Below are positions 1 through 64,000 of a DNA stretch of 64,000 bases, one piece after another (the first letter of the stretch is position 1; every line of letters begins with the position of its first letter). The notes beneath the pieces are model-generated. The model was given only the letters and a program-made list of their open reading frames with translations. It had not been told where the DNA came from and did not search any database. Location of the stretch: the NCBI GenBank assembly GCA_003023405.1, contig PXST01000004.1, positions 1-64,000 of the forward strand, in the 5' to 3' direction. The position numbers and the translations under genes are program-made. This DNA is from Halobacteriales archaeon SW_8_68_21. GTDB lineage: Archaea > Halobacteriota > Halobacteria > Halobacteriales > Haloferacaceae.

Positions 1-2
1 TC

Positions 3-503
3 ACACTCGCGGCCCGGCACGCGGGCGACGGTCCGAACGACGACGGAAGGGCGGGCGGCACCGGTGACGGGGACGACCAACTCCCCGACGAGGCGGCCGT
101 CCGCGCGTCGATGGCCGGGGTCGCGACGGTCCTCTACCCGAGCGAAGTCGACGGCGTCGAGCGGTTCGTCGACCGCTTCCTCGACGGCCGGCTCGACGGA
201 TCGGGCCACGCAGAGGGGGTCCGCGAGGCGATCGGAGAACTCGACGGCGCGGCTCGGTCGTGGCACGGGGCCCCGATCACCGAGCTCTCCGAGGGCGACC
301 GCGACCGGCTCCTCCGAGAGGTCGGAGCCGACACCGCCGAGGAGGGCCCGGACGGGACGCTCGCGGAGCGAGTGCGCTACTACGTCGTCAACGAGCTCCT
401 ACTCGCGCTGTACGCCTCTCCGACGGGCGGCGAGCTGGTCGGACTGGAGAACCCGCAGGGACACCCGGGCGGGACCGAGAGCTACCGGCGAGGCCCGCGA
501 TGA
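3..503 (+). CDS. Gluconate 2-dehydrogenase subunit 3-like protein (partial, open at left edge)
   Basis: Frame is open from window start through the 111..503 ORF; ends just before a GMC oxidoreductase, the usual partner of gluconate DH subunit 3 family proteins. Confidence 0.6.
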   Translation, partial: TLAARHAGDGPNDDGRAGGTGDGDDQLPDEAAVRASMAGVATVLYPSEVDGVERFVDRFLDGRLDGSGHAEGVREAIGELDGAARSWHGAPITELSEGDRDRLLREVGADTAEEGPDGTLAERVRYYVVNELLLALYASPTGGELVGLENPQGHPGGTESYRRGPR

Positions 504-2143
504 GCGCGGAGGACGCCCGAGACAGGGAGACGAAGCGGGCCGCGAGCCGCGACATTGACCGCTCCCCGGTCGCGAACGCGGACGTCTGCGTCGTCGGTGC
601 CGGCCCCGCGGGCGGGCTCGTGGCGGACCGGCTGGCCGCCGACCACGACGTGGTCGTCCTCGACGCCGGCCCCCGCTTCGACCCCGCGGACCGGCTCGCG
701 CGACAGGAGCGGGCGATCCGTCCGAGCTACGACCGGCCCGACGTGTGGGACGTGGGCGGCGAGCGCGACGCCCACGCCAACTCCGGCGAGTGGTTCTACC
801 CGCTGAACCACGCCCGCGTCAAGGGGGTCGGTGGGTCGACGCTCCACTGGCAAGGGATGGTGATGCGGCTCCACGAGGACGATTTTAACTCCGAGACCGA
901 GCGCGGCGTCGGCACGGACTGGCCGATCGAGTACGAGGACCTCCGGCCCTACTACGCCGAGGCCGAGCAGGAGCTGGGCGTCGCGGGCGGAAGCAACATC
1001 GACAACCCGTACGCGCCGCCGCGCGAGGAGCCGCACCCCATGCGTCCCTTCGAGCCGTCGTACAGCGACTCGCTGTTCGAGGAGGCCTGCGAGGAACTGG
1101 GGATCGACATACACTCGGTCCCGAACGCGCGCAACTCCGAGCCATACGACGGTCGCTCCGCCTGCGTCGGCTACGGCACCTGCCAGCCCGTCTGTCCGGC
1201 CGGCGCGAAGTACGACGCGACGGTCCACGTCGAGCGCGCGGAGGAGCGGGGCGCGACGGTCATCGATCGGGCACCGGTCGAGCAACTCGAACACGACGGG
1301 AACGACCAGGTCACGACGGCCGTCTACGCGACGCCCAACGGCGAGACCCACAGGCAGGAGGCGGACGCGTTCGTCGTCGCTTGCGGCGGCGTCGAGACGC
1401 CGCGCCTCCTGCTTTTGTCCGAGTCCGACGAGTATCTCGATGGTCTCGCTAACTCCAGTGGGACGGTCGGGAAGTTCTTCATGGACCACCTGTTCGCCGG
1501 GGCAGGCGGGACGCTCGACGAGCCGACCCGACAGAACCACGTCGGCTTCTACACCAGAGCCTGCGACCAGTTCTACGACGAAGCCGACGAGACGCAGGCC
1601 CCGTTCAAGCTAGAGTTCTTCAACTACGCCGGGCCCTCGCCCGTCGGGATGGCTCTTTCCGGCGACGACTGGGGGGACGACCTCTTAGAGCGGCTCCGCG
1701 ACGGCTACGGCACCCACGTGGCGATGGGCGGGCTGGTCGAACAGCTCCCTCGGTCGGACAGCTACGTCGGGCTCGACCCCGACCGCACCGACGACCGCGG
1801 CAACCCCGTCCCCGATATCCACTGGAACGTCGGGGATCGGGCGCTCCGGACGGTCGAACGCGCCAACGAGATCCAGCGGTCGGTCCTCGAAGAGCTGGGC
1901 ACGGAGGTCGAGTGGGTCGCCGGCCCCGACGCGACCGGTCCCGCCTACCACCACATGGGCACCACCCGGATGAGCGACGACCCGGCCGCGGGCGTCGTCG
2001 ACGCCGACTGCCGGACCCACGACCTCGACAACTGCTGGATCGCCTCCAGCTCGGTGTTCCCCACCAGCGGCGCGATGAACCCCACGCTCACGATCGCCGC
2101 GCTGGCGCTTCGCGTCGCCGATAACGTTCGAGAGCGGCTCTAA
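500..2143 (+). CDS. GMC family oxidoreductase (FAD-dependent, gluconate/choline dehydrogenase-like)
   Basis: N-terminal dinucleotide-binding motif VCVVGAGPAGGLVADRLA, GVGGSTLHWQG, C-terminal AYHHMGTTRMSDDPAAGVVD...SSSVFPTSGAMNPTLTIAALALR; ATG at 500. Confidence 0.9.
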   Translation: MSAEDARDRETKRAASRDIDRSPVANADVCVVGAGPAGGLVADRLAADHDVVVLDAGPRFDPADRLARQERAIRPSYDRPDVWDVGGERDAHANSGEWFYPLNHARVKGVGGSTLHWQGMVMRLHEDDFNSETERGVGTDWPIEYEDLRPYYAEAEQELGVAGGSNIDNPYAPPREEPHPMRPFEPSYSDSLFEEACEELGIDIHSVPNARNSEPYDGRSACVGYGTCQPVCPAGAKYDATVHVERAEERGATVIDRAPVEQLEHDGNDQVTTAVYATPNGETHRQEADAFVVACGGVETPRLLLLSESDEYLDGLANSSGTVGKFFMDHLFAGAGGTLDEPTRQNHVGFYTRACDQFYDEADETQAPFKLEFFNYAGPSPVGMALSGDDWGDDLLERLRDGYGTHVAMGGLVEQLPRSDSYVGLDPDRTDDRGNPVPDIHWNVGDRALRTVERANEIQRSVLEELGTEVEWVAGPDATGPAYHHMGTTRMSDDPAAGVVDADCRTHDLDNCWIASSSVFPTSGAMNPTLTIAALALRVADNVRERL

Positions 2144-2150
2144 CAATTGC

Positions 2151-2166
2151 TTTAGGTAAACCTAAA
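2151..2166. promoter_or_regulatory. DtxR/SirR/Idr-like iron-box palindrome TTTAGGTAAACCTAAA
   Basis: Perfect 7-bp inverted repeat TTTAGGT-AA-ACCTAAA, upstream of the GT2 gene starting at 2200. Confidence 0.75.
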
Positions 2167-2199
2167 AGCTCAAGTGGGTGGAGCGATCCCTTCGGAATA

Positions 2200-2943
2200 A
2201 TGAGTTCACTCAGCGCGAACGGGTCGGCCGACGAGGTCGATGAGACGGGGGACGGAGCGGCAACCGCGACCGACGACGCCGAGCGCGTCGAGGACCGCTA
2301 CACCTTCGACGACCTCAGCGTCGTGATGGGGACGTACAACGAGGAGGAGGCGATCGGAACGGTCCTCGAAGACATCGACGAGGTCACCGGCGGGAAGGCC
2401 GAGATCGTCTGCGTCGACGGCTCCTCAGACCGGACCCCGGAGATCGCCCGCGAACACGGTGCGACGGTCGTAGAGCAGGAGCCGCAGGGGTACGGCGTCG
2501 CGGTGCGGGAGGCGATCTTGACCCCCGACCGCTCGGTCGTCGTCACGACCGACTGCGACGACACCTATCCGATGGAGGCGCTCCCGGAGTTCCTCGCCGA
2601 GATCAACGACGGCGCGGAGGCAATGCCGGTGTTCAACCGCCTCGGCAACCCCGGGTTCGCGGCCGTCGCGAGCCTCTTGATGGGAGAGCGCGTTCACGAC
2701 ACCACCACCGGGATGCGCGCGTACCGCCGCGAGGTCGTCGAGGGGATCGACTGGACCGAGAACACCGGGCTCTCCGCGGAACTCCTGATCCGGCCGCTGA
2801 TGCGCGGCTACGACGTGCGCGAGCGCCCGATCCACTACGCCGAGCGCCTCGGCGAGACGAAGCTCGACCCGATCGGCGGCGGCGCGGCCATCGCGAAGTC
2901 GATCGTCACCGTCTGTCTCGAAGAGCAGCTGCGACGGTTCTGA
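2200..2943 (+). CDS. Glycosyltransferase family 2 (dolichyl-phosphate sugar synthase-like)
   Basis: VVMGTYNEEEAIGTVLEDI, IVCVDGSSDRTPEIAREHGATVV, DDTYPMEALPEFL, HDTTTGMRAYRREV motifs. Confidence 0.85.
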   Translation: MSSLSANGSADEVDETGDGAATATDDAERVEDRYTFDDLSVVMGTYNEEEAIGTVLEDIDEVTGGKAEIVCVDGSSDRTPEIAREHGATVVEQEPQGYGVAVREAILTPDRSVVVTTDCDDTYPMEALPEFLAEINDGAEAMPVFNRLGNPGFAAVASLLMGERVHDTTTGMRAYRREVVEGIDWTENTGLSAELLIRPLMRGYDVRERPIHYAERLGETKLDPIGGGAAIAKSIVTVCLEEQLRRF

Positions 2944-2992
2944 GCGGCGGCGACTCGTTATAAACGACTGTTTATAAACGACGGAAAACAGC

Positions 2993-5218
2993 TCACTCCG
3001 CCTCCTCGACGGCCACCGTCTCGAAGGTGACCCACTCCGAGTGGGCGTCCGGGTCTTCGGGGAGGTAGGTTCCCTCCGTCCCGCATTCCGTCGTGAGCCG
3101 ACAGACGAACCGCTCCGGGGGCCAGATCGCCTCGACGCCCTCGTCCGTCGTCCGGACCGTCACCTCCTGCCGATACGTGAACGTCGAGCCCGCGGGGTCG
3201 ACGAGCGTCACCGTCACGATCACCTCGTCGCCCGCGGGGTCGGTCGGGACGGTCGCGTTCGATACACCGGCCAGCCGCGCGCCCTCGGGCGTCAGCGACC
3301 ATCCGGCCTGAAGCGATCCGTTGGGGTCGCGCACGGCGTACTCGACGTCGGCCGTCTCGCCGGCGGCGGCGGGCTCGCCGCGCACGGTCTCCAGTCGAAC
3401 GACCGCGCGTTGAACGCGGTCGGGGACGCCGACCGTCGCCGTCGCGTCGATCCGCGCTCCCTGACGGACGTCGAGTGATTCAAGCTTCGGCGCGACGTGT
3501 CGGTCCGGTTCTGGCGTCCACGTGCCCCGATACGCGTAGCGGTGGAGTTCCCGGTCGGGATACGCGTCGATCACCGCGAAGTCCTCGACCGGATCCCGGT
3601 CGAGCGCGTACACCGCCTCGCCGTCCAGCCCGGGGTCGTTCCGGAGCGGCTGGAAGGGATGGCCGAGCCACTCGCCGTACGGGGTCGGAACGAACACGAG
3701 GTCGTCGTCGAAGTCGGCCGACTCGATCGGCTCGTAGGCCGCCTCGTGCTTGTCGGCGTGGGCCACGTGACGGTCGAGAGGCTCCTCGGCCGCAGCCGCG
3801 GCACCGAGGACGCCGCCGAGGAGCGCGAACACTGCGACCGCCGCGACGACTGCCCGCGCCGTTCCCCCCGTGGTCCGAGACCCGAGCCACACGCGAAGCC
3901 GAGAGAGCCCCCGGCCGCCGGTGACGACGGCGAGGCCGCCGAAGACCGACAGCGGAACGAGGAGGTCGAAGTGGTAGAACGGCCCGAAGCCAGATATCAG
4001 TCCGTCGGTCGGGTCCGAGAACGTCGCGAGGAGGTTGTTCGTCCCCCAGAAGAACAGGTTCCCGACGACGACGGAGACGACGACGCCGCCGAGGAGGAGT
4101 CCGGCGGTTCGCTCGAACGCCGGTTCCGCGGGAGCGTCGACGCCGCCGTCTCCTGGAACCCCCGACGCGCGTCGCCCCGACAGCCAAGCCCGCGCGGCCA
4201 GGCCGGTCCCCGCGAGCGCGAGCAGTGTGCCGAGCGGCCCGGCGACCACCCAGCGCGTGGCGAGGTACCACAGCGCGTACCCGTTCGACCGAAGCGCCAG
4301 CTCGGGCGTGTACTCCTCGCTGTGTCCGAGTATCCGCCGCTCGCCGAATCCGGGGCCGTCCATCGGCGCGAACGCCTCGTACGGGAACGTCAGGAGCGAG
4401 CCCGTCACTCGGAGGTTGTACGCCAGCGTGACGCCGACGAAGAGGGTACCGAGAAGCGCCGTGAGCCCGTGACGGCGTACCGAAGCGGGGAGGGGGAGCG
4501 GGGGTAGTCCGGTGTCCCAAAGCGCGATGGCGGTCCGAACGACCGCGTGGAGGATGAACGGAGCCGCGAACAGCACCGCCGTGAACGGCCGGGCGAAGAA
4601 GGCGAGTCCGATCGCGAGGCCAGCGAGGCCGGCGAGCGGGAGCGACCGATCGCGGACGCCTCGGAGGTACGCAACCGCGAACAGCAGGTTCAGGAACGTC
4701 GTCGGCGCGTACGGGAGGAACACCGAGGAGGTGACGACCGCCATCGGCGACGCCGCGAACAGGACGGCGGCCGCGAGACCGACCCGCCGGTCAAAGACGG
4801 TCGACCCGAGCAGGTACACGAGCGCGGCGTTGCCAGCGGCAATCGCTGCGAGCGTCACCCGCGGCTCGCCGAACAGCCACATCGTCACCGCGTACGTCGC
4901 GGCGGGAACCGGGTTGTACTTCGGGTAGAGTCGTCCGCCGTCCTCAACGAAGAACCACGGGTGGAAAGCGTCGGCCAGCGCGCCGGCGTGGAACGCCAAC
5001 TGTCCGTCCAGAAGCAACGCGGCCTGTGTGAGATACACGCCCTCGTCGTGGTTGAACGAGTGGTACCCAAAGACGGTCGTCGCGATGGCGAACGTCAGGA
5101 GTCCGGTGACGAGCGAGATCAGCGCCGCCGCGACGGTGAGCCGGTCGACGCGAGCGACGCGCTCACGGGCACGGTTTGCGAGTCGGTCCGGAAAGACACG
5201 GTCGAAGCGAAGCGACAC
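2993..5218 (-). CDS. Large multi-TM glycosyltransferase (ArnT/PMT GT39-like membrane protein) with C-terminal extracellular domain
   Basis: 741 aa, many TM segments, N-terminal HSFNHDEGVYLTQAALLLDGQ (acidic motif of GT39/GT83-like enzymes). Confidence 0.7.
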   Translation of the reverse strand: MSLRFDRVFPDRLANRARERVARVDRLTVAAALISLVTGLLTFAIATTVFGYHSFNHDEGVYLTQAALLLDGQLAFHAGALADAFHPWFFVEDGGRLYPKYNPVPAATYAVTMWLFGEPRVTLAAIAAGNAALVYLLGSTVFDRRVGLAAAVLFAASPMAVVTSSVFLPYAPTTFLNLLFAVAYLRGVRDRSLPLAGLAGLAIGLAFFARPFTAVLFAAPFILHAVVRTAIALWDTGLPPLPLPASVRRHGLTALLGTLFVGVTLAYNLRVTGSLLTFPYEAFAPMDGPGFGERRILGHSEEYTPELALRSNGYALWYLATRWVVAGPLGTLLALAGTGLAARAWLSGRRASGVPGDGGVDAPAEPAFERTAGLLLGGVVVSVVVGNLFFWGTNNLLATFSDPTDGLISGFGPFYHFDLLVPLSVFGGLAVVTGGRGLSRLRVWLGSRTTGGTARAVVAAVAVFALLGGVLGAAAAAEEPLDRHVAHADKHEAAYEPIESADFDDDLVFVPTPYGEWLGHPFQPLRNDPGLDGEAVYALDRDPVEDFAVIDAYPDRELHRYAYRGTWTPEPDRHVAPKLESLDVRQGARIDATATVGVPDRVQRAVVRLETVRGEPAAAGETADVEYAVRDPNGSLQAGWSLTPEGARLAGVSNATVPTDPAGDEVIVTVTLVDPAGSTFTYRQEVTVRTTDEGVEAIWPPERFVCRLTTECGTEGTYLPEDPDAHSEWVTFETVAVEEAE

Positions 5219-5242
5219 GGGCGAGAGGAACCGTTCGAACGC

Positions 5243-6373
5243 CTATAGTTCAGCGCCGGCCTCGCGCATGAGGTCGACTGTCGGTTCCAGGTCGGAAAGC
5301 TCCGTCAGGTCGATGTCGGGGACATCGAGCTCATCGATCGTAGGGAGACCGCCGATCGGCTCGATGTCGGGGATCAGCGGGTACTCGAAGGTCGTCCGGG
5401 CGAAGTAGTCCTGCGCCTCCGCCGACAGCAGGTGCCGGACGAAGTTCTCCGCGAGGGTCGCGTCCGAGGTGCTGTCGACGACCGTGGCACCGGCGACGTT
5501 GAACACCGCACCGGCGTCACCGCGGGTGAAGGCCGTGGCGATGGAGGCCTCCGGGTTGCCGTCAAGGACCCGCTGGATGTAGTAGTGGTTCGTGAACGCC
5601 GCGTCGATCTCGCCGTTCGCGACCGCCTGACAGGCGGCGAACTCGTCGGGGTAGCTGGTGATGCCGGAGTCGACGACGGCTTCGACCCACTCGCGGGTGG
5701 CCTCCTCACCTTCGATCAGCCGCATCGCGGTGATGAACGCCTGACAGGAGCCGTAGGAGGGTGCCCAGCCGAGGTCGCCGTCGAACTCCTCGGGGAACGC
5801 CATGACGTCGTCCGGGACATCTCCCTCGGAGAAATCGTCGGTGTTGTACGGGATCGTCCGTGCCCGCCCCGAGGTGCCGATCCACTGGTCCGTGTGGAAC
5901 TCGTCGCGGACCAGGTCAGTAATCTCGGAGGGGAGCTCCCCCGTCCGTCCCTCGTTGGCGAGCGCGCCGAGCGACCCGGAGTTGACCGAGTAGAATACGT
6001 CCGCCGGCGACCCCGCTCCCTCGTTGGTGATCTGATTCACGAGATCGGTCGAGCCGCCGTAGCGGACCGTCAGGTCAAAGTCGTCGTACAGGTCCTCGAT
6101 GTACTCGATGAGTTCGCCGACGAGGAACTCGCCCCGTCCCGAGTAGACGGTGAGTTCACCCGACAGGTCGGGCATGTCGGCCATCGACGTACCGCCGGGA
6201 AGTCCGCGCCCCTCGCGGCCGGACCCGATCTGTCCGATGTTCGACTGTGAGTCGCCGCCGGAGTCGTCAGTCGTCCCGTTACAGCCCGCGAGTCCGACCG
6301 CGCCGACCGCGGCGGCGCTTGCGAGGTAGCGTCTGCGATACATCTTCGTCTCGGCTTGGTCGTGGTTCGTCAT
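5243..6373 (-). CDS. Iron(III)-type ABC transporter substrate-binding lipoprotein (Tat lipoprotein); start could be 6343
   Basis: MYRRRYLASAAAVGAVGLAGC twin-Arg plus lipobox; ELTVYSGRGEFLVGELIEYIE...VRYGGSTDLVNQI, PADVFYS pattern of FutA/FbpA-type proteins. Confidence 0.85.
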   Translation of the reverse strand: MTNHDQAETKMYRRRYLASAAAVGAVGLAGCNGTTDDSGGDSQSNIGQIGSGREGRGLPGGTSMADMPDLSGELTVYSGRGEFLVGELIEYIEDLYDDFDLTVRYGGSTDLVNQITNEGAGSPADVFYSVNSGSLGALANEGRTGELPSEITDLVRDEFHTDQWIGTSGRARTIPYNTDDFSEGDVPDDVMAFPEEFDGDLGWAPSYGSCQAFITAMRLIEGEEATREWVEAVVDSGITSYPDEFAACQAVANGEIDAAFTNHYYIQRVLDGNPEASIATAFTRGDAGAVFNVAGATVVDSTSDATLAENFVRHLLSAEAQDYFARTTFEYPLIPDIEPIGGLPTIDELDVPDIDLTELSDLEPTVDLMREAGAEL

Positions 6374-6377
6374 ATGT

Positions 6378-6393
6378 TTTAGGCTTACCTAAA
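6378..6393. promoter_or_regulatory. Iron-box palindrome TTTAGGCTTACCTAAA
   Basis: Same 6-bp arms as the 2151 site; directly upstream of the binding-protein gene (start 6373). Confidence 0.75.
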
Positions 6394-6412
6394 TGGTTTT
6401 AGTCGTGTCGGT

Positions 6413-7594
6413 TCAGTCGTCCGCGACCGCGGGCGTCCGGCTGACGGCGTCGAGGCAGTCGAGCCAGTCGCGCATGTACTCGCCGCAGTGGTTGAGGAAC
6501 GCGCCGTTGTTCCACTCGGAGAACTCTCCCTCCGCGAGCGCGTCCGCCATCTCGGCGAACGCGTCCGCGTACGAGTCGGCGTCGTCGCCGACCCCGTCAA
6601 TCACCTTCCAGACGTGTTCGTTCAGCTCCAGTCCCGCCACCTCGTTCGCGAGGTCGTCGAACGTCGAGCGCGGGGCCTTGTTGTGTTCACAGAGGGGGTC
6701 GCCGTTGTAGATCCGCTTGCCCAGCACGTCGGAGGCGCGTTTTAAGAACAGCCCCGACCAGATGTCGTCGAACCGGCCCACGTCCCACTCGTTGTCGTCC
6801 ATCGGCAGCTGGTAGAAGGCGGGGATCACCTCGCGACGGAACGCGAGGTTCATCGAGCAGACGGTGAGGTAGTCGCCGCGCCCGGCGACGAAGTCGCGCT
6901 CGAAGTCGTCGGCGGTCGTCCGCGTCTGCGCCTGTCCCTCCAAGTCGCCGTCCATCAAGATTCGGACGGCGTCGAGGTCGGGGACGTTCGTCCACAGCCC
7001 CTGCGAGGCGACGACCTCGCCGGACTCGACCGCGACCGAGTCCGTCTCGACCGTCTCGTCCATCGCGGCGTAGGGGTAGCCGCGGGGGTACAACCCGTGT
7101 TCGTCGGCGTTCTGGTAGAGGACGTTCACCCAGTGCTCGTCGGAGCGTGCGCACTCGATCTCGCCACCGAACGCGAGGTTCTCCATGTGACGGCCGAAGT
7201 AGTTGATGTCGTCGTGCGGCAGCGTGTCGTCGTCGATGAACACGCCGTACTCGAACGACTCGTCGGCCCACATGTACAGCAGGCCGAAGCTCGTCTCGGC
7301 GTGGCTCGCGGCGGGCACGAGATGGTCGTACTCGGCGACCCCGTTGGCCTCGTACCACTCCTCGCGGCGGGTCCCGTCGAACACCCCGCCGGAGACATCC
7401 AGCTCGTTGAGCATGTCGCGCATCTCATCGACGTCACAGAAGTCCTCGGTGACGAGAACGAAGTGGAGCCGCGAGAGGTCGAACTCGTGCTCGCGGGCGT
7501 TCGCGACATACTCGCGGAGACACTCGTACTCCCGGATCGTCGGGACGATCACGCAGACATCCGGACCGTCGCGGTCCGAGGTGGTCGCATCCAT
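6413..7594 (-). CDS. Reversibly glycosylated polypeptide / alpha-1,4-glucan-protein synthase-like glycosyltransferase
   Basis: VCVIVPTIREYECL start, FGVFIDDDTLP-type DDD motif (YGVFIDDDTLPHDDINYFGRH), SMNLAFRREVIPAFYQLPM; overall layout of RGP family. Confidence 0.7.
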   Translation of the reverse strand: MDATTSDRDGPDVCVIVPTIREYECLREYVANAREHEFDLSRLHFVLVTEDFCDVDEMRDMLNELDVSGGVFDGTRREEWYEANGVAEYDHLVPAASHAETSFGLLYMWADESFEYGVFIDDDTLPHDDINYFGRHMENLAFGGEIECARSDEHWVNVLYQNADEHGLYPRGYPYAAMDETVETDSVAVESGEVVASQGLWTNVPDLDAVRILMDGDLEGQAQTRTTADDFERDFVAGRGDYLTVCSMNLAFRREVIPAFYQLPMDDNEWDVGRFDDIWSGLFLKRASDVLGKRIYNGDPLCEHNKAPRSTFDDLANEVAGLELNEHVWKVIDGVGDDADSYADAFAEMADALAEGEFSEWNNGAFLNHCGEYMRDWLDCLDAVSRTPAVADD

Positions 7595-7605
7595 ACCCGA
7601 TTCTT

Positions 7606-7621
7606 TTTAGGCTTACCTAAA
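7606..7621. promoter_or_regulatory. Iron-box palindrome TTTAGGCTTACCTAAA
   Basis: Identical 16-mer to the 6378 site, 12 bp upstream of the start codon at 7594. Confidence 0.75.
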
Positions 7622-7624
7622 AGT

Positions 7625-8695
7625 TTAGCGGTCCGTCGCTGGCCGGGTCGCGGCCGCGTCCGGTTCCCGCTCCGACTCGCCCGGACCGCGGAGCGCCGAG
7701 AGGTCGAACGCGGCCGCGACGAGGCCGCCGCCGGCGAGCGTGACGGCGTTTTTCAGCGCGTGGTCGAGCGCCGCCGCAGCGAGCGCGGTCTCGGCCGGTA
7801 TCGGTGTCGTGGCGACGACGATACCGGTGAACGCCGCCTCGTAGAGTCCGATCCCCCCCTGCGAGAGCGGCAACACCTTTGCGAGGTTCCCGGCCGAGAC
7901 GGCGAGCGTCCCGACGACGAAAAGCGTCGCGGGGTCGACTCCGCCCCCAAAGCCCCCCACGAGCGCGGCGAGTACGAACACCGCGGTCAGGGCGTCCGCC
8001 GCCCACACGACGCCGCTCGCGAGCGACACCCGAGCGACCGCGCCCGCGTCGGCGGCGACGACCCGGACGGCGGCACCGAATCGGACCGCGGCGTCGACGG
8101 CCCCCGAGAGCCGGGACCCGCTCGCGCGCTCGCGGAGGGCCGGACCGAAACGCCGGTCGCCGCGAGCGACCGCGACCGTGAGTGCGGACCCCAGCGCGGC
8201 GGCGAGAGCGGTTCCGGCGGCGGCCGCGACCGCCAGTTCCGATCCGCCCGGGGCCACCGTCCGCCCGTCGAGGAGGAGGGCGGCGAGCGCGGCCCCACCG
8301 AGCGCGCCGAGCGCGACCAAATCGAAGGCGCGCTCGACCGCCAGCGACGCGACGCCGGTCGGGTACGGGACCTCGCGCCGGCGCTTCAGGAGGTACGCGC
8401 GGACTCCGTCGCCCGCCCGCGCGGGGACGATCAGGTTCGCGGTCTGGCTTGCGAACACGGCCGCCGTGAGGAAGCCGGTCCGACAGCGGTGTCCCATCGG
8501 CGCGAGGACGTCGCCGTACCGGCGGCCCCGGACCGGCCACGACAGTAGGTAGACGACGAGCGCCCCGAAGAGGAGTCGGGGGTCGGCAGTCGCCGCGGCC
8601 TTCCCGCGACCGCGAGCGATCCCCGCGGGAGGCGCTCTCGGGTCCCGGAGAGCCGTTCGCGGAGCCGAGCGACGACGACGCGGAGCTTCATCCAT
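7625..8695 (-). CDS. Lysylphosphatidylglycerol synthase TM region / UPF0104-like (flippase-like) membrane protein
   Basis: Multi-TM; RAGDGVRAYLLKRRREVPYPTGVASLAVERAFDL and SAGNLAKVLPLSQGGIGLYEAAFTGIV motifs of the family. Confidence 0.8.
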   Translation of the reverse strand: MDEAPRRRRSAPRTALRDPRAPPAGIARGRGKAAATADPRLLFGALVVYLLSWPVRGRRYGDVLAPMGHRCRTGFLTAAVFASQTANLIVPARAGDGVRAYLLKRRREVPYPTGVASLAVERAFDLVALGALGGAALAALLLDGRTVAPGGSELAVAAAAGTALAAALGSALTVAVARGDRRFGPALRERASGSRLSGAVDAAVRFGAAVRVVAADAGAVARVSLASGVVWAADALTAVFVLAALVGGFGGGVDPATLFVVGTLAVSAGNLAKVLPLSQGGIGLYEAAFTGIVVATTPIPAETALAAAALDHALKNAVTLAGGGLVAAAFDLSALRGPGESEREPDAAATRPATDR

Positions 8696-8698
8696 TTA

Positions 8699-8714
8699 TT
8701 TAGGTCGCCCTAAA
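8699..8714. promoter_or_regulatory. Iron-box-like palindrome TTTAGGTCGCCCTAAA
   Basis: Perfect TTTAGG/CCTAAA arms; 4 bp upstream of the flippase-like gene start (8695), in the divergent gap to the rhomboid gene. Confidence 0.65.
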
Positions 8715-8802
8715 GAATATAACACTGGCGGTTCGGAGAGGCGAACCGGGCGCGATCCGGCGCACCGACCCCTTTTGAGCGCCCGGTCCCAAGCCCCGAC
8801 CG

Positions 8803-9363
8803 ATGCGTGCCACCCTCGAAACGCTCGGGATCGTCCTCCTCGTCGGCGCTGTACAGGCCGGGCTCGGCGTCGTCGGTCTCGCGGGGCTGTTCGCGCTGTC
8901 GACCCCGCTGGCCGTCGCCCCGTGGACGCTCGTCACCAGCGTGTACGCGCACGGCTCCGTCGGCCACCTGCTGGCGAACGCCCTCGCGCTGCTCGCGGTC
9001 GGGCCCCTCGTCGAACGCCGGACGACCCGCGCCCACTTCCACGCGTTCGTCGTGACCACCGGCGCGCTCGCGGGCGTCGCGCAGGTGACCGTCGGCGGCC
9101 TGCTCGGTCCACCGGCCGCCGTGTTGGGGATCAGCGGCGCGGTGTTCGCGCTCGGCGGCTACCTGCTCGCCGGCAACGTCGTGAGCGCGACGCTTTTCGA
9201 CCGCCTGCGGCTCTCCCCGCGGGCCCAGTTCCTGCTGTTCGGTCTCGTCGCCGTTGCCCTCACCGCGACGACGGCCGCCCCAGGCGTCGCACTAGTCGCG
9301 CACGCGACCGGCGCGTTCTGCGGGCTCGTGGCCGGTCGAGTCGGACTCCTCGACGTGCGGTAA
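8803..9363 (+). CDS. Rhomboid family intramembrane serine protease
   Basis: HLLANALALLAVG (HxxxN), GISGAVFALGGY (GxSG), C-terminal HATGAFCGLVAG His. Confidence 0.8.
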   Translation: MRATLETLGIVLLVGAVQAGLGVVGLAGLFALSTPLAVAPWTLVTSVYAHGSVGHLLANALALLAVGPLVERRTTRAHFHAFVVTTGALAGVAQVTVGGLLGPPAAVLGISGAVFALGGYLLAGNVVSATLFDRLRLSPRAQFLLFGLVAVALTATTAAPGVALVAHATGAFCGLVAGRVGLLDVR

Positions 9364-9432
9364 GTCACTGTCAGGTCGCGCCGCTGTTCGACGAGTGAAA
9401 ACAAAAGGGGTGAAAGAGAAACGCCCTAGCGC

Positions 9433-9741
9433 TCAGTCTTCGAGAACGATCTCGATGCTGACATCGTTCGGCACTTGGACGCGCATGAGCTGGCGGAGCG
9501 CGCGTTCGTCGGCGTCGATGTCGATCAGACGCTTGTGGACGCGCATCTCCCAGTGCTCCCACGTCGCCGTCCCCTCACCGTCCGGGGACTTTCGCGACGG
9601 TATCTCGAGCGTCTTCGTCGGCAGCGGGATCGGGCCCGACAGGGCGACCCCCGTCGAGTCCGCGATCTCGCGGACGTCGTCGCAGATGTCGTCGAGGTCC
9701 TCGGGGCTCGTGCCGGCGAGGCGGACGCGTGCCTGCTGCAT
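9433..9741 (-). CDS. rpsJ: 30S ribosomal protein S10
   Basis: [47 protein letters not shown]...[13 protein letters not shown]; follows EF-1A. Confidence 0.95.
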
Positions 9742-9744
9742 CGA

Positions 9745-11010
9745 TTATCGCTCGTCGACGTCGAGTACCTTGCCGGCCGCGATGGTCTGACCCATGTCGC
9801 GGATGGCGAAGCTGCCGAGTTCCGGAATCTCGCCGGAAGGCTCGAGGCTGAGCGGCTTCTGCGGGCGCACGGTGACGACCGCGGCGTCGCCGGACTTGAT
9901 GAAGTCCGGGTTCTCCTCGGCGACCTCGCCCGAGGACGGGTCGATCTTCTGGTCGATCGACTCGATCGTACAGGCGACCTGCGCCGTGTGGGCGTGGAAG
10001 ACCGGGGTGTAGCCGGCCGTGATGACCGACGGATGCTGCATGACGACGACCTGCGCCTGGAACGTCTCGGCGACGCTCGGCGGGTCGTCGGCCGGGCCAC
10101 AGACGTCGCCGCGGCGGATGTCGTCCTTGCCGATGCCGCGGACGTTGAACCCGACGTTGTCACCGGGCTCGGCCTTGGGCACCTCTTCGTGGTGCATCTC
10201 GACCGTCTTCACTTCGCCGCCCACGTCGGACGGCTGGAAGGAGACGTTGTCGCCGGTGTTGAGGATGCCGGTCTCGACGCGTCCCACGGGGACGGTCCCG
10301 ATACCGGAGATGGTGTAAACGTCCTGGATGGGGAGTCGGAGCGGCGCGTCCGTCGGCGGCTCGGCCTCCGGCAGGTCGTTGAGCGACTCCAGCAGGGTCA
10401 GCCCGTCGTACCAGTCGGTGTTCTCGGACTGCTCGGCGACGTTGTCGCCCTCGAACGCCGAGATCGGCACGAACGTGGTGTTGTCGGTTGCGAAGCGGAC
10501 CTGGTTGAGCAGGTCCTCGACCTCGCCGATGACCTCCTTGTAGGAGGACTCCTGGTAGTCGACTAGGTCCATCTTGTTAACGCCGATGATGAGCTCGTTG
10601 ATGCCCAGCGTGCGGGCCAGGAACACGTGCTCGCGGGTCTGGGGCGCGACGCCGTCGTCGGCCGCGACGACGAGCACCGCGTTGTCGGCCTGCGAGGCAC
10701 CCGTGATCATGTTCTTCACGAAGTCGCGGTGGCCCGGACAGTCGACGATGGTGAAGTAGTACTCGTCGGTGTCGAACTCCTGGTGGGCGATGTCGATCGT
10801 GACGCCGCGCTCGCGCTCCTCTGCGAGGTTGTCCATCACGTAGGCGAACTCGAAGCCGCCCTTGCCCTTCTCTTCGGCTTCCTCGCGGTGCTGCTCGATT
10901 ACGTGCTCGGGGACGCTCCCCGTCTCGAAGAGGAGGCGACCCACGAGCGTACTCTTGCCGTGGTCGACGTGGCCGATGATGGCCAGATTCTGGTGCGGTT
11001 TGTCACTCAT
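9745..11010 (-). CDS. tuf: Translation elongation factor EF-1 alpha
   Basis: [55 protein letters not shown]. Confidence 0.97.
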
Positions 11011-11200
11011 GGGGTAATCACGCGCTAAGGCGCTCTGTGAGTAGGTTTCGGTTGATTCCACTAAAACGGTTTCGATACGTACTACAGAGTATCAGGCCGC
11101 AGTCCGGCGATTCTCGACAACGCGGGGTACGCCACGCCGCCGCCCCGTGCGGCGACGACCGACCGACGGCGGTCGCCCCGCGGGCGTCGGTCGGGATCGG

Positions 11201-12161
11201 TTACTCTAGTCGCCCCACGTCGCCGAGGACCGCGCTCGCGGTCTCGGGGCCGCCCGCGCCGCGCCCGGAGGTGTTGAGCCGACCGGCGTGGGAGGTCTCG
11301 ATCTGGACGATGTTCTGGGTTCCAGAGACCGCGAGCGTCCCGTTCTCGGGGATGAGCCGCGGCGCGACGCGGACCGTGTCGCCGGTCGCCTCGCCGATGA
11401 GTCGCACCGTCCGCCCGTCATCGCCGCGTCCGTCTCTCCCGCGCGTCCGCCGGGTCGTCGGCCGCGCCGAACGAGAGGACGTTCGCGAGGATCACGCACT
11501 TCAGCGCCGCGTCGGTCCCGTCCACGTCGAAGGAGGGGTCCGCCTCGGCGACGCCGAGGTCCTGTGCCTCCGCGAGCACGTGGTCGTAGTCGAGGCCCTC
11601 CGCGGCCATCCGCGTGAGGATGAAGTTCGCCGTCCCGTTGAGCACGCCGCGGACCGCGGTGACGTGGCCCGGATCGATGTCCTCGACGGTCGAGACCGCC
11701 GGGATCGCGCCGCCGACCGTCGCCTCGAACCGGATCTCGCCGTCGCTGTCGTCGACGGCCGCCCGCAGGTCGCCGAACCGCTCGGCCACCGGCCCCTTGT
11801 TCGCGAGGACGGCGTGGCGGTCGCGCTCCAGCGCGCGGGTCACGTGCGAGAAGCCGGGCTCGGCGTCGCCGAGCGTCGTCGGCGTCGCCTCGATCAGGAC
11901 GTCGTAGTCGGCCGCGAGCGCGTCAGCGGGGTCGTCGTCGCCGACGATCCCGCGTTCCGCCTTCCGCGCGACGACGGCGTCCGGGTCGACGCCGACCGCG
12001 TCGTCTCCGCCGTCGCCGCCGCGAGTCCCGCCCGCACCGCTCGCGTCCGCGACGACCGCGCTCGACGAGTCCGCGACGGCGACGACCTCGTGGCCGTACT
12101 CGCCCGCGAGCTCGACGACGGAGCGCCCGACCGCGCCCGCGCCGATCACGGCGAGTCTCAC
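11201..12161 (-). pseudogene. hom: Homoserine dehydrogenase, split by frameshift/internal loss near 11420-11445
   Basis: MRLAVIGAGAVGRSVVELAG...KGPVAERFGDLR...GVLNGTANFILTRM (11418..12161) continues in another frame as DGRTVRLIGEATGDTVRVAPRLIPENGTLAVSGTQNIVQIETSHAGRLNTSGRGAGGPETASAVLGDV (11201..~11420). Confidence 0.8.
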
Positions 12162-12988
12162 GCCTCCACCCCCGTGAGCGGCTCGACGACGCGGAGCCGT
12201 TTATCGGCCGCGAGGTCGCGGACGGCCGCGATCGCCGCGTCCGTCTCTCCCGCGCGCGCTTCGAGTCGGAGGCGCGCGCTCGACACCTCCTCGGTCCCCT
12301 GCGGCGCTGCCAGCGACACGTCGGCGACGGAGGCCGACTCGCAGGCCTCGATCCGCGAGAGCGTGTCCGAAAGATCCGTGTCGATGAGGTGGCCGAAGAG
12401 GAGGATAGTCACCTCCTCGGCGTACCGCTCCGTCCCCGCCTGCATCACGTTCACATCCTCGCTGCGGAGGGCGTCGACGATCCCCTCGAACCGCTCCGGC
12501 GTCGCCTCGAAGTCGACCTCGACCGGGATCCGACCGCGGGGAGTCTTGTTCCCGCGCTCGTGGTAGATCGACAGGAGGTTCCCGCCGTTGTCCGCGATCG
12601 GCTGGAGCGCGGCGAGCAGTTGGCCCGGCTCGTCGACGAGCTCCAACCGGACCGTGTGCGTCGAGGGAGTCGCCGAGGCGTGACCCCCGTCGGGAGAGCG
12701 GCCCGAGTCCGCGTCTTCCCCGTCGTCCGGGTCGGGCGCGGCCTCCGGCGTCCCGTCGCGACCGTCGCTCACGCCGCCACCCCCGTCACCCGGTCGCGGC
12801 CGGTTCGGTCGGCGTTCGGCGTCCGCGGACACGCTCCTGTCCTCGGCGTGGAGCGATCGCTCGGTAGCTCCGCCGCGGTGCGCCAGAGGAGAGTCGTGTC
12901 CGTCCGCATACCCGAACGGAGTCGGACGATGCGGTATAAGCCTTCGGCGGGGGCAGGCGTTGCCTCGCTTCCGACCGTGTGAACTCAC
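12158..12988 (-). CDS. ACT domain / amino-acid-binding regulatory protein (N-terminal start uncertain)
   Basis: HTVRLELVDEPGQLLAALQPIADNGGNLLSIYHERG ACT core; overlaps the start of hom. Confidence 0.75.
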   Translation of the reverse strand: MSSHGRKRGNACPRRRLIPHRPTPFGYADGHDSPLAHRGGATERSLHAEDRSVSADAERRPNRPRPGDGGGGVSDGRDGTPEAAPDPDDGEDADSGRSPDGGHASATPSTHTVRLELVDEPGQLLAALQPIADNGGNLLSIYHERGNKTPRGRIPVEVDFEATPERFEGIVDALRSEDVNVMQAGTERYAEEVTILLFGHLIDTDLSDTLSRIEACESASVADVSLAAPQGTEEVSSARLRLEARAGETDAAIAAVRDLAADKRLRVVEPLTGVEA

Positions 12989-13106
12989 GGCATGGAGATC
13001 GACGGGGACGGATCGCGACCGTCAGCGGCGGCGCTGGGCGAAGAACGCGACAGACCGGTGGGAATTCAACCCGCAAAAGACCGCGACCGCGGACCGCGCC
13101 GTCGAC

Positions 13107-15296
13107 TTAGAAGTAGTCGATCGACTGCGGCAGTTCGAGCTTCATGCCCTTGCGCTCGCGGATGTCCATGATCTTCTCGCGCTGGAGGTTGTCGACGAGT
13201 ACGCGGAAGCCCGCGTTCTCGGTGTTCCACGAGGCGCGGCCCTCGGTGGCCGAGCGGATGTCGGAGGAGAACCCGATCATCTCCTCGACGGGTGCGATGC
13301 CCTCGACGACCATGAGGTCGCCCTCCTGATACATGTCGTCGACGCGGCCGCGACGACCCTGGATCTCGCCGGACGCCGCGCCCATGTGTTCGGAGGGCAC
13401 GTCGATCCGGACGTCCTGAATCGGCTCCAGCAGGCGGACCTCGCCGTCGATCAGCGCGCGGTGGACCGCGTCGCGGACCGCGGGGATGACCTGCGCGGGA
13501 CCGCGGTGGATGGTGTCCTCGTGGAGCTTCGCGTCGTGGAGGCGGAACAGCGACCCCTGAACCGGCTCTGCGGCCAGCGGGCCGTCGTCGAGCGCTTCCT
13601 GAAGCCCTTCCAGAACCAGCTCCATCGTCTCGTTGAGGTGCTGAATCCCCTTCGTGTCGTCGATGAGGATGTTGGTCCGGTGGATGTCCTCGACGTTCTG
13701 TGAGGTGTCCTTGTCCATGCCGGCCTCCTGTAGCGCCTCGCGGCGCTCCAGTTCGGGCATGTCCATCGAGACCTCGCCGAGCTGGATGGCGTCAACGATC
13801 TCCTGGTCCATCGGCTCGACGGTGATGTAGAACTTGTTGTGGCGGTTCGGCGACTGCCCCTCGACCTCGCGCGAGGACTCCTGCGGCTGCTCGCGGAACA
13901 CGACGATCGGCTCGCCGGTAATGACCGGAATGCCCTGATTGTCGCGGATCCGCTGGGTGATCACTTCGAGGTGAAGCTCCCCCTGCCCGCTGATGAGGTG
14001 TTCGCCGGTGTCCTCGTTGATCTCGATCTGGATCGTCGGGTCCTCCTTGGCGACCTGCTGGAGCGTCTCGATGAGCTTCGGCAGGTCGTCCATGTTCTGG
14101 GCCTCGACGGACTTCGTGATGACCGGCTCGGAGATGTGCTCGATCGACTCGAACGGCGTCATTTCCACCGAGGAGACGGTGGAGCCGGCGATGGCGTCAC
14201 GTAGGCCGGTGACCGAGGCGATGTTCCCCGCCGGGACGCGGTCCACCTCCTCGCGTTCGGACCCCATGAAGAGGCCGACGCTCTGGATCCGGTTTTTGCC
14301 GGCGGTCCCGGAGACGTACAGCTCCTGACCCTTCTCTAAGGTCCCGGAGAAGACGCGACCGGTGGCGATCTCGCCTGCGTGCGGGTCCATCGAGATATCC
14401 GTGACCATGAAGACGACATCGCCGTCCTCGTCGACGAGCTGCATCCCCTCCGCGAGGGTGGTGTCCGGGTCGCCGCGCCAGATGCGCGGGACGCGGCGGG
14501 GCTGGGCGTCGACCGGGTTCGGGAAGTGCTCGCAGACCATGTCGAGCACGACGTCCGACAGCGGCGTGCGCTCGTGGAGCTCCTGTCGCTCGTCGTTCTG
14601 CTCCAGCTCCATGATGTCGCCGAAGTCCATCCCGGTCCGCTGCATCGAGGGCATCGAGACGCCCCACTTGTACAGCGCGGAGCCGAACCCGACCGTGCCG
14701 TCCTCGACGGAGACGGTCCAGTCTTCGGGGATGTCGTCCATGTTTTCGGCCATCCCGCGGATGAGCTCGTTGACATCGGCGATGACCGACATCAGCCGCT
14801 CTTGCATCTCCTGAGGGCCTTCCTGGAGCTCCGAGATGAGGCGGTCGACCTTGTTGATGAACAGCGTCGGTTTCACGCCCTCGCGGAGCGCCTGCCGGAG
14901 TACCGTCTCGGTCTGGGGCATCGCGCCCTCGACGGCGTCGACGACCACCAGCGCGCCGTCGACCGCGCGCATCGCGCGGGTGACGTCGCCACCGAAGTCG
15001 ACGTGACCTGGGGTGTCGATGAGGTTGATGAGGTGGTTGGTGTCCTCGTACTCGTGGGTCATCGAGACGTTCGCCGCGTCGATGGTGATCCCGCGCTCCT
15101 GCTCGTCCTCTTTCGTGTCCATCGCGAGCTGTTCGCCCGCGGTGTCCTCGGAGATCATGCCCGCACCCGCCAGCAGGTTGTCCGAGAGCGTCGTCTTCCC
15201 GTGGTCGACGTGTGCGGCAATGGCGATGTTCCGGATGTGCTCCGGGTTGTCCATCAGCCGCTCACATTCCTGAACGATCTTCTTGCGTCGGCCCAT
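13107..15296 (-). CDS. fusA: Translation elongation factor EF-2
   Basis: [47 protein letters not shown]-terminal [17 protein letters not shown]. Confidence 0.97.
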
Positions 15297-15531
15297 TATA
15301 CCGAATGTTATCGAAAGCAGGGTCAAAAGGGTAGTGTTTCGTCGCGGCCGTTTCGCGGGGGATCACCCCCGATCCCCGGCGATTTCGTGTCGATCGATGT
15401 CACGGCACGATCGGTGGAACGGTCGTTTCGCGGTTCCCGACTCGGCCGTTGACATCCCCTCCACCGTGGTCGGGGAAGCCACCCAAGACCGTCGGGGCGG
15501 TTTTAAGTCCCGGCTCGGAAAATGAGGACAC

Positions 15532-16176
15532 ATGAACGAGACGCTCTCGCGGCTCGTCGACAGCGGCGTCGTCGCGGTGTTACGCGGGGTCCCGGCCGAC
15601 CAGCTCATCGAGATCGCCGAGGCGCTGCGCGAGGGCGGCGTCACCGCCGTCGAGATCACCGCCGACACGCCGGACGTGGCAGAGAAGCTCGGCGAGGTCG
15701 CCGGCTCCTTCGACGACGAGGTCGTCGTGGGGACGGGGACGGTCCTCGACAGCGAGACCGCCCGGACCACGCTGCTGGCGGGCGCGGAGTTCGTCGTCTC
15801 GCCGAGCCTCCACGAGGACGTGATCGAGACGTGTAACCGCTACGGGGCCGTCACCGCGCCCGGCGTGATGACACCGACCGAGGCGATCCGCGGCTACGGG
15901 GCCGGTGCGGATTTCGTGAAGGTGTTCCCCGCGAAGACCGTCGGCCCGGACCACCTCGGCGCGATGAAGGGGCCGCTCGGACAGATCCCGATGATGCCGA
16001 CCGGGGGCGTCAGCCCGGACAACGCCGCGGACTACGTCGACGCGGGCGCGTTCGCGGTCGGCGCGGGCGGCGCGCTCGTCGACTACGACGCCGCCGCGCG
16101 CGGCGACTACGAGGTCATCACCGAGACCGCCCGAGAGTTCACGCGCGTGGTCGAAGAGGCACGGACGGACGACTGA
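15532..16176 (+). CDS. KDPG/KHG aldolase family protein
   Basis: GVVAVLRGVPADQLIEIAEALREGGVTAVEITADTP, GTGTVLDSE, FVKVFPAKTVGPDHLGAMKGPLGQIPMMPTGGVSPDN. Confidence 0.9.
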   Translation: MNETLSRLVDSGVVAVLRGVPADQLIEIAEALREGGVTAVEITADTPDVAEKLGEVAGSFDDEVVVGTGTVLDSETARTTLLAGAEFVVSPSLHEDVIETCNRYGAVTAPGVMTPTEAIRGYGAGADFVKVFPAKTVGPDHLGAMKGPLGQIPMMPTGGVSPDNAADYVDAGAFAVGAGGALVDYDAAARGDYEVITETAREFTRVVEEARTDD

Positions 16177-16217
16177 GTCGGGACCGGCCGTCGCGGCGAC
16201 GCGACGACCGCGACGGC

Positions 16218-19200
16218 TCACATGAAGTCCGCGATGCCGGACTGCTTGTTCGTGTCGTCCTCGAAGATCGATTCGAGCGACCCGTCTAACACCTTCAGCC
16301 GCTGTTTCGTGTAGGGGCGGCAGCCGAAGCGCTCCGCCACCTCGATGGCGGTGTCGACGTACTTGCTCACCGACCCCTCGTGGACGGTGAGGTTCACCTG
16401 GCCGCCACACTCCCGGCAGTCGCCGGTCAGGGGCATCCGGCGGTACTTCTCGCCGCAGTCGAGACAGCGCGTTTCCTGCCGCGAGAACGCCCGGAGGTTC
16501 CCGATGATGTCCGGCAGGAAGTGGTACTCGATCACGCGCTCGGCCACGTCCGTCTCGTCGACCGCGCGCAGCTTCCGGGCCAGCTCCAGTTGCGCGTCCA
16601 TCTTCTCCATCATGTCGCCGAGCGTCTTGTACGCCGAGAGGTCCGGTCCCATCGCGATGTCCGTCGTGTCGTGGGTGTGGTCGAATCCGTGGTACTCGTC
16701 GTCGGTGCCGAGCGTGTCCTCGCCGATCTGGATCAGCTCCTCGACCGCCTCCGGGTCGGCCATCTCCCGCGAGGCCTCGTACAGCTCCTCGGGGTACTCG
16801 CGCACGATGTCGACGTTGTGCGCCTCGTCGTCGATCTCCGAGGGGTCGATCCGCGAGGACATCACCAAGGGTGCGTCCATGCGCCCGCCGCGTTGGTCTG
16901 GCAAAAACTCTTCAGAGAAGTTGAGAAGCCCGTCCATGAGCAGCATCACGCAGTCCTCGTCGCCGTCACACTGCTGGACCCACAATCCGTTCGCAGCGAG
17001 CGTGTGTGTCCCAGAAACCGTGAGATTGTAGGTGTACTCAACGTCACTCTCGATGATCTCCGTTTCGACGATCTCGTCGGTATCGACTCCGCCGTCGGCA
17101 CTAACCACCGAGGCGTCAGTCACCCGCTCGCGGTCTCGGGGGTTCGCTTCGGGAACGCGGTCGCCGGCGGCCAGCTCACGAGCGGGCGTCTGGTAGATGT
17201 CTCCGTCGGCGACCCGAAGCATCGTGTGGTCCGGGGTAACTCGGATCGTTCGCCCGGAACACATCCGAATCCGTACGAGGTGGTCCTGAGTTGGGTGTTT
17301 GGAGACTGCTGTCACTGACCGAGTCGTCGTGTTCCCGTGTTCGTCGATCGAAGGGACGCGAACGTCGCCATCGAGTTCCTGGACGAGCGTCCCGAAGTCA
17401 TCGGTTTGAGGATCTTCGAGCTGAGATTCGACGAACGTCTCGATGGATATCTCTCGGCGCTCCCCGTCTTCCAAGTGCGCGACCGTCGTCTCCGGATGGA
17501 AGCAGTTCCGACGTTTTGCGGCGTGGAAGTACGGATGCGCGTATCCGACGGCGGCCGATGTGAAACCCACCACTCTCCCAACAGTCGCGGCGCTCGTGTG
17601 GGGTGCCATCCCGAAGACGAGCTCACCGACGAGGTCGTCGCGCTCGTTCACCTCGTAGAAGCGGTCGAGCCCGTAGAACTGCTCTAAGAGATCGTCGACG
17701 AAGTCCGCGGTCTTCAGCATGTGCTCGGCCGCGCCGTCCGAGAGGACAATGTCTTGGACGCGCAGTTCGACCACCTGGTCGTCGTGACGCAGCGGCTCGC
17801 CGTCGACGTCCGTCTCGTAGCCGAGCTCGCGGAAGTGGTCCGCGGTGACGTCGAGCTCCGCCGGTTTGACCGCCGTCACCGGGAGGTCGGTCATGTCGTA
17901 CCGGACCGTCCCGTCCTTGAACGAGGTGACGCCGTTCTTCGCGCGCAAGACCCCCTTCTCGATCGGCTCTGGGGTCTTGTTCCGCGAGGTGAGCCCCTGA
18001 ACGCCTTTTAATATCTCGAAGGCCGACTCGCGCTCGCCGACGCTCTCCAGCGCGGAGCGGTACGTGTCGTTGACATCTACCTCCTGGTAGGTCGCGGCCG
18101 TCACCTCCCACTCGCAGTTCGGGCACTCGACGCGGCCGGCCTCGTCCGGCTCGCAGACGGTGCCGCAGTCGCCACACTCGTAGTGCGGCTCCGTGTGCGT
18201 CTCGCAGTCGGGACACAGGGCTGCGTAGGTGTGTTCGCCGCAGTCGGGACAGACCCGGTCGGAGACCTCCAGGTCGTGCCGCCCGCGGTGGCCGGTGTCG
18301 TCCATCACGTTCGCGGCCTCAGCCACGTCGCGCTGGGGACCGCCAGCCTCGTTTATCGGGAACAGAGTGTGGACCGCGGGCGAGAGGTCGCGGCTCTCCG
18401 ACTTCTCCGGGCGACCCATCCGGTTGCCGATCCGGGTCGGAGCGCGCTCGCGCACTTCGAAGGGGGCGATCTCGTTGACGGCGCGGATCGCGTTCTCGCC
18501 GCCGGCGTACTCGCGAGCCGCGTCCGAGAGGTCCGCTTCGTCCCACTCCTTCCGCAGTCCGTCGTCGATCCCGAGCGATCGCGCGAGCGACCGCCACGTC
18601 GGGATCCGGAGCGCGTCGGGGGTCGCCGCGTGTTCGACGAGTAGCGACTCCAGCGCGTCCTGAACTGGGTCGGTGCGCTCAACGGCGAGGACGCCCTCAA
18701 CGACATCGCCCGCGGCGACCGCGTCGGCGAGGGCCGCGAACGCGTCGACCGACACGTCGTGCCAGAGGTAGGTGTACTCGGGGTGTAGCGGGCAGTCGTA
18801 CTCGCGCGCCCACGCGAGCGCCTCGTCGACGTCAGGGTGTTCGAGATCGACGTGCGGGTCGTCGCGCATGGCGCGGATGTCGGCACCGGCGTCCGCGAAC
18901 TCCTGAACCCACCACTCGGGGGCGTACGACGCCGGCGCGAGCGGGTGGTTGTTCTCGATGAACTCGCCGTAGTTGACGAGGTACTCGCCGAGATCGAGTA
19001 CCTTCTCGATCCCGTTGCGGATCGCCTTGGCCTCCTCGGGGTCGTCGATCCGGCGGACCTCGCCGTTCGCAAGGCGGACGGTGGGTCCCTCGATGGAGTC
19101 GACCGGGACGACACCGTGGGCCTTGCCGGGCCGCTCCGTCTTGATCTGCGTCCCGGCCGCGAGGAAGTCGTCGACGATGTGCATCGTCGCGGGGTGGACG

Positions 19201-20309
19201 CCGCCGGTTGCGAATCCGTGATTTCGCGCGCGACCGTACCGGAGTCGGAACCCGCCCGCCTCGCTCGGGTGGGTGAACACGGGGCGGCCCGCGATGAGGT
19301 CACGGAGGAACTTCTGGGAGGGCTCGGCCCGGGACGGTCCGGCCGGTTCGTCCGCGTTCGAGTCGTCTCCCTCCGCGTCGTTCTCGGCGTCGTCCGCGTC
19401 GGCGTCGCTCTCGTCGTCCTCGTCCGCGTCGGGATCTCCCGCCTCGTCGCCGTCGCCAGCCCCGTCTTTCCCGATCGTCCCGTCGATCAGGTCCTGGAGC
19501 CACGGCCAGTCGACCTCGTCGAGGTCGCGGGTGTACCGCTGGATCTTCGGGGCCTTCAGCGCGATCCCCTCGGCGGCGACGAGGCACATGCCGCCGCGCG
19601 CGGAGTTTGTGTCGACGCGTTCCAGATCGCGGAAGCCGGAGACCTCCTCGTCGCCCGTCGCCTCCCCGTCGAGCATCACCGGGATGTGCTTGGCGATGAA
19701 CTTCGACTCCTTGCCTTTCGGCGTGTACTGAAGGCCGGTCCCTTTGTCGTAGAGGGCGATCTCCTCGGCGTAGCGCTCGACCTCCACGTCGCGGGGGCTG
19801 TACTCGTCGACGCCGAGCAGCGACCGGGCGTAGTCGGCGACCAGCACGGACAGCGCCTGCGCGGTCCCGCCCGCCGAGCGGATCGGGCCGGCGTAGTAGA
19901 CGTTGACGAACTCGGTGCCGTCGTCGTTCTCCAGCAGCTCCACGCGGTCGATCCCCTCGATCGGCGCGGCGACGACCCCCTCGGTGAGCAGCGCCACCGC
20001 GGTCCGGACGGCCCCCTCGATTTTCCCCTCGCGGGAGTCGTAGTCGCCGACGTTGCCGTCGACGAAGTCGGTGACCAGCTCGAGGGCCGCCTCCTCCCGA
20101 GACATCTCCCCTTCGAGGTCGCGGACGCGCTCGGCGACGCCGTCGATCCCGAGGATGTTCTCGACGCGGTCGGCCATGTCGCGGGCGACCGGGATCTCGA
20201 TCTCCGGCTCCGGGTCCCGGCCCTGTCCCTTGGCCGTCTCCGCGACTTCCCACGCCTCGTCGAGGCGCTCCTCGATCCGCGCGAAGTAGCGCTCGTCGTC
20301 GGGTCTCAT
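16218..20309 (-). CDS. polC: DNA polymerase D large subunit DP2, intein-containing
   Basis: MRPDDERYFARIEERLDEAWEVAE...IRSAGGTAQALSVLVADYARSLLG; zinc-binding CPDCGEHTYAALCPDC; HAAKRRN[intein]CDGDEDCVMLLMDGLLNFS. Confidence 0.96.
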   Translation of the reverse strand: MRPDDERYFARIEERLDEAWEVAETAKGQGRDPEPEIEIPVARDMADRVENILGIDGVAERVRDLEGEMSREEAALELVTDFVDGNVGDYDSREGKIEGAVRTAVALLTEGVVAAPIEGIDRVELLENDDGTEFVNVYYAGPIRSAGGTAQALSVLVADYARSLLGVDEYSPRDVEVERYAEEIALYDKGTGLQYTPKGKESKFIAKHIPVMLDGEATGDEEVSGFRDLERVDTNSARGGMCLVAAEGIALKAPKIQRYTRDLDEVDWPWLQDLIDGTIGKDGAGDGDEAGDPDADEDDESDADADDAENDAEGDDSNADEPAGPSRAEPSQKFLRDLIAGRPVFTHPSEAGGFRLRYGRARNHGFATGGVHPATMHIVDDFLAAGTQIKTERPGKAHGVVPVDSIEGPTVRLANGEVRRIDDPEEAKAIRNGIEKVLDLGEYLVNYGEFIENNHPLAPASYAPEWWVQEFADAGADIRAMRDDPHVDLEHPDVDEALAWAREYDCPLHPEYTYLWHDVSVDAFAALADAVAAGDVVEGVLAVERTDPVQDALESLLVEHAATPDALRIPTWRSLARSLGIDDGLRKEWDEADLSDAAREYAGGENAIRAVNEIAPFEVRERAPTRIGNRMGRPEKSESRDLSPAVHTLFPINEAGGPQRDVAEAANVMDDTGHRGRHDLEVSDRVCPDCGEHTYAALCPDCETHTEPHYECGDCGTVCEPDEAGRVECPNCEWEVTAATYQEVDVNDTYRSALESVGERESAFEILKGVQGLTSRNKTPEPIEKGVLRAKNGVTSFKDGTVRYDMTDLPVTAVKPAELDVTADHFRELGYETDVDGEPLRHDDQVVELRVQDIVLSDGAAEHMLKTADFVDDLLEQFYGLDRFYEVNERDDLVGELVFGMAPHTSAATVGRVVGFTSAAVGYAHPYFHAAKRRNCFHPETTVAHLEDGERREISIETFVESQLEDPQTDDFGTLVQELDGDVRVPSIDEHGNTTTRSVTAVSKHPTQDHLVRIRMCSGRTIRVTPDHTMLRVADGDIYQTPARELAAGDRVPEANPRDRERVTDASVVSADGGVDTDEIVETEIIESDVEYTYNLTVSGTHTLAANGLWVQQCDGDEDCVMLLMDGLLNFSEEFLPDQRGGRMDAPLVMSSRIDPSEIDDEAHNVDIVREYPEELYEASREMADPEAVEELIQIGEDTLGTDDEYHGFDHTHDTTDIAMGPDLSAYKTLGDMMEKMDAQLELARKLRAVDETDVAERVIEYHFLPDIIGNLRAFSRQETRCLDCGEKYRRMPLTGDCRECGGQVNLTVHEGSVSKYVDTAIEVAERFGCRPYTKQRLKVLDGSLESIFEDDTNKQSGIADFM
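16971..17504 (-). other. 178-aa mini-intein inside DP2, C1 ... Gln-terminal, Cys+1
   Basis: N-terminal CFHPETTVAHL, block B VTPDHTML, C-terminal YTYNLTVSGTHTLAANGLWVQQ|C; removal restores RRNCDGDED; no LAGLIDADG motif. Confidence 0.9.
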
Positions 20310-20349
20310 CGGACGCCGGTCGTGAGGGTCCCGCGGTGCGCGCTTCGAG

Positions 20350-20769
20350 TCACAGCCACAGGTCCAGATCCGTCGCCTCATCGTGCGAACGTTCGAGCGG
20401 CTCGGCGAACGCGCGTAGGTGACACTCGCCGGCCCACACGGTCGCCGAGTCGAGGTGGCCCGCGAGTGCTTGCCCGCTCGGCCGCGAGAGCACGACGTGG
20501 GTGTGCGCGAACACGTCGCCCTCCAGTAGCGAGACGTTGCCCACGCAGGCGGCCACCTCCAGCGGCTCGTCGAAGGTGACCGACCGGTACTCGGTGTCGT
20601 CTTGGTCGTAGAACCAGACGTCCGCGTCCTGAACCGCGCCGAGCGCCGTGAACCAGCCGGCCTCAACGTCCTCCTCGCGGGCCAGCGACTCGATCTCCTC
20701 GCGCCAGTCGGCACCCGTCTCGAACCGCGCGACGTACTCCGCCGTGGGTTCGACCTCGCGATGGTACAT
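20350..20769 (-). CDS. PPC/DUF296 domain DNA-binding protein
   Basis: ADWREEIESLAREEDVEAGWFTALGAVQDADVWFYDQ...LLEGDVFAHTHVVLSRPSGQALAGHL. Confidence 0.85.
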   Translation of the reverse strand: MYHREVEPTAEYVARFETGADWREEIESLAREEDVEAGWFTALGAVQDADVWFYDQDDTEYRSVTFDEPLEVAACVGNVSLLEGDVFAHTHVVLSRPSGQALAGHLDSATVWAGECHLRAFAEPLERSHDEATDLDLWL

Positions 20770-21003
20770 AGAGCGCTCCAATGAGTGCTGGGGGCAAAAA
20801 GGCTTCAGTCGGCCCCATCCCGGTCGGATGCGAATTCGATATAGCGATTTGTGATTTATACGGTCATCGGTAGACGATAGGTAGAAACCAATTACAGTGA
20901 GCGAAAAGGGCCGAGAGGCCGACTGATCCTCCGATATTCGGTCGATGAGGATACATCTCAAGAATCAAAAAAGCAGAGAAGAGGCCGTCCGCGGTCGGTT
21001 AGC

Positions 21004-21381
21004 TCAGAACGGGGCCTGCGGGCCTTCGTCGTCACCGCCGTCGTCGGTCGTCTCCCCGGGGAAGGAGGGGGACATCCCGCCACTACTCGTTCCACCGAGG
21101 TCGCCGTCGGCACCCGCGTCCCCGCCGGTGTCGGCGTGGACCGTCTCGATCTCGGGGATCTCCTTGACCATCCGGGACTTGATCGCCTGGATCGTCATCG
21201 GGGAGATGCCGCAGCCGGAGCAGGCCCCGCCGAGCCGGACCGTCACCTCACCCTGCTCGCGGTCGAGGTGGGCGATGGCGGCACTACCGCCGTGCATCTG
21301 GATCTGCGGGAAGTTACGCCGCAGGAAGTTCGTGATCCGCTCGCGGAGGTCGTTGTCCGCGTCAGTCGCGTCCGTACTCAT
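21004..21381 (-). CDS. NifU C-terminal domain Fe-S scaffold protein
   Basis: FLRRNFPQIQMHGGSAAIAHLDREQGEVTVRLGGACSGCGISPMTIQAIKSRM; CxxC. Confidence 0.9.
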   Translation of the reverse strand: MSTDATDADNDLRERITNFLRRNFPQIQMHGGSAAIAHLDREQGEVTVRLGGACSGCGISPMTIQAIKSRMVKEIPEIETVHADTGGDAGADGDLGGTSSGGMSPSFPGETTDDGGDDEGPQAPF

Positions 21382-21448
21382 GCGTGTAATTTGGCGGTCG
21401 GCGTGCTTATGCCTTTGGTTCGGGCGGATCCGGGCAGAAGACCTCCGC

Positions 21449-21778
21449 TCACTCCGGACGGTCGACGCCGAACGTCCGGTACAGTTCGGACTCGATCCGC
21501 TCGACGTACTCGTTGAGCGTCTTCTCGAACGTCTCGTCGTCCACCGCGACGGCCCCGCGGATCCGCTCACGCGGGTTTTCGGGGAGTTCGACGCGGAACT
21601 CGCCGTCCTCGTAGAACGGCTCCGACTCGTTGAGTACGGTCTGGTCGATGCCGTGGATCAGCTCTGAGTCGTGCCGGTCGTTCATCTGCTCGAATGCGTT
21701 CTTGTACGCGCGCTGAAGCTTGTTGAAGTAGTGCGCGTACTTGTCTTCGAACTTCTCCGGGTCGAACTCGTCGCCCAT
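21449..21778 (-). CDS. Conserved haloarchaeal protein (DUF5783-like)
   Basis: MGDEFDPEKFEDKYAHYFNKLQRAYKNAFEQMNDRHDSELIHGIDQ; codon-biased ORF with ATG. Confidence 0.65.
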   Translation of the reverse strand: MGDEFDPEKFEDKYAHYFNKLQRAYKNAFEQMNDRHDSELIHGIDQTVLNESEPFYEDGEFRVELPENPRERIRGAVAVDDETFEKTLNEYVERIESELYRTFGVDRPE

Positions 21779-22082
21779 GTTGCGAACGACGGTCCGACAG
21801 GAAAAAAGCGGGTCGATCGCCACTGAGACGCGGAGATGGACGGGATTGGAGGAATGTGCCGTCACAGCGGGGATCGGGAGGAGGCTCTGCTAGTAAACTA
21901 TATGACGCGATATAGAATTATTCTGGTCGAGTTCCACAGTTTCGGAGTATCGAGCCATCACTGTCACAACTATCACTTCCTAAACATTTTCGACTTGATT
22001 ATATTTACTTTCGAGTGAGAAGTACAGATCGGATCTACCTTCGAAGAATGTGGAGAATTCGGCGGGATACGGAGACAATCAG

Positions 22083-22280
22083 TTAGAGCCGATCCGCAAT
22101 TCGTTCGACAGAAACGACAAGCCTGTAGAATAGGTATAGCCCGGTCAAGACAGCAACTGCTACTACCCAAACCATCATTCTCGCGTACAATACGCTAGCT
22201 GCGAGGCTCGTCAAAAGAAGAAAGGCAATGATGGCCGGCCAGTAGCCAGTAAAACGTTTAGTGATATTGCGGTCTACCAT
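22083..22280 (-). CDS. Small two-TM membrane protein, unknown function
   Basis: 65 aa with two hydrophobic segments (WPAIIAFLLLTSLAASVLY, VWVVAVAVLTGLYLFYRLV). Confidence 0.55.
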   Translation of the reverse strand: MVDRNITKRFTGYWPAIIAFLLLTSLAASVLYARMMVWVVAVAVLTGLYLFYRLVVSVERIADRL

Positions 22281-22347
22281 ATTTGAATAGTATGTGGATA
22301 CAACATATATTAGTTGGTGACCTGTCTTTTGATTTCGATCCGTTGTA

Positions 22348-23319
22348 CTACGAGGTTACCGTACAGGGCTGCGCCAGAGCAGCGTCAACAGTGGTTCGCC
22401 ACCAGAAACCCCACGGACCGGGGCTTCGAGTATCGAGGACGAAGCTCCCAGTGGCTAGTCCGGTAAGGCAGCCACCGACCTCGTATCCGAACTGCGCGCC
22501 ATTGTGGTTGGGATTCCATTCATCCTCGTACTCGGCTGGCGGTTCCTCTCCGTACCCGAGTTCAATCTCTGACGGATCCGGCTGTTGATAACCGCTACTG
22601 CCACCGAACGACGACCCAACTTCTGCGAACCCAAGGCTGATCGTGAGCGTATCGGACGAACTATCAAATTGTTCCTTCGTGTCGGGTTCGTACTGATTAA
22701 ACTCCATCTGGTCTCTCCTAAATTGTATTTCGGCAGTCATTGACGTGGTGGCGTACCTTCCACCTGCGTCATCTTTAGCCTCCGAGTAATTGTAGCCCCT
22801 CCAAAAGTAGACGGTATCGCCGTTCGCATCAGTTTCATCGGCCTCAAACAGCGTGATAAAGTGGTCCGTCTCTGCTATGGTTTGGTTGAAAGAGTTTTCA
22901 ACGTCGTAGGCGTGACTCCAAGTATCGATCCTCGTCACTCCCTCTCTAATTCCGCCGTCTCCCACTGTTGGAGTTACAGTTTCAGATGTGAATTCGTCTT
23001 CTAACTCATCAGACGCACGCTCAGGAAATGTCTCTAAAGCAGCCCCTGCTCCGTATTTTTCCAGAATTCGGTTGGTTGCTTTGTCGGCCTCCTTATCGCT
23101 CATCGCATTCTCGGGACTGACTCTCATCGTGTGACTGTTTGAACCGGCGTGCTTTTTTTCGTTTTCAGCAATCGGCTCATTGTCGGCCGCAGCAGTCCCA
23201 GTGAGACCACTTGTAGCGATACCCGCCAAACCGATTGACCTCATCGCCGCACGCCGTGTCGTGTTATTTTTGTCTCGGTACTGATCAACATCGGGGTCTT
23301 CTTGACTGTTTTCTGGCAT
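22348..23319 (-). CDS. Tat-type secreted protein of unknown function
   Basis: NTTRRAAMRSIGLAGIATSGLTGTAAAD Tat-like signal; C-terminal cysteines GGC...QPC; start at MPENSQEDPD (alternative 23334). Confidence 0.65.
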   Translation of the reverse strand: MPENSQEDPDVDQYRDKNNTTRRAAMRSIGLAGIATSGLTGTAAADNEPIAENEKKHAGSNSHTMRVSPENAMSDKEADKATNRILEKYGAGAALETFPERASDELEDEFTSETVTPTVGDGGIREGVTRIDTWSHAYDVENSFNQTIAETDHFITLFEADETDANGDTVYFWRGYNYSEAKDDAGGRYATTSMTAEIQFRRDQMEFNQYEPDTKEQFDSSSDTLTISLGFAEVGSSFGGSSGYQQPDPSEIELGYGEEPPAEYEDEWNPNHNGAQFGYEVGGCLTGLATGSFVLDTRSPGPWGFWWRTTVDAALAQPCTVTS

Positions 23320-23549
23320 GTGGATACACCACATCTATCATAAGATCGGCGTTTGTATTTATGCTACTGATTGAGTAATTTTTCACGTGACTAGGGCTAC
23401 TCCCACTGTTTACAACTCTACTCATTCGATACCCACCTACCCCATGGTGTGACTTTATTTCTATATCGTGAGCACGAACCTCACAGAGTGAGATATTTGG
23501 AGTAATAATAGAATAAAAAATTAAGACTATCCAGTAAGTTGTACTTTAC

Positions 23550-24320
23550 ATGGCCCTCCATCGTGGAGACTCCCTTGGAACTCTACTCGACAAGCGTAAC
23601 TCGTACCTCCGTGCTCTCATCGACCAGCCCCGTTCAAAGTGTGATCTTGAAGACGAGTTGGATGGGTCTCGATCCACGCTCGATCGCGCGCTCCGCGAAC
23701 TCGCTGACGCTAACCTCGCGACGTACGAAGATGGGGTGTGGAAGCCTACGCACCTCGGACAATGTAGTTTCGAGACACGAGAAGTGTATCTCGAGCAGAT
23801 AGACAGCCTCGCCGAAGCAGCACCATTGCTCAGCGAACTACCTTCTGAAAGTCCAGTCAGTTCTGAATTCATTATCGGAGCAGATGTCTACGAAACCGAC
23901 CCGTCGATGCCAGATGCAGTCATGCGAACACTGCTTGACAGTGTTGAAGATGGGCATGAGATACTCATGGCAACACCTGTTATTGTTACTGGCTTCTCCG
24001 ATGAATTCTACGAACGTGTGAACAGTAATGGGGATTACTCATTTGAACTATTCATTCCACCTGATGTGTTTGAGCGCAGCCGTACTATGTTTCCAACATC
24101 TACAAGTAAAATAGCGAACGACGAGAGCATTAGCCTCTATACTGCGCCGATCTCATTCGATTTTGGACTTTGGATCGTTGATTCGACTGAGGCAGGTATT
24201 ATCATCTTCACAGACCGGGGTCTACGTGGAATTCTGTTGAATGACACCACAGATGCACTTGACTGGGCAGTAGAACAGTATGAGCACATAAAACAGGACG
24301 CAGAATCTGTCTTCCTCTGA
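23550..24320 (+). CDS. Winged-helix transcriptional regulator with FilR1-like middle domain
   Basis: DQPRSKCDLEDELDGSRSTLDRALRELADANLATYEDGVWKPTHLG wHTH; C-terminal FDFGLWIVDSTEAGIIIFTDRGLRGILLNDTTDALDWAVEQYE. Confidence 0.8.
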   Translation: MALHRGDSLGTLLDKRNSYLRALIDQPRSKCDLEDELDGSRSTLDRALRELADANLATYEDGVWKPTHLGQCSFETREVYLEQIDSLAEAAPLLSELPSESPVSSEFIIGADVYETDPSMPDAVMRTLLDSVEDGHEILMATPVIVTGFSDEFYERVNSNGDYSFELFIPPDVFERSRTMFPTSTSKIANDESISLYTAPISFDFGLWIVDSTEAGIIIFTDRGLRGILLNDTTDALDWAVEQYEHIKQDAESVFL

Positions 24321-24596
24321 GGTCGCGACTAAATAAGCGGGAGATCAGCTACTAAGTATCTATTTAGTCTATATCCTATCGAATAGAAGACACGCATCAA
24401 ATACATCCTCCGAGATTGTGGAGTTCAAGACGACTCCCCAAGCGTTCCCGTCGACAGCGATCGTGAGCTGCGAGCCGAGGTCGTGGCGAAAGCAGAACGG
24501 CGGGCTCGATGGGCGGCAAACTGGTGGAGAAAGTGGCTACAGGGGGCCGAAGCGAGAACGACGCCGAGTCGAAAAAGGGGCGAGAACCCGGCCGCG

Positions 24597-26807
<2,211 letters not shown>

Positions 26808-27180
26808 TTATCAATATGTAAAATGAGCCGGCAGTGTCAAAAAATAACGCAGTTACCTGACGGCCGTCCCTCCTGGTCCGCGGTCGTCCGGCACCCGGCC
26901 GGACCGACACGGTTTCACCGGGTAGTGCGTCGGCGAGAGCGACGGTCACCCCGCTCGTGTTCCCGCTTCCCCACGTAACAGCGACCGGTCATGGCAGCGG
27001 GTGACGTCTGGCCCAATACCGCTTCGGCGCTCTGGCTGCGTTTACGGTAGATCCCGCTAGCTCGCTCGGTTCGGGGTTTTCGCTACGGATTCTTCGCGCT
27101 CGTAGCTCCCGCGGAAACGCGGGGGTACTCCGATCGAGACGCGTTCGACAGCCGAAACGTGCGCGGCGACGAGGGGGACC

Positions 27181-28608
27181 TCAGCGGTTCAGCGTGTGGA
27201 TCGCCTGTCCGCGCGCGTTCTCGGCCGCCTCCATCACGGCCTCCGCGAGGGTCGGGTGGGTGTGGACGGTCGCAGCCACGTCTTCGAGGGTCGCTCCCAT
27301 CTCGACCGCGAGCGCGACCTCGGCGATCAGCTCCGAGGCCTCCGGGCCGATGATCTGTCCGCCAAGCACGAACCCGGTCTCGTCATCGGCGACGATTCGA
27401 GCGAACCCCTCGGTGTGGCCGGTCGTCATCGCCCGGCCGGAGGCGTTGAAAGGCATCTCGCCGACGACCGGGTCGAACCCGGCTTCTTCGGCCTCAGCCT
27501 CGGTCATCCCCACCGTGCCGATCTCGGGGTCGGTGAAGACGGCCGCCGGGACCGCCTGCCGGTCGAGCGCGGCCGACTCGCCCGCGATCACCTCGGCGGC
27601 GACGATCCCCTCGTCGGAGGCCGCATGCGCGAGCATCGGATCGCCGGCGACGTCGCCGACGGCGTGAATGCCCTCGACCGCGGTGCGGGTGCGGTCGTCC
27701 GTCTCGACGAAGCCGCGGTCGTCCGTCTCGATCCCGGGGTTTTCGAGGTCGAGCCCGTCGGTGACGGGTTGGCGACCGACCGCGACGAGGATCCTGTCGA
27801 CGCCGTACGACGACTCCTCGCCCCCCTCCGTCTCGGTGTGGAGGAGGTACCCACCGTCGGGTGCCTCGGTCCACTCGCTCGCGCCCTCGCCGAAGTGGAA
27901 TTCGACGCCCAGCTCTTCGGCGCGTTTGCGGACGATCCGCTTTACGTCGTCCTCGTAGGAGCCGAGGACATCGTTGAGCATCTCGATCACCGTCACGTCG
28001 GCACCGAGCTTGGCGTATGTCGTCGCCAACTCCATGCCGATGTAGCCAGCGCCGACGACCCCGAGCCGGTCCGGGACGGTGTCGGCGTCGAGCGCCTCCT
28101 CGGAGCTCCAGACGTGGTCGTCCGCGAACTCGAAGCCGGGGATCTGGATCGGCCGCGACCCGGTGGCGAGTATCGCGTGTTCGAACGAGAGCGTCTCGGA
28201 CCCCTGTCCGTCGCCGCCGTGCGCGACCCGGACGGTGTCCTCGTCGACGAACGACGCCTCGCCCTCGATCAGGTTCACGCCGTTCGCCTTACACAGCTTC
28301 TCGACGCCGCTCGTCAGGCGGTCGACGACGCCGTCTTTCCACTCGATCATCTTCCCCATGTCGACGGCGGGGTCCGCGTGGACGCCCATGAACTCCGCGT
28401 TTCCCGCCTCGTGGGCGAGGCCGCTGCCGGTGATGAGCGCCTTCGAGGGGATACAGCCCCGGTTGAGACACGCGCCCCCGTAGGCGTCCTTCTCGACCAA
28501 GGTCGTGTCGAGTCCTTCCTGTGCGGCGCGGATGGCGGCGACGTAGCCGCCCGGTCCCGCGCCGATGACCAGTACCTCTGTTCCCGTGGTGACGTCTCCG
28601 ACGACCAT
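27181..28608 (-). CDS. lpdA: Dihydrolipoyl dehydrogenase (E3)
   Basis: VIGAGPGGYVAAIRAAQEGLDTTLVEKDAYGGACLNRGCIPSKALI; GDVAGDPMLAHAASDEGIVAAEVI; C-terminal VHTHPTLAEAVMEAAENARG. Confidence 0.96.
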   Translation of the reverse strand: MVVGDVTTGTEVLVIGAGPGGYVAAIRAAQEGLDTTLVEKDAYGGACLNRGCIPSKALITGSGLAHEAGNAEFMGVHADPAVDMGKMIEWKDGVVDRLTSGVEKLCKANGVNLIEGEASFVDEDTVRVAHGGDGQGSETLSFEHAILATGSRPIQIPGFEFADDHVWSSEEALDADTVPDRLGVVGAGYIGMELATTYAKLGADVTVIEMLNDVLGSYEDDVKRIVRKRAEELGVEFHFGEGASEWTEAPDGGYLLHTETEGGEESSYGVDRILVAVGRQPVTDGLDLENPGIETDDRGFVETDDRTRTAVEGIHAVGDVAGDPMLAHAASDEGIVAAEVIAGESAALDRQAVPAAVFTDPEIGTVGMTEAEAEEAGFDPVVGEMPFNASGRAMTTGHTEGFARIVADDETGFVLGGQIIGPEASELIAEVALAVEMGATLEDVAATVHTHPTLAEAVMEAAENARGQAIHTLNR

Positions 28609-30175
28609 TATTCGTTGAGTAGCAACAGCGGGTTTTCTACGTGTTTCATGACGGTGTTGGCGAACTCGGCCGCGATCGCGCCGTCGACGACCCGGTGGTC
28701 GATCGATAACGACAGCGGGAGCGTCGGCGCGGGGACGACCTCGCCGTCCCGGACGACGGGGCGCTCCTCGATGGCACCCAGCCCCAAGGTTTTCGCTCTC
28801 TGGCGCGGGCGGCCAAGTCGTTCACCGCCTCGGCCAGCTCGAAGACCCCCTTCTCGTCGACGTTCTCGACGACCGGGACCATCAGCCCCGCGTCGGTCGC
28901 GACCGCGATCCCGAGGTTGTAGTCGTTTTTCAACACGATCTCCTCGTCGTCCTCGCGGAGCTCGCTGTTGAGGTAGGGGTGTCGTTTCAGGCCGGCGACG
29001 ATGGCCTTCATCACGAACGGCATGTAGGTGAGCTTCACGCCGTCCGCCTCTGCCGTCGGCTTCAGATCCTCGCGCGCGTCGACGAGGGAGTCGACCTCGG
29101 CGGTGTCGTGGTGGGTGACGTGCGGCGCGGTGAACTTCGATCGCTCCATCTGCTTCCCGATGGTCCGCCTGACCCCCCGGTAGGGGACGGTCTCGTCGCC
29201 CGATGCGGTCGTCGCCTTCGTCGCGTCGCCGGCGGAGGCCGGGTCCGCCATGTCGTCGGTCGGTTCCGGTTCGACCGGTTCGGAGTCGACCCGGGCGGGC
29301 TCGGCCGAGTCGGACTCGACCGCCGCCTCCAGCGCGTCCGCGTACGCCCGCACGCCACCGGCCGTGACGAACGCCTCGCCGTCGCGGACCTCGTCGGTCG
29401 GAACGTCGTCAAGGTCGACGCCGCGGTCGCGCGCGACCTTCCGCGTCGCGGGCGTCACGAGCGTCGTCTCGCGGCCCGCCGGTTCGGGGCCGTCGGCGGC
29501 CGTCCCGGAGGATACCGCGGCCCCACCGGCCTCGCGCTTGCTGACCGCGGACTTCCGCCCGTCCGAGCCGGCGTCGGTCAGTGTCGGCCGCGGCGCGGGG
29601 CCGTCACCGGCGTCGTCCGCGTTAGTGGCGGCAGTAGCATCGCCCGCGCGGCCGGAACGGTCCGCGTGTGCCCGAACGTCGGCCTCGCTCACGCGACCGT
29701 CGGGACCGCTCCCGTCGACGGCCGCGACATCGACGCCGAGTTCGCGGGCGAGCCGCCGCGCCGACGGTGGCGCGAACGTCCGGCCCGACGGCGTGTCGGG
29801 TTCGGCGTCGGCTCGGTCGGCGTCCGATTCCGACGCCGAATCGTCGCTCGGGGTCGGTTGCGGGGACGCGTCGCCCGGGTCGGCGTCACTCGCCTCGTCG
29901 GTCGTGGTGGTCCCGCCTCCGCCGTCACCGTCCTCGTCGACGCGGAACGAGATGATCACGTCGCCGACCGGGACCATCTGTCCCTCGTCGGCGAACAGCT
30001 CCTCGACGACGCCGTCGTAGCTCGACGGGACCTCGACGAGCGCCTTGTCGGTCTCGACCTCGGCGACGGGCTGGTCCTCCTCGACGCGGTCGCCGGGCGC
30101 AACGAGCCACGAGACCAGTTCGCCCTCTGCGACGCCCTCGCCGACGTCCGGCAGCTTGAACTCCTTGACTGTCAC
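28608..30175 (-). pseudogene. 2-oxoacid dehydrogenase E2 (lipoyl acyltransferase), disrupted near 28790
   Basis: Lipoyl domain (VEEDQPVAEVETDKALVEVPSSYDG), two E3/E1-binding domains, catalytic N-part; after RARERK the frame is lost and LGAIEERPVVRDGEVV...SIDHRVVDGAIAAEFANTVMKHVENPLLLLNE is in another frame. Confidence 0.8.
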
Positions 30176-30262
30176 GCGTCGACCACCTCGACTGCCGCGG
30201 TAGCCTCCTCGACGGTCGCGCGTCGGTTCTCGACGGCCATGGGTGTATCTCCGGCGGTCATC

Positions 30263-31249
30263 TTAAAATTCGACCGCCTCCAGAATTCCCTCCTCGATGC
30301 GTGCCGCAGACGGGAGGTAGTAGTCCTCCAGCGCGTACAGCGGGTACGGCACGTCGAACCCGGCGACGCGGCCGATCGGTGCCTCCTGATGTAACAGCGC
30401 CTCCTCCTGTAAGATTGCGGTTATCTCGCCGCCGAGGCCCCCAGTCTTGGGTGCCTCGTGGACGACGACCGCGCGGCCGGTCTTTTCGAACGCCTCGACG
30501 ATCGCCTCCCGGTCGAGCGGCGAGACCGTTCGGAGGTCGACCACCTCACACTCGATCCCCTCCTCGCCGAGCGTCTCCGCGGCCTCCAGCGTGGGGCGCG
30601 TCATCGCGCCGTAGGTGAACACGGCGACATCGTCGCCCTCCCGGCGCGTGGCCGCCTCGCCGATGGAGACCGTGTACGGCTCTTCGGGCACCTCCTCGCG
30701 GAACGCCCGGTAGATCAGCTTCGGTTCGAGGAATATCACCGGGTCGGGGTCGCGGATCGACGCCGCGAGCAGGCCCTTCGCCTCGTAGGGCGTCGAGGGG
30801 ATAACTACCTTCAGCCCGGCCTCGTGGGCGTAGAATGCCTCCTTCGACTCGGAGTGGTGTTCCGGCGCGCGGATGCCGCCGCCGTAGGGGGCACGCAGCG
30901 TCATCGGGAGGGTGAACCGCCCACGGCTTCGGGTGCGGAACCGCGCCATGTGCGAGACGATCTGGTCGAATCCGGGATACATGAACCCCGAAAACTGGAT
31001 CTCGGGGACGGGCCGCATCCCCATCGCGGCCATCCCGACCGCGGTGCCGACGATTCCCGATTCGGCGAGCGGCGTGTCGATCACGCGGTCGCCGCCGAAC
31101 TCGTCGAACAGCCCCTCCGTCGCGCGGAAGACGCCGCCGTTCTTCCCGACATCTTGGCCCATCACGACGACGTCGTCGTCCTCGCGCAGTTCGTTGTGTA
31201 GTCCGTCTCGTACCGCCTGTACCAGCGTGAGGTTCTGTGTGTCCGTCAT
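30263..31249 (-). CDS. 2-oxoacid (pyruvate-type) dehydrogenase E1 beta
   Basis: NLTLVQAVRDGLHNELREDDDVVVMGQDVGKNGGVFRATEGL; typical transketolase Pyr domain. Confidence 0.94.
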   Translation of the reverse strand: MTDTQNLTLVQAVRDGLHNELREDDDVVVMGQDVGKNGGVFRATEGLFDEFGGDRVIDTPLAESGIVGTAVGMAAMGMRPVPEIQFSGFMYPGFDQIVSHMARFRTRSRGRFTLPMTLRAPYGGGIRAPEHHSESKEAFYAHEAGLKVVIPSTPYEAKGLLAASIRDPDPVIFLEPKLIYRAFREEVPEEPYTVSIGEAATRREGDDVAVFTYGAMTRPTLEAAETLGEEGIECEVVDLRTVSPLDREAIVEAFEKTGRAVVVHEAPKTGGLGGEITAILQEEALLHQEAPIGRVAGFDVPYPLYALEDYYLPSAARIEEGILEAVEF

Positions 31250-32365
31250 TCAGTCCTCCAGGAACGCCGCGTCGCCGCGGTCGTCGCGGAGCGCGGCGAG
31301 TGTTTCGTACTGTCGCTCCAGTTCGGGCGGAAGCTCCGCGTACGCGTGTTCGAACAACTCCCGCAGGTCAGGCCGCGCCATCGACTCCGCCTCGTCGATG
31401 GCGTCCGCGACCCGCGCCTCGACCGACGACTCGATCTCCGCGAGGCGCTCGTCGTCGAGGACGCCCCGGTCGCGGAGGTACGACTCCAGCCGGTCGATCG
31501 GGTCCTTCCGCTTCCAGCGCTCCACCTCGTCGTCGTCGCGGTAGACCGTGGGATCGTCGGCGGTCGTGTGCGCGCCGAACCGGTACTGGACCGCCTCGAT
31601 GAGCGTCGGGCGCGGTCGGTCGTCCTCGGGGTCGCGCGCCTTCTCCAACGCGGCCGCGGTGACGCTGTACACCGCGAGCGGGTCCATCCCGTCGACCTGA
31701 ACGCCGTCGATCCCGTACGCCTCGGCCTTCTGGGCCAGCGTCGCGCTCCGGGTCTGCCGCTCGCGGGGGACGGAGATAGCCCACTGGTTGTTGTTACAGA
31801 AGAAGACGGTCGGCGTGTCGAACACGCCGGCGAAGTTGATCCCCTCGTGGAAGTCGCCCTCGCTCGTCGCGCCGTCGCCGAAGTAACAGATGAACGCGTC
31901 GTCCTCGCCGCGGATCTTTGAGGCCCACGCAGCGCCCGTGGCGTGCGGGACCTGCGACGCGATGGGGACGGCGACGGGGAAGACGTTGACGCCCGGCGGC
32001 GCGTTGTTGCCGTCCTCGTGCCCCATCCAGTAGAGCAGCGTCTGTTTCAGCGGGAGGCCGTGGACCAGGGCGGCCCCGTGTTCGCGGTACGACGGGAGCA
32101 TCCAGTCGTCGTCGTCGAGCGCGTACGCCGAGCCGATCTGGGCACCCTCCTGTCCGGAGAGCGGGGGATACGTCCCCATCCGGCCCTGTCGCTGGAGGCT
32201 CACCGCGCGGCCGTCGAAGTGACGCGCCAACCGCATGTGCCTGTACATCCCGACGAGCGAGTCGTCGTCGAGGTCGGGGACGTCGCCGACGACCTCTCCG
32301 TCCTCGTCGAGGACGCGAACCGTATCGTCGTACGCCCTATCGAACACGTTCACAGTCGAACCCAC
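31250..32365 (-). CDS. 2-oxoacid (pyruvate-type) dehydrogenase E1 alpha
   Basis: CYFGDGATSEGDFHEGINFAGVFDTPTVFFCNNNQWAISVPRERQT ThDP motif. Confidence 0.94.
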   Translation of the reverse strand: MGSTVNVFDRAYDDTVRVLDEDGEVVGDVPDLDDDSLVGMYRHMRLARHFDGRAVSLQRQGRMGTYPPLSGQEGAQIGSAYALDDDDWMLPSYREHGAALVHGLPLKQTLLYWMGHEDGNNAPPGVNVFPVAVPIASQVPHATGAAWASKIRGEDDAFICYFGDGATSEGDFHEGINFAGVFDTPTVFFCNNNQWAISVPRERQTRSATLAQKAEAYGIDGVQVDGMDPLAVYSVTAAALEKARDPEDDRPRPTLIEAVQYRFGAHTTADDPTVYRDDDEVERWKRKDPIDRLESYLRDRGVLDDERLAEIESSVEARVADAIDEAESMARPDLRELFEHAYAELPPELERQYETLAALRDDRGDAAFLED

Positions 32366-32743
32366 CTTCGCATGTCCGATACGTTCACCGCCCGGGTAAT
32401 ATCGTTTTCGTAAATAATTTAGTATAATCAGAAATAGCGGCCTCGGGATGAGAAACCGTCCATCAGACGGGGAGAGAATCGGACGTTTCTGAACAAACTA
32501 CGAGCGATTTGGCAATATTTTCGCCAACATGTGCGTTTCGCGGGTCAGTAACGGACGAACAGGAAGGTTTTCGCGACCGGTCGCCGGCGAAAGGGAAGGC
32601 CGCGAGTCCCGGCACCGCGGCTCAGCGGTTCGGGCGTGGATCAAGAAGAGAGACGAGCAGGGCGGAAGAGCTGACGAGCGAACCGACAAAAAAGACGAGC
32701 AGGGCGAGAGAACGGACCGGCGCGTCGCGGGCGGCGGGCGTCG

Positions 32744-33148
32744 CTACCCGAGTCGGAAGGAGGGTTCGTCCGGCTCGCCGTCGAGGTCCTCCAGGTGGAT
32801 CACCTCGTCGTCGCCCTCCTCCAACTGCTCGCGGAGGTAGTTGACGTATCGCTTGTGCTCTTCGAGCTGTTCGCGGAGGTGTTCGGCCTCCAGCTCCAGC
32901 CGCTCGTGTTCGCGGACGAAGCTCTTCGGGACCTCGATCTTCGGGGGGAACGACTCGCCGTCGTCGCCGGTGCCGTCCAGTTCGGACTCCGGGACGACTC
33001 GGACCTGACCGTCGTGGGCAACGAGCGCGTCCACGTAGTCCCGGAAGACCGCCGACAGCGAGATGTCTCGCTCCTCGGCGATGTCGCGGAGGGCCTCGAA
33101 CGCGCCCTCGTTGACGCGGAACGAGATCGTCTTGTTCTTGTTGCCCAT
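32744..33148 (-). CDS. Ribbon-helix-helix/CopG-like DNA-binding protein with coiled coil
   Basis: NKTISFRVNEGAFEALRDIAEERDISLSAVFRDYVDALV followed by leucine/glutamate coiled coil. Confidence 0.75.
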   Translation of the reverse strand: MGNKNKTISFRVNEGAFEALRDIAEERDISLSAVFRDYVDALVAHDGQVRVVPESELDGTGDDGESFPPKIEVPKSFVREHERLELEAEHLREQLEEHKRYVNYLREQLEEGDDEVIHLEDLDGEPDEPSFRLG

Positions 33149-33266
33149 TAGTTAAGTATTGGTCCCGCGTCTCACTTAAGCGTTTGTCAGACAGTTACAC
33201 GAACAAAAGTCGCGTTCGACGGTCGGCCGCACCGACTGCCGCGGATCTCCGCGACGGGCCGACCGC

Positions 33267-33917
33267 TCAGGGCTCCGGCGTGCCGGCCGGGTCCGTCTCG
33301 TCCGGGACGGCGTCGTTGGGCGCGGCGTCGCCCGCGAGTTCGTCGCCGCCGCCGTCGAGGTCTTCGAGCGCCGACAGCGCGGCGGTCTTGTACGTCTCGG
33401 GGTCGGACTCATACTCCTCGCGGGCCATCCGCGCGTACTCGTTGCCCTCGTCGTCGAACGCGGCGACTCGCTCGACGGTGCGGCGGGCGGTCTCCGCGAC
33501 CCAGCGGTCGCGGGTGGCGGCATCGACCTCGGTGATCGACTCGGGGCGGACGGAGACCCGGACCGTGCCGTCGTCGGTCTCGTAGGTCCGGGGTTTCCCC
33601 ACGACTGCGACGTACGCCGGGGGCTCTAGGTCCCGGAGTTTGGAAGCGGCTTCCGGCTGGTACTGGCCGGCGTACACGAAGAACGTGCCCGTCGGGTCGA
33701 CGATGCGGCCGCGCCAGTACTCGCTGTCGTCGCCGACATCTTCCTTCTCGGTGAGCGTGCCCGCGAAGAACACGCGGTTCGAGGACTCGCCGGTCGGCAG
33801 CAGCGCGTAGACGGGGGCGCGCTCGTCGTCGGACTCGGTGAACGTGTAGCCGGCGTCATTGAATTCGCTTGCGAACACGCGCCGGGCGACCTCTCGGGTG
33901 GGTGCGGACTGGCTCAT
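33267..33917 (-). CDS. RPA-associated protein (Rpap-like)
   Basis: OB-fold-like protein overlapping the downstream end of an RPA gene, as in haloarchaeal rpa-rpap operons; GRIVDPTGTFFVYAGQYQPEA. Confidence 0.8.
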   Translation of the reverse strand: MSQSAPTREVARRVFASEFNDAGYTFTESDDERAPVYALLPTGESSNRVFFAGTLTEKEDVGDDSEYWRGRIVDPTGTFFVYAGQYQPEAASKLRDLEPPAYVAVVGKPRTYETDDGTVRVSVRPESITEVDAATRDRWVAETARRTVERVAAFDDEGNEYARMAREEYESDPETYKTAALSALEDLDGGGDELAGDAAPNDAVPDETDPAGTPEP

Positions 33918-34844
33918 TTAAATCGACCTCGCTTCGATCAGCGCGTTCTCAACGTCGACCGTGCCGGGATCTTCCATCTCGTCGACCAAGACGTACCGGC
34001 CGAAGGTGGGACCGGTGACGCGGTAGTAGCGCCCGAGTACGTCCTCGCCCATCTCCTCGGCGACGACCGTGGTGTCGAGCGCGTCCATCGCCATGTCCTT
34101 CGCCGCTTCGAGGGTCATGCCGGTGAGCTCCTCGGTGGCCTCGCGGTCGAAGATGACCTCGGTGACGGTCTCGCCGTCGTCGAGGACGCCTTTGATCCGC
34201 AGGTCGAACTCGCCTTCGACCTGTCCGTGTTCGGAGCAGCGGCCGTTCTGGAGGACGCGCGTACAGTCGTCCTCCGGGCAGCGTTTGATCAGCCCGGAGC
34301 CGGACTGGATGTCGACGAGCGCGCCTTCGACGGTGTCGGCGTTGTCGCCGACATCGATCTCCTCGTCGATCTCGGTGATACCGGTCGTCCGGTTGAGCTT
34401 CACCGAGTAGCTGCCCTCGTACTCGTCGGTGACGACGTTCGTCAGCTCGTACGCCTGTCCCTCGGTCAGTTCGGGGAGGTCGGAGGTCTCGAAGGCGACG
34501 AACTTGATCGTGCCCGACTCGTCGCCGAGGAGGCCGACCTGCGAGATGGAGTCGCTGCGTGGCTCCCAGAGGTCGACCAGCTCCACGCGTACGTCGACCC
34601 ACTGCTCGTCCTCGTCGATGTCGTTGACGAGGACCTCCTCGCTGCCACCGCGGCCGAGCTCGTCGCGCTCCATGCCGGCGTCTTCGAGGTAGCTGTTGGT
34701 GACGCTCCGGCTCGCCTCGTCGAGCGGCACGCGGTACTCGTCGACGAGCGTCGTAAGCCGCTCCTCGACGTCGTCGGGATCGACATCCGCGTGGTCCGAG
34801 AACTGTTCCGCTATCGCTTCCGCTTCCTGTCGCAGTTCGCTCAT
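33918..34844 (-). CDS. Replication protein A (ssDNA-binding, OB-fold plus zinc finger)
   Basis: OB domain SDSISQVGLLGDESGTIKFVAFETSDLPELTEGQAYELTNVVTDEY; zinc-finger CPEDDCTRVLQNGRCSEHG. Confidence 0.88.
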   Translation of the reverse strand: MSELRQEAEAIAEQFSDHADVDPDDVEERLTTLVDEYRVPLDEASRSVTNSYLEDAGMERDELGRGGSEEVLVNDIDEDEQWVDVRVELVDLWEPRSDSISQVGLLGDESGTIKFVAFETSDLPELTEGQAYELTNVVTDEYEGSYSVKLNRTTGITEIDEEIDVGDNADTVEGALVDIQSGSGLIKRCPEDDCTRVLQNGRCSEHGQVEGEFDLRIKGVLDDGETVTEVIFDREATEELTGMTLEAAKDMAMDALDTTVVAEEMGEDVLGRYYRVTGPTFGRYVLVDEMEDPGTVDVENALIEARSI

Positions 34845-35120
34845 GGGGTGTCTCCGCCTCCGGTGTTGTTTCGGTGGGAGGCGTACGAGTGTTGGTTCCA
34901 GATGGTATTAAAACGTACGTGACCGCGGTGAAAGTGAACAGAAAACGGCGTCTGAGGGGGTCTGAACGGGTTTTTCTCGATCCGGGAAGGTCGGCCGACG
35001 CGGTGACGCCGAGCGCGTCAGACGCCCGTCAGCCACGCGCGGGCTTCGTTTCAAGTGGAACGATCACACGGATCGCAGCCGCACGGAGCGGGAGTCCGGC
35101 GAGCGTGACGAGAACGACGG

Positions 35121-35421
35121 CGGTGGCGCGCGCCTCCGAGCGCTCTTAAAGGGGCGCGAGTAGCGAGGGACCGAAGTTCCCTCGGACAGCCGGCGGCGAA
35201 GCTGCCGGCGAGAGCGTCGCGCGAGGGAGTCGCGAGCGAACGGCGACCGAAGGGAGCCTGAGCGAGCGACGAGGAGCGTGGTTCGAGACGCCCCCGGCGT
35301 CTCGTCATCGCCAGAGATCGGTGATCTCTGGCCAGCAGTCGGAACGCGGAACGTTCCGACAACGTCACGAAAGTCTTCGATTTTCGAACGACAGCGAGCG
35401 TACGCCCGCCTCTTGGCCGGA
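35121..35421. repeat. Hairpin-mosaic intergenic element A (several adjacent stem-loops)
   Basis: Consecutive inverted repeats: GAGGGA..TCCCTC, GAGACGCC-CCC-GGCGTCTC, CCAGAGATC-GGT-GATCTCTGG, CGGAACG..CGTTCCG, CGAAAGT-CTTCG-ATTTTCG; left end matches element B. Confidence 0.7.
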
Positions 35422-35635
35422 GCTTCGGGAGTGTCCGCGTCGATCGGCGATTTATAAACAAGAACCTCATCGTACAGCCGAGCGACTAGGGCTTCGGAGC
35501 GGTTCGTGTCGATCAACCGCTTATAAGTAGCAATACCGTCGTACGGCCGAGTGACTGGGGCTTCGGGAGTGTCCGTGTCGATCGCCGGTTTATAAGTAAG
35601 AACGTCATCGTACGGCCGAGCGGCTGGGGCTTCGG
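35422..35635. repeat. 69-bp tandem repeat, 3 full units (35422, 35491, 35560) plus 7-bp partial
   Basis: Exact 69-bp spacing; each unit GCTTCGG...GTCGATC...TTATAA...CGTACRGCCGAG.. Confidence 0.9.
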
Positions 35636-35676
35636 CGGACTCGGGCCGTGGAATCGATAGTCGAGCCGCGACCGTC

Positions 35677-36606
35677 TCAGTCCGCGTCGGGGAACGGCAC
35701 CTCGATCAGGTCGCCGTCGTCGGGGAGCAGGCACTCGCCGTCGAACGCCTCGCGGGCCTCGTCGCGGATCGGGCGCGGGTCCGCGGCGTACCGCGAGGAG
35801 ATATGGACCAGAGCGAGCCGCTTTGCGTTCGCGCGGTCGGCGATCGACGCCGCCTCGCGGCCGGTGGAGTGGGCCGTGTCGCGGGCGCGGTCGGCCATGT
35901 CCTCGGCGAAGGTGGCGTCGTGGATCAGCAGGTCGGCGTCCGCGGCGGCCTCGACCGTCGACTCCCGCGGGCGCGTGTCCGCGGTGTACACCAGTTTGCG
36001 GCCCGGACGCGGCGGCCCGACCACCTGCTCGGGGTCGACGACCGTGCCGTCCTCGGTCTCGACCGACTCGCCCTCGTGGAGCCGACCGAACTTCGGCCCG
36101 ATGGGGACGCCGAGTTCCTCCGCTTTCGGGCGATCGAATCGGCCGGGGCGGTCGGCCTCCGCGAGGACGTACCCCTGCGACACCGTCCGGTGGTCCGTCT
36201 CGAAGACGCACACGGCGTACTCGTCGGTCTCGTGGGCGATCTCGCCGGGAGCGACCGGCTCGATCCGGACGGGGAACGCCGGGTCGTGGCCGACCGCGCA
36301 GACGAGGTCGCGGAGGTGGTCATCGGTCCCCGGTGGGCAGTGGACCGTCAGCGGGTCGGTGCGGTCGTTGAACCCGAGCGTCTGGACGAGTCCGGGGATC
36401 CCGAGGACGTGGTCGCCGTGGAGGTGCGAGACGAAGATCCGATCGACGGCGAACCCGGTCCCGGCGCGCATCATCTCGCGCTGGGTGCCCTCGCCGCAGT
36501 CGAAGAGGAAGCGGTCGCCCTCGCGGTTGACGAAGACGGCGCTCGCCGCGCGCTCGACGGTCGGAACGGCACCGCCCGTCCCGAGGAACGTGACGCGAAG
36601 AGACAT
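35677..36606 (-). CDS. rnz: Ribonuclease Z
   Basis: MSLRVTFLGTGGAVPTVERAASAVFV, FVSHLHGDHVLGIPGLVQTLGFNDRTDPL, YTADTRP, HDATFAEDM. Confidence 0.95.
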   Translation of the reverse strand: MSLRVTFLGTGGAVPTVERAASAVFVNREGDRFLFDCGEGTQREMMRAGTGFAVDRIFVSHLHGDHVLGIPGLVQTLGFNDRTDPLTVHCPPGTDDHLRDLVCAVGHDPAFPVRIEPVAPGEIAHETDEYAVCVFETDHRTVSQGYVLAEADRPGRFDRPKAEELGVPIGPKFGRLHEGESVETEDGTVVDPEQVVGPPRPGRKLVYTADTRPRESTVEAAADADLLIHDATFAEDMADRARDTAHSTGREAASIADRANAKRLALVHISSRYAADPRPIRDEAREAFDGECLLPDDGDLIEVPFPDAD

Positions 36607-36720
36607 GGCGATCTGTCCGGGCGGCGGTTGTAAACCGGTGTCGATGCGGACGGGCGCGGACGGGGCGGCCGAGTCACCCGCGGGCGACACCCACATGAGG
36701 CCGGCGGCCCGAACGCGGCC

Positions 36721-36999
36721 ATGCGAGAGCCGATCGCCGCCCTGACCCGGCAGGAGGGGTGGCGCGCCGAGGGCGCGGCCGCCCGCGTCCACTACGAGGG
36801 GGCCAGCGAGCAGTTCGCGGTGGAGTTCTACGCCGAGACGGAGCGCGTCCTCTACTGGTCCGTCCCGACCGAGGAGGCGGAGTCCGGCACGGCCGCGCCG
36901 GTCCCGCGCAAACACATTCCCGATCCGCTCAGGCGTCGCGTCCGAGACGACTTAGAGACCGCTGGCGTCGACCCCGCGACCGAGCGGCACGAACTCTGA
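36721..36999 (+). CDS. Small conserved haloarchaeal protein of unknown function
   Basis: 92-aa acidic ORF with coherent composition between rnz and ABC transporter. Confidence 0.55.
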   Translation: MREPIAALTRQEGWRAEGAAARVHYEGASEQFAVEFYAETERVLYWSVPTEEAESGTAAPVPRKHIPDPLRRRVRDDLETAGVDPATERHEL

Positions 37000-37132
37000 G
37001 GCCGCGGGCGGCGATCGCCGCCACGGCTCGGGGGAATCGAGGCCCGATCGCCCCCGCGTTACCGGCGTTTTCTGCCGACGTATTTCGGTTCGAAGGAAAC
37101 CTATTTGCCCGCCTACCTGATACGAATACGTG

Positions 37133-39103
37133 ATGAGTGGCGTCGACTGGGAAGAAGACGATCCCTTCGAGGAACAGCGGGATAAGATAGAGAATCCGAT
37201 GAAACGGCTGTTCGTTGAGTACGGCCGCGACTACGTCCCGCCGGTGACGGTGGGGATCTTCGCGAGCGTCTTCGCGCGGCTCCTCGATCTCTTGCCCCCG
37301 CTCATGCTCGGGATCGCCGTCGACGCCATCTTCTACACCGATACACGGCAGGCGGCCGGCGAGGTGCCGGCGTTCAACGAGCAGATCCCGCTCGTACTCC
37401 TCCCCGACGCGTGGCTGCCGACGGCCCAGACGGGGCAGTTCTGGTTCACCATCGCCGTCATCGGCGGGGCGTTCGGGATCGGGGCGGGGTTCCACTGGGT
37501 CCGCAATTGGGGGTTCAACGCCTTCGCCCAGAACATCCAGCACGACGTGCGGACGGACACCTACGACAAGATGCAGCGGCTGAACATGGAGTTCTTCTCT
37601 GACAAACAGACCGGGGAGATGATGTCCATCCTCTCGAACGACGTGAACCGGCTCGAACGGTTCTTAAACGACGGGATGAACTCCCTGTTCCGCCTCTCGG
37701 TGATGGTGATCGGTATCGGCGTCCTCCTCTTCTGGATCAACTGGCAACTCGCCTTGGTCGCGCTGCTGCCGGTGCCGGTCATCGGCGGGTTCACGTACCT
37801 GTTCATCAAGACCATCCAGCCGAAGTACGCCGAGGTGCGGTCGTCGGTCGGGAAGATGAACTCTCGGCTGGAGAACAACCTCGGCGGCATTCAGGTGATC
37901 AAGTCGTCGAACACGGAGCCGTACGAGTCCGACCGCGTCGACGACGTGTCGATGGACTACTTCGGCGCCAACTGGGACGCGATCACGACGCGGATCAAGT
38001 TCTTCCCGGCGCTCCGCGTACTCGCCGGCGTCGGCTTCGTGTTCACGTTCATCATCGGCGGCCTGTGGGTGTTCAAAGAGACGCCGCCGGGACCGTTCAC
38101 CGGCAACCTCTCGGTCGGGATGTTCGTCGTGTTCATCCTCTACACGCAGCGGTTCATCTGGCCGATGGCCCAGTTCGGCCAGATCATCAACATGTACCAG
38201 CGCGCCCGCGCCTCCTCCGCGCGGATATTCGGCCTGATGGACGAGCCGTCGCGGCTCGCCGAGGAGCCTGACGCCGAGGACCTGGTCGTCGCCGACGGCG
38301 ACGTGACCTACGACGACGTCTCCTTCGGGTACGACGACGAGACGATAATCGAGGACGTGGACTTCTCCGTTGCGGGCGGCGAGACGCTCGCGCTGGTCGG
38401 CCCGACCGGTGCTGGGAAGTCGACGGTCCTCAAGCTCCTGCTCCGCATGTACGATGTCGACGAGGGGGCGATCGGGATCGACGGGCAGGACGTCCGCGGC
38501 GTGACCCTCGAGTCGCTCCGCCGGTCGATCGGCTACGTCGGGCAGTCCTCGTACCTGTTTTATGGCACCGTGCGCGAGAACATCACCTACGGGACTTTCG
38601 ACGCGACCGACGAGGAGGTACGCGAGGCCGCGGAGGCCGCCGAGGCCCACGACTTCATCGAGAACCTCCCCGACGGCTACGACACGATGGTCGGCGAGCG
38701 CGGCGTGAAGCTCTCCGGCGGCCAGCGCCAGCGCGTCACCATCGCCCGGGCGGTCCTCAAAGACCCCGACATCCTCATCCTCGACGAGGCGACGTCCGAC
38801 GTCGACACCGAGACGGAGATGCTGATCCAGCGCTCGCTCGACCGGCTCACGGCCGACCGGACGACGTTCGCGATCGCCCACCGGCTCTCGACGATCAAGG
38901 ACGCGGACACCATCCTCGTGTTGGAGGGCGGGAAGATCGCGGAGCGGGGCACTCACGACGAGCTGCTCGACAACGACGGGCTGTACGCGCACCTCTGGGG
39001 CGTTCAGGCGGGCGAGATAGACGAACTGCCACAGGAGTTCATCGACCGGGCACAGGAGCGCACCGCGCGGATCGTCGAGGACGCAGAGACCGACGACGAC
39101 TGA
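37133..39103 (+). CDS. ABC transporter, fused permease/ATPase (exporter type)
   Basis: LVGPTGAGKSTVLKLLLRMYDVDEG Walker A, LSGGQRQRVTIARAVLKDPDILILDEATSDVDTETE, H-loop IAHRLSTI; six-TM N-terminal domain. Confidence 0.95.
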   Translation: MSGVDWEEDDPFEEQRDKIENPMKRLFVEYGRDYVPPVTVGIFASVFARLLDLLPPLMLGIAVDAIFYTDTRQAAGEVPAFNEQIPLVLLPDAWLPTAQTGQFWFTIAVIGGAFGIGAGFHWVRNWGFNAFAQNIQHDVRTDTYDKMQRLNMEFFSDKQTGEMMSILSNDVNRLERFLNDGMNSLFRLSVMVIGIGVLLFWINWQLALVALLPVPVIGGFTYLFIKTIQPKYAEVRSSVGKMNSRLENNLGGIQVIKSSNTEPYESDRVDDVSMDYFGANWDAITTRIKFFPALRVLAGVGFVFTFIIGGLWVFKETPPGPFTGNLSVGMFVVFILYTQRFIWPMAQFGQIINMYQRARASSARIFGLMDEPSRLAEEPDAEDLVVADGDVTYDDVSFGYDDETIIEDVDFSVAGGETLALVGPTGAGKSTVLKLLLRMYDVDEGAIGIDGQDVRGVTLESLRRSIGYVGQSSYLFYGTVRENITYGTFDATDEEVREAAEAAEAHDFIENLPDGYDTMVGERGVKLSGGQRQRVTIARAVLKDPDILILDEATSDVDTETEMLIQRSLDRLTADRTTFAIAHRLSTIKDADTILVLEGGKIAERGTHDELLDNDGLYAHLWGVQAGEIDELPQEFIDRAQERTARIVEDAETDDD

Positions 39104-39149
39104 TCGGGATCGTCACCGACCCGGCCGCCACGGGGGCCCGACCACCTCG

Positions 39150-39461
39150 TCACCGCGGGAGGCGGGTCCAGTCGTCCGGCGGTGCCTCCGAGGGCGCGTC
39201 GGCGTAGCCGAGCGCGTCGAGGACGGCCTCGCGGACGTCCGACGGCTCGCGGAACTGCGTCTCCTCGCAGTCTTCGAGCAGGCAGGCGAACCGCTCGGTC
39301 GCCGTCGGCGTCTCCAGCTCAGCGCCGCCGTACTGCTCTGTCAGCTCCGCGGCCGTCACCGGATACCGATGCTCGCGGAGCGCCCGCTTCAGCGGACCGA
39401 ACGACACGTCGGGGGCCCGCTCGGGTTCCCCCGAACCGCGTTCCGCGTTGTCACCGGTCAT
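39150..39461 (-). CDS. Conserved haloarchaeal protein (DUF5789-like)
   Basis: SFGPLKRALREHRYPVTAAELTEQYGGAELETPTATERFACLLEDCEETQFREPSDVREAVLDALG. Confidence 0.65.
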   Translation of the reverse strand: MTGDNAERGSGEPERAPDVSFGPLKRALREHRYPVTAAELTEQYGGAELETPTATERFACLLEDCEETQFREPSDVREAVLDALGYADAPSEAPPDDWTRLPR

Positions 39462-39579
39462 AAGGCCCTGATCGGCGGGGATCGGCATAATACCGGGGGT
39501 CAGGGGTGTCGTGATACCCTGGGAGCGGCCGGCGGGCCGCGACCGTCGGCTATACGGCGGCGGGTGCCGACGTGTCGGT

Positions 39580-40401
39580 ATGCGCCTCAGCGAGGTCGCT
39601 TGGACCGACGTCCGGGACGCCGACATCGACGTCGCGTTCCTTCCGGTCGGCAGTACGGAACAGCACGGACCACATGCGCCGCTCGGTACCGACACGCTGA
39701 ACGCCGTCGCCGTCGCCGAGGCCGGGGCCGACGCGTACGGGACCAGGGGATTGATCGAGGAGGGCGAGGAGAGCAAGGAGAGCGAGGAGAGCGAGGAGGG
39801 CCGCGGGGCGGAAGAGAGACCGCCCGCCGACCGTGGCGAGGTCGTGGTCGCGCCGCCGGTCCCGGTCGGCGTCGCCGAGGAACACCGCGCGTTCGACGGG
39901 ACGATGTGTGTCTCGCCGGAGACGTTTCGCGCGTACGTCCGGGAGTCGGCCGAGTCGCTGGTCGCGCACGGGGTCGACCGCGTCGTGTTCGTCAACGGGC
40001 ACGGGGGGAACGTCGAAGCGCTCGCGGAGGTCGCTCGCCGGTTCTCGCGCGACCCCGACCACGGCGGCTACGGCGTCGCGTTCACGTGGTTCGAGGCGGT
40101 CGGCGACCACGCGGGCGACATGGGCCACGCGGGACCGCTGGAGACGGGGCTGCTGCGCGCGATGAACCCGGACCTAGTCCGCGAGGAGCGCGTCGACGAG
40201 GCGGGTGCGGGCGCGGCCGACCGGTGGGGCGAGTGGGTCTCAGGCGTGAACCTCGCGCACGACTCCGACGAGTTCACCGACAACGGTGTCGTCGGTGACC
40301 CGCGGGATGGCGACGCCGAACGCGGCGAGGTGCTGCTCGACCGTGCGAGCGACGCGCTCGCGGAGCTGGCGGCGGCGGTGGTTGACCGGAGCCCGGAGTA
40401 G
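39580..40401 (+). CDS. Creatininase family protein
   Basis: AFLPVGSTEQHGPHAPLGTDTLNAVAVAEA, FVNGHGGNVEAL, DMGHAGPLETGLLRAMNPDLV. Confidence 0.92.
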   Translation: MRLSEVAWTDVRDADIDVAFLPVGSTEQHGPHAPLGTDTLNAVAVAEAGADAYGTRGLIEEGEESKESEESEEGRGAEERPPADRGEVVVAPPVPVGVAEEHRAFDGTMCVSPETFRAYVRESAESLVAHGVDRVVFVNGHGGNVEALAEVARRFSRDPDHGGYGVAFTWFEAVGDHAGDMGHAGPLETGLLRAMNPDLVREERVDEAGAGAADRWGEWVSGVNLAHDSDEFTDNGVVGDPRDGDAERGEVLLDRASDALAELAAAVVDRSPE

Positions 40402-40429
40402 CGGAGTGGGCTAACGCGGAGGGCGACCG

Positions 40430-40831
40430 CTACTCCTCGTCGTCGGCGGCGTCCTGAAGCGCCCCGCGGATCGCGGGGACGGTGCCGGTGAGGGAGGCCA
40501 CCTCGTCGGCGGCGCTCTCGATGTCGCCGACGAGCGATTCGAGCTCCTCGATCTCGGCTTCCAAGTCGTCGGCGTCCTCGAAGGCGTCGGCGCGCTCGCC
40601 GAGGACGTACGCCTTCTTCGCCGAGCGCACGCTGTCGACCGCGTCGCCGGCGTCGAGCGCGGACTTCAACCCGTTGAGCGCGCCGAGTACGTTGTCCGCG
40701 TCCGTCTCCCACACCGCGTCCGGGTCCGGGAGCTGCTCGCGCGCCGCGGCGAGGTGTTCTTCGACCTCCGCGCGCGTCTCCGCGGCCGCCTCGCCGAACA
40801 GGTCGTCGTCGTCGAACGTGGACTGGCTCAT
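40430..40831 (-). CDS. Conserved haloarchaeal protein (DUF5790-like)
   Basis: MSQSTFDDDDLFGEAAAETRAEVEEHLAAAREQLP...; codon-biased acidic ORF. Confidence 0.65.
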   Translation of the reverse strand: MSQSTFDDDDLFGEAAAETRAEVEEHLAAAREQLPDPDAVWETDADNVLGALNGLKSALDAGDAVDSVRSAKKAYVLGERADAFEDADDLEAEIEELESLVGDIESAADEVASLTGTVPAIRGALQDAADDEE

Positions 40832-41120
40832 ACCCGGAGCGTCGTGCCCGCACCGTTTAAAAACGTGCCCGAAAGTGGAAGTGAAACCGACGGAGGTGGG
40901 AGTTCATCCCCGGATCGAAGGGTCTCGCGTTCGGTTTCGGTCCGCGGACCACCCCGCAGAGAGCCGGACTCCCCTCCGGGGCGGGGGGCGACATCGGCCG
41001 CGGGGCGGGCGTCGCGGGTCCGAGCGGCGTCGGTCCTGCGGTTCGGGTCCGGCACGGTCGACCGTTCGGCCGGGGGGTCGGTCAAACCGACTACGAGGAC
41101 CGGTGTTTTAGCTCCCGAGG

Positions 41121-41827
41121 TCACGTCGAGTTCCACGGGGCCGCCTCGAAGTCGACGACGCGTTCGCCGCGGTCGAGCGCGTCGATCCGGGCGATCTGGT
41201 CGGCCGTCACACCTGCGCCGAGGTCGCGTCGTGGGCATCGGCGACCTCCCGGAGCGGGTCGACGCCGGCGACGCGGTTGCGTGCGATCGGCGAGTAGGCG
41301 ACGAGCCAGTGGTCGTGTTCGACGGCGTACTCGCGGAGCGTCTCCTGCTGGAGGAGGGGGTGACACTCCACCTGATGGGCGAACACGTCGTGGTCGAGGC
41401 GGTCGATCGCCTCGTCGAGCTGGTCCGGCTCGAAGTTCGAGAGCCCGATCCGGTCGATCACGCCGTCGTCAACGAGGTCGTCGAGCGCGGGCAGCGTCTC
41501 CGCTGGGTCGTAGCTGTTGATCGGCCAGTGGACGTACAACAGGTCGATCGAGTCGACGCCGAGCCGGTCGCGGCTGGCGCGCGCAGTCTCGACCGCGTCG
41601 TCGTACGAGAGGTTGTCCGTCGAGAGCTTCGTCGCGACGAACAGGTCCTCGCGATCGACATCGCTCCGGTCGATCCCGTCGCCGACGGACGCCTCGTTGT
41701 CGTACCCCTGCGCGGTGTCGACGTGGCGGTAGCCGGTGTCGATCGCGTGGGCGACCCCGCCGGCGCACTCCTCGCCGGCCGCCAGCTTGTACGTCCCGTA
41801 CCCGAGTCGGTCGAAGGCGTCTACCAT
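41121..41827 (-). pseudogene. Aldo/keto reductase, disrupted near 41205-41215
   Basis: LGYGTYKLAAGEECAGGVAHAIDTGYRHVDTAQGYDNEASVGDGI...; frame stops after DATSAQV while TADQIARIDALDRGERVVDFEAAPWN continues in another frame. Confidence 0.8.
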
Positions 41828-41899
41828 GCCCGACCGTTCCTCCGTCGACCGGAAAAGTCCGACCGTTCGCGTTGCCCCGGGTGTCCGGCGCGGCGGCGG

Positions 41900-43012
41900 T
41901 CAGTCGTCGCTCGCGACGAGGTCCTCGTACCGCGCGCCGGTCTGTTTCAATGTCTCCGTCGAGTAGAGCCGCTCGTGTGAGACGGGGAGGTGGTCGGCGG
42001 CCAGTTCGTCGATCTTCGCGTCGACCGCGTCCACCTTGCGGCCGTGGATCATCGTGAACAGATTGTACTCCCAGTCCTGGTCGGGGCGGCGCGGTCGGTG
42101 GTAACAGAGGGTGACGTACGAGAGGCTCCCGACCGCCTCGCCGCGCGCGTCGAGTTCGTCGTCGGGCACGTCCCAGACCACCATACAGTTGTTCGTGAAG
42201 CCGGTGACGACGTGGTTGACGATACAGCCGATCCGCTTGATACAGCCGTCCGCGAGCAGTCGCTCGACCGCCGCGAGGACGTCGTCGATGTCGGCGTCGA
42301 CCTCACTAGCCACGTCGGCGTAGGGAGTCGAAGACAGCGGGAAGCCGTCCTGAATCGCGAGGAGGAGATCGGTTTCGAGGGGTTCGAGGTCGCCGCGGGC
42401 GCTCTCTGAGATGCGTGTGGCGGAGACCGCCGTCTCGGACGCTCGCGGGTCGCTTCGCTCCCCGCTCGCGGATTTCGAGGCGCTTCGCGCTTCGCCCGAT
42501 TCCCGAGCGAATCGGTCGCCGTTGACGACGGGGAACTCGAGATCGATGTAGTAGTCCGTGCGCATCGGGAGCACCAGCACCTCGCAGCCGGTCCGTTCCT
42601 CGATCTCCGCGAGGATCGCGTCGCGCCGCTCCCGCGAGCCGGCGGTGACGACGAACCACTGGTTCCACTCGTGGTCGCGCCGATAGTTGTGGTTCACCTG
42701 CCGGTAGCCGTCGATCACCTCGGCGACCTCGTCGAAGCGCTCCTCGGGCGCGCGCACCGCGGCGAGCGTCGAGGAGCCGATCACTGGCGGGTTGAGGACC
42801 GCGCCGAACCGGCGGAACACGCCGCGCTCGCGGAGGCCGCGGACGCGGTCGAGGACGGCGTCGGCGTCGAGGTCGACGCCCGTCTCGGCCGCGATCTCGC
42901 GGGCGACTCGCTCGAACGGGCGCGACTCGACGGGGAAGCCGCTCTGGTACTCGTCGATGAGGATCGCGTCGACCGCGTCGACATCGGCCCGCCAGTCGGC
43001 GTCCAGACTCAT
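41900..43012 (-). CDS. Siroheme decarboxylase-like fused AhbA-AhbB (two Lrp/AsnC-type domains)
   Basis: Two wHTH+AsnC halves; NHNYRRDHEWNQWFVVTAGS and CYHRPRRPDQDWEYNLFTMIHG motifs typical of AhbA/AhbB. Confidence 0.8.
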   Translation of the reverse strand: MSLDADWRADVDAVDAILIDEYQSGFPVESRPFERVAREIAAETGVDLDADAVLDRVRGLRERGVFRRFGAVLNPPVIGSSTLAAVRAPEERFDEVAEVIDGYRQVNHNYRRDHEWNQWFVVTAGSRERRDAILAEIEERTGCEVLVLPMRTDYYIDLEFPVVNGDRFARESGEARSASKSASGERSDPRASETAVSATRISESARGDLEPLETDLLLAIQDGFPLSSTPYADVASEVDADIDDVLAAVERLLADGCIKRIGCIVNHVVTGFTNNCMVVWDVPDDELDARGEAVGSLSYVTLCYHRPRRPDQDWEYNLFTMIHGRKVDAVDAKIDELAADHLPVSHERLYSTETLKQTGARYEDLVASDD

Positions 43013-43149
43013 TGTGTACGTTTGGGGTCGGGTATACGTACTGTTTTCGGAGCGGCGTCGAAGAACAGCAGATCGCAGGCTCGGAGCACACCGAGGCAGT
43101 AGGGGCCGATCATCAGCGGGGCGAGGGGGTCGGCGGGGGGTTCGAGGAG

Positions 43150-43302
43150 TCAGTCGTCGCCGGTGGCGGGCGTCGAGACGAATGCCCGGGCGCTCTCCTC
43201 GAGCTGGTCCGTCGAACAGCCGCCGACGGTCGCCGCCTGTTCGAGGGTCAGCGTGCGGGAACGATACAGCGTGAGCGCCGTGGACACGGATTTGGATGTC
43301 AT
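43150..43302 (-). CDS. Small haloarchaeal protein (HTH-like, unknown)
   Basis: MTSKSVSTALTLYRSRTLTLEQAATVGGCSTDQLEESARAF; 50 aa with A/T-rich upstream region. Confidence 0.45.
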   Translation of the reverse strand: MTSKSVSTALTLYRSRTLTLEQAATVGGCSTDQLEESARAFVSTPATGDD

Positions 43303-43604
43303 CGGGTACGATCGCATACTAGATGAACGTACATATAACGCTAACGCCTTCTGTAGATGGTTACGGAATGTAGCGGGGACAGAATAACTGAGAGATACAA
43401 TTCTGTTCGTCAGAAAAGTACGAACGTGTATTTTCTTCTTGCGAACAGTTACCACGGATACCGCGAGAACGGCCTCGCGGTCCGGATCCGTCGCTCGCGC
43501 GCGCCGACTCCCGGTTCGGAGGCCGTCAGGTGAGTGGCCAGCCCGGTTCCCGTCGCGCGGGAGCCGAGCGGGGGACTTTTCGTCGGGAAGGCCGAACGGA
43601 GCGT

Positions 43605-44714
43605 ATGGCTCAGGCGACTCAGGAGTTCGGCGACTGGCCCCTCAAACGGCTGATGACCGAGGTCTGCGGCTCCGGCCACAAGTCGGCCGACGACCTCACG
43701 CGCACGCAGGCGACGGAGGCGTTCGAGCGCATCCTCGCGGGCGAGCCGGACCCGACGACGCTCGGGGCGTTCTGGCTCGCGAACCGCTGGAAGCGGAACA
43801 CGGCGGAGGAGTTGGGCGCGTACGTCGACGTGATGTGCGAGCGCGTCGAGTACGCCGAACCCGACGCCGACCCCGTCGACTGCGGCGCGAACTACGACGG
43901 GAAGGGCCGGACCGCGATCTTGGGCGTCGCGGCCGGCGCGGTCGCGGCCGCGACGGGCACGCCCGTCGTCGTCCACTCGGGCGACCGCGTGCCGACCCAG
44001 AAGCAGGACGCGTACAAGCACGTCCTCGACGAACTCAGCGTCCACACGGAGCTGACGCCGTCGGCCTCCGCCGACATGGTCGACGAGACCGGCTTCGGCT
44101 TCTACTACCAGCCCGCGTTCAACCCCGCGATCGACGACCTGTTCGAGCGCCGCGACATGATGGGCGTCCGGTCGTTCGTCAACACGATCGAGACGCTGGC
44201 GAACCCGGCCGGGGCCTCCGTCCACCTCGGCTCCTTCTATCACCTCGCGTTCGCAAAGAAGGTGGTCGACACGTTCGTTGCGAGCGAGTTCCACGACCTC
44301 GACCGCGTCCTGATGTTCCAGGGCATGGAGGGGTACGACGACGTGCGCCCCGGCTACACGAAGGTCGCCGAGTGGGACGCTGTGGGCGGAGACGCGACTG
44401 GCGGCGAAGACGACGCCGGTAGCGGGAGCGCTTCCTTCGGCGACTTCGAGATCGAGACCGCGAAGTACGGGATGGACCTCGAAGAGGCGGACCTCGCGGT
44501 CGACGACGTCGCCGTCGACTCCGCCGAGATCACCGAGGAAGTGCTGGCCGGCGAGCGCGACGGCGCGTTCGCGGACGCGGTCGCCGTCAACGCCGCGCTC
44601 CGGATCTACGCCGGCGAGGACGCCGACTCCATCGAGGAGGGGCTGGAACTGGCCCGCGAGGCGATCGACGACGGCTCGGCCGCGGCGGTCCTCGACGACC
44701 TCCGCGAGTTCTGA
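43605..44714 (+). CDS. Anthranilate phosphoribosyltransferase-like protein (TrpD2/glycosyltransferase family 3-like)
   Basis: WPLKRLMTEVCGSGHKSADDLTRTQATEAFERILAGEPDPTTLGAFWLANRWK; VVVHSGDRVPTQKQDAYKHVLDEL. Confidence 0.8.
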   Translation: MAQATQEFGDWPLKRLMTEVCGSGHKSADDLTRTQATEAFERILAGEPDPTTLGAFWLANRWKRNTAEELGAYVDVMCERVEYAEPDADPVDCGANYDGKGRTAILGVAAGAVAAATGTPVVVHSGDRVPTQKQDAYKHVLDELSVHTELTPSASADMVDETGFGFYYQPAFNPAIDDLFERRDMMGVRSFVNTIETLANPAGASVHLGSFYHLAFAKKVVDTFVASEFHDLDRVLMFQGMEGYDDVRPGYTKVAEWDAVGGDATGGEDDAGSGSASFGDFEIETAKYGMDLEEADLAVDDVAVDSAEITEEVLAGERDGAFADAVAVNAALRIYAGEDADSIEEGLELAREAIDDGSAAAVLDDLREF

Positions 44715-44908
44715 TCGCCGGGGGCCAATCTCCGGGAGCTCCCGATTCCTCTCGAAGGCCGAAAAAATTTTTTTGACGCCTCTCCCGCTGATTTTGGCCG
44801 AATTTTGGTCGGAGTTTGAAAAGTTCACTTATGAGCGGAGACCCGAGTATGGAGTGCGGAACCAACAGATGATACTCGCCAACGCGCCACACAAGGTGTT
44901 CACTCCGA

Positions 44909-45058
44909 ATGCCCGCCTGTGAGCACTGCGGAACCCACGTCTCCGAGCGGTTTGTCCGGGTGTTCTCGGACGCTCGCGGTCGGGTACACGCGTGTCCGAA
45001 CTGCTCCGCGAACGCCGGCATCGCGGAAGTCGCCAAGGAGCGAGCGCCGAACGCCTGA
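44909..45058 (+). CDS. 49-aa zinc-ribbon mini-protein (below ORF-track cutoff)
   Basis: MPACEHCGTHVSERFVRVFSDARGRVHACPNCSANAGIAEVAKERAPNA; two CxxC motifs. Confidence 0.75.
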   Translation: MPACEHCGTHVSERFVRVFSDARGRVHACPNCSANAGIAEVAKERAPNA

Positions 45059-45119
45059 GGTCACGCCACCGCCGAATGTCGCTATCGGCTCGCTTCGGCC
45101 CTCCTTCCGTTCGCGGACC

Positions 45120-45953
45120 CTACTGCTCGGGAGCGGGCGGCATCGCTCGCTTGTGGGCGCTGCGTTCGTGGAGGTCGACCACGCGGTCGACCGCCTCCTC
45201 CGAGACGTCCAGCTCTCGGACGGTCGCCGTCCGCGAGAGGCCGCCGTCGACGTGGACCGCCAGAATCGCGTCGACGGTGTCGTAGTCGAGCCCCATCTCT
45301 GTGGCGTCGGTCTGGCCCTCCCACATGCCCGCGGTCGGCTCCTGCGTGACCAGTTCGCGCGGGACGCCGACGTGCGCGGCAAGCTGTCGGACCTGCTGTT
45401 TGTAGAGGTTCCCAATGGGGTTACAGTCGACCGCCTGGTCGCCGTACTTCGTATAGTAGCCGGTCATCGCCTCCGCGCGGTTCCCAGTCCCGAGGACGAC
45501 CCGGTCTTCCGCGTTGGCGACGAAGTAGTTCAACACGGCGCGGGTGCGGACGTACACGTTGCCCGCCGCGGTGCGGTCGTCGGCCGCGTCCGGGACCGCG
45601 TCGAAGAACGCCTCCACGATGGGTTGGATCTCGACCACGTCGTACTCGATCCCGAGGTCGTGGGCGACGCGCTCCGCGTCGCTCATCACGTCCGCGTCGT
45701 TCACCGCCGAGGGCATGGTGAGGCCGTGAAGGCCGTCCTCGCCGAGGGCCTCGACGGCGAGGTGCGCGGTGAGCGTCGAGTCGATACCGCCGGAGATGCC
45801 GAGGACCGCGCCCTCCGCGCCCGCGTCGTCGACCACGTCGCGGATGAACGAGACGATACGCTCGCGGGTCGCCTCCAGTTCCGACTCCGAGAGGCGGAGG
45901 TCAAGTGGGGGGTCGTCCGACAACAACACCGACTGCTCTGAGGTCTGGCTCAT
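45120..45953 (-). CDS. nadE: NAD+ synthetase
   Basis: GAVLGISGGIDSTLTAHLAVEALGEDGLHGLTMPS; GTGNRAEAMTGYYTKYGDQAVDCNPIGNLYK. Confidence 0.96.
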   Translation of the reverse strand: MSQTSEQSVLLSDDPPLDLRLSESELEATRERIVSFIRDVVDDAGAEGAVLGISGGIDSTLTAHLAVEALGEDGLHGLTMPSAVNDADVMSDAERVAHDLGIEYDVVEIQPIVEAFFDAVPDAADDRTAAGNVYVRTRAVLNYFVANAEDRVVLGTGNRAEAMTGYYTKYGDQAVDCNPIGNLYKQQVRQLAAHVGVPRELVTQEPTAGMWEGQTDATEMGLDYDTVDAILAVHVDGGLSRTATVRELDVSEEAVDRVVDLHERSAHKRAMPPAPEQ

Positions 45954-46051
45954 GGAGAAACGTTAGGAACCGAGACGACTAATACCCACGTGTCGACCGC
46001 ATGAACTGGACGCGCGTCGAGTTTGCTTCGGAAACCACGACCGATCGGTTG

Positions 46052-46285
46052 CGGTGGCGCGCGCCTGCGAGCGGTCGTCCCCGGCGACCGCGAGACGTGA
46101 GGGACCTTCGGTCCCTCTGGCAGCCGGCGCGAAGCGTCGGCTGCCAGAGAATCTTCGATTCTCGCTGCCGCGAGGATCAAGACGGGCGACGCGAGGACCG
46201 CAGGAAAGGAGAGCAACGCGAGCGACCGACGAGGACCACAGCGAACACATCGAGTCCTCGCGGGTGGGGCTTCGGTGGTCTCGGT
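46052..46285. repeat. Hairpin-mosaic intergenic element B
   Basis: GAGGGACC-TTCG-GTCCCTC, GGCAGCCG..CGGCTGCC, GAGAAT-CTTCG-ATTCTC; left end CGGTGGCGCGCGCCTGCGAGCG and right end GGGGCTTCGGTGGTCTCGGTCGTGG match element A region. Confidence 0.7.
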
Positions 46286-46354
46286 CGTGGCAGGATCAAC
46301 AGCGTATCGCCGGGCGGCCGGGAACGCATCGACGCCCCCGACGCCGCCGCCCAC

Positions 46355-47014
46355 TTATAAGACCCCCTCGCGCTCGGCCAACAGCAGTCCCTCAAGCGTC
46401 GCGTCGTTCGTCGGCGGCTCTCGGGCGATTTCCAGCGCCTCCTCGACCGGGACCGACCGCGGCGCGAGGAACTCGTTGCTGTCGTGGTCGACGTCGACCG
46501 GGGTCAGTCCCTCGGCGAACACGTAGCCGCGCGTGTGGCGCAACACGCCCGTCGAACACCACACCTCCTGAAGCAGCGCGGTCGAGTCCGGTTCGAACCC
46601 GGTCTCCTCGGCGAGCTCACGCGCGCCCGCCTCGGTGTAGGACTCGCCGGGTTCGACGATCCCCGCGGGAAGCTCCAGTTGGGTGTTCCGCACCGTCGGG
46701 CGGTACTGCTCGACGAACAGCACCCGGTCGTCGGCGACCGCGACGATCACCGTCGCGGGCGACAGCTCCGCCCAGTAGTACTTCTTTTCGGTCCCGTCGG
46801 GCTGCTCGACGCGGTCGTAGCCGCCGACGAACCAGCCCTCGTCGTACTCGACGACGACCTCCGTCACCGGCCACTCCGGCTCACCCGGCAGCGAGTGGTT
46901 CCGCCCGTCGGAGAACGCGGGGAGGTCGCGGAGGTCGGCGGCGTCCCGCCGGCGGTCAGCCCGCGCGCTGTCACGACCGTCTTCGGAATCGCCGCCTCCG
47001 TGTTCGCCCGTCAC
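46355..47014 (-). CDS. NUDIX hydrolase (ADP-ribose pyrophosphatase-like), GTG start inferred
   Basis: QLELPAGIVEPGESYTEAGARELAEETGFEPD NUDIX box. Confidence 0.88.
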   Translation of the reverse strand: MTGEHGGGDSEDGRDSARADRRRDAADLRDLPAFSDGRNHSLPGEPEWPVTEVVVEYDEGWFVGGYDRVEQPDGTEKKYYWAELSPATVIVAVADDRVLFVEQYRPTVRNTQLELPAGIVEPGESYTEAGARELAEETGFEPDSTALLQEVWCSTGVLRHTRGYVFAEGLTPVDVDHDSNEFLAPRSVPVEEALEIAREPPTNDATLEGLLLAEREGVL

Positions 47015-47394
47015 GACCGGATCACCTCCGCGTGGTAGACCGCTCCGTTGCGACGCACCCGCACGCCGGTCTCCGTCGAGGCGTTCGGCACCTGCTGGGT
47101 GAGGGCGTCGACCTCGTCGAACGGCGTGTGCGTGAACCACTTTTTCATCCCGAAGGGGCCGGTCTGGTAGCCGTCGGAGCGGCCGTCGGCGCTCTCTATC
47201 GCGCCGACCAGGTACGGGTACCGTCGGTCGGAGACGTTGTTCACGTCGGCCGCGGTGTCGTTCCTCTCGATCGGCTCGACGGTGAGGTAGTAGGGGTCGC
47301 CGCTCCCGAGATAGCCCGGCAGCGCGCCGAGCGCGAGCAGCGCGACGGCGACCAGGGCGATGGCGACGAGGAGGTTCCGGGTGACCCGGCGCAT
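47011..47394 (-). CDS. Membrane-anchored protein of unknown function
   Basis: Single N-terminal TM (NLLVAIALVAVALLALGALPGYL) and soluble domain; overlaps the NUDIX start. Confidence 0.65.
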   Translation of the reverse strand: MRRVTRNLLVAIALVAVALLALGALPGYLGSGDPYYLTVEPIERNDTAADVNNVSDRRYPYLVGAIESADGRSDGYQTGPFGMKKWFTHTPFDEVDALTQQVPNASTETGVRVRRNGAVYHAEVIRS

Positions 47395-47507
47395 GGCCGC
47401 CGTAGGGACCGCCGGGGAATAGCGGTTTCGACCGGGGGCGGGGAGGCGCTCGCGAACGACGACGGGACCGCCGACGCGCTTTAGCCCGCCGCGCCCCTTC
47501 CGACCGC

Positions 47508-48464
47508 ATGGAGTATCGGTTCGAGCTGGCGCTGTGTGCCGCGCTCGAATCCCCGGACCGGGTCGTCGCCCGACAGCTCGGCGCGGGCGTCGAGACGCCC
47601 GGCACGCGCATCGTCGACACCTGTCTGCTGTCGCCCGGTCCCGGGTTCGACGACCGCGCCGCGATCGCCGCCGAGCGGATCCCGGACCCCGCCATCGAGG
47701 CCGCCGTCGGCCCCGGCGAGGCGGTCCCCGTCGCGGAGGCGTTCGACCTCCCGCCGGACCGGGCCGCGGTCGTCGTCGAGCGCGCGGTCGAGGTCGGCTA
47801 CCTCGAACACGAACGCCGGGACGGGCGGCCGGTCGTGCGGGCAACCGCGCGCTACCCGGACGACTGGGTCGACGAGTTGGTCGCCGTCGAGAACAAGCCC
47901 GACCTCGGGACGCCCGGCGACCTCGAAGCCCAGCTTCGGTACGACGCCGCGCTCGGCCTGTTCGACGAGGTCGTCCTCGCGACCGCCTCCTACGTCACCC
48001 GCGCGCACCTCAACCGGATCCCGGACGCCGTCGGGGTCTGGCGGTTCGATCCCGAGACGGGCGAGCGCGAGGTGATCCGCGGGGCGACGCCGCTCGACCC
48101 GGACGCGTCGGGAGTCGAGATACGCGACGAACGCCCCTCGCGAACGGACATCGCGCTCGTCGACCCGGCGGCGAAGGCCCGCAAGCGTCGTCGGATCGCC
48201 GAGCGGGCGTACGGGAAGGGATGGCGTCCCGACCCGCCAGCGTGCGCGAACGGGGAGGCGACCGCCGACGGGCGACCGCGCTGTGCGGAGTTCGACCGCG
48301 TGGTCGACCCCGGCCGCGAGTGTGGGAGCGGCTGTCCCGCCTTCGAGCCGGCCGAGCCGCCGGACGCGAAGCGGGAGCGCCTCCGAGACGAGCGGACCGC
48401 GTGGGTCGCCACCCCCGACGGAGACGGTCCGCGCCGGCAGTCCGGGCTCTCGCGGTTTCTGTGA
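47508..48464 (+). CDS. Conserved haloarchaeal protein (DUF5787-like, possible nuclease fold)
   Basis: MEYRFELALCAALESPDRVVARQLGAGV...VAVENKPDLGTPGDLEAQLRYDAALGLFDEVVLATASYVTR; zinc-like Cys near C-terminus. Confidence 0.7.
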   Translation: MEYRFELALCAALESPDRVVARQLGAGVETPGTRIVDTCLLSPGPGFDDRAAIAAERIPDPAIEAAVGPGEAVPVAEAFDLPPDRAAVVVERAVEVGYLEHERRDGRPVVRATARYPDDWVDELVAVENKPDLGTPGDLEAQLRYDAALGLFDEVVLATASYVTRAHLNRIPDAVGVWRFDPETGEREVIRGATPLDPDASGVEIRDERPSRTDIALVDPAAKARKRRRIAERAYGKGWRPDPPACANGEATADGRPRCAEFDRVVDPGRECGSGCPAFEPAEPPDAKRERLRDERTAWVATPDGDGPRRQSGLSRFL

Positions 48465-48498
48465 GAACGCTTATACGCCGAGGGCGGGTTTCCCTGGT

Positions 48499-48903
48499 AT
48501 GGACGAGATCGAAGACGTCTTCGTGGCACAACTGATGTCGACGGACCTCCATACGGTGACGCCGGACACCTTGGTCGAGGACGCGGCCACCGTGCTGCTC
48601 GAGAACGATATCAGCTCCGTCCTCGTCGTCGACGACGGGAGGCTCGCGGGGATCCTCACCTCGACGGACTTCGTCGACATCGTCGCGAAGAGCCAGCCGA
48701 AAGCCGAGACGACGGTCGAGCGATACATGACGGCTGACCCGGTCACGGCGAGCGCGCAGGACGACGTGTCGGCGGTCGCCGCGACGATGCTCGAACGCGG
48801 CTTCCACCACGTGCCGGTCGTCGACGGCGACGCGCCAATCGGCATCATCACCACCTCCGATTTCGCCGCGTACGTCTCCTCGCCGGAGTCGGTCTCGGCG
48901 TAG
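48499..48903 (+). CDS. CBS-domain pair protein
   Basis: VAQLMSTDLHTVTPDTLVEDAATVLLENDISSVLVVDDGRLAGILTSTDFVDIV ... VPVVDGDAPIGIITTSDFAAYVS. Confidence 0.93.
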   Translation: MDEIEDVFVAQLMSTDLHTVTPDTLVEDAATVLLENDISSVLVVDDGRLAGILTSTDFVDIVAKSQPKAETTVERYMTADPVTASAQDDVSAVAATMLERGFHHVPVVDGDAPIGIITTSDFAAYVSSPESVSA

Positions 48904-49030
48904 CGCGCGGCGGTCGAAACCGGAGACGTGGACTCGGCGGCAGTCGGTGACCCGACCGCTCGCGTCCGCGACCGCGACAAGTGACGCCACTTCCTGTGGT
49001 CGTATTACCCCGGAGCGCGTACTGGCACCC

Positions 49031-50327
49031 GTGTCCGATCACCTACATCTCAACCTCTTCACCATGACCTCGGTCGAACACGTCTCGCCCGGGTCGTGGC
49101 GGTATCCCGGCGACCGGTCGGCGGACTACGCCGACCGGGAGTACTGGACCGAGGTCGCGCGCACCGCCGAGCGGGGTGGCTTCGACGCCGTGTTCTTCGC
49201 GGACGTTCGCGGTATCTACGACGTGTACGGCGACGACCGCGGGGTCGCCGTCAAGAGGGCGGTCCAGACGCCCGCGAACGACCCGCAGCTCGTCGTGCCC
49301 GCGATGGCGGAGGTCACCGACGACCTCGGCTTCGCCGTGACGCGCTCGACGACGTACAACCATCCCTACCAGCTCGCGCGGGAGTTCTCGACGCTCGATC
49401 ACCTCACCGACGGGCGGGTCGCGATCAACGTGGTCACCTCGTACCTGGAGTCGGCCGCGGCGAATCTCGGACTCTCGGAGCGGATGGACAAGGAGACCCG
49501 GTACGACCGCGCCGACGAGTTCCTCGACGTCTGTTACAAGCTGTGGGAGGACTCTTGGGCGGACGACGCGGTCGAGGTCGACCGCGAGGCCGGCCGCTAC
49601 ACGGACCCGGAGAAAGTGTCGGAGATCGACCACGAGGGCGACCACTTCTCGGTGCCCGGCCCGCACGGCTCCGAGCCGTCGCCCCAGCGCACCCCGGTCG
49701 TCTATCAGGCCGGCTCCTCGGACCACGGCCGGTCGTTCGCCGCGCGCAACGCCGAGGCAGTCTTCGCCAGTCAGCCGACGGAGGCGGGCGTCGCCGAGCG
49801 GCGTCGTGCCGGTCGTCGGCGAGACGGAGGCGCTCGCGGAGGCGAAATACGAGGAGTACAAGCGCCACGTCGACGTCGAGGCGACGCTCGCGCTGCTGTC
49901 CGGCTTCCTCGACATGGACCTCTCGGAGCTGGACCCCGACCAGAAGGTCGAACACATCGAGACGGACGCGATCCAGGGGACGATGAACGCGTTCACGAAG
50001 GCCCAGCCCGACCGCGAGTGGACGGTCCGCGAGGTCGCGGAGTTCTGCGGGCTCGGCACGACCTCGCCGAAGGTCGTCGGGACGCCCGAACAGGTCGCCG
50101 ACGAACTCCAGCGCTGGCACGAGGAGGTCGGCGTCCACGGATTCAACGTCAAGGAGGTCGTCCGCCCCGACTCACTCGTCGACTTCGTCGACCTCGTCGT
50201 CCCGGAGCTCCGCGAGCGCGGTCTCGTTCTCCCAGCAGACGCAGAGCCCACGGGCGAGACGCTCCGCGAGCGGCTCCTCGGCGAGGGGCAGTCGCGGCTC
50301 CGAGAGGACCACCCGGCCCGACAGTAG
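49031..50327 (+). pseudogene. Luciferase-like FMN-dependent monooxygenase (NtaA/SnaA/DszA-type), disrupted near 49800
   Basis: SADYADREYWTEVARTAERGGFDAVFFADVRGIYDVYG...; after QPTEAGVAE the coding frame shifts to VVPVVGETEALAEAKYEEYKRHVDVEATLALLSGF... Confidence 0.8.
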
Positions 50328-50389
50328 ACTGATACGACGGTGCTGCCGGCCCCGGCACTCTTAAGTGTCTACCACCGCTTGTCTTAAAC

Positions 50390-50476
50390 GACGCTTCGCT
50401 TGGAGGGCCGAAGCGTCAGCGGGGACCTACAGAACGACACGCCCGTGCCACTTTTCCCGGCACGGGCGTGCCGTTC
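50390..50476. ncRNA. Candidate structured RNA or hairpin element (two strong stem-loops)
   Basis: GACGCTTCG/CGAAGCGTC 9-bp stem (50390-50417) and an 18-bp stem with one mismatch and ACTTTTCCC loop (50432-50476). Confidence 0.35.
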
Positions 50477-50595
50477 GTTCCTTTACCCACCGAGCGACGC
50501 GTTCGCGCAGTTCCGGCGTGATACGCTCCGAGAGAGCGACGACCGCGCGCCACGAGGGGCGACAAGGCGAAGTCACTCCCGACCGAGCGTCGGGT

Positions 50596-50973
50596 ATGCC
50601 CCTGTTACAGTTCGCGACGACGCTGTCGCTGTCGCCCGCGGAGCGCGAGTCGTTGGTCGCGTTCGTCACCAACCGGTACGCCGAGGAGATGGAGACCTCC
50701 CGGGGTCACGTCGCCGTGACGGTCGCGGAACACGAGCCGTCGACGATGGCGATAGGGCGGGAAGCGGAGGGGCCGCTGCTGTTTCTGGACGCCGAGATCC
50801 GTGAGGGACGCCCCTTCGAGTACAAGCGCGCGTTCGCCTTGGCGGTGATGGAGCGGGCCGTGGAAGCGTTCGGCGTCCCCGAGCCGAACTGTAAGGTCGT
50901 GTTCACGGAACACGCCGGCGAGGACATGATGGGGATCGACCGCGTCGGCGGCGACTGGACGGCCGGGGAGTGA
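50596..50973 (+). CDS. Tautomerase family protein (CHMI/4-OT-like)
   Basis: MPLLQFATTLSLSPAERESLVAFVTNRYAEEMETSRGHVAVTVAEHEP; Pro at position 2. Confidence 0.7.
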   Translation: MPLLQFATTLSLSPAERESLVAFVTNRYAEEMETSRGHVAVTVAEHEPSTMAIGREAEGPLLFLDAEIREGRPFEYKRAFALAVMERAVEAFGVPEPNCKVVFTEHAGEDMMGIDRVGGDWTAGE

Positions 50974-50993
50974 GTCCGGGCGGGGGGCGGCGC

Positions 50994-51470
50994 TCAGAGC
51001 CGTTCACCCTGATACGCGCCGTCGTAGGTCCCGTCGTGGTCGGCCTCGGCGAACACCAGCTGTGCGATCCGCGCGCCGCGCTCCAGTTCGATGTCGTGGT
51101 GGACTTCGAGCAGTCCCTCGCCCTTGCCCGTGTAGCCGGCGTCCCAGACGGCGGTGTTGAGCATACAGGAGTTCCGCATGAGCGACGACCGCGGGTAGAT
51201 GAAGCCGACGTAGCCCGCCGGGATGGAGATGGTTTCGGCGTACTGGAGGACGTAGCCGCCGGGGGTGAGGGAGACGCGCTTGGCGTCCTCGCTCGTGGCG
51301 TCGGGCTGGACCGGTCGGCGGTCGCCGACGGTCTTGTCGTCGCGGCCGATGCGACCGGGTTCGCGCTGTTCGAGGACGGTCTCGACGGTGAGGTCGACGC
51401 CGTTCGGCTGGATCTGTTCGTCGGTGAGCGGGTTGACGTGGTCGGCGACGAACGCGCCGCTGGCGTACAT
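50994..51470 (-). CDS. dcd: dCTP deaminase-like protein
   Basis: IQPNGVDLTVETVLE, GYVGFIYPRSSLMRNSCMLNTAVWDAGYTGKGEGLLEVH. Confidence 0.9.
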   Translation of the reverse strand: MYASGAFVADHVNPLTDEQIQPNGVDLTVETVLEQREPGRIGRDDKTVGDRRPVQPDATSEDAKRVSLTPGGYVLQYAETISIPAGYVGFIYPRSSLMRNSCMLNTAVWDAGYTGKGEGLLEVHHDIELERGARIAQLVFAEADHDGTYDGAYQGERL

Positions 51471-51628
51471 GGCGTGGGCACTCGTCGTCGTCGCGTAATG
51501 GTCTGTCGATATCGGCCGCGGTGAAAGATCGTACCAACTCTTGGGTTAAACTCAAATTTGGTTGACATTAATTCCTACAGTTGAATTTGAAAAAATTTAA
51601 TTGTGGGATGGATGTGTTTGCGAGTGGT

Positions 51629-53203
51629 ATGGCAGATAATACCAACCTGACGCGTCGCAGCTTTATAGGAGCGACCGCAGTGAGTACGGTAGCGATGGTG
51701 GGGGCGGCCTCGGCCGTGCCCGGGAACGGCGGCGGCCCGGACCGACGCGAGTACATCGTCGGGGTCTCCGCGACCGAGGACGACCCGAAGGGGTACGTCA
51801 AGCAGTTCCTGAAGGGCGACGAGGAGGCCCTGTCCGGCAACGAGACGCTGAACACGACCGTGGTCGGGCTGCCGGAGAACGCCGCGGAGCCCGCCCACGA
51901 GAACTTCCAGGAGCGCCTGAAGCGCGCTGACGCGGTGAAGTACGTCGAAGAGAACGTCGAACTCACCGCACAGCTCGCGCCGAACGACCCGCGGTATGAC
52001 GACCAGTACGCGGATCAGCGGGTGAACGCGCCGGACGCCTGGGACGAGACGTTCGGCGACGCGAACGTCACCATCGGCGTCGTCGACCAGGGCGTGAAGT
52101 ACGACCACCCCGACCTCGACGACAACATGGACGACGCCGTCTCCAACTACGGTCGGGACTTCGTGGACGACGACAGCGATCCCTACCCCGATGTCCTCAG
52201 TGACGAATACCACGGCACGCACGTCTCGGGTATCGCCGCCGCCGAGACCGACAACAGCGAGGGCGTCACCGGCATCGGGAACTCCAGCGTACTCTCCGGG
52301 CGCGCGCTCTCCGAACGGGGCTCGGGATCCACGAGCGATATCGCCGACGCCGTGACGTGGGCGGCCGACAAAGGCGCTGACGTGATCAACCTCTCGCTGG
52401 GCGGCGGCGGGTACACGGACACGATGAAAAACGCCGTCTCGTACGCCACCGACAACGGGGCGCTGGTCGTCGCCGCAGCGGGTAACGATGGTCAGAACTC
52501 CGTGTCGTACCCCGCGGCGTACAGCGAGTGTCTCGGAGTAAGCGCGCTTGACCCCGACGAGACGTTGGCGTCGTACTCGAACTACGGCAACGAGATCGAA
52601 CTCGCGGCACCCGGGACGAACGTCCTCTCGACGTGGACCGACGACGGTTACAACAAGATCTCGGGGACATCGATGGCGACGCCCGTCGTCGCCGGCGTCG
52701 CGGGGCTGACGCTCGCCCAGTACGACCTCACGAACACGGAACTCCGCGACCACCTGAAGGCCACGGCCGTCAACGTCGGCCTCTCCACCGAAGAGCAGGG
52801 CTCCGGCCGCGTCGACGCCGGCACCGCCGTCACCACCGACCCTGGGTCCGGCGGCGGGGGAGGTGGCGGGGATGGCGGCGACGGGTCCACGTCGGTGTCG
52901 GTGACGGACTCGCTGTCCGGCTATTCGGACGAGGATTGCTGGACGTACGCCTTCGAGTACAGCGACCCGGGGAGGGTCGTCCTCGAACTCGACGGCCCGT
53001 CGGACGCCGACTTCGACCTCTACGCGAACACGGGCGTCGGCGCGTGCCCGACCACCTCGGACTACGACTACCGGTCGTGGACGACCGACTCCCAAGAGAC
53101 CATCAGCATCGACAGCCCCGACGCCTCGACGGACCTACACGTGCTCGTGAACTCCTATAGCGGGAGCGGTGAGTACACGCTCACTATCACGGAGTACGAG
53201 TGA
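51629..53203 (+). CDS. Tat-exported subtilisin-like serine protease (S8, halolysin-like) with C-terminal PPC domain
   Basis: NLTRRSFIGATAVSTVAMVGAASA Tat signal; catalytic D (VVDQGVKYDHPDL), H (HGTHVSGIAA), S (GTSMATPVVAG); Gly/Ser linker then PPC-like domain. Confidence 0.95.
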   Translation: MADNTNLTRRSFIGATAVSTVAMVGAASAVPGNGGGPDRREYIVGVSATEDDPKGYVKQFLKGDEEALSGNETLNTTVVGLPENAAEPAHENFQERLKRADAVKYVEENVELTAQLAPNDPRYDDQYADQRVNAPDAWDETFGDANVTIGVVDQGVKYDHPDLDDNMDDAVSNYGRDFVDDDSDPYPDVLSDEYHGTHVSGIAAAETDNSEGVTGIGNSSVLSGRALSERGSGSTSDIADAVTWAADKGADVINLSLGGGGYTDTMKNAVSYATDNGALVVAAAGNDGQNSVSYPAAYSECLGVSALDPDETLASYSNYGNEIELAAPGTNVLSTWTDDGYNKISGTSMATPVVAGVAGLTLAQYDLTNTELRDHLKATAVNVGLSTEEQGSGRVDAGTAVTTDPGSGGGGGGGDGGDGSTSVSVTDSLSGYSDEDCWTYAFEYSDPGRVVLELDGPSDADFDLYANTGVGACPTTSDYDYRSWTTDSQETISIDSPDASTDLHVLVNSYSGSGEYTLTITEYE

Positions 53204-53423
53204 CGGCGCGCTGCGAGCGGCAGCGCTGACCCACCGACCGCCCTGACTCCCCATTCTACCGTCCGTCCCCGTCACCGGCCGGGACGGCCCGGCCCATCCG
53301 AACGCCCGCCTTCTTGTGTTACGGTGGCACGCGTCAAACAAGGTCTGAAGGCACGTATTAGGCGAAGGCATCGGTCCTGAAACACGCGGATTTATAATCG
53401 TAGAATGTCCATCTGCGGATACT

Positions 53424-55409
53424 ATGGAACAGACGATTACGGAGAAGATCCTCGGTGACCATCTCGTCGAGGGCGAACTGACGCCCGGCGAGGAGATCGG
53501 TATCGAGATCGACCAGGTGCTGACGCAGGACACGACGGGGACGATGGTGTGGCTCCAGTTCGAGGCGCTGGAGATGGACGAGATCCAGACGGAGCTGGCC
53601 GCGCAGTACTGCGACCACCAGACGTATCAGTTCGATTTTAAGAACACCGACGACCACCGGTTCCTCCGCTCTGCGGCGGGCACGTACGGCGCGTACTTCT
53701 CCCGCCCCGGTAACGGGATCTGCCATCAGGTCCACAAGGAGAACTTCGCAGCGCCCGGCAAGACGCTGCTCGGCTCCGACTCGCACACGCCGACGCCCGG
53801 CGGCCTCGGCCAGCTCGCGATCGGCGCGGGCGGCCTCGACATCGCCGTCGCGATGGGCGGCGGCCCATACTACGTCGAGATGCCGGAGGTCGTCAACGTC
53901 CACCTCGAAGGCGAGCTCCCCGAGTGGGCGACCGCCAAGGACGTCGCGCTCCACCTCCTCGGCGAGCTGACCGTCAAGGGCGGCGTGGGGAAGATCTTCG
54001 AGTACACCGGACCGGGAGCCGAGAAGCTCTCGATTCCCGAGCGTACCACGATCACGAACCTCGGCACCGAGCTGGGCGCGACCTCCTCGATCTTCGCGAC
54101 CGACGAGAAGACGAGAGACTGGCTCGCGCGTCAGGACCGCGAAGGGGAGTACGTCGACCTTCAGCCCGACGACGACGCGAAGTACGCCGAGACGGTCGAG
54201 GTCGACTTGAACGAACTCGAACCGCTCGTGGCCGCGCCCTCGATGCCCGACAACGTCGCCCCCGTCAGCGAGTACGAGGGGACCGACGTCGAGCAGGTCA
54301 TCGTCGGCTCCTGTACCAACGGTGCCTACGAGGACATCCTCCCAAGCGCGAAGATGCTCGAGGACCGCGAGGTCGCCAAGCAGACCGAGATGATCGTCGC
54401 ACCCGGCTCGAAGCAGGCCTCCGAGATGCTAGCCCGCGAGGGCTGGACCGCGGAGATGATGGCGGCCGGCGTCAACTTCTCCGAGGCGACCTGCGGCGCG
54501 TGTATCGGCATCGGCCACGTGCCCGCCTCCGACTCCGTCTCGCTGCGCACCTTCAACCGCAACTTCGAGGGTCGCTCCGGCATCGAGGACGACTCCGTCT
54601 TCCTCTGCTCGCCCGAGGTGGCCACTGCGGCGGCCATCACCGGCGAGATCGTCGACCCGCGCGACCTCGCGGACGAACTCAGCGAGCTTGAGGCCCCCGG
54701 CCTAGAGATGGGGACGAAGTACGGTCCCGGGATGGGTGAAGACGACTCCGACATCATCTCGCCCGACGAGGCGATCGACGACGGGCTCGTCAAGGGTCCG
54801 AACATCGGCGACGTGCCGCTGAAAGACGGAATCGACGTGGACGGCGGTGAGGCCCTCCTCAAGATGAAGGACAACATCACCACCGACCACATCATCCCGG
54901 CGACGGCCGACATCCTGAAGTTCCGCTCGAACATCGAGAAGCTCTCCGAGTTCACGCTCTCGCGCGTCGACGACACGTTCGCCGAACGCGCGCTCGCCGC
55001 CGACCGCGGGGTCCTCGTGGCCGGAGAGAACTACGGGCAGGGCTCCTCCCGTGAACACGCCGCCCTCTGTCCGATGTACCTCGGCATCGAGGCAGTCTTC
55101 GCACAGAGCTTCGCCCGCATCCACAAGGCGAACCTCTTCAACTTCGGGATCGTTCCGCTGGCGATCGACGAGGAGACCTACGAGCGGATCGACCAAGGCG
55201 ACGACATCGAGATCGTCGACGACGTGCCCGCGGGCGTCAGCTCCGGGCAGAAGGAGTTCGCCGTGAGCGTCAACGGCGAGTGGGAGTTCACCGCCGACCT
55301 CGACGCCTCCGAGCGCGAGCGCGACATCCTCGCGGCCGGCGGCAAGCTCTCGTGGGTCAAACGGCAGCACGCGGACGGCGGTTCCGGCGCAGCGCCGGCC
55401 GACGACTGA
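53424..55409 (+). CDS. acn: Aconitate hydratase
   Basis: TITEKILGDHLVEGELTPGEEIGIEIDQVLTQDTTGTMVWLQFEAL; GSDSHTPTPGGLGQLAIGAGGLD; VGSCTNGAYEDI; NYGQGSSREHAALCP. Confidence 0.95.
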   Translation: MEQTITEKILGDHLVEGELTPGEEIGIEIDQVLTQDTTGTMVWLQFEALEMDEIQTELAAQYCDHQTYQFDFKNTDDHRFLRSAAGTYGAYFSRPGNGICHQVHKENFAAPGKTLLGSDSHTPTPGGLGQLAIGAGGLDIAVAMGGGPYYVEMPEVVNVHLEGELPEWATAKDVALHLLGELTVKGGVGKIFEYTGPGAEKLSIPERTTITNLGTELGATSSIFATDEKTRDWLARQDREGEYVDLQPDDDAKYAETVEVDLNELEPLVAAPSMPDNVAPVSEYEGTDVEQVIVGSCTNGAYEDILPSAKMLEDREVAKQTEMIVAPGSKQASEMLAREGWTAEMMAAGVNFSEATCGACIGIGHVPASDSVSLRTFNRNFEGRSGIEDDSVFLCSPEVATAAAITGEIVDPRDLADELSELEAPGLEMGTKYGPGMGEDDSDIISPDEAIDDGLVKGPNIGDVPLKDGIDVDGGEALLKMKDNITTDHIIPATADILKFRSNIEKLSEFTLSRVDDTFAERALAADRGVLVAGENYGQGSSREHAALCPMYLGIEAVFAQSFARIHKANLFNFGIVPLAIDEETYERIDQGDDIEIVDDVPAGVSSGQKEFAVSVNGEWEFTADLDASERERDILAAGGKLSWVKRQHADGGSGAAPADD

Positions 55410-55590
55410 GCGCACGGTCGACGCCGGCCGCCCGGTCGGAACCCGGTTTTCCCGTTTTTTCAGTCGTCGCCAGCGATGACACCGGAGTCACCGCGCTCGC
55501 CGACCCACACGCCCCGCGAGTCGCTCGCGACGGACCCGGGGGTGGTCGGTGTGGCGAACTGGAGAAAACGGCCCGTCGGTCGGTCCGGCG

Positions 55591-56244
55591 TCAGCGGGCC
55601 GCGGCGGCGACGCGTTCGCGCTCCTCTTTTTGCGAGATGGAGTAGGAGGCCTCGACATCGTAGTCGGCGGCGGAGATCAGCTCGTTCGCGAGCGCCTCGG
55701 CGGCCGAGGTCGTCGACTTGTACGTCGCGCTGGCGACGCCGTCGGAGATGAAAAGCAGCGCCTGATCGACGCGACGCTGCGGCGCGACATCGACGGCCTT
55801 CGGGACCGAGATCCCGCCGTACTTCAGGCGGACGGTCTCCTCGCGGGGCGCGGCGTTCTCGACGGCCGTTACGAGGATCTGGGCCGGGTTCGCCTCGGTC
55901 CGCTCGTGGACGATGTCGAAGGCGTCGCGGACGATCCGGGTCGCCTGCTGTTTCTTGCCCGTGTTCTCGTCGGTTTGCATCAGGCGGTTGATAAGCCGCT
56001 CGACCAGCGAAATCTCGGACTTCTTGAACTGCTTGGACGCGTGTCGGCCCATCGTGTGCGCGATGGGCGTCACGGTCATGTACCGCTTCGTGGAGGGGTC
56101 CTCGTAGGCGATTTCGGTGACATCCCAGACGCCGAACAGCTTGGCGTTCTCGTTGGCTGCCTCGCTGGACGCGGGCGCGTCCGGGTCCGGTTCGTCGGCG
56201 GCGACGTCCTCGCCGGACGCCGCCTCGGTCTCCTCACCGCTCAT
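55591..56244 (-). CDS. rpsG: 30S ribosomal protein S7
   Basis: [56 protein letters not shown]. Confidence 0.97.
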
Positions 56245-56669
56245 CTGACCGGTTTCTCCGCGTTCCCGCGAACCAGTTCGATCATCGACACGCCGTTGAC
56301 CTTCTCGACTTTGTAGTTGACGCCGGAGAGGTCACCCATCGCGCGACCCTTCGCACCGCCGATCCCGGCGATCGTGACCTCGTCGTGTTCGTCGATGAAG
56401 GAGATCGCACCGTCACCGGGACAGAACGCGGTGACCTGTTTCCCGTTTTTGATGAGCTGAACCCGGACGCACTTCCGGATCGCCGAGTTCGGCTGCTTTG
56501 CCTCGATGCCGACCTTTTCCAAGACGATGCCGCGCGCCTGCGGGGCACCCTCAAGCGGGTCGGACTTCTCTTTGAGCCCGCGCTCGCGCCGAGCATACTC
56601 GGAGTCGGACCAGCGACGCTTCTGCCGGTCCTTTTTGAGCTTACGGGCCGCGTACTTGCCGTTCGCCAT
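56241..56669 (-). CDS. rpsL: 30S ribosomal protein S12
   Basis: [48 protein letters not shown]. Confidence 0.97.
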
Positions 56670-56897
56670 CGTGCGTCTACTTCCGAACGGAGCTACTTAA
56701 GCGTCGTCTTTCTCCGTCGAGAAACGGCCTCAGATCGGTCGAGAGGTACCGCTTGCCGAATCTGAGGCCGTTTCACGGATCGAACAACGGACGTAAAACA
56801 ACGCTGAGCCGATAAGCCGGCGCGAAACGTCGTCGTTCGCGCGGTCTGCGCGGGAGAGTCGATCCCCGAAGTCCGTCGCCGCCGCGGGCGAGACGCG

Positions 56898-57317
56898 TCA
56901 GGTCAGTTGGACGTCGTCGACGTCGTAGTGCCGCTCCGCGAGCCGACGGGCGGTCTCGATGTTCGCCCCGTCCGCGCCGATGGCGACGCCGCGGTCCGCC
57001 TCGGGGACCTCGACGTACGCCACACGGTCGTTCTGCTCGGAGATGGTGACGGCGTTGACCGCCGCCGGGGCGAGCGTACTCGCGACGAACGCCTCGGCCG
57101 TGTCCGCGTCCTCGACCAGTTCGATCGACTTCGCGAGCCGACGTTCGGCCTCCGCGACGGTCTCGCCACCCTGTCCGATCGCCGCCGCCATCTCGCCCGC
57201 AGGCACCACGAACACGAGGCAGTCGCCCTCCACGAGGCAGTCCGTCGGCGTGACGCCGGTCAGCTCGTCGAATCGACCGATGTAGCGCCGTGCCTCGTCG
57301 GAGAGCTCGACGTACAT
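56898..57317 (-). CDS. nusA: NusA-like transcription termination/antitermination factor
   Basis: Two KH-like segments (VVPAGEMAAAIGQGGETVAEAERRL; GVAIGADGANIETARRLAERH) between rpoA'' and rpsL. Confidence 0.92.
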   Translation of the reverse strand: MYVELSDEARRYIGRFDELTGVTPTDCLVEGDCLVFVVPAGEMAAAIGQGGETVAEAERRLAKSIELVEDADTAEAFVASTLAPAAVNAVTISEQNDRVAYVEVPEADRGVAIGADGANIETARRLAERHYDVDDVQLT

Positions 57318-60001
57318 TAGTCGTCGCTCACGACGCGTGACCCCATCCGGAGGTCGACGTCGCCGGTCCCCATCGAGATGGGCTTGCCGGCGATGACGTT
57401 CTCGATGACGCCGTCGAGCTCGTCGTACTCGCCGTGGATCGCGGCGTCGAGCAGGTGGTTGACCGTCACCTCGAACGCCGCCCGCGCGAGTACCGAGTCC
57501 TTGTTGCCGGAGATGCCGTGCCGGCCGATCGACTCGATCTCGCCGTTGTTCGTCATGATGTCCGCGACGAGCATGAGGTGACGGACGTTCACGTCGTCGA
57601 GCCCCTGCTCTTCGAGCGTGTTCTTCGTCTCATCGATGATGGTCTCGCGGGCCGCCTCGACGCCGAGGTTCCGGTAGATCTCGTGGATGTTGTTACACGT
57701 CGACCGGGAGGCGTCGACGCCCTCTATCGCGAGGGTGTCGCCGAACGCCGACCCCTCGGTGTAGAGGACGAACTCCTCGTCGCCGTCGATCTCCTCTTTA
57801 CGGATGACGACGCGTTCGATCTCCTCGATGCCCTTGAACACGATCTCGCGCAGCCGCTCGACGAGCTGGAGCAGCTCGCGGTAGCTCGGCTCGTTGGGAC
57901 CGAACTCGATCACGGTGCCCGACTGCCGGGCGTCGACGCCGAGCGCGTCCTCGATCGTCTCCGCGATGATCTCGGCGATCTCGGTGGGGTTCGAGTAGGT
58001 CGGCCACCGCTCTAAGAGCGTGTCGTCGTTCAGGTCGATCCGGACCAGCATGTCCGCGACGTTCGTCGACACGTCGCCGAGCGCGAGGATGCGCGTCGCC
58101 TCGATCGACCAGACGACCTCGTGGGCCTTCTCGCGGTCGGTCGCGTACTCGTCTTCGAGGTACACCGTCATCATCGGCGTGTCCGGCGTCTTCCGGGCGT
58201 CCACCAGCTCGATGAGCCGCGGTAGCCCCTGCGTGACGTCGATCTCTGCGACGCCAGCGTAGTGGAACGTGTTCATCGTGTTGTGCGTCACGACGCCCTC
58301 GGCAGTCGTGAACGTCTCCAGCCCCTCGACCGAGAAGTCGTAGACGTGGTCGTACTCGCTTTCGACCGTCTCGATCGACTCGATCCGGTCCCAGACCACG
58401 TCGCCCACGACGGCCTGCCGGAGAGAATCGAGTGCGTCCGATTCGACGCCCGCCGCCTCCGCGTCGTCGACGAGCCGTTCGAGCCGTAAACGACCGACAC
58501 GCTGGCGGTTCGACGCGGCGTTGACCTGCCGGCTCGGTATCCCGGCGTCCGACGCGACCTCACGGAGCGCGTCGCCGAAGTTCGGGATCTGGTCGGTAGC
58601 GTCGGGACCGCCCGCGTCCAGATCCGCCGCGAGCGAGTCGAGTTCCTCGCCGCGATCTCCGACCATTCCGATGCGGTCGGTGAACCGACCAACGTGTTTC
58701 TTCGGAACTCGGAGTGTTCGCGAGCCGTCCTGCTCGCCGAGCGTCGCGTACACGTCGAACCGGGCGAGCAACATCGCGATGCCGGCCGTGAGTCGCGCGC
58801 TCCTCGAACTGGATCGGACGGCGGCGTCCGCGACGTTTCCGTCGCCACTGAAGTACCCGCGGAGGAGACCGCGAACAAACGCCTCGTCGGCACCGAAGGC
58901 GAACCCGGGAACGACCTTCTCGTCACCCGCCGTACACGCCGCACGGAGGAAGTCCGCGAGGATCGTGCCGTTCACGCGTACGTCGTAGCCGCGAGCGAAC
59001 CCGCTGTCGTTCTCGTACTCGTTGACCGTGAAGTCGAACCGCTCGGCGAAGGAGCGAACGCCGTCCTGGAACGTCTCGTCGATGTTCGAGACCGAAACGT
59101 AGTGGTCCGTGAGCGATCCTTCGGCGAGCCACGCGCCGACGAAGAACCCGGTCTCAGCGTCCAGTGGGAACCGCTCGGGGAGTCCGACAGTACCGCCAGC
59201 CGGATAGACAGTATGCTCGTCGATCTCGCCAGCTTCGAGCGCGTCGCGCTTGTTCTGGAGCTGCGCCTCCCCACCGGGTACCGTCTCGACCCCGCCGTCG
59301 GTCAGCGTCGAGGTGTACCAGTAGTCGGTCGCCGGAAGGTACTCCCGGAGGTCTATCTCGTCGGTCTCCTCGGCGTCGAACGACGCCGCGACGGGCAGCC
59401 AATCGCCCACGTCGAGGTCGTCGCCAGCGACGGGTACCACGTCGTTGTTGCGTCGCGTGACGAACGAGTGGGCTTTCGTCGCCCGGATCGAGCGTCCAGA
59501 CTCGAGTTCGAATCGGAGCAGCTCGTCGGGTGTCTCGTGGCGGCTCACCTCCTCAATCGATTTCCATCGGGCGGTCTCGTCGTCATCGAGTGACAGCGTC
59601 TCCAGTCCGTCCGGAGCCAGCGCGACCTCGTGGTCGTCGAGGTTTCGGACATCGTGGGAACTGATCACATCGTCGACGAGCGAGCCGATCTCGATGACAT
59701 CGGTCTCGCCGTTCTGTCGGATGACAACGCGCTCGTCGTAGGGGACGCTCATCTGAGTTCCGGGCTCACCGATCGATTGGGCAGAAACAGTCCCAACAGG
59801 ATCCAAAGGATCAACCCGCGTCTGCTCGTAGCGGTTCTGGACGCCCTCGGCGACATCGGTCGCCTGCTCGATGGTGACCTCGCCGGTCTCCTCGGCCTTG
59901 CGGTCGAGCGCCTCGTACACCTCGTCTCTGAGGCGGCGGGGGAGCTCGGTCGCCTCCACGACCGCCTCCATGTCGTCGGTGACGTGCTCGTACTCAGTCA
60001 T
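57317..60001 (-). CDS. rpoA2: DNA-directed RNA polymerase subunit A'', intein-containing
   Basis: [18 protein letters not shown][intein][41 protein letters not shown]. Confidence 0.96.
58280..59749 (-). other. 490-aa intein with LAGLIDADG-type endonuclease domain, in RpoA''
   Basis: Ser1 ([10 protein letters not shown]), block [15 protein letters not shown] motifs [13 protein letters not shown] and [17 protein letters not shown]-terminal [23 protein letters not shown]; excision restores [13 protein letters not shown]. Confidence 0.93.
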
Positions 60002-62927
60002 CCGACTCCACCTCCAGTTCGCCGGCCTTGTTCAGACCCGGTCCGGCGTGCTCCGAGAGGTTCGTCGGCGGCTCGCGTCCGCCGAGGAACCGCTCTTTCT
60101 CCTCGCTGGACTCGAACTCGGCGTCGACGACGCGGTCAACGATGCCGTCGACGTCGATGCCGTCCTCCTCGCCGGAGGAGACTTTCACCGGCGAGGTGCC
60201 GTCCTCGCCGAACTCGAACTGGACGATCCGGCCCGAAGTGTCCCGGACCGTGCCGTCGTACTGCGCCTCCAGTTCTGAGAGCGCGTTGATGAGCCGCCGC
60301 TGGAGGTAGCCGGACTTAGAGGTCCGGACCGCCGTGTCGACCAACCCCTCGCGGCCGCCCATCGCGTGGAAGAAAAACTCCTCGGGGGTGAGCCCGCCGC
60401 GGTAGGAGTTCTCCACGAAGCCGTGCGCCTCCGAGGAGAGGTCGTTCGGCCGGTAATGCGAGAGCGTCCGGTCCTCATAGCCGCGGTTGATCCGCTCGCC
60501 GCGGACCGCTTGCTGGCCGACGGAGCCGGCCATCTGCGTCAGGTTCAGCATCGAACCACGCGCGCCCGAGCGGGCCATCACGACCGCCGGGTTGTCGTCG
60601 CCGAAGTGCTGGTCGGCGATCTCCCCGGCCGAGTCGCGGGCCTTCCCGAGCGTCTGCATGATCTTCATCTCCAGCGTCTCGTCGACGCCGCGACCGGGGA
60701 GCGACTCGAGCTCGCCCGCCTCGTAGGTTGAGATCAGCTCCTGAACGCGGTCGTAGGCGCTCTCGATGGCGTCGTCGACCTGCTCTTCGGCCGCCGGCGG
60801 GATCGACTCGTCGTCGATTCCGATCGAGAACCCGAAGTTCATGATCGCGCGCATCGCCAGCGACGCGATCTCGTTGATGAACACGCGGGAGCGTGTCTCG
60901 CCGTACTCCTTCGTGAGCGTGTCGACGACCTCGCCGCCGAACGCGCCGACCGCGTCCTCGTCGATGGTGCCCTCGATCAGCCGGCCGTCCTCGATGACGA
61001 CATCGTCGCCCGCCGAGGAGGTAAACGAGAGGTCCAGATCGTCGGGGAGCAGCTCCGAGAACAGCGTCCGACCGGTCCAGTACTCGCGGCCCTCGTCGTC
61101 GACGCCGTCGGCCTCGGGTAGCTCGTCGACGCGGGTCGCGCGCAGCAGGTCCAGCGCCTGCGTCTCCGTGAACTCGGGGTTTGAGTTAGTGAGCAGGTAG
61201 GTCCCGGAGATGTGGTCCTGGATCGCGCCGATGATGTTCCCGCCGAAGCGGGGGCTCAGGATCTGCTCTTGGACGCGCATGAGAACGCGCGCCTCGGCGC
61301 GGGCCTCCTCGTTTTGTAGCGCGTGCATGTTCATCTCGTCGCCGTCGAAGTCGGCGTTATACGGCGGACAGACGACGGTATTGAGCCGGAACGTCTTGTA
61401 CGGCATCACCACGACCTCGTGGGCCATGATCGACATCCGGTGGAGCGAGGGCTGCCGGTTGAAGATCACGATGTCGCCGTCCACGAGGTGGCGGTTCACC
61501 TCCCAGTCCGGCTCGACCTTCTCAGCGAGCTCCTCGCAGTTCTTCTCGGTCACCTTCAGCCGGCGACCGTCGGGGCGGCGCACGTAGTTGGCTCCGGGGT
61601 GGGCCTCCGGCCCGTTCCGGACGTACTGGCGCGCCTCCTCGACGTTGCGCTCGGTGACGTTGAGCGTCTGGGTCATCTCCTTGGCGACCCGGTCTGGGAC
61701 GCCGACCTCGTTTAACGACAGCGTCGGGTCCGGCGAGATGACGGTCCGGGCGGAGAAGTTGACGCGTTTTCCGGACAGCGAGCCGCGGAAGCGACCCTCC
61801 TTGCCCTTCAACCGCTGGCTGAGGGTCTTGAGGGGGCGACCGGAGCGGTGTCGCGCCGGCGGCGTCCCGCTGATCTCGTTGTCGACGAACGTGGTGACGT
61901 GGTACTGGAGCAGCTCCCAGAGGTCCTCGATGATCAGCTGCGGGGCACCGGCCTCTCGGTTCTCCATGAACCGCTGGTTGATCCGGATGATGTCGACCAG
62001 CTTGTGCGTGAGGTCGTCCTCGGAGCGCTGGCCGTTGTCGAGCGTGATGGATGGTCGCGTGGTGCCCGGCGGCACCGGCAGCACCGTCAGGACCATCCAC
62101 TCCGGGCGGGAGTGTTCGGAGTCGATGCCGAGGACTTCGAGGTCCTCGTCCGGGATGTCCTCGAACCAGTCGCGGATGTCCGAGGGCATCAGCTTGTTCA
62201 TGTCCTCCTCGGTGAGATCGACATCGAGGACCGTCTCGATAGCGCGACGGTCCTCCTTGCGCGGGCGGAACTCGCCGGCCATGATGTCGTTGATCCGGTC
62301 TACAGCGATGTCGGTCTCTTCGGCCAGCTCCTGCGGTGAGGTGCCCGGGTCGTCCGCCTCCTCGTCGGGCTGCATCGCGGCCGCGATGCGCTCGGAGTAG
62401 TCGCCCGAGAGCACGTCCTGAACCTCGTAGTAGGTGGTCGGCTTCTCGTGTTTGATGTCCGCCTGCGGCTCGCCGCAGAACGGGCACGTCGACGCCTTCC
62501 GGGCCTGCCGGACGGCGGCCTTCAGCACGTCGTGTTCGTCGTCGCCGAGCTCCTTCGCCCGCTCGTAGCGGTCGCGGAACTCGTCGCGCTGTGCGTCGTC
62601 TAAGGCCAGTCGACCACACTCCCGGCACGTCGACCGGAGCAGCCGCCGGATGAGCTTGGTGAAGCCGACGTGGATGACCGGTGCGGCCAGTTCGATGTGG
62701 CCGAAGTGACCGTTACAGGAGCCGGAGTGGGAGCCGCAGGTCCGACACTCCAGACCGGGGTCGATGACGCCCAGCCGCGGGTCCATCAGCCCCATGTCGA
62801 TCGGATAGCCGTCGTCGTCGTACGTGTCGGCCGTGATCACCTTCGTCGCGGACATGTCCCGGTACGTCTCCGGGTCCATGAGTCCGAAGTCGATCCCGCC
62901 GAGCACTTTTGGTGTTTGCGTTGACAT
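59994..62927 (-). CDS. rpoA1: DNA-directed RNA polymerase subunit A'
   Basis: [53 protein letters not shown]. Confidence 0.97.
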
Positions 62928-64000
62928 CTAAATCGCGTCCTCCAGTTCGAGTTTCGGTCGGATGCCGAGGGCGATCATCTCGTCGAGCAGCAGCTTGAAC
63001 GCGTAGCTGACTTCCAACTCGTGGATATCGTCCTCATCGCCCGTGACCGGGTCGTACACGCGGCGCTGCTCTCGGTCCTCGACGGCGACGAGTCCGGTTT
63101 CCGCCGAGACGTGGACCGTCTCGGCGTCGGAGGACTCCAGCAGCCGTTCGTTGAGGACCATCGACGCGCCGTGGCCGATGATCGTGTCGCGCTCCATCTC
63201 CCCGACGCGCAGCCCCCCCTCGCGGGCGCGCCCCTCGGTCGGCTGGCGCGTGAGCACCTGGACCGGCCCGCGCGAGCGGGCGTGGAGCTTGTTCGATACC
63301 ATGTGGTACAGCTTGTGGTAGAAGATCGTCCCGACGAAGATCTCGGCGTCGATCTTCTCGCCGGTGACGCCGGAGTACATAACCTCCTTGCCGGAGGATT
63401 TGAACCCGTGGTCTTCGAGCCCGTCGCGGAGCTCCTCCTCGTCTTCTCCCTGGAACGGCGTCCCGTCGACCCGGGAGCCGCGCAGCGAGCCGACCTTGCC
63501 GCCGAGCATCTCCAGCACGTGGCCGACCGTCATCCGCGACGGCAGCGCGTGCGGGTTCATTACGAGGTCGGGGACGACCCCCTCCTCGGTGAACGGCATG
63601 TCCTCCTGCGGGGCGAGGTGGCCGACGACGCCCTTCTGGCCGTGCCGGGACGCGAACTTGTCGCCCAGCTCCGGGACGCGCTGGTCGCGCACCTTCACCT
63701 TCGAGAGCTTCGAACCGTCCTCGCCCTCCATCAGGGTCACCGTGTCGACGACGCCGGACTCGCCCGAACGCATCGTCACCGAGGTCTCCCGGCGCTTCTG
63801 CGGGGAGAGCCCGCCCATGTCGTCCGGCTCCTCGAGGAAGCGCGGCGGGCTGGTCTTGCCCAAAAGCACCGACGACTCGTCGACCTTCGTCTCGGGGTTG
63901 ACGAGCCCGTCCTCGTCGAGGTGGGTGTAGGCGTCCTCGCCGCGCGCGCCACGGACATCCTGATCGGGGATCTCGAAGCGGTCCTCCTGTCCTCCGGGGT
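62928..64000 (-). CDS. rpoB1: DNA-directed RNA polymerase subunit B' (partial, runs off right edge)
   Basis: Frame open to 64000; [83 protein letters not shown]. Confidence 0.96.

Follow-up and report, generated by a model that had tools for sequence, protein, structure and literature searches.

A predicted iron-starvation regulon joining ferric-iron import to a dolichol-linked glycosylation module in haloarchaea

Haloarchaeal DtxR-family regulons (the FerR signal, Idr1/Idr2 of Halobacterium and Idr/SirR/TroR of Haloferax) have a TTAGG/CCTAA palindrome before FhuD-like, FecCD-type and Fbp-type genes, a feature shared by the system analysed here, in which the palindrome is, however, also found on a glycosylation module and an FAD sugar dehydrogenase. 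The half-sites of the corynebacterial DtxR operator, TTAGGTTAG(G/C)CTAACCTAA, recur as well (PMC1382209), although here they lie 4 bases apart instead of 9, in archaeal promoters and before other targets. Counterparts of the encoded proteins have also been described. The FbpABC ferric-iron ABC transporter has an FbpA-type binder, here with invariant NHYY and, in relatives, with permease and ATPase genes that are adjacent or under the same box, whereas the binder of this locus adjoins a GT-C glycosyltransferase and a GT75 mutase. In sugar transfer from lipid carriers, AglD/AglR/AglS of Haloferax and ArnC/ArnT of bacteria likewise combine a GT2 synthase with a membrane flippase and a GT-C transferase, but the set described here differs by a DUF7846 outer domain, a predicted furanose-forming partner and the iron box. 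Finally, FAD-glucose and fructose dehydrogenases are similar to the locus in the catalytic subunit and share the small subunit and a CX5CX3C motif with it, while no cytochrome c subunit was seen among the annotated neighbours of the cluster.

The window, a 64-kb stretch starting at base 1 of its contig, belongs to a draft genome of 2.44 Mb (80% complete) whose nearest named relatives are Halorubrum species. A scan of the window confirmed the four TTTAGGN4CCTAAA palindromes listed in a preliminary description, namely box 1 (2151..2166; TTTAGGTAAACCTAAA), box 2 (6378..6393, given there as identical to box 3), box 3 (7606..7621) and box 4 (8699..8714), where none is expected in shuffled sequence; weaker sites adding convincingly to the four were not found within the 64 kb. 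As that description had stated, each box lies just upstream of a start codon (33, 4, 11 and 7 bases for boxes 1 to 4), and the TTAGG and CCTAA half-sites match the DtxR-type consensus. The genome-wide scan that it had proposed returned seven sites and none for a reversed control pattern, the three further boxes preceding genes for a FhuD-like siderophore/iron-binding lipoprotein, an FbpC-type ATPase (by a few bases) and a PAS sensor kinase. The same operator is hence found at the promoters of several cluster units and before FhuD-like and FbpC-like iron-uptake genes of one genome. The box occurs in 97 of 98 haloarchaeal genomes, with approximately 800 sites against 14 for the control, both totals being hand sums of the per-genome table. 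Random frequency of the palindrome, which the preliminary description had named as a ground for giving up its proposal, can be set aside, since the counts are 7 against 0 in the genome and about 800 against 14 across genomes.

A Pfam search of the window yielded a GT2, weak PMT_2 together with DUF7846, a solute-binding protein, RGP, PF03706 and a gluconate_2-dh3/GMC pair. The forward strand carries a gluconate 2-dehydrogenase subunit 3-like gene (G2DH3; 111..503, PF13618) with its 5' part at the contig edge, the gene of a GMC-family FAD sugar dehydrogenase catalytic subunit (494..2143) and, behind box 1, the GT2 gene (2200..2943). Encoded on the reverse strand are a GT39-like GT-C transferase with a DUF7846 outer domain (2993..5218), a binding lipoprotein (SBP; 5243..6373) with box 2 before its start, the RGP protein of family GT75 (6413..7594), preceded by box 3, and a PF03706 flippase-like membrane protein (FLIP; 7625..8691), preceded by box 4. 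The N-terminal frame of the flippase gene (~8600-8691) is broken by a deletion in the assembly that shifts the frame, making ATG 8691 the probable start rather than 8695, and the GT2 gene is without 36 bp, or 12 residues, found in relatives. Both gaps may be draft-assembly errors, because the relatives are intact. A homoserine-dehydrogenase-like frame elsewhere in the window (11418-12161) also looks truncated and may represent another assembly indel.

Cluster and boxes are kept across a comparison set of 129 related haloarchaeal loci (2.25 Mb). The GT39 gene lies near RGP in all but one of these loci, the exception being a short contig, and 128 encode the iron-binding protein. Exact boxes number 380, of which 373 stand at the starts of RGP, SBP, GT2, FLIP or G2DH3, against none for the reversed control. 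When up to one mismatch was allowed, a box preceded RGP in 128/129 loci, GT2 in 99/101, SBP in 111/128, FLIP in 67/71 and G2DH3 in 72/93, while none was found before GT39, GMC or EF1A; GT39 and GMC are the second genes of their units. The 129 loci combine two partially overlapping sets, and the genus counts, drawn from one of them, are therefore the fairer measure (RGP 40/41, GT2 30/31, SBP 35/40, FLIP 17/18 and G2DH3 20/25). Some unboxed SBP genes, e.g. in Halobaculum, overlap RGP. In Natrinema-like genomes (e.g. loci L117 and L127) a variant that differs from the palindrome by one mismatch, TTTAGGTGGGCTTAAA, recurs as the FLIP box. The earlier claim of boxes at every transcription unit is correct for the five genes then named, but the set was incomplete, as the upstream G2DH3/GMC pair is also boxed in relatives; its box would be off-contig here because the window starts at the first base of the contig.

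Alignment of relatives on the box placed TTATAT directly upstream of it at FLIP and GATATAA at G2DH3, an AT-rich ACTAAA stretch at SBP and a weaker AT-rich stretch at RGP, so that an AT-rich (TATA-like) element precedes the box, and the start codon follows it, at four of the five promoters. The commonest first ATG follows 4-13 bases 3' of the box, and 31-33 bases in the case of GT2. The order of TATA-like element, box and ATG fits that expected for the operator of a DtxR-type repressor, and a protein bound to the box would mask the beginning of a leaderless transcript, again in keeping with repression. The GT2 box, approximately 32 nt from the ATG, might act otherwise than by repression.

The binding lipoprotein is most closely related to ferric-iron-binding proteins of solved structure (E 6e-58), and this relationship, together with paired tyrosines within an invariant NHYY, identifies it as an FbpA-type ferric-iron binder. 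In relatives, the genes for an iron permease and an ATPase are also under this box. The gene order in Haloarcula, Salarchaeum and Halobaculum is RGP, SBP, iron permease, ATPase and GT39, with genes that overlap or abut; Salarchaeum has eight codirectional genes, G2DH3/GMC and GT2 among them, and the Halorubrum permease gene is situated past the G2DH3 site. For the permease missing from the draft genome containing the window only matches of ~30% were found, which is consistent with the contig break. The other boxed genes are mostly for iron uptake (FhuD-like, FecCD-type and Fbp-type). The composition of five genes originally put forward accordingly needs amending: the lipoprotein is a predicted ferric-iron binder with a same-boxed permease and ATPase in relatives, and the cluster also includes the FAD sugar dehydrogenase. 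The central proposal of one regulon with a DtxR-type operator stands, given boxes at five cluster genes that are common to iron-uptake genes.

Complete Halorubrum genomes have a gene for a TroR-like DtxR-family protein in the vicinity of the cluster. In one Halorubrum genome (G209) a DtxR gene is located beside a sufB/D-type gene, ~5 kb from the main cluster, a setting that we take to be similar to that of the TroR gene of Haloferax volcanii. The incomplete genome of the window yielded no more than a single full-length gene of the DtxR family, which we count against our preferred explanation. G209 also has a second island with nine boxes (L212-L213, contig 1, ~4.7-30.1 kb), in which a paralogous version of the entire cluster is accompanied by genes for an FbpC-type ATPase, an FbpB-type permease, a Dps-like ferritin and a GalE-like epimerase and by dtxR genes. 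Boxes are likewise found upstream of genes for cupredoxin-domain lipoproteins (L212:8594-9163 and L212:11575-14040), one of them with DUF5059, and directly upstream of similar PAS histidine kinase genes in two genomes (L007:280-1500 and L213:9798-11057).

The RGP protein matches MtdL, an NDP-pyranose mutase of family GT75. Catalytic features of this family are a DXD motif, an autoglycosylated arginine, an Arg/Asp pair and a metal-binding histidine (PMC9937993). Their equivalents in the window protein, as mapped by us from the phmmer alignment, are D121-D123, R171, R274/D277 and H304, none of which varies among 17 diverse sequences; they correspond to DDD, R159, R257, D260 and H287 of the described mutases (MtdL, Hyg20 and plant RGP/UAM). 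Only two of the characterised GT75 members are bacterial and the rest are from plants (PMC9937993), whereas the window protein belongs to an archaeal branch and is, judged by its sequence, a candidate mutase. We replaced its first identification as an RGP-like glycosyltransferase, following the MtdL match, by that of a predicted nucleotide-sugar ring mutase converting NDP-pyranose to NDP-furanose, and the sugar used for glycosylation in the regulon is probably a furanose.

Similarity to dolichol-phosphate mannose synthase and ArnC marks the GT2 as dolichyl-phosphate hexose synthase-like. Lacking the 12 residues, it scores 352.9 bits against the NF041391 dolichyl-phosphate hexose transferase model, below the cut-off of 375 bits, while the copies of relatives score 391-414 bits. 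The flippase-like protein reaches the Pfam gathering score of PF03706, and flipping is its predicted role. The GT39 protein models confidently (pLDDT 91) as a GT-C transferase of the ArnT/AglB kind: the best Foldseek relatives are the GT-C enzymes AglB, ArnT, ALG9, PMT and mycobacterial Emb (10-16% identity), and N56, D58 and E59 of the acidic loop motif are invariant. In the GMC protein, matches to FAD-glucose and fructose dehydrogenases combine with the CX5CX3C motif and the gluconate_2-dh3 partner, as in a FAD sugar dehydrogenase complex. The earlier suggestion of a pathway that builds, flips and attaches a glycan is upheld insofar as the parts fit a lipid-carried sugar, but not in the role of the RGP-like protein, a predicted ring mutase (GT75) rather than a transferase.

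Site placement and conservation, protein families, catalytic residues, the GT-C model fold and co-occurrence were computed, and we infer iron repression, the order of steps and the furanose product. We favour, at a probability of roughly two in three, a regulon of haloarchaea that responds to iron starvation and in which high-affinity Fe3+ import is combined with a module for dolichol-linked glycosylation. When iron is replete, a metal-loaded DtxR-family protein, possibly TroR-like, would sit on TTTAGGN4CCTAAA around the promoter and block transcription; when iron is scarce, the units would be derepressed together. The FbpA-type lipoprotein would then import Fe3+ with the same-boxed permease and ATPase, while the GT75 enzyme would convert NDP-pyranose to NDP-furanose, the GT2 load a sugar onto dolichyl phosphate, the PF03706 protein flip the dolichol-linked sugar and the GT-C enzyme move the sugar to an extracellular acceptor. 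Oxidation of a sugar, probably also outside, would fall to the GMC/subunit-3 dehydrogenase.

Of the 294 haloarchaeal genomes sampled, 234 have the RGP gene. From this survey 40 genomes were chosen by GT75 status, 20 with and 20 without RGP, and GT75, DUF7846-GT39 and GT2 above the NF041391 cut-off were found in exactly the same 20 of the 40. No probability is claimed for this perfect split because the genomes were picked by GT75 status and are related, hence non-independent; the three genes nonetheless go together as one unit. Their link to iron has exceptions, as locus L084 has GT75, GT39 and GT2 side by side but neither an iron-binding protein nor any box within two mismatches, and in genomes G184 and G279 no FbpA-like protein was found at E<=1e-20. 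FbpA-like proteins are moreover present in most genomes that lack the glycan genes, which counts against the preferred explanation and led us to drop the iron-binding protein as an obligate partner of those genes.

L084, G184 and G279 favour an ordinary role of the glycan genes in S-layer or lipid glycan remodelling, in which the iron switch would merely follow from lying beside the transporter; the resemblance of the parts to AglD/AglS-type and ArnC/ArnT terminal sugar addition points the same way, and L084 suggests that iron control may travel with the transporter. Nevertheless, separate boxes are conserved before RGP, GT2, FLIP and G2DH3 across most genera, which argues for selection for iron control of each unit instead of passive sharing, and we regard ordinary remodelling as unlikely. 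An extension of the favoured regulon, in which a dedicated furanose-containing and possibly oxidised surface glycan would serve in Fe3+ capture or the working of FbpABC as glycan-assisted iron uptake, is speculative and rather doubtful. The glycan need not act on the transporter, because L084 has the trio with neither binder nor box, and glycosylation of the iron-binding lipoprotein by GT39, once entertained as the main idea, was weakened by L084, G184 and G279 lacking that protein.

Manganese sensors occur in the DtxR family, and the box might answer another metal such as manganese via an MntR-like regulator. The Salarchaeum cluster lies near a putative manganese transporter and GT75 enzymes use Mn2+ (PMC9937993), but the boxed FhuD-like, FecCD-type and Fbp-type genes are for iron uptake, making this reading improbable. 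Still less probable is a mainly redox product, in which the Tat-type subunit 3 and the FAD dehydrogenase would oxidise outside sugars and reduce Fe3+ or halocyanin, with glycosylation in a supporting or anchoring role: a separate box precedes G2DH3/GMC in 20 of 25 genera and cupredoxin-domain lipoproteins are boxed in G209, but GMC is present in only 82 of 129 loci and missing from many with the glycan trio, and its cysteine motif would itself need iron. Chance palindromes have a negligible likelihood, the shuffles giving an expectation of zero, the reversed-pattern control in the genome zero sites, and the positions being conserved.

No account of this gene set was found in a literature search that missed the main haloarchaeal iron-regulon studies, so that its novelty is provisional; the arrangement is in any case widespread in Halobacteria and not peculiar to this genome. 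In iron-starved H. volcanii, the UPF0104/PF03706 protein HVO_1859, a possible counterpart of the window flippase from the same family, rises 11.6-fold and a GalE-family protein 12.7-fold (PMC11349517). HVO_1859 and HVO_0655 provide literature leads for the cluster. Denitrifying H. mediterranei represses an iron(III) binding protein along with siderophore genes (PMC11218638).

The findings predict that archaeal surface glycosylation is switched by iron via a dedicated gene set. They also put forward an archaeal GT75 protein as a candidate mutase, suggest a role for the DUF7846 transferases and may account for the induction of the PF03706 protein in iron-starved H. volcanii. That species, in which the GT75 and DUF7846 families are both present, is a genetically tractable organism for testing the predictions, and L084 is a natural exception that could help to tell functions apart. 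That most haloarchaea keep genes for the extracellular attachment of an unusual sugar beside a ferric-iron importer, under the same predicted iron switch, suggests that their surface sugars may be altered at low iron.
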